Below the pieces are notes generated by a model that had not been told where the DNA came from, did not search any database, and saw only the letters and a list, made by a program, of their open reading frames with translations. Made by a program: the position numbers and the translations under genes. Shown here in pieces: positions 1 to 64,000 of a stretch of DNA of 64,000 nt (position 1 is the stretch's first letter; each line of letters opens with the position of its first letter). This DNA is from Brachypterus glaber (lineage: Eukaryota; Arthropoda; Insecta; Coleoptera; Kateretidae), in contig OY294049.1 in NCBI GenBank assembly GCA_958510825.1, forward strand, positions 37,910,774 to 37,974,773, read 5' to 3'.

Positions 1-102
1 TCCATATGAAAATTCATGGAATTTTGAGTTTTTATATGTGTATTGGAACCGGTTTTCATCAGAAATTTTTAAAGGAACGACCCATATAAAATTTTTCAAT
101 TA

Positions 103-1621
103 GGGGAACAGGGGGCACAGTGAGTTATTGGGCACAATGAATCGTTGACTATAACTCTACCAATATTAGTTTTAGAAACGCCGCTTTCTAATGGCGTGCT
201 AAGAAGACGTTTCTCTAGATAAAGGGTCAGTTGCCGGCAAACCTGCGTGGCTTGTGTTGAAGCGAAGAGGTAGCTGCATAAAATAAATATTGAAAGTATT
301 TTTTTTGTTAATCTGTTAATTAGGTATATTTGTACTACTTTTACGTAAATTCCAGTGTAATTTGGCTTTTTTATATTCTTTATTAACTCTTAAATAAGTG
401 TGTTTACCGAGGTGTTTACACAAATTTATCAGATATTTGGTATGTTTTTTTATGTCCACTTTGAACTGGTCTGGTTACTGAGGGGACACAGTGAGTCAAA
501 GACCAATTGGACACAGTGGCTCATGATCCACTGTACCTCAACTAGGGTTAAATGTTCCTGTATATTTATAATTAAAATTTTTGTAGGAATTTTGCTTTCC
601 CATTGTTAAAATTTTCAAAATTTAGGAAATCCCTGTATTCGTGAAAAAATTTTAATTTTTTTTTGCGTATTTTAGCGTTTTATGTCGATATAAATCAATT
701 TCAAGCAAAAAAAAAATTGTTGGTCGATTGGTAGGTCTGTCCGGGAAATCTTGTGGGCACTATAACTTAAAAACGCTTTAAGCTAGAAACTTTGGCATAC
801 AGGTATGTTACCAAAAGTTCTCGCTCGGGATTGTTCACCAAAAACAATCCCGAGCGAGAACAATATTTACAAAAATTTGAAAATTTCATTATAGGGGTTT
901 TTAATATTGCTGAAATTCGAATCTGATAATAAAAAAATTCTAACTCCGCCCCCGCAGGGGTGAGGGGGTAAATATTTTAAAATATTTTTCATATTTTCGT
1001 GAAAATTTGAATATGGGGGTTTTTAAGGTTGCTAAAACTATATCTGGAAATAATTTTTTTCCAAATACACCCCCTTAGGGGTGATGATGATTTTTTTGAA
1101 AATTGGTTTATACAATATACAATCAATGTATACATTTAACATTGTTTTTCAGGGTCTTGATTTACGTTAGTTTCTTTTGACTTTTGTTTTTTTTTCTTAA
1201 GTTTCATTTTCAAGGTTTTGATTTACCTACGTTAATTAATTTTAAGTTTTGTTTTTTGTTACCAAAGAGTTTTATTTAAGTTTATTTAACTATGTAGGTA
1301 TCTAAAATACACATTTTTTTTAATTAATAAATTGACTTAATTTATTTAAATATCGCGATTAAATGTACCCCATACTGACTCACTGTACCCCTTGCAGTGA
1401 TTCACTGTACCCCGTACTGGGGGCTCAGTGAATCAAATGACATACTGTCAAAAAAGTACTTGTAAAAAATCATGGTCTATTCATTTTTAATTTAAACCTG
1501 CAAATTATGTTAGCTTAAAGATCAAAGAAACGTAGTATGAAAAAAAATCTGAGTTATTGTCAAAACTTTTAAAAATATGCGCTCTGAAAAAGTAAGTGAC
1601 TCACTGTGCCCCCTGTTCCCC
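103..1621. mobile_element. TIR DNA element, 1.5 kb, non-autonomous
   Basis: The ends are perfect 23-bp inverted repeats (103-125 and 1599-1621) beginning GGGGAACAGGGGGCACAG. They are flanked by TA on both sides (101-102 and 1622-1623), consistent with a TA target duplication. Subterminal motifs of the type CACTGTACCCC and CACAGTGAGTC recur at about 479-540 and 1365-1435, as expected for transposase-binding repeats. There is no long open frame, so it looks non-autonomous. A TA duplication fits the Tc1/mariner or a related superfamily; that assignment is inference. Confidence 0.8.
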
Positions 1622-1623
1622 TA

Positions 1624-2088
1624 TATGTGACGAAATTGTGACAATGGGTGATGGGTCTAAAAATAGTAAAAATTCGGTGACATAATTGTGGAACAGTCCC
1701 TAAATAAAATTTATAACTTGTAATATTTTAATCGTGGTCTGCGAAAATGATACAAATGCAAAAAAAGTCGCAATGAGATAAGCTATGTCATATCCGTGTT
1801 TTAACTCAAAACATACGATTTATATTATCTAGCTAAATATGATTAATATATTTATTAATACGCCTGATAACCTATTTTTCGTTCCATCATTTCATTGACT
1901 TTTCATTACTACGTTTACACACGCTTATAACTACGGACTTTTATAAATTCTCCAAAAATCACTCTCAAAAACAACTTGACAGAAAAAGACAGACTGCTAT
2001 CGGGATTTATAAATCCCGGGATCCCGGGAGGTATTGATTAATAAAAATTTATACCTTATATTTTTTTATTATCCTAAAATTTTCATTA
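1624..2088. other. Unassigned AT-rich DNA
   Basis: No coding frame or element boundary was recognised. A short GC-rich palindromic stretch near 2000-2030 (repeated CCCGGGAT units) is the only local structure. Confidence 0.4.
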
Positions 2089-2493
2089 TGAAGCTGAAGT
2101 TGGCAACGTTTTTTTGCATCGAAAATTAAAATAGTATATTAAAGTACTAGTTTCATAACATACGTTTTTAGCGCACGAGTACAACTTCAGACATGTCAAT
2201 TTTTTTAGCCTAAAAATGCAACTTTTTTCTCTGACAAAAAAGTTAATGACTAAAAAAAAGTCCCACCCTTTCGTGAAATATGCAACTTTTTATGAAGCTG
2301 AAGTTTGCAACGTTTTTTGCATCGAAAATTCAAATAGCACTTATTCCATAACACGTTTTTAGCGCACTAGTACTTTAGAAAACTCGCCGCAAGCGGCTTG
2401 TTTTCTAAACTTGCTCGTGCGTTAAAAACGTATGTTATGAAACTAGTACTTTAATATACTATTTGAATTTTCGTTGCAAACTTCAGCTTCATA
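2089..2493. repeat. Foldback (inverted repeat) structure
   Basis: The left arm (about 2089-2180) contains ATGAAGCTGAAGTT, then TAGTATATTAAAGTACTAG, then GCGCACGAG. It is mirrored by the right arm (about 2400-2493). The same TAGTATATTAAAGTACTAG block starts the repeats at 6379 and 24254. The spacer repeats part of the left arm, so this is a composite or rearranged foldback element. No target duplication was identified. Confidence 0.65.
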
Positions 2494-3684
2494 CTTTTTT
2501 ATTTGAATCCATGAAATATGCAACTTTTTAGATTTCAAGATAGGTGGCAAGGAAGCTCCCCCCATCCCCCCCATAGCTACGGCCCTGCCTGTACCCTCTC
2601 AAAAGGCTGTCAAGTTTTTATTTTACAAGATTTGAATGTTTTTAAAGTTATGGGATAAACTCAACAAGTAAATAAACAAAATACACGTGTTTAATCTCAG
2701 CCAAACCTAAAAATAATCAACTGACATTTAAATCGATTCGAAAAATGTGGTTAATCCACTAACCAAAGTGATCATATCTGAATAAAAACAAAAGCCTATA
2801 ATAATTTTTATGGGGTGATAGGTAGGTATATTGATTGATTGATCAGATATGAATATAATAATGCATTTAATTATGGTATATAATGCTTAATTAGGTATTT
2901 ATGCCTAATTAGGCATACTGAACTAGAATATAATATTTCTAAACTACTAATTATTGCAAAAATTTTCTCAGGAAATTTTCCTTATAAATTTTTGTATTTT
3001 AAATAAATATTAAATGACTAAATTAAAACATATTTATTTATAAATTTTAGGCGAAATGGTTTGTATTAACCAATTTAATTCAATAAATACATCAGAAGAA
3101 AAATATACTTCACGAACCTTGTAATTATCGAAGCCCACTAGATGGTCATTCGTTAGGTATTCGACTTCCATTGTTAAAAAATATTTGTTAAACTACTACA
3201 ACAATTTTTCACTAATTATTTGGTAAATATTTAACTCATAATTCGAATTAAATCGTTTTCATTCACGAGTCCGGCACTAAATCACCCGTTTCACCAACAT
3301 GTCTGACGCCATTTTTAAAATAACGTTGCGCGCCATCTATCAGCTGGATATTTGTGCAGGTTCCTGCTTTACCGGGGAAGTAAGAAACCTTCTGTTTTAT
3401 TTGTTTTTCATTGTTTCGTTTTGCAGAGATGGCGTTGTGTGTACGGTTGTGTATAGAAAACGTGAATTTTCTTCGATTCTGTTGCTTTTTTCGACTCAGG
3501 GTTGAAAATATTTTCTTTGGGAGTAGGATATTGGACACAAATGGTACGTATACAAAGTTTTAAGGCCCTAATCGCGAGCTTGCTTCTTTTATAGCGTCTG
3601 TAAATGATTTACAGCAAATCTAAACCTAGCCAGGGCGTAAAACTGGGTAAAAAGTAAGTACTTATTTTTACACCCTCATCTACC
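2494..3684. other. Mostly unassigned; repeat end near 2540-2590
   Basis: About 2540-2590 has the CCCCCCATCCCCCCCATAGC type end also seen at the edge of the hAT-like MITE at 50560-50598. The rest is AT-rich. The short open frames at 3263-3538 on both strands lack recognisable domains, so they were not called. Confidence 0.35.
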
Positions 3685-3930
3685 CAGGGGCGGATCCAGG
3701 ATTTTGCTTTGTGGGGGGGGGCAATTTCTGTTCATGAACTGGATATCCATGATGGATCTCTAATGAATATCCAGTGGATATACTTTAGGGAGGTTAAAAA
3801 TAGATGTCCAGTGGATATCCTGGACATAGGCGGACATTTGGATATCCATGGGATATCTAATGTCAATCTAGGCTAGCCATTTGATATACGGGATATCCAG
3901 AAAATATATCCCCTGGATATCTAATAGTTA
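3685..3930. repeat. GGATATCC-rich palindromic repeat tract
   Basis: The tract opens with GGCGGATCCAGGATT and a G run, like the ends of repeats at 22783 and 49874. It then contains at least eight imperfect copies of the self-complementary motif TGGATATCCA between 3738 and 3930. One more related copy (CTGGATATCTAATAG) occurs near 4650. It is probably the interior of a small non-autonomous element. Confidence 0.5.
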
Positions 3931-4539
3931 TAACTAATATATTATGTGCTGCCTGGGCTGGGTTTATTTTTAGTTAAAATCGAAATAGCGTAAGCGGGTC
4001 AAAGGGGGCAAAAGTTATTAACTTTTGATAGCTCGTTCGTAAAATAAACTTTTTCGGGAAAAAAATATTTTCAAAACTTTTGAAAAAATATATTATTTTA
4101 TTACTTTCCCTAGTCGAGAGTAAAATAACCTCGTATAATAAATTTTAAGGAGAATAATCTTTTCCCATGAAAATATTATCTCTTCTCCCCGAATATTAAT
4201 CCAATTTTGCGCGACCAAATTATTTACCACAATCGCACCACCCATGACAAATTGTCATTATTAAATCAAGTGATATCGCGTGTGTCATGACGTTGACAGA
4301 TCTCATTTGTTAAAATTCAGGACACTTTCAGCCTACTATAATCCTGTAAAGGAGGCTTAGAATATGTATATAGTTTAACAAGCCGTGAAGATATGTTATG
4401 CTTCGCATTCCATAGTATACTATTCACAGTGGATAGTAAATTGCGTTTTCTCGCATTTTATTCCCAAAATATGATTTTTTTTAACCTCTCCGGCGCGAAC
4501 TTTTTTGTTTATTGATAGATTTTTTTTTAAATATTAGTA
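3931..4539. other. Unassigned AT-rich DNA
   Basis: No supported gene or element boundary was seen in this stretch. Confidence 0.35.
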
Positions 4540-4655
4540 GGGGAACTTTCAAGTATTACGTAACGCAAATTTTGATCATTTTGGAGCCCTACCCCCCCCC
4601 CCCTGTAACGCAATTTTCCTATACCATTAACATGGGCGTAACACTCCACTCCCTG
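4540..4655 (+). repeat. Dispersed repeat F, copy 1
   Basis: It shares GTATTACGTAACGCAAATTT, a C run, then TGTAACGC and CATGGGCGTAACACTCC with 56297-56402. The two copies are in the same orientation and differ by few substitutions. Confidence 0.65.
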
Positions 4656-4724
4656 GATATCTAATAGTTATTATGTGCTGTATGGGTACCTTCAAATTTT
4701 AAAAATATTTTGTTTTTATGTAAA

Positions 4725-5215
4725 AAAAAAGATACATATTCTGAAATTTTGTAGATATGTTTATTTATATTTTAAGAATACAACAATTTTTTTTTTATTT
4801 TTAAGTGCCATTTTTTGCCATATTTTTTTTGAAAAAAATAACATAAAAAAACGGTGGTCGCCATGATTCCGGCCGTTTGGATCGACTAAAAAAACAACAG
4901 GATATTCAGTATTGAAGTTGCTATAGCCCTATCTAGAAGAAAAAAAAACAAAATGGCAGAAGTTTTTCTTGAAAATAATTTTAAAATTTATGAAAAACGT
5001 CCGCCATTTTGTTATTTTTTGGCCAAAAAAAATCTTCTAGATAGGGCTATATCGACTTCAATAGACGATCTATGACCCCGCCGTTTTTTGATGTTAAAAA
5101 AAATTATGTCAAAAAAATGGCACTTTAAAAATCTAAAACAAAATTGTATTCTTTAAATATAAATAAACATACTTTACCTACAACATTTCACAATGATATC
5201 TTTTTTCTTTCTATA
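4725..5215. repeat. Nested foldback element
   Basis: The inner inverted repeat is near-perfect: CTATAGCCCTATCTAGAAG at about 4920 against its complement at about 5034-5055. The outer arms also pair: the AAGTGCCATTTTTT and ATATAAATAAACAT type segments at 4740-4860 are mirrored at 5085-5180. No coding frame is present. The shape is typical of a foldback MITE. Confidence 0.7.
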
Positions 5216-5550
5216 CAAAAAAAATTAAAAACAATATATTTAATACAAATACAAACTTTTTATCCAAAAATTTTTTGGTAATTTTTGAAAATTCGAATCT
5301 ACCGTATTATGCTCTTCTAGCGCTTAAGCACCATGAAGAGTATAATACCCAGGATCAACAGTGGGTCACCCACTCGGTTTCTAAAGGGATTAAGTCCAAA
5401 TTAGCGCCTCTATTTGCTTAACGGATCGGCTGTATGTCATATTCTCACAGACTCCCTTGATAAAGCTAATATCTATTATATTGCCTCCATGCATATGTCA
5501 TTTAAATGATTTTGCCCTTTTGGAGATCCAAGTTCCGAACTTCTGTATAA
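5216..5550. other. Unassigned intervening DNA
   Basis: Nothing recognisable beyond an isolated TAATACCCAGGA near 5342 that resembles the end of the next element. Confidence 0.35.
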
Positions 5551-5552
5551 TA

Positions 5553-6323
5553 CCCAGGTAGCAAGGGATGTTATATTACAAGAAATTAACATCACTTTTG
5601 GGTGTATTTTTAAACTAAATCATAACATCACATAATATTGAAAAATAACATGTATTTAACATCACATTTGCAACGTTACACATGTGACGTGACAACCATG
5701 TTATTTAATAACAAATATTTAGCAACGCTGTCAATATATAGCATGTCACATATTAACGTGGCTTTCACGTGAATGTCATGTTATTTTGCTTCTCACCGAC
5801 GTTCGAAGCAAAAAAATCGATATAAGATGATGTTGATAGAGTAAATTATTATAAGGAAATTGTATACACATTATACGATTTCCAATGGATAGGGGGCTGT
5901 GCCGGGCTTCTCAAGACCACGGACACGGATTATATTCTCCGCTTAATCTGCAATTTCGTATTTAGAATCTATCTGTTTCAATCTGTGATTGTTTCAATTA
6001 CTGATTGATTTTAAATCCGATTTTTTTATAGGGTTATAGCGTTTTTAATGGTTTTAATTTAGAAAAAGCTAATGTCCTAAAATATTATTTAAATATTAAA
6101 GTACCAGTAACGGCATCCATAAGATATTAGATATAACAGGAATGTGGATTTATGATGTCACAAACACGTTATTTTCGGGATGTCATTGTGTGATGTTATT
6201 AGAGGCGGACTTAGGACATCCCCACCATGCTACATTCTTGTTAAATGAGACTACAATCTTAACATCACATGTCACATATTAACGTGACTTTCACGTGAAT
6301 GTCATGTTATTTTGCTACCTGGG
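5553..6323. mobile_element. TIR element, 771 bp, TA target duplication
   Basis: It begins CCCAGGTAGCAA and ends TTGCTACCTGGG, flanked by TA on both sides (5551-5552 and 6324-6325). A subterminal block around TTAACGTGACTTTCACGTGA occurs twice (about 5750-5795 and 6270-6315). There is no open frame of useful length, so it is non-autonomous. Confidence 0.75.
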
Positions 6324-6378
6324 TATATCCTCACTCAAAGTGCAAAAGTTCATATGTTAAATTTTACTTTGTTGTTCT

Positions 6379-6858
6379 AATAGTATATTAAAGTACTAGT
6401 TTCATAACATATGTTTTTACCGCACGAGTACAAGTTTAGAAAACGAGCCGCTTGCAGCGAGTGCTTTATACAGTTTTTTCTATTTTGCTCTAAAATTGAA
6501 AAAACTTACATTTAAATTGATGACTGATTTAGGGATTTTTGTTTTGGGTTGGCATTACAGTTTACACCATGTTTAAAATTGTAAGAACAAATGATATTTT
6601 GATATATTTTACAGTCATCTCTTTTTTCACTGCAATTAACCAGTCCACAATTTTAACACGGTAAAAAATAACCCAAACACAAAATTTTGTAAAAAATTAA
6701 ACTTTAAATAGACATTGACATTTGCATGCAAAACGTCAAGAGATAGGCTTTTGTATGTTGCCAACCCAACAGAAAAAAAGTAGAGACCTCTTATGGGCCT
6801 ATAAGAACACGCAAAATGCGTGTGATTATGAGCTTATAAGAGTCGCAAAATAGAAAAA
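6379..6858 (+). repeat. Dispersed repeat A, copy 1 (with inner MITE)
   Basis: It is a near-identical counterpart of 24254-24740. The inner unit (6475-6858) is bounded by the inverted repeat TTTTTCTATTTTGC / GCAAAATAGAAAAA, so it is probably a 384-bp MITE. The outer left block TAGTATATTAAAGTACTAG also occurs in the foldback at 2089-2493. Confidence 0.75.
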
Positions 6859-6889
6859 AGAAATTACATTAAATTTTACACAGTCCCTA

Positions 6890-7307
6890 TTCAGAGACCA
6901 TACTGAATTGTGGCGTCTTATTAAAACGCCCGTGGTCTCGACGATTCTTCTTCTCGTCTTCACGCGAGATTTTTGATTTTAAGACTCCGACATTCTGCAG
7001 GGTTGGATGAGTATCACGCGTCGAAACATCCCATAATAGGCCATAAAAGTTTTTATTACTGACGATCATTCTTTATTTCTATAACTTGTGTGTAGAGAAG
7101 TCACTTAAAAGTTTTTAGGTAGGTAAATGAAAAGTATAAAAGTTAATCAAGTGTCGAGAAATCTCGATTCTTGTTCAAGATTCTCGATTTTCGACGACGT
7201 ATCTCTCGTATTATCCTTATTTTTTAAATTATACTCTTTTCTTGATTTTTTCTCAAAATCGAGACAAGACGAGCCAATCTCGATTTCTCGATTCTTGCGA
7301 AACCCTA
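6890..7307 (+). repeat. Dispersed repeat B, copy 1
   Basis: Similar to 60893-61215 in the same orientation. Shared blocks are TTTTAAGACTC near 6980, AAGTTTTTATTA near 7047, GTAGGTAAATG-like sequence near 7120, TTGATTTTTTCT near 7241 and GCGAAACCCTAA near 7298. The 93-codon frame inside is a chance frame in this repeat. Confidence 0.65.
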
Positions 7308-7772
7308 ATAGTCCCGGAGCCCACGCCTTGTATAAGTTTTTTCATTACCTCACCGTAGAGACTTTGTATATGTGTTCTTTATGTCCAGTCAAACAATTTC
7401 TTCCATAAGAAAATTCTAGGTAGCTGGGTGTTTTTTTTTGGAACCAACCCTTAATTTTAGGGCGTCCGACAACGGTATTGCCAGAAAATTTTTGTCGGAC
7501 AATGTTAGGTTTGGATGTTGCCATATTATGGCATTTCACAGCTGATTTTTTTAGGATCGTTTAATAAAAATATTTAAAATCAAAAATTTTCTGGCAATAC
7601 CGTTGTCGGACGCCCTAAAGTTAAGGTTTGGTCCCAAAAAAAAAAAACGCCCCGCTACCGAGAATTTTCTTATGTAAGAAGTTGTTTGCCTGGACGTAAA
7701 GAACACATATACAAAGTCTCAACGGTGAGGTAATAAAAAAACTACTACTGGGCGTGGGCTCCCGGGCTATAA
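7308..7772. repeat. Large inverted repeat with MITE at its centre
   Basis: The left arm (7308-7459) starts GTCCCGGAGCCCACGCC and is mirrored, with some divergence, by the right arm (7616-7772) ending GGCGTGGGCTCCCGGG. Without the central MITE the arms would meet at a single TA, giving a near-continuous palindrome of about 310 bp. Confidence 0.75.
7460..7615. mobile_element. MITE, 156 bp, TA target duplication
   Basis: The terminal inverted repeats are about 36 bp and begin GGGCGTCCGACAACGGTATT. They are flanked by TA at 7458-7459 and 7616-7617. It sits precisely at the centre of the inverted repeat 7308-7772. Confidence 0.85.
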
Positions 7773-8565
7773 TAATTACCGGGCAATTTGATATGTATTT
7801 TTTCTGTCCACCAAACTCCGTTTTTTTTTCGGGAATGTTGGTCACAATTTTTTAAGCGTAAAACTTAAACAACAAACTTGCGGACTCTGGTTTGAATCCA
7901 GACGGAGACTTGACTATTTCTCTAACTTTCTCTTTTATCGATATGTCACAGTTTTGTTTTGTAGATAGGAATTTTTAGATAAATAAAAAATAAGTATTAA
8001 AAAAATCGATATAAATGATTGTTTTTTTCATTTCAGAATCCAGATTTGGTGAATCTATAGAAAGATAAGGTAAGTGCTTTTTTTCTTTTTTCAAACTTGG
8101 AAATTTAGAGGCCCTTCATATTTTGATAGCTTCAAAGGTCCAGATTTATTATTTTTCCTAAATTTTTATTTGATTCTTTATAATCATATAATTAAACCCG
8201 CCATCTGCCATTTTTAAATTAGCAGAATTCTGCTAATTTAAAAATGGCATTAAATAAAACATTTAATTTTATTCTGTGTTTAAATTCCTAATGATTCATA
8301 ATCTGGTTATAGATTGGTTATTATTATTTGGTTAAACCAGAGCACCTCAAAAGGGTCTTTGTACATTTAAAGCTCCTTTGAAATGCTTTGGTTACAATAA
8401 TAATAATTATTAATCATGAAAAAATTATAACCAAAGTATAACCAAAGCATCCCGAAAAGCCTTTGAATCCAATCCAATCCAATTCCAATAATGGCATTTT
8501 CCTGTAGGATAGTTTGCCAGCTCGATCTACTATTATTTACGGCCTACACAAAACCGTCTCACTTT
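7773..8565. other. Unassigned AT-rich DNA with one perfect palindrome
   Basis: No gene or element border was seen. The notable structure is the palindrome at 8207-8248, listed separately. Confidence 0.35.
8207..8248. repeat. Perfect 42-bp palindrome without spacer
   Basis: Two 21-bp arms meet at a GAATTC centre. The left arm begins GCCATTTTTAAATTAGCAG and every base pairs with the right arm. As single-stranded DNA or RNA it would form a complete hairpin or cruciform. Confidence 0.9.
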
Positions 8566-8770
8566 GTAATGATGTTTGCACAGTCGTCAACATATTAATA
8601 ATCACGACTCACTTAAAACTTTACAATTAAACGGACACTTTTACGACATTACATAAAATAAAAAATAAAATTAATCAAGTCCTGTGCATATCAATGATTG
8701 CAACGCTGATGCTGGAGTAAATCCGCCAAAGCGGTGTAACCCGTCCCTTACAAAGACCACGCTGCTACTG
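8566..8770 (+). repeat. Dispersed repeat C, copy 1
   Basis: Shares long stretches with 58277-58555, including ATTAATAATCACGACTCACT, TCAAGTCCTGTGCATATCAA and GCTGATGCTGGAGTAAATCC. Conservation is highest in the last 90 bp, around CCGCCAAAGCGG. Confidence 0.75.
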
Positions 8771-8794
8771 AACGAGGCTTTGAATCATTATAAA

Positions 8795-9045
8795 TTTAAA
8801 CACAAAGTAAAAGATGGCGACGATTTTATTAGATGATATTAGGGCCACTTGCACCAACGATGGTTTAACTTTAAAGTTGGATTAAATTGACGGTCAACCA
8901 ATCAGAACGCAGCATTTTTAACTTAAACTCGGTTTAGTCGTGATAATCCCAGAACAAAAGTTGGTGCAAGTGGCCCTTAAACACAGAATTAAATACGGCG
9001 GCGATTTAATTATATGATATTAAACACAGAATTAAAGATGGCGGA
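8795..9045 (+). repeat. Short tandem repeat, about 45 bp x 3
   Basis: Units of the form TTAAACACAGAATTAAAGATGG followed by CGGATTTTATTA...GATGATAT occur at about 8795, 8980 and 9019. The first boundary is interrupted by the MITE at 8842-8976. Confidence 0.65.
8842..8976. mobile_element. MITE, 135 bp, TTA target duplication (Harbinger-like)
   Basis: The terminal inverted repeats are GGGCCACTTGCACCAAC (17 bp). They are flanked by TTA at 8839-8841 and 8977-8979. The neighbouring tandem unit at about 9014-9030 reads GATATTAAACACAG without the insert and is a natural empty site. A three-base TTA duplication fits PIF/Harbinger; that assignment is inference. Confidence 0.85.
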
Positions 9046-10626
9046 TTTCTGTGATTTTAAATACAAATTATTATATGCTTTCGTAAGAGTAAGACTGGAC
9101 ACTTTAATTTTATCACTAAAAATTACGGTAAATTTTTTTTTCCGTGTGGTCAATTTTGCGGGCTTAATTAAAAATTCTGTTCTTTTGCGATCTCGAATGC
9201 TCTTTAACTTGTCAAAGCTTTTCAATATCGACTTTTGGCACACGTCCTTTTTGCTTGACAGTCAATCAGTCAAGTGTGGCCATGATGCGGTAAATAAACA
9301 AAAAGATATCAAGTGACACGTGACACCGTGTTTGCCTGGAATTTAATAGAGCCGCCACAATGTGAGCCGTTGAGTAGGGTGGATGAAATCAATCAAAAAT
9401 ACGTTGTTATCGACTGTTATACTAGAAGGAAAAGTAAAACTTTCCCTGTATAATTTTTTGGATTGACTGCCGATCAGAGCGTAGCGAGTACGGAACAACA
9501 AACGAGCCAGGAATAGTTACTTTGCCTAAGAGTCTAACGTACTATTTTGTCCTACCCGACTACGTCAACGTGAAAGCATGTTTTTAACGTGTTTGTTGGT
9601 GTGTGTGTTTGTTTCTTCCCTCTTGTTCAAGCTAGTGAGTTTATATAAAAATCAAAGTTTTGACAATATTAATCGTTATCATTTGGTCAAAAATATTTGA
9701 AGGAAAATATCTTTTGATTCGCCGCTTTCTTGTTATATTATTCACAAAGCCTGCCCTAGAATATTATACGGTAGGTTCGAACTTTCAAAAAAAATTACAA
9801 ATCGTCCCAGACAAAAAATTCTTGGATATAATTTTTTTTTATGAAAAAATAAGCAACTTTTTTTTTTAAATGTCCGTACGTCCGTCTGTCCGATGCCACG
9901 ATTTTTGTGGACACGATTACTCAAGAACGAATAATGCGATTGACTCCAAATTTTCAGTTCTATGAGGGGAAGATCCCTATTGTTTTTGAAAGTAATCCCC
10001 CCAAAAACAAAAAAGTTATGGGGGGTTAAACTTTTAAAAAAATCGAAAAAATTGAAAGAAAATTCCGATTAAAGTATCTTTTTTAGGAAAAATTACTTAC
10101 CTGGATACGGCGTTGCATGGAAACGTTATTTTTCTTAGTCATCAACTTTTTCGTTAGGGAAATAAAAGTTATAATTTTAGTAGTAGGGGATCTTCAAATT
10201 CGAAAAAGTTGTGAATTTTATTGGTTAAAAAAATAAAAATTGTAATGTAGTGGGCAATTTTTTTTTTTAATCATCAACTTTTTTGCCGAGAGGATAAAAG
10301 TTGTAATTTTAGACTAACTAAAGTTGTGATTTTCGACCTTCTCCCCCCTCCCCTTAATCTTTTTCGCTATGCCCCTGGATTTTTGGCACCTCGGTATAGT
10401 AAATTTTTATTATTATAATATCATTCTCGCACATACTGTGTTTTTGTATGATCGGTTAGATGTTAAGCCAGGCCAGAAACAATAGCACCTCGGGCCCTTC
10501 CATAGCTCATTTATTATGTTCAACCGATTTTGATCTCTACTCGTGTTCGTGAATAAATTTTACGTGGGTGTACATACATTTAAATTTGCTTTATTTTTCA
10601 GATTTTTTTTCTCCAGGTTAGATATT
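9046..10626. other. Unassigned AT-rich DNA with a dispersed-repeat block
   Basis: About 9865-10030 carries GTCCGTACGTCCGTCTGTCC followed by a degenerate stretch of a kind seen in many arthropod dispersed repeats. The 100-codon frame at 9014-9316 has no recognisable domain and overlaps a tandem repeat, so it was not called. Nothing else was recognised. Confidence 0.35.
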
Positions 10627-10688
10627 GCTCTAAATATTATAAAGAACTTTCACTTTCGGGTTTAGACCGTGTTAATGGATTTTCACTT

Positions 10689-10729
10689 TCCGACGTTTCG
10701 TCTCTTACTACTAGAGACATCTTCAGGGA
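10689..10729 (-). ncRNA. Hammerhead-ribozyme-like motif in PLE 3' region
   Basis: Read on the minus strand: stem I strand TCC (10727-10729), core CUGAAGA (10720-10726), a U, stem II GUCUC/GAGAC (10714-10718 with 10700-10704), GAAA (10696-10699), a minimal stem III within ACGU, the cleavable C at 10692, then GGA (10689-10691) closing stem I. Penelope-like elements are known to carry minimal hammerhead motifs. Deviations are the extra U before stem II and a stem I of only 3 bp, so activity is uncertain. Confidence 0.55.
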
Positions 10730-10769
10730 TTAATCTGAAACTAAGTTTCGAATCAACTTGTGTCACTAT

Positions 10770-11789
10770 TTATGACGAGTTGTGGTTATTCACCCGTGAC
10801 GAGGTTTTTCCTATCAAAGACTTCCATATTGCAGGTAAGTGGTAACCAGTGTCCCTATTGATATTGTTAGGATGCTTGATGATTTCTATAGATTCCCGTA
10901 TCTTCCTTGGCATTTTTCTGTTTTCTGTTAATATTTGTTTTGTTTCAGACAAATTGATTTTATGACCTGTTTCATGTACATGTTCGGCTACTGCCGATAA
11001 GGAAATTTGTTTCTTTCTTATATTGCGCTCATGCTCTTGAAGTCTTGTAGAAATTTTTCTCTTAGTTTCACCTATGTAAACCGAACCACAGGAGCAGGGT
11101 ATTTTATATACGCCTTCTGAACTCAGGGGTATTTTGTCTTTTGTTGAAGTCAAACATTGACCTAATTTTTGGTTGGACCGAAATATAGGCTTAATATTTG
11201 ACTTCTTCAAAAGTTTACCTATTTTTTCCGTGATACCGCTTACATAGGGAAGTATAACTTGTGTCTGTCTGTCATTGTCACTATTGTCCTGTTGTTTGGG
11301 TCTGGGATTTCTGTATTTGTATATGGTCTTATTAATGTCTTTTTTGGTATAACCGTTCATGGTCAAGGCTTTGGTTAGTTTAAGGAGTTCTGTGTCTAGG
11401 GAATTCTTGTCTGAAATCATGAAAGCCCTATGAACAAGTGAATTAACTACCGAGCGTTTTTGAGAGGGATGGTGATGTGAAAATGCGTTTAGGTATCTGT
11501 CAGTGTGGGTTTTCTTCCTGTATACCGAGTGTCCTATTGAGCCATTTTCCGTTTTGTAAACCAAAACGTCCAAAAAGGGAAGTGATCCGTTGTTCTCAAT
11601 TTCCATCGTAAACCGTATAGATTTATGTTGGGAATTGAGGTGATTTAGAAAACCTTGAAGGCTTTCCATGCCATGGGGCCAAATAGCATAGACATCGTCT
11701 ACGTATCTGCGCCAAATTTTAGGTTTTAATGGAAATGACTCAATAGCTTTTTTCTCGAAGTATTCCATGAAAGCATTGGCCGCAGGGGG
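10770..11789 (-). CDS. Penelope-like RT/GIY-YIG endonuclease, C-terminal part
   Basis: A retroelement protein that copies RNA and nicks target DNA. The first ATG gives 332 residues, but the frame stays open to the 5' truncation (340 codons), so that methionine is internal. From that methionine, the RT active site YVDD is at about residues 22-25, followed by the typical SLPFLDVLV block at 62-70. The GIY-YIG nuclease spans about 219-300: GVY at 219-221, YIG at 231-233, the probable catalytic Arg in TRLQEH at 241-246. Cys225 and Cys227 with His263, His265 and His269 resemble the CCHH zinc-binding residues of this endonuclease type. The fingers and most of the palm of the RT are missing, so the copy cannot be autonomous. 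There are no internal stops. Confidence 0.92.
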   Translation of the reverse strand, partial: PPAANAFMEYFEKKAIESFPLKPKIWRRYVDDVYAIWPHGMESLQGFLNHLNSQHKSIRFTMEIENNGSLPFLDVLVYKTENGSIGHSVYRKKTHTDRYLNAFSHHHPSQKRSVVNSLVHRAFMISDKNSLDTELLKLTKALTMNGYTKKDINKTIYKYRNPRPKQQDNSDNDRQTQVILPYVSGITEKIGKLLKKSNIKPIFRSNQKLGQCLTSTKDKIPLSSEGVYKIPCSCGSVYIGETKRKISTRLQEHERNIRKKQISLSAVAEHVHETGHKINLSETKQILTENRKMPRKIRESIEIIKHPNNINRDTGYHLPAIWKSLIGKTSSRVNNHNSS

Positions 11790-11805
11790 TGGCTCTAAAT
11801 ATTAT

Positions 11806-12039
11806 TTAAACGGCGATACTCGAAAGCATATTCAATCAGTACCTAATGTAAAACAAAATTCATCTCTGTTCCGAAAAAAAATTAAAGTAGCCGTCCAAAA
11901 AACATTGTGTTTGTCACGGCCGGAACTACTTTTTTGCTTTTTTTTTGCGAGCCTCGTACTTTTTTAATGCTAATGGGAAAGTACATTTCTAACAAAAACA
12001 TCCCTCAAAAATCTTAAAATATCAACCCGGGAAAAAAAT
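11806..12039. other. Unassigned DNA downstream of the PLE
   Basis: No supported gene or element boundary was seen. Confidence 0.3.
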
Positions 12040-12430
12040 GTTTTTGAATGATCATACACAATTATGCATAATTATGTCTAATTTTACGTAAAATTATACA
12101 TAATTAAGCATGAATAATTATGTATGATCATGTCTGGATTTTGCCCATGTATGAATTTTGACCCGGTATGATAATTATGCATGATTATGTATGGGTATAT
12201 GCATAATTATGTATGAGTATACATAGACCTATGCCTAATAATGCATACAATTTAAAATTTTGGCGAAGGCGCCCCATATCTGGCCATACATGACAAGGTT
12301 TTTGTATGATTAAGCATTATTATGCATAATTATGTTTAATTTTACCTAAAATTAAGTATAATTATGCATAATTTTACCCAAAATAAAGCATAATCATGCA
12401 TAATTATGTATACATGGCCAAAATCCAAAT
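12040..12430. repeat. CATAATTATG palindromic repeat tract
   Basis: Dozens of overlapping, diverged copies of the self-complementary words CATAATTATG and ATGCATAATTATG occur, with two spacers around 12130-12160 and 12255-12290. It is a low-complexity palindromic minisatellite; no coding. Confidence 0.7.
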
Positions 12431-12542
12431 TTTTGTATAATTATGCTCCCTATTTTTTGCCTTACATGTGTGGAAACAAACATCTTGTAAAAAAAAAGAT
12501 CTTGTAGAAACAAATTTCAAGAAAACAATGGATAAAAGTTAA

Positions 12543-12782
12543 TAACACTGTGCGACAGAAAATTTAGGAAAGAGATCTGTCAACGACAGTCGTTAATTTA
12601 GGACCACTATAGTCGAGTCCCCAAGGGGTTTCACTACGTTAGGTCATTTTAAAAAAAATCGCTTAAATGACCTAAAGTAGCGAAACCCCTTGGGGACTCG
12701 ACTATATTAGACCTATTTTTTAAAATTACGCTAACAGATCTCTTGCCTAAAAGATCAACCTCGATTTTGTCGCACAGTGTTA
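12543..12782. mobile_element. Hairpin (foldback) MITE, about 240 bp
   Basis: The ends TAACACTGTGCGACA and TGTCGCACAGTGTTA are inverted. The inner part 12609-12706 forms a long near-perfect stem: TATAGTCGAGTCCCCAAGG is mirrored, with ACGTTAGGTCATTT pairing to AAATGACCTAAAGT. The entire insert can fold as one hairpin. The target duplication is ambiguous because the flanks are AT-rich. Confidence 0.8.
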
Positions 12783-12845
12783 TATAGTATATAATATATA
12801 GGTACACTAAACTGTATATACTCCTATAATCTATACACCTACACT

Positions 12846-12863
12846 AGTAGTAGTAGTAGTAGT
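12846..12863. repeat. (TAG)n microsatellite
   Basis: A run of about six TAG trinucleotides. Confidence 0.8.
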
Positions 12864-13334
12864 AAATTTTTGGGTTGGCCAAAGCCGGACAACTAGGCCA
12901 TTTCTGGCCCAGGCAATCCCAGCCACACCTACACTAGCTTCAACTATTTAGACAAAATTTTTATAGCAGTTTTTTCACTTTTCTCGGTTTAAATTTCTTA
13001 TAGAAAGACTGATAAGTCAATTTTCGGGAGTTGCGGCTCAAAACTGAAAACTTAGGGGGTCTATAAAATAAAACAAGCGTACATGACATAACAAAAGCGA
13101 TGGTGTAACGATACCAATTATGATGTGTACAAAGACCGACGGGTGGTCTGACCCATTACAAACCATACCTAGTGTTGATAATGGAGAGGAAAGAGACTTT
13201 CCTAAATATAAAAAAAATATCTGAAACGTGAAATCATTTAAAAACTTTTATATATTCGACGAGCAGAATAGTGAAAATTAACTACACCATGCTTGTTGTC
13301 ACAATTTCTTTACCTTTTCCCACATTAAGCAACT

Positions 13335-13590
13335 TTTCATGCAAAACACTTCTGCGCATTCGTATTTATTATCCAACACTTCTGCACATATATATGTTCA
13401 CCAAACTTCTGCACATGGTATATTTGTATATGTTTGCCAGAACACTTCTGCGCATTATTCTGTATTATTATAACTTTTGCGCATAAATATGTTGCACCAA
13501 ACACTTCTGCTCATGGTATATTTGCATATGTTTGCCAGAACACTTTTGCACATTCGTATGTATTATCAAACACTTCTTCGCATACTTCTT
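13335..13590. repeat. Diverged tandem repeat (AACACTTCTGCGCAT)
   Basis: Seven or eight units begin with AACACTTCTGC(G/A)CAT and are separated by AT-rich spacers; a larger period of about 120 bp is also visible (GGTATATTTG...TATGTTTGCCAGAACACTT twice). The 71- and 82-codon frames across it result from the repeat. Confidence 0.7.
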
Positions 13591-14425
13591 GCCTCCCCCA
13601 TGGGTGAACTCAGAATCCAGCCAACTTCTTAAAAATGTCATTACTAAAGCTTCGGTTTCCTCCAAAAGTCGCAGTCGCTGACGACTGCGACCGGGTAGCC
13701 TCGACCAGGTCGTCACGACCCTACCTGTTTTCCTCGGTCTCGCCAGTCGCCATTCTGTTTGCTGGCCATTTTATAAACAGCTGTTTTTTCGTACAATCAG
13801 TATGAATATCTCTAAAAAGTCGGTTCTTTTAATGTTTCTGAATTATCAAGCGGAAGAGGAGAATCTCCTCCTCTTATTAACATTACATCATGAAGAAAAA
13901 AGGGTAAACGTTAATGAGATGTTTCTGCTGAGAGAGGTGGAGGAATTTCAAGCAATTATAATTGAGTGAAAGAGGAGCACTTATGTGCAGTTTTGATAAA
14001 CTGCGCATGCGCCTTAAAATACAATGGTCTCAGAAAAAAATAGCACCTTTTTTGTGTGGTTTGGGAAAAAGTCTGCTTGCTCGTCCGGGGCAGATATTTT
14101 TAATTTATAGTGACGTGTCTTGGGAAAAAAGTTCATGACCTATTCTTTCTATAATTTAAGGTGTAAAGAGTTAATAACCAAGTGTCCAAATTATGTTAAT
14201 ATTTTTAGTTTCACATGGGCATTTCGGTGGTAAATAAAACCAGAGTACCTTCGAAATGGTACCTAATCGTTATTTCATGGAATATTCGTCTGCGAAAATG
14301 TGGGAGTCATACTTCGTATGTACACACATAAAAAAATATCGTATTCCAAGAAAAATGATTTATTTGGACATATTTTAACAATTCACACGGAAAAAAATAT
14401 AGCTAAGAGCGCTTTAAGGCATATA
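13591..14425. other. Unassigned DNA
   Basis: The segment 13590-13760 is less AT-rich, with the self-complementary CAGTCGCTGACGACTGCGAC near 13670, but has no recognisable coding content. No other features were seen. Confidence 0.3.
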
Positions 14426-15238
14426 CACTGAGATAAATTTTTACATCCACGTGCATGGGTAATTTACTTGCAGCTGCTGCTGATGTGAATTTACACTCAA
14501 AGCGTTAATATAAATGCGGTGTGTATTATATTTTTACATCCAGTGTGTAAAGTTTACACCAACGCGTAAAAATAGAATAACCATTTTGTTAATTTTCTAT
14601 TTATTAATAGTGTTTTATGGAAAAACTACGCAAAATAAAACGTATATTCGTAATCAGCGCTACAAAAAGTACCAATATAAAATAGAAACAGAAAACATAC
14701 ACAAGTCTTAACAATTCAAAAATTGGAGGCCAGTGTTACCGCCCAAATAAGTAAAATATTATAAAATGTACGTTTTTAGGAATATTGTATTAATCACACT
14801 TTTTTTAATATTTACTTTTAATCAACACTTACCAATTATTTCTTTGAAAAATCTAGCACACACAAAATTATACGTACCCTCTTACAAACGTAAACTATTA
14901 TAATGGTCGATAGCCACCATACTCGATAACGCAGGAATTCTGGCTTCTTGAGTCACGTGACTAGCTTAACGCCCGCGATTGGCTGGCTTGTACATCAGAA
15001 GTGTGATTTTTACACTTTGGGTGTATTGTTGCTAAAGAAATGTTTATAAAAATACACTTTCTTGAGCTCCGAGTGTATTGTTGCAGAAGGTATGGATGTA
15101 AAAATACACACTCTAGGTCAAAATCACCTCACGTGTATAGTGTCACATCAATGTTGATGTACATTTATATAGAGGTGTAAAATTTACACATTTATAGAGT
15201 GTATTTTTTACACCTTTTCAATGTAATTTCTTTCAGTG
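14426..15238 (-). mobile_element. TIR element D, copy 1 (CACTGA ends)
   Basis: The left end CACTGAGATAAATTTTTACA and the right end (reverse complement CACTGAAAGAAATTACATTG) are imperfect inverted repeats flanked by TA. The segment from 14668 to 15238 matches 57720-58275 in inverse orientation, sharing for example GTGTATTGTTGC and AGCTCCGAGTGTATTGTTGC-like blocks. TACAC and GTGTA words recur through the element. No long frame. Confidence 0.75.
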
Positions 15239-15939
15239 TACTAAGCAAATTATAATCGCTTATTGTATAAATACAAGGCTTCCTGTTACAATTATTGCAT
15301 TCGGTGTAAAAAATTATATGAAATACTTTAATTGTTTTGTGAATAATAAAATATAATATGATATTTATAGCTTAAATAGATTTAATTATTGTCTGTGTTA
15401 ATAATTTTTATAATATAATAAAATTTCTGTAAATTTATAATAGTGCCTGTAATAAATATAATCGTGTCTGTAATAAATATAATCGTTTCCAATTTATTTG
15501 TAATATTATTAGTTATCGTGTCCCTTATAATATATAGCTTAAATCATTATAATTTGCCACTGTTACCAAATATCTTATAATGTATAGCGTAGAGCCCACT
15601 AATTTCTTGCCGTACACTTGGATTAAGATAAATTTTTTATCTGTGTATACACGTAGCGACGCAATAATTATATTACCATCATCAGGCGAAATATGTCCTG
15701 AGGAGGGCACGAATGCGGGATAATTAACCAGTGATTTCGCTTCGAAAACGATCATCCCCAAAGGGCTTTGGCTGGTGGGTTCAAACCGTAGAGCACTTTG
15801 CTTCTGGTGGGAACGAATTTTTGTGAGAAAAACCAACTAGCTTATATGTGGACAAACGCCAATAATGGACCTTGTTTTTCGGCTACTTTAGAAGATATTA
15901 GCAAAAAAGAATTATATTATATATTATATTTCGTTGTAT
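15239..15939. other. Unassigned AT-rich DNA
   Basis: AT-rich with repeated AATAAATATAATCG-type words (15420-15500). The 103-codon minus frame at 15525-15836 shows no recognised domain. About 15675-15750 (CATCATCAGGCGAAAT, TCCTGAGGAGGGCAC) is faintly like Penelope terminal sequence but lacks a complete core. Confidence 0.35.
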
Positions 15940-16068
15940 TTTTAGTACTGAATGTGATTTGTTAATACATATTTTTGATTTATATCGCCACCATTGGTAT
16001 TTAATACTTTACTTGTGATATTAAATACTGCAATGTGTGTATTGTATACAAAATGTTGTCATACTAGG
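15940..16068 (+). repeat. Dispersed repeat X, copy 1
   Basis: Shares TTGGTATTTAATACTTTACT and TGTATACAAAATGTTGTCATA with 49780-49862 (inverse orientation), and its left part with 22733-22782. Confidence 0.7.
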
Positions 16069-16478
16069 TTCGTGTACTCAGTGCGTATTTTTTTCAGGAA
16101 GATGGTGTATTAAAGGGAGATAAAATATTTCCCAAAAAGTTAGAAAAACCTCATTTCCCTCCCTTGGTCGGGAAGGCTCTTGTAGCTAACTTCACGTATG
16201 TCACTTGTCAAAAACTTGAATTTATCTACCTAAATTTTATGACAAAACAGTTTTAAATACATTTATTTTTTATTTATTCATTTATTCATGATTTATTTTT
16301 ATAACATAACATCACATATAAATTTAAGTTTTATAAGTTACAAATAACCAAGTAAAAATAACCAAGTTGTATAAGGTAACAAATAACCAAAATTGATTTC
16401 TATTTATTATTCTATATTCAAAAAGCAACATTTGTAACAAACTTCACTGCAACTAAGTTTTTCAATATGGCGTCAAAA
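16069..16478. other. Flank of the non-LTR element, unassigned
   Basis: AT-rich, with short repeats of AAATAACCAAG near 16340-16390. No gene seen. Confidence 0.3.
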
Positions 16479-16492
16479 TTCAAACAGTTTTT

Positions 16493-16527
<35 letters not shown>

Positions 16528-16678
16528 TTTATTTATCCAATTCTAAGATACAGGTATAATAGGTAGGACACGTCAGTATAACAAAATATAAAATGCTTAA
16601 CTCTATTACAATACATTAAATGTAAAAAAAAAAAAAATAATCAAAAAAAAACAAGAGAAAAAAAACAAAAAACAAAAA

Positions 16679-16855
16679 ACACTTTGCATTATAGTAATAA
16701 AGTAGCACAATTTTTACAATGGTTAACAACAATAATATTTATAAATAGTTTAAAACTTTAGTTTAGAAAACACTTTGTATTACAGTAATAAAATAGCACA
16801 ATTTTTACAATGGTTGCAATAGTTAACAACAATAACATTCATAAATAATTAGTTT
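16679..16855 (-). repeat. Tandem duplication in the LINE 3' end
   Basis: Two copies of about 88 bp (16679-16766 and 16769-16855) share AACACTTTG, AGCACAATTTTTACAATGGT and GTTAACAACAATAA. The second overlaps the stop codon region. An A-rich low-complexity stretch (16621-16680) lies next to it. Confidence 0.75.
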
Positions 16856-18609
16856 AGAAACTCGTCTATGCTATAACAATTTTTCTGTAAAAGCTTAATT
16901 TTTAGTTTACTTTTAAATGTTTTTAAATTGGGGGATGCCTTCAGATCATTATCTAGTTTATTAAAAAATTTACAGCCATTGAAATAGAAACTTTTTTGAT
17001 ACAGCGTCGTGCGATGACGTGGAGGCTGCAATAAATCTCTATTTCTGGTATTATAATTATTTGTATGGCCAGCTTCCACAAAATAAGATTTGTTTTTATA
17101 AACAAAGAGACATACCTCCAGAATATATAAGTCTACCACAGTAAGTATTTTTAGTTCTTTAAAAACCCTACGGCAGCTATCTCTATAATTTAGTCCCGCA
17201 AGTATACGCAATGCATATTTTTGTAATATAAATATTCTATTAATGTGTGTACAGTTTCCCCAATGCAGAATACCATATTTTAGGTGAGAGTGAAAGTTGG
17301 CATAATAAAGAGTCAACATAATATCTCTACTGCAGTGATTTGACATAAATTTAAGTGCAAAACATGAGCTGCTTAGTTTTTTACAGAGTTCATTGATATG
17401 AAGATTCCAATTTAGATTGGCATCAAATGTAACACCTAATATTTTTGAACTAGGACTGGAGATAAGTTGCAGATCTGCAGTTTCATATAAAATTAAATTT
17501 TCCTTTTGTTGTATAGTAAAGTATATAGCTGCCGTTTTAGATTTATTTAATATTAGCTTGTTTTTATTTGACCATAAAATAATTTGATCATATACTTCTT
17601 TTGTTTTCTTTTTTAATAGATCTATACATTTTTCGATTATTAAGATATTTGTATCATCGGCATAGCATACTACCACAATGTTATTTTTAAGTAAGAATGT
17701 AATTAGGTCATTGGCAAAAATAATGTAGAGTATTGGTCCCAGTATAGACCCTTGTGGAACACCCTGTTTTATATCCATGCTATTACTCGAGACGTTATTA
17801 AACTTTACAGTCTGTGTCCTTCCATACAAGTATGAGATAAACAGTTGCAGAGCAATCCCTCTAACCCCATACCTTTTTAATTTTGCAATTAACAAGTCAT
17901 GGGGCACCAAATCAAATGCTTTGGAAAAATCAAAAAGTAAAGCAAGAACTTGCAATTTAGAATCAAGTGCATTGACAATTTTTTCATTGAAAAAACTAAG
18001 AGCACTTTCTGTACTTTTATTCTTTGTGAAACCATGTTGATGGGGAGATAATAAACTGTGTGTAGTAAAAAATGAAACTAACTGATCTTTTATTGCTAAC
18101 TCGAAAATTTTAGAAAAATTTGGCAATAAACTAATAGCCCTGTAGTTTTCATAATCCTTATGACTTCCCTTTTTATAAACAGGTTGAACTGTGGCTATCT
18201 TTAACTTGTTTGGAAAAATTCCTGTTTTAAGCATTAAATTTATAATAAATGTGAGAGGTTTACTTAAAATATTTTTACATTGTTTAATTAGGTTGTTAGA
18301 AATATTGTCATATCCTGTGGCATTTGAGCATTTTAATTTTTCTATTAGTTTGATAACATCATCTATAGATAGGGGATTAAAATTTAAATTTTTGTTATGA
18401 AGTTGTATATTTGAATTTAAAAAATGTACATCATTAGTATCATTACTTGGTTTTATGGAAGTAAAGTGTTTATTAAATAAATTAGCTGCTTTTTTACTCG
18501 AAATATTGTTACCATTAACTTCTATATTAATATTTGTAAATAAGCTTATTGTTTTTAAAGAAATTACTTTTCTTATAACAAAAGTGTGTTGTGTAAATTT
18601 TGAGTTAAA
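16849..18609 (-). CDS. LINE reverse transcriptase, 5'-truncated ORF2
   Basis: The first ATG gives 461 residues, but the frame is open upstream to 18609 (586 codons). The added part contains the usual RT lead-in SNATGYDNISNNLIK and FNKHF, so the ATG is internal. Numbered from that ATG: YRAISLLPNFSKIFE at 31-45, HGFTKNKST at 67-75, FDFSKAFD at 101-108, QGVPQGSILGP at 157-167, and the catalytic YADDT at 191-195. The C-terminal region (thumb and beyond) ends with the YNTRNRDLL and FNKLDNDLK blocks common in CR1/L2/Jockey-like LINEs. It would copy its own RNA at a nicked target. There is no in-frame stop before 16849. The 52 bp upstream of 18609 are out of frame. Confidence 0.92.
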   Translation of the reverse strand, partial: FNSKFTQHTFVIRKVISLKTISLFTNINIEVNGNNISSKKAANLFNKHFTSIKPSNDTNDVHFLNSNIQLHNKNLNFNPLSIDDVIKLIEKLKCSNATGYDNISNNLIKQCKNILSKPLTFIINLMLKTGIFPNKLKIATVQPVYKKGSHKDYENYRAISLLPNFSKIFELAIKDQLVSFFTTHSLLSPHQHGFTKNKSTESALSFFNEKIVNALDSKLQVLALLFDFSKAFDLVPHDLLIAKLKRYGVRGIALQLFISYLYGRTQTVKFNNVSSNSMDIKQGVPQGSILGPILYIIFANDLITFLLKNNIVVVCYADDTNILIIEKCIDLLKKKTKEVYDQIILWSNKNKLILNKSKTAAIYFTIQQKENLILYETADLQLISSPSSKILGVTFDANLNWNLHINELCKKLSSSCFALKFMSNHCSRDIMLTLYYANFHSHLKYGILHWGNCTHINRIFILQKYALRILAGLNYRDSCRRVFKELKILTVVDLYILEVCLFVYKNKSYFVEAGHTNNYNTRNRDLLQPPRHRTTLYQKSFYFNGCKFFNKLDNDLKASPNLKTFKSKLKIKLLQKNCYSIDEFLN

Positions 18610-18678
18610 CTACTAAGCATTGGTTACAATATTAGAGTGAGTACAGTAAGTCGTGAGTAAGTTCAAACAGTTTTTGTA

Positions 18679-19484
18679 GGAAAGAAGGTAATGATTGTAA
18701 ATAAAATAGGTATGGTTGTAAATTAAATAGTTTACAAACCTCGGTTCAACATTTTACACCTCGGTATGTAATATACTATTTTCTTTGCTTGTTACTAATA
18801 TAAGTAAAAAAATGTTTCAGTAAATATGCATTTTAAATTTACATTTACAAGGCACTTTTGACTAAAGTACATATAATTTGGTTTGCGTGCAACACTGTCT
18901 CCCACATACACTGGCTTACGCATTCCAAGCGTACCTGTATGATTACCCTCATGAATCTATGCATGAGGTTTCATATGCTTAGGGATTTCACTTACTGTAA
19001 AAGACAGTATATTGAAGTAATTTATTTCAAATAATAGCTGTTAATAGTCTAAAAACTAGGGTTTTTAGACGGTCATGTTAAAAAATACTGCTGCCAACAA
19101 AATATAGGCCTAGGTTCATTAAAATCAAAAACAAAAAAAAACTAAATAAAAAAAATCAAAAATTTTTTCGTTTTTCAAAAAAAATTTTTTTTTTAAAGTT
19201 TCTTTTTTCGTAAAACGAAAAATAATTTGAAAAAAATATGTTTTTGAAAAAAATACTTTTTATCCCATTTTACCCCCTTACACCAACCCGATTTTTACGA
19301 AAAACAATCCCAGCCTAGAACTTTGGATAATCAACCTGTGGTCCAAATTTGAAGTCTTTAACCCGAAGCGCTCTTGAGTTATCGTCGTCACAAATTTCCC
19401 AGACACACAGACAGACAGACTGACCTTGGGGAAAGTAAAATAGGAAAATAATTCTAAAAACCTTCGCCTAGAGTACAGATTTCT
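18679..19484. other. Unassigned DNA; dispersed-repeat block 19320-19430
   Basis: About 19320-19430 holds CTTGAGTTATCGTCGTCAC and CACACAGACAGACAGACTGA, of a kind seen in common arthropod dispersed repeats. Poly-A/T tracts lie at 19120-19260. No gene was found. Confidence 0.4.
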
Positions 19485-19487
19485 AGG

Positions 19488-19790
19488 AATGAGAAACTTT
19501 GAGAATATGGAAGCCTTTAAAATGTGGTTCTGCAGCCTACAGCCTGTAGGAAAATGATAAAGATAAAATGATCAGATAGAGTTACAAACTTATGGAAAGA
19601 GCTACTTGGAAGAAGGGATCAAATCTATTTTAAAGAGCAAGCTGTGAGTTATAAGAAAGGTAAGCAGGCCTTAAATGGAATACTGCTTATAAGGATGTAG
19701 GGTGTAAAAATTCTAGGAAAATTACACTATTGGGATAGAGTGAGATGGAAAGCTGCCTCAAACCAGTGGATTAGTTTCAATCAAAAACCA
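19488..19790 (+). pseudogene. Relic of a non-LTR RT C-terminal region
   Basis: In the plus frame starting near 19495 the translation RNFENMEAFKMWF resembles the LEAFEMW.YRR.LKI block found at the end of many endonuclease-RT proteins. It is followed by several stops where the DNA still echoes the family pattern (AGATAGAGTTACAAAC). It is clearly decayed and not functional. Confidence 0.5.
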
Positions 19791-19984
19791 GTATATTCTA
19801 TATTTTATTCATTTCAAATATTCCATAATTTACTTGTTATTATTTAAAACAAACCACACATTGTCCGATATTCACAATCCAAACCCTTTTCGTTGTTTTT
19901 ATACCCACCGAGTAGAGGGTGAATCGAAGGGCTCGGAGAAAAAAGGTATTTAAGCAAGATTTATCTTGGGAGAACATCCGAACG

Positions 19985-20050
19985 GGTTAAGGCGTCTAAT
20001 TCATATGTTTGACGCGTCGGCTAGCGTGAGTTCGATTCTCACTCGCGCCG
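19985..20050 (+). repeat. tRNA-like segment (pol III A/B boxes; SINE or tRNA relic)
   Basis: GGGTTAAGGCGTC resembles a type-II tRNA D-arm/A box. GTGAG TTCGATT CTCAC (20026-20042) is a perfect T-arm with a 7-base loop and contains the B box GTTCGATTC. GCGTC and GACGC around 19992-20016 can form an anticodon-like stem. The 5' acceptor strand does not pair with TCGCGCC at 20043-20049, so this is not an intact tRNA. A tRNA-derived SINE head or a tRNA pseudogene of Leu/Ser type is likely. Confidence 0.5.
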
Positions 20051-21075
20051 ATTGCCTTTTAATTAATACTTTAGCGCCCGGAGCGGTCACTGATGACCGA
20101 CAAGTAATATCTCACCAGGCCAGAGCGGACACTCATGACCGCTAGGCGTCTCTCAGTTAAAACTGTTATGACCGGCAATAAAAAGATTCCACCGTAGGAC
20201 ATGCCCGCTCTGGCTCGGTTGAACACTACCGTCAATCGAATTTTTTAAAATATCATTTACATATTGGTCAAATTGTGAGAAAATGAATGACACTTTTCTG
20301 AATGGAAATGTCTTTTTTTGTTAAAGAACCGTTCAGAAGAAAAAAATTAGAGAGATTAACTTTGTAATACTATTTTATGGCAAATAAGGCAAAAAACAAT
20401 TTTGCCCAGATAGACAAATTTAAAAAATCAGCTCGGCCGCTAAAGTGTCAATAATTGAAATTTATCGAAGGCGACAGGCGAAACAGAGAGACCTCCCTAA
20501 AAACTGGTTCGAAAGTCAGTTAAAGCCGGTGGTTCTCTCTACTACTTGCCCATACAAATCCTGGACTTAGTAGATGCTTAATTAAGTAGAATATTACGTG
20601 GTTAAACAAATACGTAATGTAATGTAATCTTATATTAATTGGATAACAAGAACTTTTAGGCACAGGGTCGCCATCTCGTTATTATTCAAAAATATATTTT
20701 AAAGGGAATGTGACAATTTAGGCGAGGTAACTATAAACATATCTCGATTTATTTGCAGTCGTGGCTTATGCTTCTTGTTCCCCCGAGCAGAGGGTGAATT
20801 TTAAGTCATTATCAATGTGTGGTCTCCAGTCGCTTTACACGTTAACCGCTAGCTAAAAACGTAATTATTAGTCTAATTAGTTCGCAGAATTGCACCCCCT
20901 ATTAGGGGGCCCCTAACCGAACACGTTCCTTTGTTTCGTTCACGTATCGGCGTCACAATGTGGAGGGTCATCCAAGCCGCAGGATATCGTCGTGATATAG
21001 TCACGTTATGAAAAACAATTAAAGTGCAATTTTTTTCTACGATTATCATAACTACACAAGAGGCTGAGAATTACG
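20051..21075. other. Single-copy-looking island, no gene
   Basis: The region 20740-21000 has higher GC, no match to other repeats in the window and clustered homeodomain-like TAATTA/TAATTAG words around 20860-20880. No open frame with domain content. It may be conserved non-coding DNA; that is inference only. Confidence 0.3.
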
Positions 21076-21077
21076 CG

Positions 21078-21197
21078 GGAAAAACTTGCTGTTTTCATGA
21101 AAATTTGCTGTCTGGAAATAATTACGACCGGGGCATGCCCCTGGAGTAATTATTTCCTTTGACAGCAAATTTGAATGAAAACCGTGAATTTTTCCCG
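21078..21197. repeat. Inverted repeat / small hairpin element
   Basis: Left arm GAAAATTTGCTGTC then GGAAATAATTAC; right arm GTAATTATTTCC then GACAGCAAATTT. The short central loop contains GGGGCATGCCCC, itself a palindrome. Confidence 0.7.
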
Positions 21198-22091
21198 ATA
21201 ATGCGAAGATTCATGTGTAATTCGGAAGATTATTTTGTAACGATTTATAATATGTCAAACCTACTTTTGTATTTTTTTCATTGCAAAATGATATAAATTG
21301 TTTTATTACTTATCTTAATATTTTTACAGGCATATTCTTTAATTTGGTTAATTTAATTCCATTCTAAATTGCTAAACTAAAACCTTCTTTGTCCATTTTT
21401 AAATTGCAAATTATGGTTCTGTCAATAGTTTAGTCACTGCAGTACTGATTAGCGCGGTACTGCGCTAGGCTTGCAAGCATGTTCATAAAAGTCAACCTGT
21501 AAAAACTGTCATTACATTTTATAAAAAGAATATTTTGAGGTACTTTTTGTTAAATAATAAAGCAATAACAATAATTATAAATAGTAATATATTCATATTT
21601 ATTTATTTATTAATTAGTTTTAGGTATGAAATCTTGTTGTAAAAGGGAAATACTGAAAAACAAAATACTACAGCAATTCTCACTAGAATTTTCTACAGTA
21701 TTAAATTCCCAATATAACTGTAATATGATTGGACAGAAATAAACACGTGGTCAGAAATATTGTTAAATGATTGGTTGATAAAAACGTTAAAAAATAATCA
21801 ATGGAACTAACTAAAAGCGCACGATTTTGTCACTTCTGGGCTAAAATGCGTAAAATTTAAAGTGTGAGATGCCGTTTGAGAAGAAATTTTACGTATTTTC
21901 ACATGCTTATTTAACTCACTTTCTCTGTATTAATGTATCTATAGATATTTAGTTAAAATCCTGTAATGTATTTTTTACACACTTAACGTAAAGATAGAAA
22001 GCTAAAATTTGACACAATTACTTATTTCCGGTGACAATACAGTAATATACATAACAAAATTAACCCCCCCCTCATTTAGCTGACGGGGTGA
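21198..22091. other. Unassigned AT-rich DNA
   Basis: Nothing recognisable on either strand. Confidence 0.3.
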
Positions 22092-22182
22092 GGCACATCT
22101 CGTCATGTGAGGATTATAGTGTTCTACATCCATAGCAAATCTATGGATATAGAACACTATAATCCTCACATGACGATCTGTG
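22092..22182. repeat. Perfect-stem hairpin, 91 bp
   Basis: TCGTCATGTGAGGATTATAG followed by TGTTCTA is mirrored exactly by TAGAACACTATAATCCTCAC then ATGACGA, around a loop holding CCATAG...CTATGG. It is probably the core of a hairpin MITE whose outer ends are not clear. Confidence 0.75.
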
Positions 22183-22732
22183 TTATCGTTTTTTCTCAAT
22201 ATTTCCATGAAAATTTGTATCCAGGGGTTTTTGTCGTTGTTAAAACCAAAATTTTCTATCCCCACTCACTTTTTGATTGTTAGAAACATCATTTTTATAC
22301 TTTTTAGTGGATTTATAATAAAAGCTTGTTTATTTTTCCTTATTCGAGTTTTGTGACAAAATTTAAATTTTAGTATTTATAATAATTTATGGTGACTTTC
22401 TTTTAAAAAGTAATTATTATTAGGTACCAAATTATTCCCAATTTAAGAGCATCTGTTACATATCATTCTTAAAATTTAATGTCAGAATAAGTCCATTTAA
22501 ACGTTTCGTGGTAGACCGCGTAAGTCCTAGGGCGGAACATATGTGGGGTTTTGTGCAAATAATTTTTAAAATAATTGGCTTAATGGTACAATCTTTTGAT
22601 ACTGTCCAAACATGGTATATTATAAGCAATATTTGCGCATATGTCCGAAAATGTGATACAGAGAAGGACCACAGTATAAACTACATGGGAGTAACACACT
22701 GTCACAGTTTATTATTATACCATACACCAGAA

Positions 22733-22782
22733 AATTTCGTTGTATTTTTAATACCTTTGGTATTTAATACTTTACTTGCAAG
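22733..22782 (+). repeat. Dispersed repeat X, copy 3 (partial)
   Basis: TTTCGTTGTATTTTTAATAC and GGTATTTAATACTTTACTTG match 15920-16020. It is cut off at the start of the next repeat. Confidence 0.6.
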
Positions 22783-23540
22783 GGCGTATCCAGGATTTTT
22801 TTTCGGGTGGGGGGAGGGGCCCAAAAATTTTTTTCCCTAAATCTTGAAAAGAATGGAAATTGCGCCGCAGGAGAAAATTTTTTCACGTTTTTTTTTTACT
22901 TCTGTTAATTTCCGGTCTTGTTTTAATTCAATGTAGTAAAACTCAAGTTTAAAAAATTCAAATAAAAAAATAAGAATGCCCTAGCACCGCAGGTAAAAAA
23001 TTTTACAACTGTGTTGGTCTATTTAAATTTGAAAACAGTGCTATAAATTCTATAGCCTATTTAAATTTTAAAAGTATTACTATTTAAAGTTCAAATGCAA
23101 GAAAACTCTAGAGCCGCAGGCGAAAATTTTTACGATTTTGAAGCTGTAGGGTCCACTTGAAAAAGAGCCTGCATATTTGCTTCGCTCTGTGCCCTTATCG
23201 TTCTGGGGGAGTAAAAAAGCTATAGCGCGGTAGGCGTTTTTTTTTTAGAAATTTTATAGTCTATTTGAATTTTAAAAGTCCTACTATTTAAAGTTTAAAT
23301 GCAAGAAAACTCTAGCGCCGCAGTCGAAATTTTTTACAAATTTGAATTTGTATGGTACACTTGGAAAAGAGCGTGCATATTTGCTTCGCTTTGTGCCCTT
23401 ATCGATCTGGGGGAGTAAAAAAGCTATAGCGCCGCAGGCGAATTTTTTATAAATGTTATAGTCTATTTTAATTTTAAAAGTGTATTTAAAGTTTAAATGC
23501 AAAAAAAACTCTAGCGCCGCAGGCGAAATTTTTTTTATAA
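22783..23540 (+). repeat. Element G copy 1: GCGCCGCAGGCGAAA array
   Basis: It opens with GGGCGTATCCAGGATTTTTT and a G-rich stretch, then contains seven diverged units of about 90 bp, each centred on CTCTAGCGCCGCAGGCGAAA with a poly-T run. The inverse-orientation sister is 56575-57290, which ends in the matching C-rich terminus. The GC-rich words stand out against the AT-rich spacers. Short frames inside are artefacts. Confidence 0.75.
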
Positions 23541-24253
23541 TTGCAGCTAATTACTTTAACCATCTAGAGAAATCTAACATCGAAGGAAGTATACCCTTAC
23601 CCTCAGTTTGTAACTATTTTCGTGGTCTATGTAAATGAACCTGGAGGACCTATGCATAATGCATGGCATATTATCTTCGGATTGTAAATTAGTAGTGTGG
23701 CCGATTCCCTATCAATATTCATTGGGGGCGTGGAACATCTGTCTCATAAAAAACGGACAGATTTTTATTTTTTGACGACGAATTTTAACATTATTTTTAA
23801 CCGGTCATTATTTCCGTGACGGGGGTGGCTGGCAGAATTGATATATGGAAACTCGTTAATATTTTTTTAACAGGAAAATTATTGCCTATTATTTTTTATA
23901 TTTGTTTTTTTTTGGCAGTTGTAATAGAACACCAAGTATATTGATAGTTTTATGGTTATAAGAGTATGGACTTACACTGAAAAAACAGATTCTTTGAACC
24001 AAATCAATATGGCATTTACTCGAACAAATTATTTTAATATAACATTATTCCAAAATGATGAATTTGAAATAATATAACCATTTTCTTGTAAGAGGTTTCT
24101 CATTTTCTTTTTTAATCAAAGTAATATAAGTTTATGTAAAGTACCAGCCTATATTACAAAAATTATGATGCTTTGATGTAAGAGAAATCGGCGCTGTAAT
24201 TAAATATTTCTAGAGATTTTCTAGTATTGAAATATTGAAACTAGTTTAAAAAT
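23541..24253. other. Unassigned DNA with one CACTGAAAA end near 23973
   Basis: TTACACTGAAAAAACAGATT at about 23970 resembles the ends of the elements at 57720 and 63254. No matching opposite end was found. No gene. Confidence 0.35.
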
Positions 24254-24740
24254 AATAGTATATTAAAGTACTAGTTTCATAACATACGTTTTTAGCGCAC
24301 GAGTACAACTAGTGCGCTAAAAACGTGTTATGAAACGAGTGCTTTATACAATTTTTTCTATTTTGCTCTAAAATTAAAAAAGACTTACATTTAAATTGAT
24401 GACTGATTTAGGGATTTTTGTTTTGGATTGGCATTACAGTTTACACCATGTTTAAAAATCTAAGAACAAATGATATTTTGATATTTTTTATAGTCATCTC
24501 TTCTCTTTTTTACTGCAATTAACCAAGCCACAATTTTAACATGGTAAAAATAACCTAAACACAAAATTTTGTAGAAAATTCAACTTTAAAGCGACATTGA
24601 CATTTGCACGGAAAACGTCAAGCGACAGGCCAGGTCTGTTGCCAACCCAAAAGAACAAAAAGTACAGACCTCTTATGGGCCTATAAGAATACGCAAAATG
24701 CGTGTGATTATGAGCTTATAAAAGTCGCAAAATAGAAAAA
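24254..24740 (+). repeat. Dispersed repeat A, copy 2 (with inner MITE)
   Basis: Counterpart of 6379-6858, same orientation. The inner MITE (24353-24740) has the same ends TTTTTCTATTTTGC / GCAAAATAGAAAAA. Confidence 0.75.
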
Positions 24741-25785
24741 CGTATTTAGGTATAATCGACATTTTTAAACAAAAATTCAAAAATCAGTCGAAATATAAAA
24801 CAGAATTGCCAACTTTTCATAAATAATATTATCTCCCGTTTCACGTATTTTATATTCGACTCTGAGTAAACCGTAAGCTTACGTAATCTTATAAGGTTCG
24901 CTATCTAAATTCCAGAAAATAATAGTCCAATGAAATTAGCGAATATAGCGAACAATAATCACGGGAATCTGAAATTTGGCACGTCAAGAGAACATGTTTA
25001 TAACGGTTTGAGACAAGATGGTAGTGGAGGGGACTTCAAAGTTTAAATCAGAAAAAAGTCCGCACCTGTGCCACTTGTACTTCAGCCTCCATCTTGCAAA
25101 AATGGCGGCCATCTTAGTTTTTGACTTATAACTCCTAAATGGTTCATGATACGAAAAAAATCTAAGAACAAGAATGAAAGAGAATTATATTCTCTACAAA
25201 AATTTATCATTTATTTACTCTAAAAAAATCAACAGGGAAAATTACAACAAAAAAAATATATATCACTAATTCATTCTTTAAAAAGAGGGTAAGCAGTAAG
25301 CTAAAACTAACCGTAATTTTTTGGTGCTCTAGCATACCAATGTGGTAAAGGTGGGTTAAATACATATTCTTGTGAACAACTCTGCTAGATTTCAGATCCC
25401 TAAGTTTTAAAAACGAAAATTTTTGTTCGATATTTGCCATTTTTACGGTTAATCCGACTGGGCTATAAACCCTTTTTCATATCTCTATCCGTCCGTCCAA
25501 AGCCATATTGTCCTGTGCAACGCGGCTCGTCGTCCCCTCATTTTGCGGCCCTTTCGCCCCGTTTCATCTGCAACAATGCCTTTGCGCCCCGGGCGACAAC
25601 TCGTGTTTACTCTATTTCTTATCCAAGAAAGGTTCGTTTCATTTCAACGACCTTAAATACTACACTATTTGCATTTGTTTGTTCTGGAATATTGTGGAAA
25701 AAATAATGCTTAAACTACACATAAAAAAACACACTTTTTTTAAAAACTATTTTGCCAATTTTTTTTGAGACTTGGTTTTTTATCA
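24741..25785. other. Unassigned DNA
   Basis: Two overlapping plus-strand frames at 25434-25768 (86-90 codons) have no recognisable domain and unusual composition. They were not called. CCGTCCGTCC near 25490 is a common dispersed-repeat word. Confidence 0.3.
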
Positions 25786-26519
25786 ATGCTGCCCTCCTTA
25801 GTTAAAACTAACATTGCTATTTTCGAATAAATGGCCAAATTCCCTGACTTCCAGGTTTCAATTTCAATTTCCCTGACTTTTCCTTAAGTTTCCTGTTTTC
25901 CCTGACTGCACTCTAAATTTGTCCGTCAATCTTTCAGTAGTATTAACTGTAATAATTAAAGCAAGTTCACCATGTCAGAACATGAATTTACAATATTTAT
26001 TAAAATTAACCTCAATATTCCTCGATTTAGTAAAATCTCAGCTCTTTTCCTGTCGCAATCTAAATTTATCCGTCAATTTTTCAGTAGTATTAACAGTAAT
26101 AATTAAAGCAAATTCACCATGTCAGAATGTGAATTTACAATATTTATTAAATTAACCTGAATATTACTTGGTTTAGTAAAATCTCAGCTCTTTTCCTGTC
26201 GGTACAATAATTTTGCATTAAAGCTCATGCATGTGGTTCAAAAACCCAGCAATTTTACAATATTGGTTGAAAATTACCATAATTATAGCTTACATTCTAC
26301 AAAAGATAGCAGTAAAATTACCAAAATAAAAATTCACATTTTTACAGATAACATTGAGTTTACAGTACTGATTTAAATTTACCACTTTCTTTGCTGGTAA
26401 CATATGACCTACTTTATTTGCTGTGAAATTACCATATTTTCATTTACAGTGTGGTGGGAATCCTGTGTATGCAGATAAGCCGAAAAATGTTAGGACGTTT
26501 TAACTAAGGAGGGCAGCAT
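25786..26519. mobile_element. TIR element, 734 bp, with internal duplications
   Basis: The 23-bp perfect terminal inverted repeats begin ATGCTGCCCTCCTTAGTTAA (25786-25808) and end with the reverse complement (26497-26519). Inside is a tandem duplication of about 148 bp and a CCCTGACTT-rich stretch (25845-25910). The flanking target duplication is ambiguous. No transposase frame. Confidence 0.8.
25914..26205 (+). repeat. 148-bp tandem duplication inside the TIR element
   Basis: Both units run from a GTCCGTCAAT-like or ATCCGTCAAT start through TTCAGTAGTATTAAC, TTCACCATGTCAGAA and CAGCTCTTTTCCTGTCG. The second copy differs by scattered substitutions. Confidence 0.85.
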
Positions 26520-28596
26520 GGTAGTTAGCCACTTGTGGTCCGTCCCATAATGGGACTCCGAATCCGAAGTCGGAATTGGTTTTTTTTTCCAAACCTCAAA
26601 AAAACATAACAAATGTAAGAAAAAAGTATGTTTTTTGAAGTTAGGAAAGAAACAAGTGATATTTTTTATTGCGTGCTTTGTAATCAAGACAATAATTAAC
26701 ATTAACATGTTTGTTTAACCTTGTACTATTCTGTTTACAATTAAGTATCCCCTAAGTCAAGGACTTTAACTGACTTTTAAACCAATTTTGTCTGGGTAGT
26801 GCAATATTTTTATCCGCGAATGGCTATCATTTTCAACAGGGATGTATCTGTGTAAAAATATGTAAAAATCATTAAAAAGGACCATTTTTTCGAAGGTATT
26901 CCACATCGGGACAAAGAACCCAACCCTAGCACTGACCTTTTGGTAAATTAACATTAAATTACACATATTTTAAAGCTAACGAAGTCGCTATAGAAGAAAT
27001 TACAAGTTAATGATAGGGTTATTGTCTCTCGAAGTTGGTATCGTTAGCGAGTCTCACTCTAAATACTGTCATTTTGATAATATAAAGGTATCAAGCTGGC
27101 TTTTGATTAAAAATAAAACAAAACAAAACGGTGGACATTATTATAGAGAGTGTCTAAAAATAATGAAAGAATATATTCTGTTACAGAATTTCAGTAGGTA
27201 TTTCTTAAACCCATTATAATTTAAAAAAAATACATTTTTCTACGACCTAATAGACAAGTTTCTACAAAAACAAATGAAGTTTTCTGACCAAAAAATAACC
27301 TATTTCTTAGCATTTTACTTTTCTGCTCGTTACCATGACAGCAAGAGCAAAATTGAATTTTGCGCGTTAGGTGTAGGCAACCGGCAGGTTAATCGTAAAA
27401 GAACTGTCAACCTGACAGTGTCAAGTATTTGCTACGAAATTTTGTGTTCTGCCATTTTTTTAATATAAAATTATTTAATCAAATCTCAATTTCGTGTGCT
27501 AAATATTTATGTGTTAAATATTTGTTGTTATGAAGGAAGTATGGAGAGTTACAGATCTGCAAAAAATTGTTTCGACCTTGTAAGGTTATAAATACCTCAA
27601 TTTTTGTTTTTTTTTTAATCTCCGCCATTTTATTATTTATCAATAAATACGCGAGAGCCACAGTCATACTGAATCTAAATATTTTTGATTTTTTCGTTTT
27701 AGATGAGCCGTTATCAAGATATCAACGCCGCCAGCGACATATCTACTTTTTGAGGAGTTACGTTTGCCTGTTATTTTTTTGTATAAAAAACTTTAAAAAA
27801 AATGTTTTATGTATTTCGAGACTGTATTAAGCAAAACAAATTTTATATCAATATCTATAATGATACATTCTTAAAAAAATAACAAAATAGCCCTTTTTTT
27901 TGAGCATATAAACCAGAATGATCCCTTAAGTTGTCTTATATACGAGAACAATTTTAAAGTCGTTGTTTAAACTCGTTGTAAAAACCACCCTGTAGAAGAT
28001 ATAATCGTTGCAAAAAGGTTTCGTTTGCTGCTGGACGCCACATTGATAGGTATATAACATTAAACCCTAATATTAACTAATAAATTGATAAATAATAATA
28101 ATATGCATCGGAATTTTAAAATTTTGTACCTGAATAATTCCGACTGAATTATATTAGTGAAATCGAATTATAGAAATCACTGTTATTAGGCTTCATGTTC
28201 AATTTTTTGATTATAAACTTATGCCTTGGCATACAAATAACATTAAAATGGAAATTTTATTATAGTTTCTTCGGCAAAATCCCCTAACTTTAGATTTTTT
28301 AAAACTTTTATTTTAATTAGTTTTGAAACTAATTTTTTAACCTCAAAACCCGCAGATAATTTTTTTGATAAAAAATACTAAAATTTAGTCGATGGTTTAG
28401 TTTACACCGTAGGAACCAAGCGCTTAGTCCGCAAAGTCGAATATTATAATGTCCACAGACTCGCTAAGAGGTTTATTTTATACCTTTTTGACACTTCTTC
28501 ACGAATTATAAAAAAACTAAACTACTTACTAAAAAACACATTTATGGAAATTGTAGGGTCGATCACAATACCTTCCTGAATATGTTTATACGTGGA
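26520..28596. other. Unassigned AT-rich DNA, about 2 kb
   Basis: I find no repeat partner in the window, no element ends and no domain-bearing frame. The short frames at 27010-27830 are AT-rich and unremarkable. Confidence 0.3.
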
Positions 28597-28962
28597 TAAA
28601 AAGTTTTTATCCAGATAATGAGACAATTACCAGCTTCATTTTAAATAGATAAACTCAATAATAACCCCCGCGTGGCTTTTACTTTATTGAGTGGATAATT
28701 ATTTATTTTACCCACTCAACTGTCACTTGTCAAATTATTTTATTGTAAATGTCATTAAAATTTTTAATAAAAATGTGAATTTCTAAGCTATTTATTGGAT
28801 AAAACCTTGTATGGCACTCATGGGTAAACCGATATTGCCCTCTCGAAAATTAACCTGCTTGGCTGACGCCTCGCAGGTTAATTTTCTCATGGACAATATC
28901 TTACTTTACCCACTAGTACCATAAATAACTATTTTTTTAATAAAAACCAACTTGAATGTTGT
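28597..28962 (+). repeat. Dispersed repeat H, copy 1
   Basis: Matches 35150-35473 in inverse orientation over its whole length, for example CAATAATAACCCCCGCGTGG, AAACCTTGTATGGCACTCAT and CCGATATTGCCCTCTCG. It contains its own hairpin: GAAAATTAACCTGC, a loop, GCAGGTTAATTTTC. Confidence 0.85.
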
Positions 28963-29485
28963 GTTTGAGGTTCTAGAACCCCATTAAGGACATTCATGTT
29001 GATTTCGTGTTTATTTTATTATCCAGATTAATTTTATAATACCATGTTTCACATCTAATTTTAATTTCGACTCATTATAAAAAGAATACATTTTTTTAAA
29101 TAATATAGGTACCTCTTATAAATTATTAAATACCATTATTATACCTAATTTAGAAATATATCACACATATCGCGTGACGGTGTGATACAGAAAATTAGAC
29201 GAAAAATGCAGAGAAAAGAACAGTATCGTGTTTAGTAGAACAAAAATAGCTCCAGATATAATATATGTGTTATTAGGGCGGATTCTGCCCGGCGAAAAGG
29301 GCCATGTTTGGCTTTTTGTAGTAAAACATTGTTTTTTTATGGCACCCTGTGTATTTTAGAAGCGATAGGTAAACAATACAATTCTAATAAAAAATAAATT
29401 AAACCACTCTTCTAAAATTGATAGTTTTGATTAAAAAAACTTTTTATGTAAAAGTTCTTACAGTTGGAGTCAAAAAAAAGTACTA
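28963..29485. other. Unassigned AT-rich DNA
   Basis: Nothing recognisable. Confidence 0.3.
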
Positions 29486-29517
29486 CAGCACGGAACCTTG
29501 AGGCACACCAAATTTTT
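29486..29517 (-). pseudogene. Tiny RT relic (KFGVPQGSVL)
   Basis: On the minus strand AAATTTGGTGTGCCTCAAGG continues to give KFGVPQGSVL, the conserved RT motif before the YADD box, followed at once by a stop. Only this piece is recognisable, so it is a decayed LINE remnant or, less likely, a chance match. Confidence 0.45.
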
Positions 29518-30133
29518 AAAATGACAATGAAATTTTTAGGGTTATGTACGTTGTCAGTGGATTTAAAAACGTTATAAAAACATTCATTTCTCGAAAAAAT
29601 ATATTCCTATTTGAAAAAATTACAGAAATATATAAAACTAAAAAACAGAAATAAAAAATATAATTAATAAAATAGCAGTTGAAACTTTTAAAGGGCCCCA
29701 AATCTTCATTTCTATATATTTTAGTTCTGGTGTGTAGAATTATATAGGTATTGTTAAAATATTTTTTTTGTTGCTGGCTTAATTGACATATTTGACACTT
29801 TTTATATTATATTATACTTAGTTTTATATATCTCTGACTTAGTTAATACTGAGGACGTTGACCTTAGTGACAAGTTAGATTTAAATGGTACAATTTTTGG
29901 GTATAGTACTTTTTAAAGATCGCAACTGTACCAATAAATAACCTTATAAGGCGTTTTTGGGCGATGGTACATATTTTTTTTTGTCATTTTTAAAATTATA
30001 TGTTTTGATTGCATGCAGTGACACCTTGCGTAATTGACAAGGAATTTAAGGTTTGATTATAAGTAACTTTCCACCCTCATTCGTGTACCATTGTCTGATA
30101 TAATTTTTTCTGGGAATCTACACATATAAATAA
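29518..30133. other. Unassigned AT-rich DNA
   Basis: Nothing recognisable. Confidence 0.3.
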
Positions 30134-30631
30134 CACAGGTCAACAAGGATTTTGTGATCGGATGTTTTTTTATTTTCCACCTTAGTTAAGAATGCCAAAC
30201 AAGTATTTTTTTGTTTCCATCACGTATAGTTTTTTTCAGCTAAGCTATGCCAAAAATCTAATTCTTTAACATGAAGTGTAGAATTTTTAAGTTATGAACA
30301 TTGGTTTGGACTTTTAACTTTTAACATAATCAAAAGAAGCCATTTGACACATTTTTATAAAAATCGAAACAAAAATAAATTTTTGGACCACCCTAATGGC
30401 GCGGATTTTTTTTTTAATTTTTCGGTATTTTATTCGAAATCAAAAATAGTCGTATGCAAAAATTCAGAATTTTGTCTATGTTTTTTTTTGCTGGCCCACT
30501 GTGTGGTTGATCACAACTCTTACGTGATTGTCAAAAATGGAAGTTATATTCGAAATCAACATCAACATAACTAAATTATCCAAAATCAGCTGTTAGATCC
30601 AAATCAACTTTTAAAACTTTGTTGGCCTGTG
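30134..30631. mobile_element. TIR element, 498 bp, TAA flanks
   Basis: The ends CACAGGTCAACAA and TTGTTGGCCTGTG are inverted with one mismatch and flanked by TAA on both sides (30131-30133 and 30632-30634). The right half resembles 47820-47930, which ends GCAGGCCTGTGTACTC, so a second, gap-truncated copy probably exists there. A TAA duplication suggests a Harbinger-type mover (inference). Confidence 0.7.
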
Positions 30632-30634
30632 TAA

Positions 30635-31369
30635 TTTTTACCACGTTAAATTTAGCCTAGAATGTAAAACATACTCGTGTCAATATGAGAATACGACTTT
30701 GACGTCACAGTGCGGAAAAAAGCACTTTGTAGTGTAACTGAAACTTATCTATTAAAACTTAATACATAATTATTATATAGAAAATGTATATAAACAAAAA
30801 TCATTTATTACATCTTAAGAAATAAGGTTCAATTACCCTACAGAGTGGTATTTAGTTTACGCGCTGTGACGTCAGAGTCGCCTCTTCAGATTGACACGAG
30901 TATAGGTAGGTAAAAATTTTTAACAAAAAGTTATTTTCCCCCAGCTGAATTTTACATACATACAAAAAGACCATTTATCATGACAATCCTTAATATTTTA
31001 ATAACTGATAGATATATCAAAAAAGTTTTGGACAAAAGTTCTAAGAGCTTAATAGGAGCACAAAATGGTGTATATTTGATACGTTTAGGGGACACAATGG
31101 AGGCAGGGGTACAAGAAAGGCCATTTTTTTAAATGAAAAGGGGGTACATCATTTTTAAGCTTGTAAAATTCTCTATATGACCATTTATTTTTTATTTTTT
31201 CAATTGTTAAGGGGGTTAAAAAGTATTGAAAGTGGGATGTTTGTCAAAATTTCTTAAAAAATCAAAAAAATTTTGTTATTAATTGTAATTTATAATATTA
31301 ACTATTACCTATATAGGTAATTTCATTAAATTTATCATTCAGAGTTAATTCACTTCAACTAAACGCATC
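30635..31369. other. Unassigned AT-rich DNA
   Basis: TGACGTCA occurs near 30700 and 30868 within an inverted arrangement (GTGTCAATATGAG... and ...TTGACACGAGTAT). No gene. Confidence 0.3.
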
Positions 31370-31530
31370 TCCTGCAGAGCAAGGTTAATTCCTGCCGAAC
31401 GTGTAGTGGCAGTCGTCACGTCGAATTTACCCGTCGTTTCGCCTGCTAGCAGGACTAATTGGAAGGTCCTGCGGCTAAATTTCCTCGTTCCGGGTCTTTG
31501 CCGGAGCTGGGAGGAGCGAGGAGACGGTCA
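31370..31530. other. GC-rich island, unrecognised
   Basis: About 55% GC by eye within a roughly 30% GC background. A 63-codon plus frame (31406-31597) crosses it but has no domain I recognise. It could be an exon, a promoter or a fragment of an insertion. Confidence 0.3.
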
Positions 31531-32089
31531 CAGTGGCAAAAATAAGTATAAAATGAGGCTAAAATCTAAAAAAAATCAAACTTTACTGTATTATTAAGTC
31601 CAAAATTTTCAAGTACAAAATATTCAACTCAATTTTTTTCATAAACCCTTTGAAAGATACTTTCCAGTGGCTGCGAAAGGGTTCAAGTAACCTACTTTAA
31701 CGGCAAAATTACCAACGTTGGGCCATACATTGCATACATAACCAATTTATTTTAATTTTAACAGTCTTGGGTATAAAATACCTTGTAAAAGTGCTGTTAG
31801 TTTTCGAACAAAATTGTGTATCACCGAACCACGACTGAAGCAGACCCGTACCTTTTATAGACTACCGAAGCACTGTCTATACTTTTTTACTACTAGCTTT
31901 AGAAAGAACCATTATTTATCATGTTTTTAATCCGTGAATCTTTTTTCAAGAATAGCGATTTCAAAGGCTACTTGTTTATTCGCGTTTAATTATAACCCAA
32001 GAAACATTTTACTTTATTATTGCTATAAAAATGTTTTAATAATAAAAATCAATTGGTGAAAAAATAATATCTAAACCATGTTAGAGAAG
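31531..32089. other. Unassigned DNA; 31887-31928 matches 45371-45414
   Basis: TACTACTAGCTTTAGAA and ACCATTATTTATCATGTTTT match the DNA just downstream of the candidate exon at 45137-45355. The segment is therefore part of a repeat or of a duplicated gene region. Confidence 0.4.
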
Positions 32090-32310
32090 ACTATTATAGC
32101 CCTCGATGCTTCGAATCTCGGGATATAATACGCTCGGCTATAAAAAAGTTTTCTCTACCTTGGTATATAATTACTATTGTTCGGGTTTTGGCTGCAAATT
32201 TGGTTATTTTCGCTGATGTGCGGCGATCGATACTTGCGGCTAATCGGAGACGGAGAATAAGCGAAATTCGTATCAGACGCCCGCCGGATTTGATACGCCA
32301 CATGCGGATA
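32090..32310. other. Single-copy-looking island
   Basis: More balanced composition, no repeat partner in this window, and no domain-bearing frame (a 79-codon minus frame is unremarkable). Possible regulatory or exonic DNA; unresolved. Confidence 0.25.
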
Positions 32311-32528
32311 TTTGGATAACTCACTTTCTGCAACTGTTTTATGTATATCTCTGTTCTAGCTCTATTAGATTCTAAATCTGTCAGAGCTTTATACGTAGTT
32401 ACGTATAGAGATGTATTAGATTTAGTATTACTTACATTAGAGCTTTAAGCTCTAACCTAACTTCTAACAGAGGCTGTACAAACTTAAATATCTCCAAAAT
32501 TGCTATTGTAAGACTAGCTTAATGAGTA

Positions 32529-33324
32529 GAGGAAAGTCACCTAATTTCGGATACCATTTACAATGTATCCAATATAGGCAGTATTATTTTTTGATATTTT
32601 TTCTATATAACAACATACAACTTATTATAACGAACCATGATTTATTATGAAAACAATTTTATTATAGTTTATTTTTCCTAAAACACACGGTTAAAAAAAC
32701 TAAGAGCATTTTTGCGAATTTGAAAAAGGGTTCCTAATTTCGGACATATCCGAAAATGTTTTTTTGGTTAGATCTGGATCCCACTGCTTATTTTCTTGTT
32801 ATTCCTTAAAATTTTGTTTGGCAAATAAAAAATTATTTAATCATTAAGCATTTTTTTACAAAATAATATACTGCCATCTAGCTAAAAAGCAGTAGCTCCA
32901 TTTTTCACATAGCGACGTTTTTACGTCGACTACTGATTTCTAGCTTAGTAGGGTAGTATAGGAGCCATAATTTTGCACAAGAATTATCTATCCGAAAATA
33001 GGCAACTTTCTGCTTTTTAGCTTAAAATGTTCATGTTTTCAAATTGCTTAATCCAAACCCAACACAAAACACCTCTTTATAAAGAATATTTATAAAATAA
33101 ACAAGCATGCGAATGCAACTGAGCATAAAATTGCCATTTGCAATATAAACGATTTGTGCTGCCATTTAACGGGGAGAAACTCTACCGTTATCATATTACA
33201 GGACGGATTTAGTTTGACTTTCGGCTTCACATAAAAGCAGGTTTCTGTTTACCTCTGCAAATAGTATCTTAGATACACTACTATCCGAAATTAGGAAACC
33301 ATTCGAAATAAGGCGTCTTTCCTC
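32529..33324 (+). mobile_element. TIR element N, copy 1 (GAGGAAAG ends)
   Basis: The ends GAGGAAAGTCACCTAATTTC and the imperfect inverse at 33299-33324 are flanked by TA (32527-32528 and 33325-33326). The interior matches 36629-37532 in opposite orientation, including ATTTCGGACATATCCGAAAA, a self-complementary word. Confidence 0.85.
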
Positions 33325-34001
33325 TACAGTTTAAAACACTACGATTCAATTTGACTGAGAGTACTTAGATTTTTCCGATTTGAATTTTAAAGAGCGTGTG
33401 CTGTGCACGCAGCGATTGGTCCGGGCGATAAGCGTTTTGTTCGTCGGCGCTTTTTAATTTTTAAATTACAGGTTACCAACATATTTATGGCTTCATGTGT
33501 CGTGGGCTCTTTACGTTAGAAAAATTATCGACGGTTTTTATCTGTTCACCCCAGTCGACCGGGCATAGTTGATGTAAAAACTCTTTAAAACTCTTCAGAG
33601 GAACAATGCACATCATCAGCATGAGGTTATCAGATATAAGACTCGCCATTTCACACAGTCCTATGGCAAGTATTTTATTTTCCCGCATTTCTCGCATTTT
33701 CCTAAAGTATCTACACACTACATCCTTTGTTATTTGTGAGCAGTATTTTAATTAAGGTCTTGACTGCCATCCAAATGGCGAAAATGTACAAAACACCAGA
33801 TTTCGTACAAAAATAAAAAATACCAGATTTGTACCAGATTTGGTACAAATGTACCAAATACGATTCAGTAGGCGCCCGGCAATCGGAGTGTAATTTCACC
33901 CATAAACGGTATTAGAATGAAACGTGACGAAAACGTCGTGATCGTCTTTTAGGGGTTAATTTTGTGTAATTATCAAATAAAAAAGCACCAAAAGTTTTCT
34001 A
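33325..34001. other. Unassigned DNA
   Basis: Contains repeated ACCAGATTTGGTACAAAT words near 33800-33860. The frames at 33485-33899 have no recognised domain. Confidence 0.3.
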
Positions 34002-34416
34002 ATGGAGCTCTCTACAACTAGAATTATGAAACAAAAGACGTCTACCCTATCTCTATCTCATTTGTGCTACACTTTCCAGCCACCCAAATAAATACTGTAT
34101 TTGTTTTTCATACAACAAATACAGTATTTATTTGGTTGGCCGGAAAGTGTAGCACTGAGCGGCACGAACGAACATAGCTAATGTGAATCTGTAGAATAAG
34201 ATAATTCTACTAAAATTTAGATGGCGCCAGTAATTTCTTTAATAAAAATAATATAGTTACACTTTTTGCTTGGCCAAGTAAATATTGTATTTGTTCAACA
34301 AAGAACAAATACAGAATTTGTTTGGTTGGGTGTAAGTGGGAGTGTATGTGTATGTCTTCTATCCTTTTTGGGTAGAACTTTTGTCCCTGTCTAATCTAAC
34401 GGAAGAAATCTCCATT
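34002..34416 (+). mobile_element. Two-hairpin element M, copy 1 (intact)
   Basis: Two hairpins lie inside: AAATAAATACTGTATTTGTT with its complement (34084-34136) and AAATATTGTATTTGTTC with GAACAAATACAGAATTTG (34280-34325). The same element, inverted and interrupted, is at 61842-62891. No coding frame. Confidence 0.75.
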
Positions 34417-35149
34417 ATGATATAACATGGAGCTTCCGAGCATCTATGACTGTTTATTTGCTAGTCTCTTTGATTTTTATAATTTTCCTCTTCGTTTTAA
34501 TTAGTTTTGCTTCTTTTTTTTATTTTTAATATTTTCCATATTTTTTCATATTTTTTTGACAGAAATAATTATGGAATAATAAATAAAAGAAATAATTATT
34601 TGATGATTAAAGAGCGGTAAAAGGGATTCATCTAGTATCATATAATTTGTGCTTACATAACCTACCTTTTTTAAATTGTTGGTTATTTTATTTATTTATT
34701 TGGTTACGTGTTTTTTTCTCAGGTTTGATGTTTTTGATGCTAATATGGGGCGTAGACGCCCCCTATTTAAACAGGGAGAGTAATTGTGACGAAAAAAGTC
34801 CAAACGAATAGTCGCTCCCTTAAATTAACTATGAATATACTTTGAATATACTATAAAATACGATGCAACAAAAAAACTTATTAATTTTTTTTCGACAGAT
34901 TTTCTACGATTAGAACATATTTATGTATGGTAATTTTAATTGCAGGTTATGTTTGATAAAATTATTTTCCTCATTTTTTTTTTGATAGACAACAAAAGGG
35001 ACCTCGTGTATAATTATGTGGTTCAATGTGGTTCTTCGGGTTCGATATTAGAAATAAATTTGCATAAAACGATAAACCATCGGTTGTATTTTAAAACTAG
35101 CCGTTAAGCCTATTTTTCAACAGGAAAGCTCCTATTTAAGCCCGCGCTA
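34417..35149. other. Unassigned AT-rich DNA
   Basis: Nothing recognisable. Confidence 0.3.
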
Positions 35150-35473
35150 AAAATAGTTATTTATGGTACTAGTGGGTAAAGTAAGATATAGTCCATGAGA
35201 AAAATAACTTGCGAGGCGTCAGCCAAGCAGGTTAATTTTCGAGAGGGCAATATCGGTTTACCCATGAGTGCCATACAAGGTTTTATCCAATAAATAGCTT
35301 AGAAATTCATATTTTTATTAAAAAATTTAATGACATTTACAAGAAAATAATTTGACAAGTGACACTTGAGTGGGTAAAATAAATAATTATCCACTCAATA
35401 AAGTAAAAGCCACGCGAGGGTTATTATTGAGTTTATCTATTTAAATTAAAGCTGGTAATTGTCTCATTATCTG
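35150..35473 (-). repeat. Dispersed repeat H, copy 2
   Basis: Inverse copy of 28597-28962, about 6.2 kb away, with the same internal hairpin partly eroded (AAAATAACTTGC against GCAGGTTAATTTTC). Confidence 0.85.
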
Positions 35474-36235
35474 TATGTATTGAATAAAACCTCTTTTTTA
35501 ACGGTAACTCTGATGAGACACCGGTATAGATGGTTTGGACTATAAAACTGTGTCATCTGTGACAAATATTTAGTAAATAATATTTACCAAACATACCCAT
35601 TAAAAGTGTGTGGAACCATTTATTATTTATCTGTTGGGTTCAGTTAGCATACACACAATAGTTAACAAGCAATAAAATGATAATAGCTATTATTAGCTAA
35701 GCATAATAGATACAAATGCTTTTGAAAAGCTGTATCGATATTATTCAAGACTCTTGAATAGATTATTTTGATGAATTAACAATATGAAGACATTTGTGTA
35801 TCACTGTATTATGCACAGGTCCGTATTTAAAGTTATTTTTCGTTTTTTTATTACTCGTTTTACTTTCGTAGAAAAAATAGTGAATATTACTCGAGAGAAA
35901 CGTGTTTTTCACACTTGTTTGTTTTGTGCATTCATTAAACCGCATTTTTTAGCAAAATATTTTACAATTCGACCTTTAAAAAAAATTATAAATAAATATA
36001 TGTTTGAATAGATAATTGTATGTGCTTCATACGATGTGTCACACGACTCCCCTTTCCATTAAAAAAATCCACTGACGCTCCCCTGCTCACATTTTCAAAC
36101 GAAAAATTTAAAAAATATGCCAAAAGAAAAGTTTTCTTATTTACTTGTTCCGAATTTGAAGTTTATGTCTCAACTTGTTCAAAAAACACGAGGGGGAGGG
36201 GTTATTTTTGGACCGCCTGCATACAGAAAATAGTC
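35474..36235. other. Unassigned AT-rich DNA
   Basis: A 99-codon plus frame (36020-36319) runs into repeat J and lacks any domain. Not called. Confidence 0.3.
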
Positions 36236-36627
36236 GAAAAGCTGGTGACAATGTTAATTTTTTTATTTTCCCCGGCTGTATTTAAGTATATTCAAATTAA
36301 GCTATTTTTCAATTGCTAGGATTTGGATCCGGATCATGGATCATGGAGGTATCCTAAAAATCTATTTTTAACTTTCCAAGACATATACATTCATTACATT
36401 CAGAGTATGCTATTTTTATAGTTATACACAATAATTTTGGGGCTGTTTTTACTCCTTGGCCTGCATAATAATTGTGTATAACTGTGAAATAGCCTCATCT
36501 GAATGCAATAAATGTAATGTGTTTGACTCGTGTTAAAAGGAGATTTTTAGGCTACCCCATTTCACCACCTTCTGGCGTTTCTAGCATCCAGAAGATCCAG
36601 AAGTTGGAAATAGCTTAATTTGAATGT
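36236..36627 (+). repeat. Dispersed repeat J, copy 1 (contains empty site)
   Basis: The left part (GTCGAAAAGCTGGTGAC, then CCCGGCTGTATTTAAG) is homologous to the DNA on both sides of the 362-bp array at 52398-53605. The word TTTTTTTATTTT at 36258-36269 is the unoccupied version of that insertion site. The right part, from ACACAATAATTTTGGGG to TTAATTTGAATGTA, is directly repeated at 37534-37735. Confidence 0.75.
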
Positions 36628-36628
36628 A

Positions 36629-37532
36629 GAGGAAATGCGCCTAATTTCGGATGGTTTCCAAATTTCGGATAGTAGTGTATTTAAGATACTGTCTGCAAAG
36701 GTAAACAGAAACCTACTTTTATGTGAAGCCAAAAGTCAAACTAAATCCGTCCTGTAATATGATAACGGTAGAGCTTCTCTACCTTTAAATGGCAGCACAA
36801 ATCGTTTATATTGCAAATGGCAGTTTTGTGCTCAGTTGCATTATTATGCTTGTTTATTTTATAAATAATCGTTATAAAAGTTCGTGATTCTGTCTTGGGT
36901 AAGTTATGATGTTAGTTAAGTTGATCCACTATTCATAATTAAGCAATTTGAAAACGTAAACATTCTACAAATTTCTAATCTAAAAAGCAGAAAGTTGCCT
37001 AATTTTGGATAGACCATTTTTGTGCATTTGATTCCCAATTTTGGATATCCGCAAGGTAATTATTATTCAGGATAACCAACCATTAATTATTATTTTTATA
37101 ATGATACAACAAACTAAGATAAACAATTTTGAAAAAACGAAAATTACCTAAGATACTAAGATATTCGAAATTGGGAATCTAAAATTATAGTTCCTATAGT
37201 ATTTCGTAGAAAATAGCTTAATGATTAAATTACGTCTTAAATGTGAAGGAATAACAAGAAACATAAGCAATGGGATCCAGATCTACTCTTGAAAAAATTT
37301 TTTCGGATATGTCCGAAATTAGGAGCCCTTTTTCAAACGCACAAAAATGCGCTGATTTTTTTTAACCGTGTTTTTTGGAAAAAATAAACTGTAATAAAAT
37401 TGCTTTTATAATAAATCATGGATCGCTATAATAAGTTGTATCTGGTTATATAAAAAAAATATCAAAAAGTAATACCGAGTATTAAATATTGAATACATTG
37501 TAAATGGTATCCGAAATTAGGCGACTTTCCTC
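36629..37532 (-). mobile_element. TIR element N, copy 2
   Basis: Inverse copy of 32529-33324, flanked by TA (36627-36628 and 37533-37534). It is about 110 bp longer than copy 1 because of an additional internal stretch near 36880-36950 and 37040-37230. It lies exactly between two direct copies of the 200-bp repeat J right part. Confidence 0.85.
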
Positions 37533-37533
37533 T

Positions 37534-37735
37534 ATACACAATAATTTTGGGGTTGTTTTTACTCCTTGGCCTGCATAATAATTTTGTATAACTGTGAAAT
37601 AGCCTCATCTGAATGCAATAAATGTAATGTGTTTGACTCGTGTTAAAAGGAGATTTTTAGGCTACCCCATTTCACCATCTTCTGGCGTTTCTAGCATCCA
37701 GAAGATCCAGAATTTGGAAATAGCTTAATTTGAAT
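37534..37735 (+). repeat. Direct copy of repeat J right part
   Basis: Nearly identical to about 36424-36627 (differences such as CACCATC for CACCACC). Both end CAGAA(G/T)TTGGAAATAGCTT then AATTTGAATGTA. Confidence 0.85.
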
Positions 37736-38221
37736 GTACTTTAAGATATATATAAAATACAGCTGGTAGAAAATATTGAAACAAAAATGGTCACCAGCTC
37801 TTAGACTAAGAGTAGATTGGACCTTGTCCGGTCCTGAATGTTTAAGTCTTACAATCGAGAGCTATATGCTCCGCAGCCTCCACGATTTGTTTGCTTAGGT
37901 TGATCCTCGCCACAGGCCAACTAGACCTATCACTCGTGAAAATGCACATTTCAAATGTGATGAAAACATTTCAAACGGGAGATTTTAAGTACCTAGAGGG
38001 TTGCAATCTGCAAACCCCTTCACCAAATGGGTGGCTTATTGTTACTGTTTACAAGTCTTTTGCGCCAAGATTGCCGGAAAAAATTATTAATTGTTTGTTA
38101 GAAAGAACGTCTTTGCGAGATACGAGGCTCGCAAAATATGAGTCATAGTCTATGACTCATAGATGACCACGAAAAAAATATTGCGATAAATTTAAGAATA
38201 AATATAATTTTTAATTATTTT
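37736..38221. other. Unassigned DNA with an 85-codon frame
   Basis: The frame 37891-38148 (plus) is a little richer in GC than its surroundings and reads like decayed coding sequence. I recognise no family and see no splice or start context that would support it. Confidence 0.25.
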
Positions 38222-38535
38222 TGACGTTACGTTATTATCTGTTATTAAAATTTTCTGTCAAGTTATTAACATGTTCTGTCAAGGTATTGACTTTGTGTCA
38301 AGTAAATTGACTTTGTGTCAAGTAAATTGACTTACCTGTTAAGTTATTGACATTATGTGTCAAGTTATTGACATGTGGTCAGTTCATTGACATTATATAT
38401 CAAGTTATTGTTATTATATGTCAAGTTAATGTCATTATATGTTAAAGTTATTGACATTATGTCTAGTTAATGGCATTATAGGTGAAGTTATTGTATGTAA
38501 GTTATTGACATTATATGCCAAGTTATTGATATTAA
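38222..38535. repeat. Minisatellite, about 21-bp unit (GTCAAGTTATTGACATTAT)
   Basis: About fifteen diverged units of GTCAAGTTATTGACATTAT occur, with variants GTCAAGTAAATTGACTTTGT early and GTTAATGTCATTATAT later. Each unit contains the inverted words GTCAA/TTGAC, so single units can fold on themselves. Confidence 0.8.
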
Positions 38536-39364
38536 GATGAACTGAAAGTTTTTTTTTTGAGACATACCGGGTGCCACAAAATAGTAGTACCCCCCTATAA
38601 CTTTTTTGTTTATTAACTTATCAAAATTAAATTTGGAGGATGTAAATATATGAGTAAACTGCGTTGTTTCATATTGTAAAAAAAATTCTGTCACTTCCGG
38701 TTTCGCTGGAAATGGCATCAACTTTTGATTTTTAAATGAAACTCCCTATATATTTTTACATATTTTGGTTCAGAATTAAATTCTGTGTACTACCATGTAT
38801 CATTTCAAATTATTTATTTGTCAATTTTGACTAAACGTATTTTTTTACTTAAATATATTTATTTTTTGGCCATAAATTTTGATTGAAATACGATGGTACT
38901 GGTATCAATCTTTTAAGAACAAAATATTTGATTTAATGGTACTACGGTACCAGTACCTTTCCATTAAAAAAAAAAGTTTTATTGAAAAAAAATGCTTTGC
39001 ATAGTTTTGAAGAGCTCTAAACTAGTTAATAATTAAATAAAACGTTGTTTCATATTTTTCCTAAGAAAATTACTATATGTATAAGCCGGGAATAATTTTG
39101 CATATTGCAAAGGTAACTAGATTTAAAATTATTTTTTTTTAATGACATGTTCTGTCATAAAATGACAAATGCTAGACGATTGTATTAAGAATTCAATTCT
39201 GAATCATATTATGTAAACATATACTGAGTGTTCAATTTAAAACTTAAAAAGGTAATTTCCGGCGAAATTGGAAATCGAATATTTTTTTAAAAAGTTTTAA
39301 CAAATGCAGTTTATTTAGTTATTTACATCCTTTAAATTTCATTGCCTTTTGGTACATCCAGATG
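38536..39364. other. Unassigned DNA; terminal-type repeat near 38565
   Basis: TACCGGGTGCCACAAAATAG starts a stretch resembling the many TACAGGGTG-type repeat ends of insect genomes. No gene. Confidence 0.35.
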
Positions 39365-39500
39365 ATTTACATGTAATATTTATATAAAATTGTAAAATTG
39401 CATCTAAAGTTTGTAAAATTACATGTAAAATCTCGTAAATCTTACATTTATTTGCATGAAATCACGTTTAGGTGCAGAATCATTGGTGACTTACATATTT
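39365..39500 (+). repeat. TACATGTAAAAT repeat, copy 1
   Basis: Shares TTACATGTAA, TTGTAAAATTACATGTAAAA and a CAGAATCAT tail with 60060-60290. Confidence 0.6.
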
Positions 39501-39544
39501 ATTCGTTACACTGCACATGAAAATGCGAAATCTGAATGTTTTTT

Positions 39545-39770
39545 CTGTGTGTATCTTTGGCGGCAGCGCCCGGGGGCAGCCGTTGGCCGAATCGAACTGA
39601 AACAATCACCAGAAGCGCAGACTCCCGGGGTATCGAACGCTGCTGCCCCCGGGGCGTACCGTCGCCGTGCCAACCCCAAACTTTCCCCAACGGACTGATC
39701 TAGCAATGTGTGTGTGTGTGTTAGGCCTTCGGGGCACGCAGACGCCGCCAAACTGCCGCACTTTCACGGA
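39545..39770. other. GC-rich island with inverted GC words
   Basis: CAGCGCCCGGGGGCAGC at about 39565 and GCTGCTGCCCCCGGGGCG at about 39638 are inverted relative to each other. Five overlapping short frames on both strands follow from the GC richness. No domain recognised; (TG)n occurs at 39705-39721. Confidence 0.45.
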
Positions 39771-39889
39771 TTTGAAATACTCTGAACATTTGTGGACTAA
39801 ACTTTCAAAAGGGGTTATTATACGTCGCCCAAGTCTTAGTAGTTCAAGCAAATTAGACGAAAAAACGACGAATAGAAGAAATAATTTAT

Positions 39890-40315
39890 AATGTTTTGAA
39901 ATTTTGGTTGTGAACTCCTAGTATGAACCCAAATACAAATCCGAAGAGTTCCTATCCCCCCGGTGGGAGCTTCATCCCCTTTTGCTAAAAAATCATCCCA
40001 AACGTGACCTCGTGACGCTTTTCTGCATTTTTTTCGTAAACCGTTACTCTGGCGAGAAAATGTTAGAGAACATATTATATTCTCCATTAAATTCTGCATA
40101 AAATTTGTTCTATAAAGTCTTTGTGTATCTCCCACCCAAAGCTCAAAAATGACGTTGGAAAATAAGCGTATTTCTCAGCGCGAAAACAAAAACACTATCT
40201 CACAAAATGAAATTTTTGAAGCATACCCAGAAGCCTATTTTTTTTCTGACATAACCTATCTTAAAGTATTTTTTCTCCTGATTCTGAATCTTCACAGATT
40301 TGGGCTATGACCCCA
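39890..40315 (-). repeat. Dispersed repeat K, copy 1
   Basis: Inverse counterpart of 48500-48790. Shared blocks include AACCTATCTTAAAG, CAGCGCGAAAACA-like sequence, and on the minus strand GCAGAAAAGCGTCACGAGGT. The 99-codon minus frame inside is not conserved between the copies as a frame, so it was not called. Confidence 0.7.
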
Positions 40316-40969
40316 CAGTTTTTATATACAGGGTGTTTTAGAAAAAAAAACACCTTATTTAAATGACTGTAGAACAAACAATAAATTTCAATTGTAAAAT
40401 CAGCTGAAAGTTATATATTATAAATATCGACAAATCGGTGTTTAAAGCTTGTGTCTCATCGAAATGAGCTGATTAAATTTTACGTATCTTGGTCCATATG
40501 GAGTCCATATGGACTAAAATTAAATTTTTTTGTATTTGATTTGGTAAATTTTAGCACGAAATGGAAATGAATCTGTTACCGTTTGAAAGTTTAGTTCACA
40601 TTTATACCATCGAGAACAAAAGGAACTATTTAAAATTTTATGGTTTTTATGAGAGCACTCGCGCGTTGTAGCAGTGTTATAAGCAAAAAAACTGAGATGG
40701 ACATTTTTATTTTTTAGACGGCCATAGTCGCAAGTATTATCATTCGGCACTCATTTTATTAGAGAAATGCAATTTTATGTATCGAAAGCAAAACAAAAGA
40801 CATCTTGGTCCATCGGGGGTAGGTGACTTAATGTTCAATACACATTTTGTATCAAGAACCAAAAATTTTATAGCACCTCGATTCGTGAAAACTAGCTATT
40901 TTTGGCTGCTTACCTTATGACTGATATTACTTATCAGACACTTTATCTTTTATAGTATTTTAATTGTAT
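40316..40969. other. Unassigned DNA; TACAGGGTGTTTT end at 40327
   Basis: It begins with TATACAGGGTGTTTTAGAAA, a typical repeat end, and has GTCCATATGGAGTCCATATG near 40492. No gene. Confidence 0.35.
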
Positions 40970-40970
40970 T

Positions 40971-41190
40971 TTCATTGATCTAGCAAAAGCTTTTGACACA
41001 GTTGATCATAAGCTTGCTAGAAAAATGATAAAATATTGGTATCCGCATTACTGCCTTAAATTTATTTAATACTTAATGCTTTATACAACGTACTCAGAAG
41101 GTTAAGGTTACTGGAGCTTCAAGTGACAACGAGGATGTTAAATTTGGTGTTCCTCCTCAAGGAACAGTTCTTGATCCAGTCCTATTCTAA
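40971..41190 (+). pseudogene. Decayed LINE RT fragment
   Basis: The plus strand encodes FIDLAKAFDTVDHKLARKM (RT motif A, with the catalytic Asp), then, after stops and a frameshift, QKVKVTGASSDNED followed by KFGVPPQGTVLDPVLF (motif B; an extra Pro and Gly-to-Asp in GPVLF). It ends at a stop at 41190. It is a different lineage from the intact LINE at 16496-18661, judged by these motifs. Non-functional. Confidence 0.8.
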
Positions 41191-41631
41191 AAATATTAAA
41201 TATTTTAAATGTCATCGACTTGTTCCTTCATGATTTTTGTATCTTCTGAAAAAAATCTCAGGACATTTTGGATCCAGGTTAGGCTTAAGTTTATTTGAGG
41301 CTCTGAATAAATAAATAAGAAAATATTCTTGGAAGAATAGAAATTATTCGTATTCAAAGTATATTGTTTTTAATAAACACCTAACAATTCACAAAAGGGT
41401 CGTAAATACGTACGTAAAAATATTAATTAGCATCTCTATAGGCTAAAGATAATTTAAATTTTCTTTAATTAAAATGGCGTACATAATACTTAAATTGTAT
41501 AATACAATATTTAAATATATACCTAATAATAACTGTTAATTAGTTAATCAAAAAATTAAATATATTCTTTATTTTAACTTGCTTTGTATTTGCTCGGTAT
41601 TAACATAAATTATTTCTCCGGAGGGCATATT
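41191..41631. other. Unassigned AT-rich DNA
   Basis: Nothing recognisable. Confidence 0.3.
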
Positions 41632-42134
41632 TAATATTATTATGCTATACAGATAATCCATTGGTTTAGTATACATTTGAAAGTAAAATTCGTATGCCCT
41701 GTACGCGGGTGCATACCAATGATATAGAGGAAACAAGGATTGCGCATTGACTTTCTGCGCATCCAAATTTCTGGTTTTACTCTGATCAGTCAGCAATTAT
41801 CTTTTTTCATACTCACGCTCAAAATGCTGTCACATCCACCGTTTTGTACGTAATTTTAAAGTCGTGAAAATCTGGTAATTTAATTTTCGCGCAATAAAAT
41901 AAGACACAAAATGGAGGACACCCATGTTAGTCACTCGCGCAGATAAAGCCTTATCCTTTTTTCCTCTATATCAATGGTGCATACCTTTAACTTGACTGAA
42001 TTACTTCTGTCCTAATCGCAGAACGATTGACCCCGAGTTCATCCGAAAGTAGGTCAGAACGGCCATAAGAGGATACAAATTCTACTTTGAAGTGTATACT
42101 AAATGAATGGATAATCTGTATGTATAATAATATG
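41632..42134. repeat. Foldback element, about 500 bp
   Basis: The left arm (about 41632-41745) contains AGATAATCCATTGGTTTAGT, TTGAAAGTAAAATTCGTATG and GGTGCATACCAATGATATAG. It is mirrored in order by the right arm (about 41955-42134). The spacer of about 200 bp is unrelated. The 75-codon minus frame is an artefact of the arm. Confidence 0.7.
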
Positions 42135-42359
42135 TATAATTAAATTGTATACCGTAATTATTAATATGGACATTGTACGTCACATATACAACAACAATAT
42201 GAACGTATTTAATTTTTTCAAATGGTATAATTTTTGAGTAAGTACTACAAAACTAGTATGCATGTTTTTTTTAAATGCGCCTGCCCTGAAAAGTTTTTTT
42301 AATAGTTTTAGATCAGATTTAATAAAAATTTAGGTACCACTATAGTAAGAATTCATTAA

Positions 42360-43151
42360 CCTTTTCGCTCCGGGACTGGTCCATGTATGGACCAACAAGA
42401 AAAGCGAACGTAATAGATGTTCATAAGGTCAACTTAATGCACTAAATTTAGGAAAAGTATTAAAAAAAATCCTGGTTACTTCTTTGACCTTCAAAATTAA
42501 CTTTGAAGGTCAAACAATGAAAATGCGTATTTGTGATTAAAAATTGGTATACCTACGTTTTATGAGTCGCTGAATACGATAAAATTAGTAAAAAAATTCT
42601 AGTGACTTCGTTGACCTTGAACTTTGAAGGTCTAAGTATGAAAATGCGAATTTGCGCTTAAAAACTTGAAAATTGGTGTACCTAGATTGTATCTGCTATA
42701 GTAAATAAGAATATTAGTAAATAAGTCTATCTCAGCGACTTTGAAGTGCTAATACCCAATTTCATGCTTTGACCTTGAAAGTTCAAGGTCAAAGAGGTGA
42801 CAAGAACTTTTTTACTATTTTATCATATTTAGCGGTTCATAAAACATAGGTATACCAATTTTCAAGCTCAAATACGTATTTTCATTATTTGACCTTCAAA
42901 GTTCAAGGTCGAATATGAATCTGACATTTTTTTCACTATTTTTATTGTAATCAGAACATCAAAAAACATTGAAAAGCCCTCTTAAACCTTCACTTATAAT
43001 TTTTTAGCCTTAACTTTCTCTCCGGGAGTGGTCCATATATGGACCAGCACTCCGAGTGGCGACTTGTCATAAGAAGTTCATTCATTTAAGTCATGAAATT
43101 CAGCTAAAATGCGAGGTCAATTTTAAAGGAAAAATCCCCGGAGCGAAAAGG
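42360..43151. mobile_element. piggyBac-type MITE, 792 bp, TTAA duplication
   Basis: The ends CCTTTTCGCTCCGGGA and CCCCGGAGCGAAAAGG are inverted repeats flanked by TTAA (42356-42359 and 43152-43155), the diagnostic piggyBac target. Each end carries a palindrome of the form TGGTCCATRTATGGACCA close by (about 42378 and 43029). The interior contains four inverted pairs of TGACCTT.../...AAGGTCA (about 42484, 42614, 42770 and 42892). No transposase frame. Confidence 0.85.
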
Positions 43152-43515
43152 TTAAAAAAAATGTTTACTTAGAAAACTTTTTTATTTAAATCAGGTTTTG
43201 TCTTAGGAATATCGCGCTGTCTTGAAATAACGACATAATCAATAATTCTTATTTTTTCAATCTCAGTTTGAAATTTAGGGGAAGTCTGTTTTCGTGTTCT
43301 TTCTGAATGAAAACAAAATCTGAGGGTTCGAGGAAATTCTATGAATATTTTTAAAGAAATCTTAACATCAAGGAAAATAAAGGGAATCGGAATAAAAAAC
43401 ACAAAACGTTGCAATGTGTAAGAAGGGCGAAAAGTTTGCATTTAAAATTACATAATCCTAAATTATTCTAGATCGACCCAGTGATGCCTCTAGAAACAAA
43501 AATGTTCTAACTAAA
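43152..43515. other. Unassigned AT-rich DNA
   Basis: A 90-codon minus frame at 43169-43441 has no recognised domain. Not called. Confidence 0.3.
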
Positions 43516-43539
43516 CCCTATGAAAAATGACCAATAGAA

Positions 43540-44520
43540 ATCAAATACAAACCAATAGAAATTTGTATTGGTTTTTATTGGTCTCTATTGGTTTTATTGG
43601 TCTTTATTGGTATTAAAATTAAACTCTATTGGTTTATATTGGTCTGTGTTGGAAAAAATTTTTACTGGTTATTACCAATACAAAACGTATTGGTCTGTAT
43701 TGGTTCTTTTCCAAAATATATGTTATTTTATTGGTATGTATTGGTTTAAATTGGATATTATATTTATTGGTAAATACCAATACAAAACTTATTGGTCCGT
43801 ATTGGTTTATTTAAATATTTTTTTTAATATATATTGGTATCTAATGGTTTATATTGGACTTTATATTTATTGGTAAGTACCAATACAAAAACCTTATTTT
43901 TGTATTGGTTTGTATTGGTTTATATTTGACCAAATATCGATATTATATTTATTGGTAAATTCCAATACAAAAACTTATTGGTCTGTATTGGTCTTTTTTA
44001 AATATTTTTTTTTATATTGGTATCTAATGGTTTATATTGGATATTATATTTATTGGTAAATACCAGTACAAAAACCTTCTTTTTTGTATTGGTTTATATT
44101 TGACGAAATATCGATATTATATTTATTGGTAAATACCAATACAAAAACTTATTGGTCTGTATTGGTCTTTTTCAAATATTTTTTTTATATTGGTATCTAA
44201 TGGTTTATATTGGATATTATATTTATTGGTAAATACCAGTACAAAAACCTTCTTTTTTGTATTGGTTCATATTTGTCGAAATATCTATATTATATTTATT
44301 GGCACATACCAATACAAACACTTATTGGTCTGTACAGACCAATACGTATTGGTCTTTTTCAAATATTTTTGTTTATATTATAATATTAATACCAATTGGT
44401 ATCTAATGGTTTGTATTGGATATTATATTTATTGGTAAATACCAATAAAAAAACTTTTTTTTTCTATTGGTTTGTATTGTTTTATATTTGATATTATATT
44501 TATTGGTAAGTACCAAAAAA
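43540..44520. repeat. ATTGGT array, left arm
   Basis: Five to six units of about 90-190 bp, each with TTATTGGTAAATACCAATAC, then TTATTGGTCTGTATTGGT and TGGTATCTAATGGTTTATAT. Frames of 60-100 codons rich in YWSVLV arise only because the unit length suits an open frame. Confidence 0.85.
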
Positions 44521-44544
44521 AAAGTAAAAAAAATAGTAGAACAG

Positions 44545-44965
44545 GGTGGCCACATGTCAGGGAAGTCAGGGAATTTAATTTATCAGGAAAATGTCTCGGA
44601 ATTTTATTAAACAAAATAAAAAATCAGGGAACTTTATTAAAAAGGCTGGAAAATATTATTTAAAAATTTTCTATTTTTTATCTGTTTTATTTATTTTATT
44701 AAATAGGTATTTTGTAAAAATTTTCGCCTGCGGCGCTAGAGTTTCATGCATTAATGTAAAATTTATGTAAATATTTTAACTTAAAACCCGAAAAAATCAG
44801 GGAATGTCAGGGAAAAATATGAAAATCTGTCAGGGAAAATTTTTAAAAATCAGGGAAATGTCAGGGAACGAACCATATGGTATTTACCTCCCGGGATTTT
44901 GCTCAGTGGTAAAAACCGGTAAATACCACTGGTTTTTACCGCCCTGGTCAAAACCTTGCCAGCCC
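44545..44965. repeat. GTCAGGGAA repeat with CAGGG ends
   Basis: Begins CAGGGTGGCCACATGTCAGG and ends TTGCCAGCCCTG, giving short hAT-like inverted ends (CAGGG.TGGC). The interior has many TCAGGGAA words and one GCCTGCGGCGCTAGAG word of family G (44726-44741). No 8-bp target duplication was visible. Confidence 0.5.
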
Positions 44966-45136
44966 TGCTTTTTAGAGGCGACGAGTCCTTTTTGTTTTAA
45001 TAAAAAAAATTTCACTAAGGACTTTTTTTTCGTATTTGGCCCTACATGTATGCTCAAATCCTGTATGACTTTTTATTACTTTTTATAATGTATAATATTT
45101 TTATTAATTATAATATATTATATTTTAAATTATTAG

Positions 45137-45355
45137 CAATCAACTCAAGAGTCACCCTCGCTTTTACAATTTACAAAACCGAACAAATTAGAGAATGAAG
45201 CATTAACGAAGAAAGATTTAAAAGAAATATTCGATCAATTTAATGTTGTTAATAACAATATTAACGAAATAAAAAGAATATTGGAAAAGAATGATGAAAA
45301 TATTGAGCCAATTAATCAGTCTAATCAGACTGTAGGATACCGAAAAGGCGACAAG
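45137..45355 (+). CDS. Candidate internal coding exon, 73 codons
   Basis: A stop-free segment of exactly 219 bases is bounded by a 3' splice site (TTATTAG before 45137, with an AT-rich tract upstream) and a 5' splice site (AAG then GTATAA at 45356). In phase 0 it encodes QSTQESPSLLQF, KPNKLENEALTKKD, LKEIFDQFNVVNNNINEIK (probably helical or coiled-coil) and a tail ending GYRKGDK. The bases 5' of the exon and after the GT have stops in this frame. I recognise no family. It could be a host-gene exon in a gene whose other exons lie outside the window, an exon captured by the surrounding foldback element, or part of a transposon gene. It has no start codon of its own. Confidence 0.6.
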
Positions 45356-45589
45356 GTATAACTATTTTTTTTCACTACTAGCTTTAGAACATACCATTAT
45401 TTATCATGTTTTCAGACTGTGAAATCGATTTTCTTAACCTATAGCAATAATAAGTTTTTCTCTCCTAGTAGGAGATAATTTTATAAACAATTGATTTATA
45501 TTATATATATTATATTTTAATAACAAATCACATGACTTTTAAGTTTGTTTGTTGCATGTGATTTTTTTGCAGCAAATTGTATATGACCT

Positions 45590-46111
45590 ATATGGGTCAT
45601 ATATATTCGAAAAATATTGTACTGGAAAATTCCAATTGAATCTGACATATATAACGTTGTATTGGTTATTTCCAATAAGATACATTTTATCTTTATTGGT
45701 CCGTATTGGTACATTATTGTACCGGTAAAATCCAATATAAACCAATATACCAACTTCTACAAATTATATTGGTAATTTCCAATAAGATACATTGTATGCC
45801 TCTCTATTGGTCTGTATTGGTCTCTATCGGTTATTTTATTGGAAAGCCCATTATAAACCAATAGAAAACGACTTACACAAGATTGTATTGGTAATTTCCA
45901 ATAATACGTTTTTCGAGTCTCTATTGGTTTTTTTTCGGTTTGTATTCGGTTATTGTACTGGTCTATATTGGAGTTTACCAATAGAAACCGACTTACGTAA
46001 GTCGTTTTCTATTGGTCTGTATTGGTATATACCAGTTCAATAACCGAGTACAAACCTCAAAAAAACCAATAGAAAATTTCTTCTGTTCTCTATTGGTCAT
46101 TTTTCATAGGG
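45590..46111. repeat. ATTGGT array, right arm
   Basis: Shorter, more diverged units with GGTAATTTCCAATAAGATAC and TCTATTGGTCTGTATTGGT. Inverted pairs such as ACCAATAGAAA / TTTCTATTGGT are frequent. It ends at the outer inverted repeat. Confidence 0.8.
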
Positions 46112-46849
46112 AAGATAGGGATTTTTCAATTTTTTTACTCAAATCTGCGACTTTTTACCCAAGATTGAAAATTTTCCAACTTTTTTCAGTCGGCAAAAAG
46201 TTAATGACAAAAAAAAGGTCATGAGCTCCATAATTTTCACTGGAGAGTGGATTTTCCCAACTGGAGTGTGGTTGGGGGGAGGAGGGTCAATATTAAATCC
46301 TTTTTTCGGTGTATTAATTTGAAAAACGAGGATAATGGATCCTTAGAGTAAATTTTCCTGATTGTTTAAAAAATTTAATCCCCAATAACTTTTTTTTTTG
46401 GGAATTATTTTTAAAAACAATACAATTTCTATCAGAAAATTTCGAGTTGATCGGATAAAATTCTTTCTTGAGTTATCGGGATCATAATAAACGTGACATT
46501 TTAACCCTGTATGAATATGAACATGATTTTTTTTTGCAACGAAACGTGTAATAGGGTAAATTCAGTCTAAAAGTTTATCTTTTTTTTTTTGTTTTTATGC
46601 AAGCAGTTGAAAATAAATTATGTTTCGTTCCGAAAGTTTATATTATTTTCATTTCAGCGAATCTGAATTTATAATCAGTTCTGAAAAAAATATGATTCAG
46701 AACTTTTCAATTTTTCCAGAAGTTTTTCCAACAACCAACAATGTTATAAAACCAATTTGTTTGTGGTTAAAAACATAATTTGACTTTACTTTAAAAAACA
46801 TATTACTTTCCTCTAGGAAAGAAATTATTTAGTATTTTAAATAGTAGGG
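46112..46849. other. Unassigned DNA; dispersed-repeat block 46380-46500
   Basis: TTGAGTTATCGGGATCATAA and TTCGAGTTGATCGGATAAAA are similar in type to the blocks at 9900 and 19340. No gene. Confidence 0.35.
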
Positions 46850-46905
46850 GAAAGTAGGGTAACGGTGCGCAGTGGGTAACCGTGCGCACAACCGAAAATT
46901 CTATT
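46850..46905. repeat. One end of a GTAACGGTGCGCA repeat
   Basis: GGGGAAAGTAGGGTAACGGT and GGTAACCGTGCGCAC form a partially self-complementary terminus. The other end is not found before the assembly gap. Confidence 0.4.
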
Positions 46906-47002
46906 ACGAGGTATTCTGAGACATCTCCATGCTCTAACAATTCGCTGGCACCAAAAACAGCTACTGACAAATAAAAGTTGTCTACAATACTGCCGGGCTA
47001 AG

Positions 47003-47066
47003 CTGAAAGGTCCTATCTACATAGGTTTAAGATACACAGATAGGACCTTTCAGCTTAGTAAGGCAG
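47003..47066. repeat. Hairpin with 20-bp perfect stem
   Basis: CTAAGCTGAAAGGTCCTATC pairs exactly with GATAGGACCTTTCAGCTTAG across a 20-odd-base loop. Confidence 0.85.
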
Positions 47067-47574
47067 AATTTTTTAAAATGTCTGAATTTATGTTTGTTGT
47101 CAATATTTTGCACGTGTACGAAATAGGACGGTAAGTTCATAATTCTTGACCGATTGTTCTACAATAAATATATTCTTGAAGGATATGATCATTTGCATTT
47201 ATCCATGCAATGTTGTTAAATTTAATTAAATAGTCTTTGTTATGTGAAGTGATTTATTTTTAAGTTAATGATGGGGTTATGATGCGCGTGCTCTACATTT
47301 AATTAAATGGTAATAAAATTAAATAAAAAACAAGTTTTTAAAGTTAAAACCCTTTTATTAATTACATGTTACGTTAAATCAAAAAGTAGAAAACCATATT
47401 TACAAAAAAATTCAAAAACTCGATTTTTAAAAGAAGAGTTTTAAAACGTTCTTTAAACGATTAAAAACTTCAAAACCTTTCTTTTAAAAATCTAGCTTTT
47501 GAAAACCTGTATAAATATCTTGTGTTTAATAAATATGTTTGCATTGTTTTCTTTTTTTACCTTTTGTGCATAAT

Positions 47575-47774
47575 NNNNNNNNNNNNNNNNNNNNNNNNNN
47601 NNNNNNNNNNNNNNNNNNNNNNNNNNNNNNNNNNNNNNNNNNNNNNNNNNNNNNNNNNNNNNNNNNNNNNNNNNNNNNNNNNNNNNNNNNNNNNNNNNNN
47701 NNNNNNNNNNNNNNNNNNNNNNNNNNNNNNNNNNNNNNNNNNNNNNNNNNNNNNNNNNNNNNNNNNNNNNNNNN
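47575..47774. other. Assembly gap (200 N)
   Basis: Exactly 200 undetermined bases, probably a nominal gap size. Frames drawn across it are meaningless. Confidence 0.99.
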
Positions 47775-47819
47775 TTTTCTTTTATTCTTTTTTCATTTGC
47801 GTAGAATTCTGACGTGATG

Positions 47820-47935
47820 GAAAAATAACTAAAGTCAGATTCGAAATCAGCATGCTCATATTATCCAAAATCATATATTCTCAACCACGAAGCAGAAAAA
47901 AAAGTTAAATTTGCAGGCCTGTGTACTCATAGCAG
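47820..47935 (+). repeat. Right part of a second CACAGGTC-type TIR element
   Basis: ACGTGATGG, TTCGAAATCA, ATTATCCAAAATCA and a terminal GCAGGCCTGTGTA parallel 30523-30632. The left part falls in or before the gap. Confidence 0.55.
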
Positions 47936-48114
47936 AATATAGCCCAAAGAAATTGTCTAACTATGGCAGACGTAAAAAACTATGGGTATTTATAATTAAA
48001 TAGTTTTTGTAGCAAATCTAATGACTTCTTCAGAGTGAGGAAATATTGATTGATGAAATGTAGGTACACTTACGCCAGTGACAGGCCTGGCAAAAATACG
48101 AAAATCAATATAAT

Positions 48115-48480
48115 TATCAAAATATACAGGATGTCCAGTAAATGATGTAATTAATTTTAAGGGATGATTCTACATAGGAAAATATGAAAAAAAGTTCCTA
48201 TAAACATATGTATAAAAATGCGTCGTAAGGGAGCTAAGCCCCTTTGAAAGTGGCTAAAAATTCGGTTTTTATTTAATAACTCAGGAACGCTTTGAGTTAC
48301 AGCAACGAGGTTTTGAATGTAAACTAACCTTAATAAGGCCCATCTTCGTATGATGTCTTCATTTACTTATTTTAAACAGGGGTGTGCGAAACTGGGGGGC
48401 CTTATTAGTTTTTTGTCACAAACTTTATTCTGTGTAACTTTTTTGTAATTTTATTTTTGGAATATGATTCCTCAGGTCAA
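48115..48480 (+). repeat. Dispersed repeat L, copy 1
   Basis: Starts ACAGGATGTCCAGTAAATGA and contains TTTTAAGGGATGATTCTAC, AGTTACAGCAACGAGGTTTT and GGTGTGCGAAACTGGGG. Related copies: 50930-51590, 54770-55080, 61520-61810, 62985-63610. Confidence 0.65.
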
Positions 48481-48499
48481 AATACATAAAAAAGGTAAC

Positions 48500-48790
48500 A
48501 AATCTGAAAAAAGATTCAGAATCAGGAGAAAAGTGCTTTAAGATAGGTTATGTCAGAAAAAAATATGCTTATCGTTATGCTTCAAAAATTTCATTTTGTG
48601 GGATAGTGTTTGTGTCTTCGCGCTGAGAAATATGCTTATTTTCCAACGTCATTTATGAGCGTTGGGTGGGAGATACGCAAAATCTTTATAGGACAAATTT
48701 TATTTAATGGAGAATATAATAAGTCCTCATAATGCAGAAAAGCGTCATGAGGTAACGTTTGGGGGTGTTTTTTTCAGCAAAAGGGGATGA
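48500..48790 (+). repeat. Dispersed repeat K, copy 2
   Basis: Inverse counterpart of 39890-40315, directly after repeat L. Shared words include GGTTATGTCAGAAAAAAAT, CTTCGCGCTGAGAAATATG and AGCAAAAGGGGATGA. Confidence 0.7.
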
Positions 48791-49779
48791 GAACTCATGA
48801 TCGTCAACTTAGAGCCCATTCCCTATTTAAATAAATCCTGCAGTTCCTAGATTACTCCTAGATCAAGCCCATTCACACCAAGTACGGCCTATGCTCTACG
48901 TATTTGAAAAAAGTCCAATGTCACAAGTATAAGTTTCCTTTTTTATCGACGGCGCCAATTATTTCGTTTTAATGCTACATTCTATAAAAGATACAAACAA
49001 CTGGAATCAAGCATTTTCAAACTGATGCAGTAAAACTTACTATATTAAATTTTAAAAGTTGAAAAAGTACAATAGTTTGTTTTTTGAATTAAAAGCAATT
49101 TTTGCTTGTGTACAATTTTTTAATTCTTTCCGTTTTATAAACGAAAATATACTGTTTATTTGGGTAAAATTTTATCAAAAAAGTAAATATTGTAATTCCA
49201 TTTTAGCTCGAGTGTTAAGAAAGTCTAAGTCTGAGCTTACTATTCGCAAGTTAAGCTTCGACGCTCCCAGGCTAAAAGTGTTAAGGAGCTTTTAATTTAC
49301 TTTCAAGCAGGATAAATAGCGTGAAAATGCTAAAACCAATTTCCATTAGGAGACATTTAAAGCAACTACGTCGTGATATTTTCTATTATGCTTAAGATCC
49401 GAGAGAATTTAATTAAGTTTTCATACTGGCGACGAGTATTAAGCTTGTTGAGGTTGAAATATATTTAGCATTATCAAAATTTTCTTTGTCACAATATTTA
49501 CTGCTGTTTTATAGTAAATAAAAGACAAATAATTAAAATCATTTTTTTCCGAGGGGTATATTACTGCAGCATTCGATTTATAAAATTGTCTGCATTAATA
49601 ATGCGGTATTATTTACCGATTGTTATTTTACTAAATGCTGTAAAATTCTTTTAACTAGATCAATAACACTACAACTACAACTAAAACTATACCAAACTAT
49701 CGTGTGATATAATTTACCAAATGTTACAGTATTAATAAACACATGTTGCGTGGGGATCCAAATGTACCAGCACGGTCTC
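48791..49779. other. Unassigned AT-rich DNA
   Basis: A 78-codon plus frame (49059-49295) has no recognised domain and no splice or start support. Nothing else was seen. Confidence 0.3.
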
Positions 49780-49862
49780 TATGTTAGTATGACAACATTT
49801 TGTATACAATACAAACATTGCAGTATATAATATCACAAGTAAAGTATTAAATACCAATACCC
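49780..49862 (-). repeat. Dispersed repeat X, copy 2
   Basis: Inverse of 15940-16068 (TATGACAACATTTTGTATAC, ACAAGTAAAGTATTAAATAC). Confidence 0.75.
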
Positions 49863-49873
49863 TATTCCAGGGT

Positions 49874-50598
49874 CAGGGGCGCATCCAGGTCCAAATTTTG
49901 GGGAGGCTTGAGCCCCCTATGTATATGTATATCGTCTTGTAAATTTCAGGACGTCGTATCTTAATTTTTTTCGATTTTGAGATTTTGGATTTTTAACGCT
50001 TTATATTATTAATTTACATCTAAAAAATAAGTTTCACCTGCTATTTTTTTTAAATAACAAAATTATAAGCAAAATAGTAACGTCGTATCTTAGATGATTA
50101 CAGATTAATAAATTTTAAAACCTCGTATCTCTTAAATCTAGTTAACTGACTTGGAACGCACCTTTTGCATACGGCGACGCTAACAGTTTGAATAACACTG
50201 CGCATGCGATGCAAGAGGTGCGTTCCGCTAATAATGTTTCAAAGCTCGTATCTTAAAAAAAATTTATTAATTTTGAGCATCAAAATGTCGTATCTATAAA
50301 CATTAGGTTTTTATTTGTATTTATTTATTTTATACACAATAAATTGACTTAAGGTAAGTTAATCATTAAAAATGTATTAAGTTTATATTAAAAAAGTACA
50401 TTTTCAACCTATGAATAACACGAAAAAGAGTTATTTCTCATTCCTGTAAAGTTGTCTTTTTTGAGATACGACGTCCTGAAATTTACAAGACGATATGTAA
50501 AAAATATATGCGTAAGCCTACTTTTATGGTTTGATTTCGGGGGCTTCAAAAAATTTGGGGAGGGCTAAGCCACCCAAGCCCCCATAGTTACGCCTATG
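49874..50598. mobile_element. hAT-like MITE, 725 bp, 8-bp target duplication
   Basis: The ends CAGGGGCGCATCCAGG and the complement of TTACGCCTATG are imperfect inverted repeats. They are flanked by an exact 8-bp duplication TCCAGGGT (49866-49873 and 50599-50606), the usual size for hAT elements. The subterminal regions are G/C runs (AGCCCCC..., ...GGGGGC). It contains a second, nested inverted repeat. No transposase frame. Confidence 0.8.
49929..50499. repeat. Nested inverted repeat with TCGTATCT words
   Basis: ATCGTCTTGTAAATTTCAGG continuing into ACGTCGTATCT is mirrored at 50464-50499. At least five further TCGTATCT words occur between, at about 49965, 50090, 50123, 50245 and 50288. It may be a foldback element nested in the hAT-like MITE or that MITE's own regulatory region. 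Confidence 0.75.
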
Positions 50599-50699
50599 TC
50601 CAGGGTATAAATCACCGATATTCATTAACCTTTTCTGTATGAAAAAGACAATGTTTTTTGATTTGGTTAAAAGGTGAGGGAGTAGGTATATAGGGGATT

Positions 50700-50900
50700 G
50701 TTGCGTCGGCTTTGCCATGACCCCGAGGATGGCATCACGTTAATTGAATGTTGGAAACACTCTCAGCGAATTAATCCCGCGTCTCTGATCAAAGGTGATT
50801 ATTCCATCCCATCTATCAGACGCAGACATCCAGGCCAGAACATCACACATGAGGATTAAACAGTTGTTCCTTTGCCGAGGTATACCTACAAAAGTAATTT
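50700..50900. other. Single-copy-looking island (possible conserved non-coding)
   Basis: Balanced composition with no repeat partner in the window. It contains TGATCAAAGGTGATTATTCC (a TCF-like ATCAAAGG) and GAATTAATCCC/GAGGATTAAAC (TAATCC-type homeodomain words). No open frame. Enhancer function is a guess. Confidence 0.3.
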
Positions 50901-50929
50901 AATTAATGCGCATACAAAGTGATCAGTAA

Positions 50930-51590
50930 ATGGCATGCTAAAATTTAACATCTACATCCAAAAATATCAAAAAAAGTTCCTATACATAAGGGAGCTACGG
51001 CCCTTCGAAGATGATATATTGAATGGGGAACAAAGAAAAGTACAAATAAAATTATAATGCTGCTCGGTGATACTTCATTTAAAACTGAGCAAAACAGTAT
51101 TCTTCACCAAAACACCTACATTTAATATTAAAGGAGTAATAGCCTTTTAAAAAGTATCTAGCGTTTTTGGTGGCATAAAATGTTACTTCCTCTTAATTGC
51201 ATTTTTTTAAAGGTTTCTCCTACAGTGTTACACTAGATGACATTTTTTATGTATTTTAACTCAAGGAATCAAAAAATACAAAAAAAATACACATGAAAAA
51301 GTTTGGGGCGTCTATGCACGCCTCTGGGTAAATTTAAAAAAATAAATTAACATAAACTTATTGCCTTTATTAATACTAGTATACATGCAAAAGCTCGACG
51401 CTCTAGCTTAAAGGGTACCAGAGTTATTAATTAAAAACTTTATTTTTATTACAATTTTAAACGGTCGTAGCTCCCTTAGGGCCCATTTCCGGACGAACCT
51501 TTATAGAAACTTTTTTTTAATATTTTGGATTGTAGAATCACTTCTTAAATTTTGGCATGACAGTTATTGATCACCCTGTATACAGAGAAA
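50930..51590. repeat. Dispersed repeat L, copy 2 (diverged)
   Basis: Contains AAAAAAAGTTCCTATACATAAG, GGGAGCTACGGCCC, TTTGGGGCGTCTATGCACGC and GACAGTTATTGATCACCCTG, all variants of family L words, in an inverted arrangement around about 51260. Confidence 0.5.
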
Positions 51591-52384
51591 TATGAACTTG
51601 AATGAAAAGTAGCTAATATTTTAGCCAAGTAAACTGTACCTATACTTACAGGAAGATTTTTTAAACTACCCTCCGAAGCCTAAAGGGCTTTTTATAACTT
51701 CTTTTATTAAAAGCGTGCATGTATTCTAGAATTCTTTGAACAAGTTACCTTATATAATTTTCTCGTAAAATGTGTGCCCCAAAAAAAAAACTTTGTGTAT
51801 GTGCTTCCAAAAATATATAGATACTAAGGGAGTTACCATTTTAAAGGGCCATACGAGGAGCTTTGAAAGCGATTTTTGGACCCACTTAGTTTTTGATATA
51901 GAACACTTGAAATTTTGATATTTAACATTTTATTGTTTAATTTTTGGTTGTCGTAAGTTTTCCTTTAAATTGCATTTTTTTAAACGGTTAATCCTACGCT
52001 ATTACAACAATTATGCAATTTTATCTGTGTATAAACTGAAACATTTTAAACAAACCGTTTTGTAATAAAAAAGATTTCGAAGAATTATTGCCCTCCTCTT
52101 CGTGGTTTACGTATAAATTTCTCGGGCTTCTTCTGCAAGATATTCCTCTATAGGAGCGAGTGAAGATTTTTTTAAGTATGATATCGTTCTGGCAGGGGTC
52201 CCAGGAGGGGGGTGGGGTCCGCCCCCGCGGCATAGAGTCGCGTGTAGACCGTTGTTGAATCTTGAGGTCAGGACCATTGGCTTACAAACTATGTAATTTT
52301 TTTCGAAATAATCATGTCTAAATGGTATTGAGACACCAAAAAACATTTTTTTTCAAAAAAGTCGAAGGGCTGGTGAGTGGTGAC
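51591..52384. other. Diverged L-like and J-like repeat DNA
   Basis: About 51770-52010 resembles the inner part of L (GTGCTTCCAAAAATATATAG, GGGAGTTACCATTTTAAAGG). A GC-rich patch CCCAGGAGGGGGGTGGGG lies at 52200. About 52340-52384 belongs to repeat J and is the left flank of the 362-bp array. Confidence 0.45.
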
Positions 52385-52431
52385 TTTTTTTATTTTAAGA
52401 AAGTTATCTATCTGTCGTTAAAATCAAATGG

Positions 52432-52494
52432 ACAGGAAACAGTGAATAGTACCATTTCATCCTTTTTGGGAATCATCAGCACTGTGTATCCTGT
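52432..52494 (-). ncRNA. Hammerhead ribozyme-like motif, unit 1
   Basis: Minus strand, 5' to 3': stem I outer ACAGGA (52489-52494), bulge UAC, stem I inner ACAGUG (52480-52485), core CUGAUGA (52473-52479), stem II UUCC/GGAU around loop CAAAAA, core GAAA (52455-52458), minimal stem III inside UGGUACUA, then UU ending at 52445 (predicted cleavage after it), stem I inner CACUGU (52439-52444) and outer UCCUGU (52432-52437). The outer and inner parts of stem I are both fully complementary. The only core deviation is a U-U at the first stem II pair. Confidence 0.75.
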
Positions 52495-52793
52495 ATGTTG
52501 CTAATATTCAAATAAAACGTTAGATAGATATAAAAGCATGGTGCCATCTATTGATGTGGTCACTGTTATCTGTTCACTTGTTCCCAAAAGGCAAATCGCC
52601 ACAATTTAGGGTGTACAGTAACGTGCATTCAAAATGACACGGACCTAAACCATTATATGAACCTTTAGCCGGTTAAGAAGAGTTAAATAAGTTAAGAATT
52701 GACAGTCTATAAAAATATATACTGCACGTTTGTCGGTTAATAACCGAAAAATATATATAAGAAAGTTATCTATCTGTCGTTAAAATCAAATGG

Positions 52794-52856
52794 ACAGGAA
52801 ACAGTGAATAGTACCATTTCATCCTTTTTGGGAATCATCAGCACTGTGTATCCTGT
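52794..52856 (-). ncRNA. Hammerhead ribozyme-like motif, unit 2
   Basis: Identical to unit 1, shifted by 362 bases. The predicted cleavage sites of units 1 and 2 would release a 362-nt RNA. Confidence 0.75.
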
Positions 52857-53155
52857 ATGTTGCTAATATTCAAATAAAACGTTAGATAGATATAAAAGCA
52901 TGGTGCCATCTATTAATGTGGTCACTGTTATCTGTTCACTTGTTCCCAAAAGGCAAATCGCCACAATTTAGGGTGTACAGTAACGTGCATTCAAAATGAC
53001 ACGGACCTAAACCATTATATGAACCTTTAGCCGGTTAAGAAGAGTTAAATAAGTTAAGAATTGACAGTCTATAAAAATATATACTGCACGTTTGTCGGTT
53101 AATAACCGAAAAATATATATAAGAAAGTTATCTATCTGTCGTTAAAATCAAATGG

Positions 53156-53218
53156 ACAGGAAACAGTGAATAGTACCATTTCATCCTTTTTGGGAATCAT
53201 CAGCACTGTGTATCCTGT
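53156..53218 (-). ncRNA. Hammerhead ribozyme-like motif, unit 3
   Basis: Identical to unit 1, shifted by 724 bases. Confidence 0.75.
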
Positions 53219-53517
53219 ATGTTGCTAATATTCAAATAAAACGTTAGATAGATATAAAAGCATGGTGCCATCTATTGATGTGGTCACTGTTATCTGTTCA
53301 CTTGTTCCCAAAAGGCAAATCGCCACAATTTAGGGTGTACAGTAACGTGCATTCAAAATGACACGGACCTAAACCATTATATGAACCTTTAGCCGGTTAA
53401 GAAGAGTTAAATAAGTTAAGAATTGACAGTCTATAAAAATATATACTGCACGTTTGTCGGTTAATAACCGAAAAATATATATAAGAAAGTTATCTATCTG
53501 TCGTTAAAATCAAATGG

Positions 53518-53580
53518 ACAGGAAACAGTGAATAGTACCATTTCATCCTTTTTGGGAATCATCAGCACTGTGTATCCTGT
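53518..53580 (-). ncRNA. Hammerhead ribozyme-like motif, unit 4
   Basis: Identical to unit 1 although the unit itself is truncated at 53605. This is the first ribozyme on a minus-strand transcript, 25 bases inside the element's 5' end. Confidence 0.75.
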
Positions 53581-53618
53581 ATGTTGCTAATATTCAAATA
53601 AAACGTTTTTTTATTTTA

Positions 53619-54140
53619 TTATTTTCTCCCGGCTGCATTTTATGTATGTCTTAAGCTATTTTCAAATCGCCAGGTCATATGTCCGGTTTTTTTAGATGCT
53701 GGAAGCTATTTTTTTTCATAGTTACACGCAATAATTTTGGGATAAAAACAGTTTTTTTGACAAAGGGCCGCATTTAATTCATTTTAAGGGGAGGACCATC
53801 CATAAAGAAAAAAATGCGCATTCAACAAAAATATAATTTTGAAGGTATTTATATGCTAATATTGAAGAACAACAGAGTATTCCTTGAAGTTTTTCATGGT
53901 CCTTCGAGCCGGATACTCTATTGTTCTTCATGTATTGTTCTTCATGTTCAAATATATCTCGCTGGGGGGATTTAACATCTGTCAATTCTCAAAATTTCAT
54001 TTCACCAAAAAGTCATTTCATAAATATGAAAAAAAAATTGAATATGAAATATAATAATATGTCAAATGCAGTTTTTAAAGACTGTTTTACTCCTTGGCTC
54101 CAGAATTGTGTATAACTATGAAAAAAACTTTATCTAAATA
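53619..54140 (+). repeat. Dispersed repeat J, copy 3 (right flank of the array)
   Basis: CCCGGCTGCATTTTATGTAT, TTAAGCTATTTTCAAAT and later TTTTACTCCTTGGCTCCAG with TTGTGTATAACTATG parallel 36270-36500. An extra block with an inverted pair (TATTGTTCTTCATG and the AAGAACAACAGAGTATTCC region) lies at 53860-53950. Confidence 0.6.
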
Positions 54141-54249
54141 TAATAAATAAATAGCTAACATTATTATCACTAAAAAAATGTTTCTAGAATATTAAATACA
54201 TTTTAATTTTTAATGTTAATTTAATATTTTATGTCGTGGTGACACGATT

Positions 54250-54362
54250 TAAATTAGATGATTTAGTCTTATAGTATATATAAAATAAAAAAAATAAAAA
54301 AAAAGCAAAAAAATTACAAAAATCAAAAAAAAAAACAAAAAAAAAATAAAAAAAAAATACCT
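54250..54362. repeat. A-rich low-complexity tract
   Basis: Almost pure A with occasional T or C; the frames over it are artefacts. Confidence 0.9.
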
Positions 54363-54414
54363 TTGTATAACAAACCTCAATAAACTTTGAAAATGGAAGC
54401 CAGTGGTTGTGACT

Positions 54415-54600
54415 TGACGAAAAGTGCGGCAAGAACGGCAATCTTGGGCATGGAGAGTGGACCTGGTCATGATGGCCTGGGGGTCACCTCGTGAGCGGGA
54501 GAGAAGCACCATCCACAAAGCATTGCGATTGTCCCCCCTGGCCGAGTCATTGTGCCCAGGTCTTAGACCCACCGTGTACAACACGATGGTAATACTTGGA
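54415..54600. other. GC-rich island, unrecognised
   Basis: Sharp rise in GC between 54415 and 54600, directly after the A-rich tract. Both strands have frames across it (the minus one extends to 111 codons, mostly through the A tract). No domain recognised. An A-rich tract beside it could be the tail of a minus-strand-derived retrocopy, but no flanking duplication was found. Confidence 0.35.
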
Positions 54601-54769
54601 CAATCGTTTTTCTTTTATTATAATCAGAGGCCGGACTTTTGGTATTCAATTAACAGGGACTCGGAAAATTATTTTTTTTTTAAATACAGACCAGTAAGTG
54701 CATGCAAAATTTAAGAGGTGCTATCGTTTAAAGTGAAGATTTAATTTAAATATTTTATTAATTTTAATG

Positions 54770-55080
54770 GTCTTCTTTTGCGTGATATTTCACCTTCAAA
54801 TGAATTTTGACCCAAGGAATCATGTCAATAATAAAATTACAAAAAAAATACACACAAAAAAGTTTGGGACAAAAAACTGATAAGGCCCCCGTTTCGCACA
54901 CCCCTGGTTAAAATAAGTATGTAGATACATGAAAATAACATACGAAGCTGTTTAGGATTAGGATTAGTTCACATGCAAAACCTCGTTGCTATACCTCAAA
55001 GAGTAACTGAGTTATTAAATAAAAAGGGAATTTATAGGCGACTTTCAAAGGGGCTTAGCCTTCTTATTACGCGTATTTAG
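54770..55080 (-). repeat. Dispersed repeat L, copy 3
   Basis: Contains the complement of the GGTGTGCGAAACTGGGG word (CCCCGTTTCGCACACCCC), then CAAAACCTCGTTGCTAT and TTTCAAAGGGGCTTAGCC. Followed at 55115-55215 by repeated GAGGAAATCTTTGAA words in both orientations. Confidence 0.6.
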
Positions 55081-55634
55081 ACATGTTTATACGAGGAATA
55101 CAGGTGTACAAATTGGAGGAAATCTTTGAAGGTTACGAGTTAATCTTTAAAGATTTCCTCTTTTTCGAAGGAAATCTATGAAGGTAACGAGGAAATCTTT
55201 GAAATTTTCCTCCTAAAGGTGTACAAAATTTTGTCAGCGGTTTACCCCTCGTGTTTTTAGGAACTTTTTGTCATATTTTCTGGTGTAGAAACACCCCTTA
55301 AAATGTCTGACCCTATTTCAAATACACAGTGTATACAGTTTTTGTCGAGGTATTCATGAAAACAAGTTCTGGTAAATATTTGAACCTTTTTGCTTCCAAG
55401 GGAGTACACTACCAACGGATTTTTTTAAATAATTTTATAAGACAGCTTGTTTTTAAATTGTCTAAAAGCAAAAAAAATCGAAATTTTAGGTCTATCATAA
55501 ATATTATAAGCCAAACATTTTTTTCAGTGTACATGCTTCCCAAAGAATATCTTTTCAAACTAGTTTCTCTTTTTATATTTTTTTCAGTTACAGTTTTTCG
55601 AATCGACAATTTTCGTCGATAAAAAAAACCTTGT

Positions 55635-55860
55635 TCCAGACGCACATCTGGGGGAACAGCTCGCAGGTGGCCCCTGGGCCTCGCTTATAGTCTCCGCCTC
55701 TCGGCACTCCACCGCCAGCCAATGGCAGCCCCAAGACACGCCCCGCCTCGGGCTATCCGCAGATAGAAATCCGGGGGGAACGCAAGTCCGGGGGAGATAT
55801 TGCACGAAGGGTGGAAAATCACGGAGGGCTATAATTCGGGCCACCACGTTGTCGGGTTTG
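55635..55860. other. GC-rich island with CCAAT and GC-box words
   Basis: About 60% GC by eye. CAGCCAATGGCAG (about 55717) holds a CCAAT box and CACGCCCCGCCTCGGG (about 55737) a GC box, an arrangement possible for a promoter. The 87-codon minus frame across it has no recognised domain. No transcription start can be shown from sequence alone. Confidence 0.35.
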
Positions 55861-56296
55861 TTTTCTTTGTAAATATCGTGGGTAAATTATTATTTTTTTG
55901 TTTACGAATCTGAAATTACGAAAATATGCTGCTGCCTAACAAATTGGGGGAGACTAGTAGTCTCAGACTTCCAAAATTTACCAGCTAATAATAGTTATTT
56001 TATTAACTAGCGTCTTAAGTACTCTTTTATCCACGCAAAGAATATCAGCTGATATTCTTAAGTGGATAAAATTATTAATTAACACGCGAGTTAAGAATTA
56101 ATTTTTATCCACCTTTTAATTTTAAGTAAAAATCTATAATTTATCAAAAAATTATAACAAAAAGATTAAGTTTTCTTAATATCTACGCAAAAGAGCGATT
56201 AAAACATTTTTTAGTCACTAGTGGAAAAAACTAACTTTTTATACTTGAAATAGTGCTCTTCTGCGCAAAAGAGTGAGCAATAAATTTTTTAGTCAC
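55861..56296. other. Unassigned AT-rich DNA with small palindrome
   Basis: AAGAATATCAGCTGATATTC and flanking TTTTATCC/GGATAAAA words near 56025-56070 form a hairpin. Confidence 0.4.
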
Positions 56297-56402
56297 CAGG
56301 GGAACGTTCAAGTATTACGTAACGCAAATTTTGATAATTTAGGACCCCCCCCCCATGTAACGCTATTTTCCTATAACATTAACATGGGCGTAACACTCCA
56401 AA
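56297..56402 (+). repeat. Dispersed repeat F, copy 2
   Basis: Matches 4540-4655 (AAGTATTACGTAACGCAAAT, then C run, TGTAACGC, CATGGGCGTAACACTCC). Confidence 0.65.
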
Positions 56403-56574
56403 ATGACCCCCCCCCCCCAGGAGGGTTTTAAACTACAATTTTTTAAATTTTCTGAACTTCCTGATTAGGAAAAATTTGAATCAAGCGAAATGTATATGAC
56501 TATCTTATAATTATATAATACCTATATATTATGTACATCTATTTTTGTATAGTTTTCTTTATACAGGGTTCCTA

Positions 56575-57290
56575 CAGAGAAAATTCATAAAAATTTTGGG
56601 CTGCGGCGCTAGATCTTTCTTACATTTTGGTGAAATTGGAATTAGAAAACTGTTTTAAAATAAAAGTTTGTAAAATAAATTGCCTGTGGCAATAGGGCTT
56701 TCTTACATTTTTTTGTCTAAGATTGTAGAACTTAAGCGTGAAATTTGTAAAAACTTTCGCCTGCGGCGCTAGAGCTCTTTTGCGTTTTTTGTGAAATTTA
56801 GAATAATAAAACTGTTTAAAAAAATAGACCATCAATTTTGTAAAATTTTTCGCCTGTGGAACTGGGCTTTCCTTGGTTTTTTATCTAAGATTTTAGAATT
56901 TAGGCGTGAAATTCGGAAAAAATTTCGACTGCGGCGCTGGAGCTTTCTTGAATTTTTTGTGAAATTTAGAATAATAAAACTGTTTAATAATTAAAGTCTT
57001 CAAACAAATTTGCCTGTGTCACTAGGATTTGTTTGCGTTTTTTCTTTATTTAGAATTGTAGAAATGCGTGAAATCAGAAAAAGTTTCGCCTGCGGCGCTA
57101 AAGTTTCCTGCATGTTTGTAAACTTTTAAATTTAATTAATTAATTAAATTAATTTAAAAGACTAATTTAAAATTAATATAGACTATTAAATGTGTAAAAA
57201 ATGTTGCCTGCGGCGCTAGGGCTTGCTTACGTTCTTTTATTTAAGATTGTAGAATTTGATAACCCCATCCCCCACCAGCAAATCCTGCGC
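56575..57290 (-). repeat. Element G copy 2: CGCCTGCGGCGCTAGAG array
   Basis: Seven or eight diverged units of about 90 bp occur, alternating GCCTGCGGCGCTAGAGC and GCCTGTGGCA/ACTGGGCTTT versions, each followed by TTCTT(A/G)CATTTTTTGTG-type spacers. It ends at 57255-57290 with ACCCCATCCCCCACCAGC and CCTGCGCACGGCCCTG, the inverse of the start of copy 1 (22783). Confidence 0.75.
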
Positions 57291-57389
57291 ACGGCCCTGA
57301 TCAGTATAGTTCTAAAATTAGTTAGCTTAGTTAATTTTGGCATAAGCTAACCTTTATAAGTTAATTACCTCCCAAATCTAATAAACCTA

Positions 57390-57660
57390 CTATTCCAGAA
57401 TGTATTCGGCATTAATAATGATCGAACGTCTAATTGCAACGTAGCACCGCCGTTATAACACGAATCAACGGTTAATTACAGACATTAACCCGCAATCACA
57501 GCCCTGCGAGCCCATCACGCTACCGAAATTACCCGAGTAATTGGACACATTTCCTTCTAATTGATTAAATCAACATCTATCTTGCCCGATCTAATTAATC
57601 GTTACACGTAAATATACGATATCGTATGGCACGCCGGGATTCTACTTGGACAGGTACCAA
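57390..57660. other. Single-copy-looking island with homeodomain words
   Basis: Bounded by repeats on both sides but without a partner in the window. It is dense in TAAT cores (CATTAATAATG, GGTTAATTACAG, CTAATTGATTAAATC, CTAATTAATCG) mixed with CAATCACAGCC and GAGTAATTGGACAC. The composition resembles conserved developmental enhancers; that is inference without any comparison. Confidence 0.3.
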
Positions 57661-57719
57661 TTTTTCTGCTTCCGTACAAATTTATTATATAGCTCTACTC
57701 AAAATACACCATTTTCCTA

Positions 57720-58275
57720 CACTGAAAGAAATTATATTGAAAAGGTGTAAAAAATACACGCTATAAATGTGTAAATTTTAGACCTTTATATAAATGTACA
57801 TCAACATTGATGTGACACTACACAGGTGAGGTGATTTTGACCTAGTGTGTATTTTTACATCCATACCTTCTGCAACAATACACTCGGAGCTCAAGAAAGT
57901 GTATTTTTATAAACATACCTTTAGCAACAATAAACCTGAAGTGTAAAAATCACACTTCTGATGTAAAAGCCAGCCAATCGCGGGCGTTAAGATAGTCACG
58001 TGACTCAAGAAGCCAGAATTCCTGCTTCATCGAGTCTGGTGGCTGTCGACCATTATTATTGTTTACGTTTGTAATAGCGTACGTATAATTTTGTGTGTGC
58101 TCGATTTTTCAAAGAAATAATTGGTAAGTGTTGATATTTAAAAAGTGTGATTACTACAATATCCTTAAAACATACATTTTATAATATTTTACTTATTTAG
58201 GCGGTAACACTGGCCTGCAAATTTTGAGTTGTTAAGACTTGTGTATGTTTTTTGTTTCTATTTTATATTGGTACT
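57720..58275 (+). mobile_element. TIR element D, copy 2 (truncated)
   Basis: The left end CACTGAAAGAAATTATATTG is preceded by TA. The body matches 14668-15238 in inverse orientation. The right end is missing: the sequence passes into repeat C at about 58277. Confidence 0.75.
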
Positions 58276-58276
58276 C

Positions 58277-58555
58277 TGTAGTGATGTTTGCGCAGACTCC
58301 AACTTATAAAAAAAACTATTTCTTTCAAATACATAAAAAAATATCCACGTGTACAACGAAATACATTGAATTTAAATTTAACATCACATATTAATAATCA
58401 CGACTCACTTAAAACTTTGCAATTAAACGAACACTTTCACGACATTAAATACAATAAAATTAATCAAGTCCTGTGCATATCAATGATTGCGATGCTGATG
58501 CTGGAGTAAATCCGCCAAAGCGGACACACCCGTCCCTTACAAAGATCACGCTGCG
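58277..58555 (+). repeat. Dispersed repeat C, copy 2
   Basis: Counterpart of 8566-8770 with about 70 extra bases near 58310-58380. The 73-codon frame in it is not shared with copy 1. Confidence 0.75.
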
Positions 58556-60059
58556 ACTCTACCAGAAAAAGTATCCGTTTATTTTTTATCTTCTTAATAT
58601 TGAAATTAAGGCAGTTAATTTAGTGTAAAATACTTTTTGTTGGGTCGTGAAAAGAAATAGTGCCATTAAAATGGTCCAATTTACCAACAATGATTTATGG
58701 GGCGTTCACGTGATATACTGCTTGTCAAGACGTTCAAAAGGCCTGTAATCAATGTTTAAAACAACCTGCGATTATAAACGATTACGGAGCATTATATCTA
58801 GACCTTCAAACGGTCTCAATAACCCTTACACTATATTTTTACATCTACCCACAGTTTTGGGGCGAAAGATTGATGGCTCATTTAGATGTTATAGTTATAG
58901 TTTTGGTGCAAAATTATTTTTCCACGCTTTCAAAAGGAGGTGAGGTGATATCAAGATTTAGTGCGACTTTAGGTCAAGTGGACTTGTACCCCTGCCCTGA
59001 CCTTGGGACAGGATTTTTGGCGCTCTTCAGTTTTTTATAGTGAGGCGTGCGATAGCAGACGACTTTTTTCTTCATGTCAATGTTATAACATTTTTATGAC
59101 TTTCTTTAATAGAATTATGATAATACATATTGTTTTTGTTAAAAAATGCAGTACTTATTTCCATTAAATGCTTTTATAATATATTATTACTGTCTAATTT
59201 TCATAAATTATAATAATAGCACAATTTTTTCTCAGCCGGTTAACACCAACTTAATAATCTTTAATTAGAAAATTACTATACCTCTAACACGTTTTCAAGG
59301 TGTTTTTGGAATGTAGTCACACTGTGACATCAGACTGATATTTAAATGTGACATCATTTACAGAATTACCACTGATATCCTTTCTGAATAAAGAATAAAC
59401 TCAAAATCAAAGGAATACCATCTTAAAATTTAAACTTAAACTGAAAAACCAACTAGACCCTTTAAAAACCAAATGGCTTCCTTCAAAAACCAACTTGAGG
59501 AGCCACCTTATATACTCAAGACTGCAATTTACCCAACTTTTTACCCCAGAAAAATAAGTTTCCGATTTGTGGTGCCTATAAATGTTGTTACCCTATCAAA
59601 TTCAGGAAAACTAATAAGGATAAGTAAGTGATTCAGGATCTTCAATACAGGGACTTATTAGATCAGTGGACACTACTCAGATCTCTATTTTCCGGTTAGT
59701 TTCCTCCGGAAAATTGCCAGCTTTGTGGTGTCTACATTGTTATCATCCCGCTTTCTAGTGTAAGAGCTGGTGAAAATTTTCAACAGTTTATTTTCTCCCA
59801 GATGATTTTACGTATACGTAAAATCATACTATAGTATAATAAAAGTTTCTGTGTAATAACTACCAACGTTCACCGGTTCAAAATTATTGTAAACTTAATT
59901 GATATTAGTGCACTTTTCGTTCAGCGTAAAAAAACGTAAAAAAAATTGAATTTATTTTTTAGTAAAAATTACTTATTTGGACTAATAATAGTAATATCTG
60001 ATAAATATTTCATATATTATTCAATAAATTCATGGGTCAGTCCTTATTGGGTTAATGCA
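58556..60059. other. Unassigned DNA, about 1.5 kb
   Basis: No repeat partner or element end was recognised. GCATTATATCTAGACC and similar stretches look single-copy. Frames are short and unremarkable. Confidence 0.3.
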
Positions 60060-60240
60060 GGCAATACATGTAAGATAATATGTAAATTTACATGTAAAAT
60101 TGTAAAATTACATGTAAAATTGTAAAATTACATGTAAAACTGTAAAATTACATGTAAAACTGTAAAATTACATATAAATTGTAAAATTAAATGTAAAATA
60201 GTAAATTGACATGTAACATCTAGTAAATTTCACATGTATC
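60060..60240 (+). repeat. 20-bp minisatellite (TACATGTAAAATTGTAAAAT)
   Basis: Seven to nine tandem units of TACATGTAAAATTGTAAAAT with A/C variants. It is related to 39365-39500, and both are followed by a CAGAATCAT stretch. Confidence 0.85.
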
Positions 60241-60349
60241 TGTCCTGAATCACATTTATGTTCAGAATCATGTGTAATTACATAGTTACTTATTTTTTAC
60301 AAGGTACTACTTATAGTAAATACTATAAATATCCATCAAGATTTATGAT

Positions 60350-60515
60350 GATGGTTTCTGGTGGTGGCTGTCATCGTCTGGGGCCTCGAAGAGGCGGCAG
60401 GTGCTCGACTAGGGCGTAGGCGGTCTATTGCACTATGTCGTACAGGAGAGATGCATGTACGCCTGGAGGTGCTTACGCTCGTTCTTCGTGGGTCCGTCAC
60501 CTCAGCTGGTCATTT
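60350..60515. other. GC-rich island with short plus frame
   Basis: The 66-codon frame starting at 60361 covers a GC-rich patch. It reads MVAVIVWGLEEAAGARLG at its start, with no family recognised. Possible exon fragment or insertion remnant; not enough to call coding. Confidence 0.3.
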
Positions 60516-60892
60516 TTTCAAAGTGTATTCCAAGCGTATTTGCATATGTCTGTATTTATAAAATAACCTTACTTTTTAATCGTTGGTTTAAGCCTGTTTA
60601 ATGGCTGGTTTGTTTTTTTTTAATGGGGGCGAAGAAGAATACACTTTTAACGAAAAATATACCTTAAAAACTCACTGCATGGACGATTTGTGATTTGGAT
60701 ATAACGAAAAGAATATATTCTCCTTTAAAGCAAAATTTTTCTTCAAATATGAAAGGATAACAATATGGTATGCATAAAAGAAGAATATACACTGGCTATC
60801 TGGCTTTATTTATTTATTTGTAGCATCTCTAGGGTTTTACAAAATACAAAAAACGGAAATAGGTTAATATTAACTTCAACATTTCCCGACGA

Positions 60893-61215
60893 TTAACTTT
60901 TTGTTTCGTCTCTCTTATCTTGATTTTTAAGACTCTCGACATTGTTCAGGGTTGGTTGGCCTTACTACCACACGTCTAAACATAGGCTATACAAGTTTTT
61001 ATTATTGACAATGGTTTTTTCATAACTGTGTGTACAAAACTTTTAAGTGGTAGGTAGGTGTACAAAAGTTTAAACGAGAGTCTTGAAATCTCGGTTACTA
61101 ACCAAGAGTCTCGACTCTTGACTACGTGACTTTCATCTTGTGAATTTTTAAATTACACTTTTGTCTTGATTTTTTCTTGAAATCGAGAATACGATTTATG
61201 CGAAACCCTAAACAC
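60893..61215 (+). repeat. Dispersed repeat B, copy 2
   Basis: Counterpart of 6890-7307, more diverged; both end at GCGAAACCCTAA. Confidence 0.65.
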
Positions 61216-61444
61216 ACCCCCGTGACCGGCTAAGATGACAAACACACCGATCTTATGCTTCCATACTCATTATAAACTTTAGATGATCCTCTTATCTGTA
61301 TAGCTAGCTGCTTTTTCACCTTTTTCTATCTGCCCTTTTATACCAGGCCTTTGTTTCAACGACTCGTATGTGCTAAACTTTCATATTTTAAGATAATTAC
61401 TTCAACATTTAACTTTTTTTACTTTCAAACAACAATTTTTATGA

Positions 61445-61485
61445 AGATTACGTTTCGCTCGATTTTTGCAACTTCATCAGGTGTT
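61445..61485 (-). repeat. Penelope-tail-like / degenerate hammerhead-like motif
   Basis: On the minus strand ACACCUGAUGAAGUUGC, a short loop, CGAGC, GAAA and CGU follow the order of a hammerhead core (CUGAUGA then GAAA). Stem II pairs poorly and no stem I partner exists. It resembles the Penelope terminal motif at 10689-10729. Probably a relic. Confidence 0.35.
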
Positions 61486-61519
61486 TCATTTTTTAACGCA
61501 CAGCTCGTTATACAAGGTG

Positions 61520-61810
61520 TTTTTGAAATAGCCTCAATAATTTTAAGGGATGATTATACATAAAAAATGTTAAAAAAACTTCCTATAAACTTATGTTCCA
61601 AAAATGGGACGGGTCATTCGCCCCTTGAAAAGGGACTCCAAAAATTCGGTTTTTATTTAACAACTCAAAACCCTTTAAAGTATAGTAACGAGGTTTTGCA
61701 TTTGATATAACTTTAAGGCATATCATGACATGTTATTTTTGTGCAGCTATTTGAAACAGAGGCGTGCGAGATTTTATTATTAGAACATAATTCCTCAGGT
61801 TAAAAAATAT
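61520..61810 (+). repeat. Dispersed repeat L, copy 4
   Basis: TTTTAAGGGATGATTATAC, AAAGTATAGTAACGAGGTTT and GAGGCGTGCGAGATTTT are L-family words in the same order as at 48115-48480. Confidence 0.6.
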
Positions 61811-61841
61811 AAAAAATACTCTTGTTGTAATACCGTAGAAT

Positions 61842-62891
61842 GGCGATTTCTCCCGTTAGATTAGACAGCTACAAAAGTTCTACCCAAAAAAGATAGAAGA
61901 CATACATACACTCCCACTTCCACCCAACCAAACAAATTCTGTATTTGTTCTTTGTTGAACAAATACAATATTTACTTGGCCGGGCGAAAAGTGTTACTAT
62001 AATATTTTTATTAAAGAAATTACTGGCGCCATCTAAATTTTAGTAGAATTATCTTATTCTAAAGATTCACATTAGCTGTGTTCGTTCGTACCGGTCACTG
62101 CTACACTTTCCGGCCAACCAAATAAATACTGTATTTGTTGTATAAAAAACAAATACTGTTACAACCACATTTCTGTGTTTGTATTTATTTTTAATTTGGG
62201 TTTTATTATACATAATTTCATTTAATTTCTTTACTTAGTTATAATTCAAAAATAATATTTTGTTTTAAATTAATTGTATTTTTGTAAGTAACGCGCTGAA
62301 AACCTCCTAGCTTTTCTGCGCGAGTTCGGGTAGGTTGCCTTCCGGACCAGTAGCAATTTGACTCTCGAGAACGATCGATGCGTGTCAATAAAAATATACT
62401 CAAAATCAGCTGACGAATATACCACGCCGCGGGCATTCGTTAGAATTTACCATATTTTACGGCTGCAAACTATAGAAATAAGTTCCATATACACATATGT
62501 ATTTAAATAATTAGTAGTGTATACCTACACTGGTCAAACAAACTTTAATTCGCGTACATCAGTTTCCAATTATGTGGTGTCTCCTGTGAAGAAATGGCGG
62601 TCATGACCTGTCGTGCTGAATGCTGTAACTAAGGTAAGATTACCATATATATTATTGGAACTGTCGTTTTGTCTTTAATATTCTTTTCAATCATTAATAC
62701 CTATTCGCAGTCCACTTAATTAATATCATAAAGGCGATGTTACGGAGGCAATCCCATATCACCGAATGGGACCTTTCGACGTCACACAACAAATACAGTA
62801 TTTATTTGGTTGGCTGGAAAGTGTAGCACAAATAAGATAGAGATAGGGTAGACGTCTTTTGTTTCATAATTCTAGTTGTAGAGACCTCCAT
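61842..62891 (-). mobile_element. Two-hairpin element M, copy 2 (interrupted)
   Basis: Inverse copy of 34002-34416, split into 61842-62156 and 62788-62891 by an insertion in one hairpin. Both hairpin stems are recognisable. Confidence 0.8.
62157..62787. mobile_element. 631-bp insertion with 9-bp target duplication
   Basis: AACAAATAC occurs at 62148-62156 and 62788-62796, and copy 1 of element M has the uninterrupted sequence. The insert begins TGTTACAACC and ends GTCACAC. A TG...CA frame would suit a solo LTR, but a 9-bp duplication is long for one, and no terminal inverted repeat supports a Mutator-type element. Class unresolved. Confidence 0.65.
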
Positions 62892-63230
62892 TAACCGTTT
62901 ACGAGATAAATTTATTTGAAGGTAAAACTTTTCTAAAGACCAAAAATTAAACTCTATAATGTTAAAAAACCAAATTTCAATGATGCAGGGTAAATGTACA
63001 TCAAAAACTAAGAAAAAAGCTTGTTATGCATGTACTTCCAAAAATCGAACCCAAAGGAGTTACGGTCTCCTAAAAATGCACCATTTTTAAAGGCCATAGT
63101 AGTTTTGCAAGCGATTTTTTGACCTACATGTATAGAAACTTTTTTTATATTTTGGTTTTTAACATCTTAGTGTTTAAATTTTGCTCCTCGTAACGTGAAA
63201 TTTTAACTTCAAATGCTTTTTTCCCCAAAA

Positions 63231-63544
63231 CTGTCATTCTTACGATATTACACTACACTGAAAAGAAGGATTCCTTGAACCAAGGACACGTGTCTTTCGA
63301 TATGTTCAATGCATATTCTCTTGTTTCAAGGCTAGCATTTCTTTAAACCAAAGTCAATGTCCTTAAATGAAGAGCATGGGTTTTTGAGTGAAGATCCGCG
63401 CTCTTTATTCAAGGACATTGACTTTGGTTCAAAGAAATGCTAGCCTTCAAACAAGAGAATATGCATTGAACATATCGAAACACACGTGTCCTTGGTTCAA
63501 GGAATCCTTCTTTTCAGTGTAGTGTAATATCGTAAGAATGACAG
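63231..63544. repeat. 314-bp near-perfect palindrome
   Basis: The outer arms CTGTCATTCTTACGATATTA... (63231-63253) and their exact complement (63522-63544) enclose the MITE at 63254-63521. The two sets of inverted repeats are continuous, so the whole block folds as one hairpin. Confidence 0.85.
63256..63519. mobile_element. Hairpin MITE with CACTGAAAAG ends
   Basis: Begins CACTGAAAAGAAGGATTCCT and ends with the complement, flanked by TA (63254-63255 and 63520-63521). The arms pair along nearly their whole length around a loop near 63385. Related ends occur at 23974 and 57720. Confidence 0.8.
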
Positions 63545-63610
63545 GAATCCTTTTTCTGTGTAATATAGAATCACCCCTTAAAATTATTCAGGCTATTTCA
63601 AATATACCGT

Positions 63611-64000
63611 GTATTTTCAATCAAGACATCGGAGTTTTATATTTTTATTGCGTAGAAATTTCAACCGAAAAAAAAAACAACTGGATTATTTCGTCTGGAT
63701 ATAGGGAGGTCCCCAAATGGGATTACTCCGAATTTTCATTTTGTCCCGAAGAATAAGCCGACAGTAAATTAATTTAGGAGTTTCTCCAGTAAATTTGAGC
63801 CGAGGGAATACGGGAGAAGGAAACGCAAAGAATTATGTTAGGTTTTCTTAACGAAGCCTCAGTCGTACCAACTTTTAAAAGACAATATTAAATATTTTTT
63901 TATTTACTTCGTTGTTTCGCTGGAAAAATAATATTTGAATAAGCTCCTTTATTGCGGCTTATTTGAATAATGACTTTCCAAGACAATATTATGTTTAATT
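63611..64000. other. Unassigned DNA at window end
   Basis: No gene or element border was recognised. Confidence 0.3.

Follow-up and report, generated by a model that had tools for sequence, protein, structure and literature searches.

What is the short tandem array that lies in the genome of the beetle Brachypterus glaber: satellite DNA, a part of a coding retroelement, or a non-coding mobile element that spreads by way of self-cleaving RNA? The array is found in a 64,000-nucleotide stretch of contig OY294049.1 (assembly GCA_958510825.1), called the window below, and all positions are those of the window. The region 52398–53605, read in the minus-strand sense, is 1208 bp long and consists of 3.34 tandem units of 362 bp each (Table 1). 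Most probably it arose when a non-LTR retrozyme of the animal kind was recently inserted into the genome, a reading to which we assign a probability of roughly 0.88. The initial annotation had proposed a retrozyme candidate here, and, judged from the sequence, this is the best reading, supported by a type I hammerhead in each unit, the unit size, the low G+C content, the lack of a long open reading frame (ORF) and a 13-bp duplication of the target.

The array and its ends

The tandem organisation described in the initial annotation was recovered by TRF (period 362, 3.3 copies, 99% matches, score 2417), and its coordinates proved to be base-exact, being the ends that remain once a flanking 13-bp repeat is removed. 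The period of 362 bp and the 3.34 units fit the tandem units of about 150–450 bp expected of a retrozyme. Direct comparison revealed near-identical units with a single substitution, at position 52915, where unit 2 has A versus G. The insertion is read as recent because this is the one difference in 3.34 units; the near-identity could also be explained by sequence exchange between units or by assembly. The window contains 200 N, with a run of N within 47465–47860, which means that the assembly is a draft and that the copy number of the array may be collapsed. No stop-to-stop ORF of at least 100 aa was found in 52398–53605, and the array is thus non-coding. The G+C content of the predicted monomer (34%) lies below the 45–50% expected as the upper limit for retrozymes, which is weakly informative because the sixteen 4-kb bins of the window span 26.7%–34.5%.

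Table 1. Positions of the array, its predicted parts and two retroelement sequences of the window
Feature	Position	Strand	Basis or remark
Proposed non-LTR retrozyme, whole insertion	52398..53605	-	TRF, direct unit comparison and predicted cuts
Putative target-site duplication, left copy (13-bp direct repeat TTTTTTTATTTTA)	52385..52397	.	Direct comparison
Putative target-site duplication, right copy (13-bp direct repeat TTTTTTTATTTTA)	53606..53618	.	Direct comparison
Hammerhead 1, 63 nt (outer and inner stem I, core, stem II, stem III)	53518..53580	-	Predicted cut 53531/53530
Hammerhead 2	53156..53218	-	Predicted cut 53169/53168
Hammerhead 3	52794..52856	-	Predicted cut 52807/52806
Hammerhead 4	52432..52494	-	Predicted cut 52445/52444
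Predicted self-cleaved monomer 1, 362 nt	53169..53530	-	34% G+C
Predicted monomer 2, 362 nt	52807..53168	-	Holds the lone substitution (52915)
Predicted monomer 3, 362 nt	52445..52806	-	
Penelope-like element fragment, 343 aa, outside the insertion	10773..11801	-	Protein relatives
Reverse transcriptase ORF, 586 aa	16852-18609	-	RVT_1, E 8.3e-31

Both ends of the array are abutted by a perfect direct repeat (13/13), which was absent from the initial annotation and adds to the retrozyme reading. When sites with similar spacing were drawn at random, 6 of 20000 draws gave a match of at least 13 bp abutting both ends, allowing a slide of up to 3 bases per end and skipping the draws near N, which are still counted in the 20000. 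In a T-rich control, with at least 9 T in 13 in the left flank and a right flank free of this requirement, 1 of 5790 pairs reached at least 13 bp. The duplicated target is A/T-rich and exceeds 4 bp, as is expected of a retrozyme of this kind. Duplications of 15 bp flank the Nematostella repeats (PMC4918200, in part), and those of some rotifer Penelope elements measure 8–10 bp (PMC3846280, in part). Taken on sequence evidence, the flanking repeat would mark a single retrotransposition event and not a satellite block.

The minus-strand transcript of the array is predicted to be cleaved into products of 75, 362, 362, 362 and 47 nt, so that the array begins 75 nt before the first cut site and ends 47 nt after the last one. 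Ends lying away from the cut sites, together with the 3.34 units, require a circular or multimeric template, since one linear monomer of 362 nt could not produce them; the template may also have been an uncut multimeric transcript.

The same evidence bears on the explanation that the array is a satellite block expanded by unequal crossing-over, in which the hammerhead is a relic and the block is not itself mobile. The units are indeed tandem and head-to-tail, and satellites bearing hammerheads occur in cave crickets (PMC2837043, in part) and newts (PMC7229834, in part). However, the array has sharp ends, each with the 13-bp duplication, and only 3.34 units, and no further copies of the unit were found elsewhere in the 64-kb window, just short matches with a best E of 0.024. 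This makes a satellite origin improbable. The lack of further copies within the window also weighs on the retrozyme reading, for which a dispersed multicopy family is expected.

The hammerhead and its matches

Each unit contains a complete type I hammerhead on the minus strand, in four exact copies along the array. All the motifs listed in the initial annotation (CUGAUGA, stem II, GAAA, UGGUACUA, UU, CACUGU and ACAGGA/UCCUGU) are present at the four places, and the cut which it placed after 52445 coincides with the fourth predicted cut site. The hammerhead runs in the order CUGAUGA core, stem II, GAA, stem III AUGGUACUAU, U and cut. Stem I comprises two 6-bp helices separated by an internal loop, the second helix being ACAGGA/UCCUGU, with CACUGU also present. 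Stem II is formed by the pairs U-U, U-A, C-G and C-G and closed by the loop CAAAAA, and the decamer of stem III is self-complementary over its whole length. The cleavage triplet is AUU, a slow one, and this counts against the retrozyme reading.

The search of the minus strand with Rfam hammerhead models, proposed as a check in the initial annotation, had a divided outcome. At the gathering threshold the array hammerheads gave 0 matches, and at a relaxed threshold the model RF02275 (Hammerhead_HH9) matched all four sites with 29.8 bits versus a curated cut-off of 52. A hammerhead is thus found in 4 of 4 units, though with a score below gathering. The E-value of this match is 9.4e-5 in a 3-kb search and 0.002 in the 64-kb window; the latter is not used alone because E-values of the relaxed scan run generous in this window, where the best of them, down to 4.8e-10, belong to miRNA families in hairpins. 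All the conserved core letters are present, and HH9, the best-scoring model, shares the loop II sequence CAAAAA, identical to its consensus, and a similar internal loop of stem I. The letters bearing on possible tertiary contacts between loops I and II resemble those of HH9. We take HH9 to be an amniote intronic hammerhead, that is, a single intronic motif and not a tandem mobile element.

A type I hammerhead descriptor applied to both strands of the window gave 4 matches, all within the array, versus 0.04 per 64 kb expected by chance (100 first-order Markov simulations); the descriptor does not demand pairing at the first position of stem II, a tolerance that was set after the sequence had been seen. 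A looser descriptor, run over the whole window without a shuffled control, returned 8 rows, which are the same four sites in two registers each, and no hammerheads elsewhere, including minimal ones and including the surroundings of the Penelope-like fragment. Being identical, the four copies together count as a single line of evidence from the sequence. On the plus strand, the relaxed Rfam scan of 51500–54500 revealed no ribozyme in the array, the sole match inside it being CRISPR-DR25 with E 1.9.

The exact 25-base core is absent from the viral contigs. A looser 17-base pattern matched 20 viral and at least 116 prokaryotic stretches; of the 137 matches in 136 stretches, 4 have loosely fitting stems. 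None was judged a convincing relative, and these matches serve as a picture of what chance produces. One stretch (L038) has two matches 90 bases apart and looks, by eye, like a coding repeat.

Two further explanations can be weighed. The array might represent the pseudo-LTR of a Penelope-like element, solo or in tandem, with a hammerhead of the minimal kind. Penelope-like elements do occur in tandem and bear type I hammerheads (PMC11167929; PMC7761336, in part), and the window holds a piece of such an element. Against this, published Penelope-like hammerheads are usually minimal, without helix III or tertiary interactions (PMC6155905, in part), whereas stem I of the array has two helices and an internal loop; nor does any array ORF reach 100 aa, let alone encode a reverse transcriptase with GIY-YIG. 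Such an origin seems very improbable. A tRNA-derived SINE with a hammerhead, comparable to the schistosome Sm-alpha element, would likewise be short, non-coding and flanked by a target-site duplication, but it can practically be set aside, as ARAGORN (bacterial settings) finds no tRNA in the window and the closest approaches to box A and box B in the RNA sense, with 1 and 2 mismatches, form no promoter because they overlap with starts one base apart.

The Penelope-like fragment ends upstream within the reverse transcriptase. Of 1142 candidate proteins, 393 are related to it at E ≤ 0.001. Among the best 120 of these 393, 10 have a GIY-YIG domain (PF01541) in their precomputed annotation, and of four relatives that were scanned, P0144 and P0155 contain both RVT_1 and GIY-YIG above the cut-off, P0127 contains RVT_1 only and P0121 has RVT_1 below the cut-off. 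In the 343-aa fragment itself, no Pfam domains were found. Among the best 120 relatives listed, an organism is given in 26 rows. Insects account for 21 of them (Macrosteles, Megachile, Temnothorax, Diachasma, Sitophilus and others); the remainder are lamprey, coral, sea urchin, crinoid and a single record that bears the label of a bacterial MAG. This makeup points to an insect as the probable host, though it follows what has been sequenced. The fragment shows that Penelope-like elements, a candidate kind of helper, occur in the same genome, and such an element is a possible type of helper for the 362-bp element. The window also contains a 586-aa reverse transcriptase, whose ten best relatives are 50–58% identical and whose 120 listed relatives include two named rows, both insects; we take it to be Jockey-like.

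Some other repeats of the window can be recorded. Hairpins at 34056–34160, 61906–62002, 22098–22178 and 63330–63445 match Rfam miRNA families with scores far under the gathering thresholds, and three of them do so on both strands; our guess is that they are small inverted-repeat transposons. A long, near-perfect foldback seen by eye at 12600–12710, around GAGTCCCCAAGGGGTTTC, looks like a small inverted-repeat element. TRF also detected tandem repeats based on TATTGG/ACCAATA at 43562–44334, with periods of 10, 20, 73, 103 and 173.

Folding of one and two copies

The lone 63-nt motif is predicted to form an inactive hairpin by pairing of GUGCUG and UGGUAC (-15.6 kcal/mol); the mean pair probability is 0.64, with 0.31 for the inner and 0.95 for the outer helix of stem I. 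For a 74-nt piece, the hammerhead form has -11.8 versus -16.1 kcal/mol for the preferred fold, tertiary contacts being uncounted. A 70-nt piece with the motif shows no unusual stability, as 18 of 200 shuffles are at least as good (z -1.43). The same hairpin recurs in the predicted fold of the 362-nt circle. This circle is 56% paired, below the value of above 70% reported for animal retrozyme RNA, which is more a description than a definition (PMC4918200, in part). The linear monomer folds modestly better than its shuffles (z -1.72; 4 of 100 as good).

Two copies behave differently. Two unconstrained strands fold into a double hammerhead at -40.4 versus 2 x -15.6 kcal/mol separately, and so does an unconstrained transcript with two copies 362 nt apart, where stem III has 10 of 10 pairs (mean probability 0.97) and the crossed stem I has 24 of 24, counting both helices and both cores. 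The double fold also pairs A14 with U17 beside stem III, a pair that the active core must open. In the fold of the whole element, copies 1 and 4 and copies 2 and 3 are paired, so that the pairing is not limited to neighbours.

When the spacer was shuffled, the dimeric stem III (at least 8 of 10 pairs) was retained in 91 of 100 cases and the crossed inner stem I (at least 10 of 12) in 79 of 100, versus 2 and 24 of 100 when the decamer was permuted. The inner stem I within one copy (at least 5 of 12 pairs) appeared in 43 of 100 decamer-permuted versus 0 of 100 spacer-shuffled sequences. The preference for the dimer rests largely on the stem III palindrome, because permutation of the decamer abolishes most of the dimer pairing. 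Since 995 of 20000 decamer permutations are self-complementary, the palindrome alone is weak proof of selection.

These predicted folds suggest a more tentative idea, which we hold to be rather doubtful: the ribozyme may act as a copy-number switch, on in the dimer and off in the monomer, with circles protected by their own sequence and copied by a Penelope-like enzyme from a preferred start. Hammerhead pairs in the nascent multimer would join via the self-complementary stem III and then cut; in a lone 362-nt circle, the GUGCUG/UGGUAC hairpin would disable the core, and the Penelope-like enzyme would copy the circle from a preferred start shortly downstream of the hammerhead. Cervera and de la Peña consider that self-pairing is probably not what blocks the hammerhead in animal circles, although some mussel circles are predicted to be exceptions (PMC7229834, in part). 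In the 362-nt element, the block may likewise come from the element's own sequence.

A probable retrozyme among known systems

Known animal retrozymes are transcribed, self-cleaving and circularised (in vitro by RtcB), and their reverse transcription is thought to be performed by a non-LTR or Penelope-like enzyme (PMC7229834 and PMC7761336, both in part). By analogy with these members, the minus-strand transcripts of the present element would self-cleave, mostly through hammerhead pairs joined by the self-complementary stem III, and a host RNA ligase would then close the 362-nt monomers into circles. The reverse transcriptase of another element, Penelope-like or LINE, would use a nicked A/T-rich target and begin copying 47 nt past the last cut site. 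It would complete more than three turns of the circle, and the product inserted would be a concatemer incomplete at both ends.

The Penelope-like enzyme of the anole cuts A/T-rich DNA and starts copying inside the template, downstream of the hammerhead; in that element the cut lies at +26 and the start at 111–118 of the ORF, i.e., some 85–92 nt apart (PMC11167929). In a general way, a start at 47 nt would be in keeping with this enzyme, yet the distance differs, and one insertion proves nothing. With the anole enzyme in vitro, uncut RNA is the main substrate and the hammerhead is dispensable for insertion (PMC11167929). A LINE as the copying enzyme would also fit.

The array resembles the metazoan non-LTR retrozymes of coral, mussel and axolotl (PMC7229834, in part) in the type I hammerhead of each unit, a unit of 362 nt within their reported range of 170–400 nt, the low G+C content, the tandem copies, the presence of Penelope-like elements in the same genome and a duplication (13 bp here) that exceeds the 4 bp of plants. 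It differs from them in the fully self-complementary decamer of stem III and in a monomer circle less paired than described.

In the axolotl HHR_Amex2, from a unit of 350 bp, helix II likewise begins with a U-U mismatch, and cleavage in vitro reaches 22% in an hour for the monomer and much more for the dimer (PMC7229834, in part). The initial annotation had noted the U-U pair as a deviation, and its concern that folding may be weakened is softened by this example. The array hammerhead is likewise predicted to be weak as a monomer and much better as a dimer. In HHR_Amex2, however, stem III consists of two pairs and a tetraloop. In the hammerheads of cave crickets, the first pair of stem II shows compensatory changes (PMC2837043, in part). 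Their pDo500 satellite in Dolichopoda is another insect hammerhead repeat with a double-hammerhead model, in which a single repeat supplies stem III, and stems I and II pair two repeats with each other (PMC2837043, in part); in the double fold of the array, unlike pDo500, stems I and III form between copies and stem II within one. Amphibian motifs combine a weak stem III with action as dimers, and dimer action has been proposed for Penelope-like elements (PMC7761336, in part).

No paper on this particular element was noticed, which says little. All its parts are already known, and their combination is new within the known class of animal retrozymes; as far as seen, the less usual trait is the joint occurrence of a fully self-complementary stem III decamer and a competing monomer fold. 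The element leaves the picture of what retrozymes are unchanged. As both ends and the target-site duplication can be read in one complete, apparently recent insertion, the model of copying several turns round the circle becomes testable at one locus. The contrast between single-copy and two-copy folding offers a concrete, testable idea of what keeps the circles of animal retrozymes whole, and the copy-number switch, if true, would answer for this element what stops such circles from cutting themselves.
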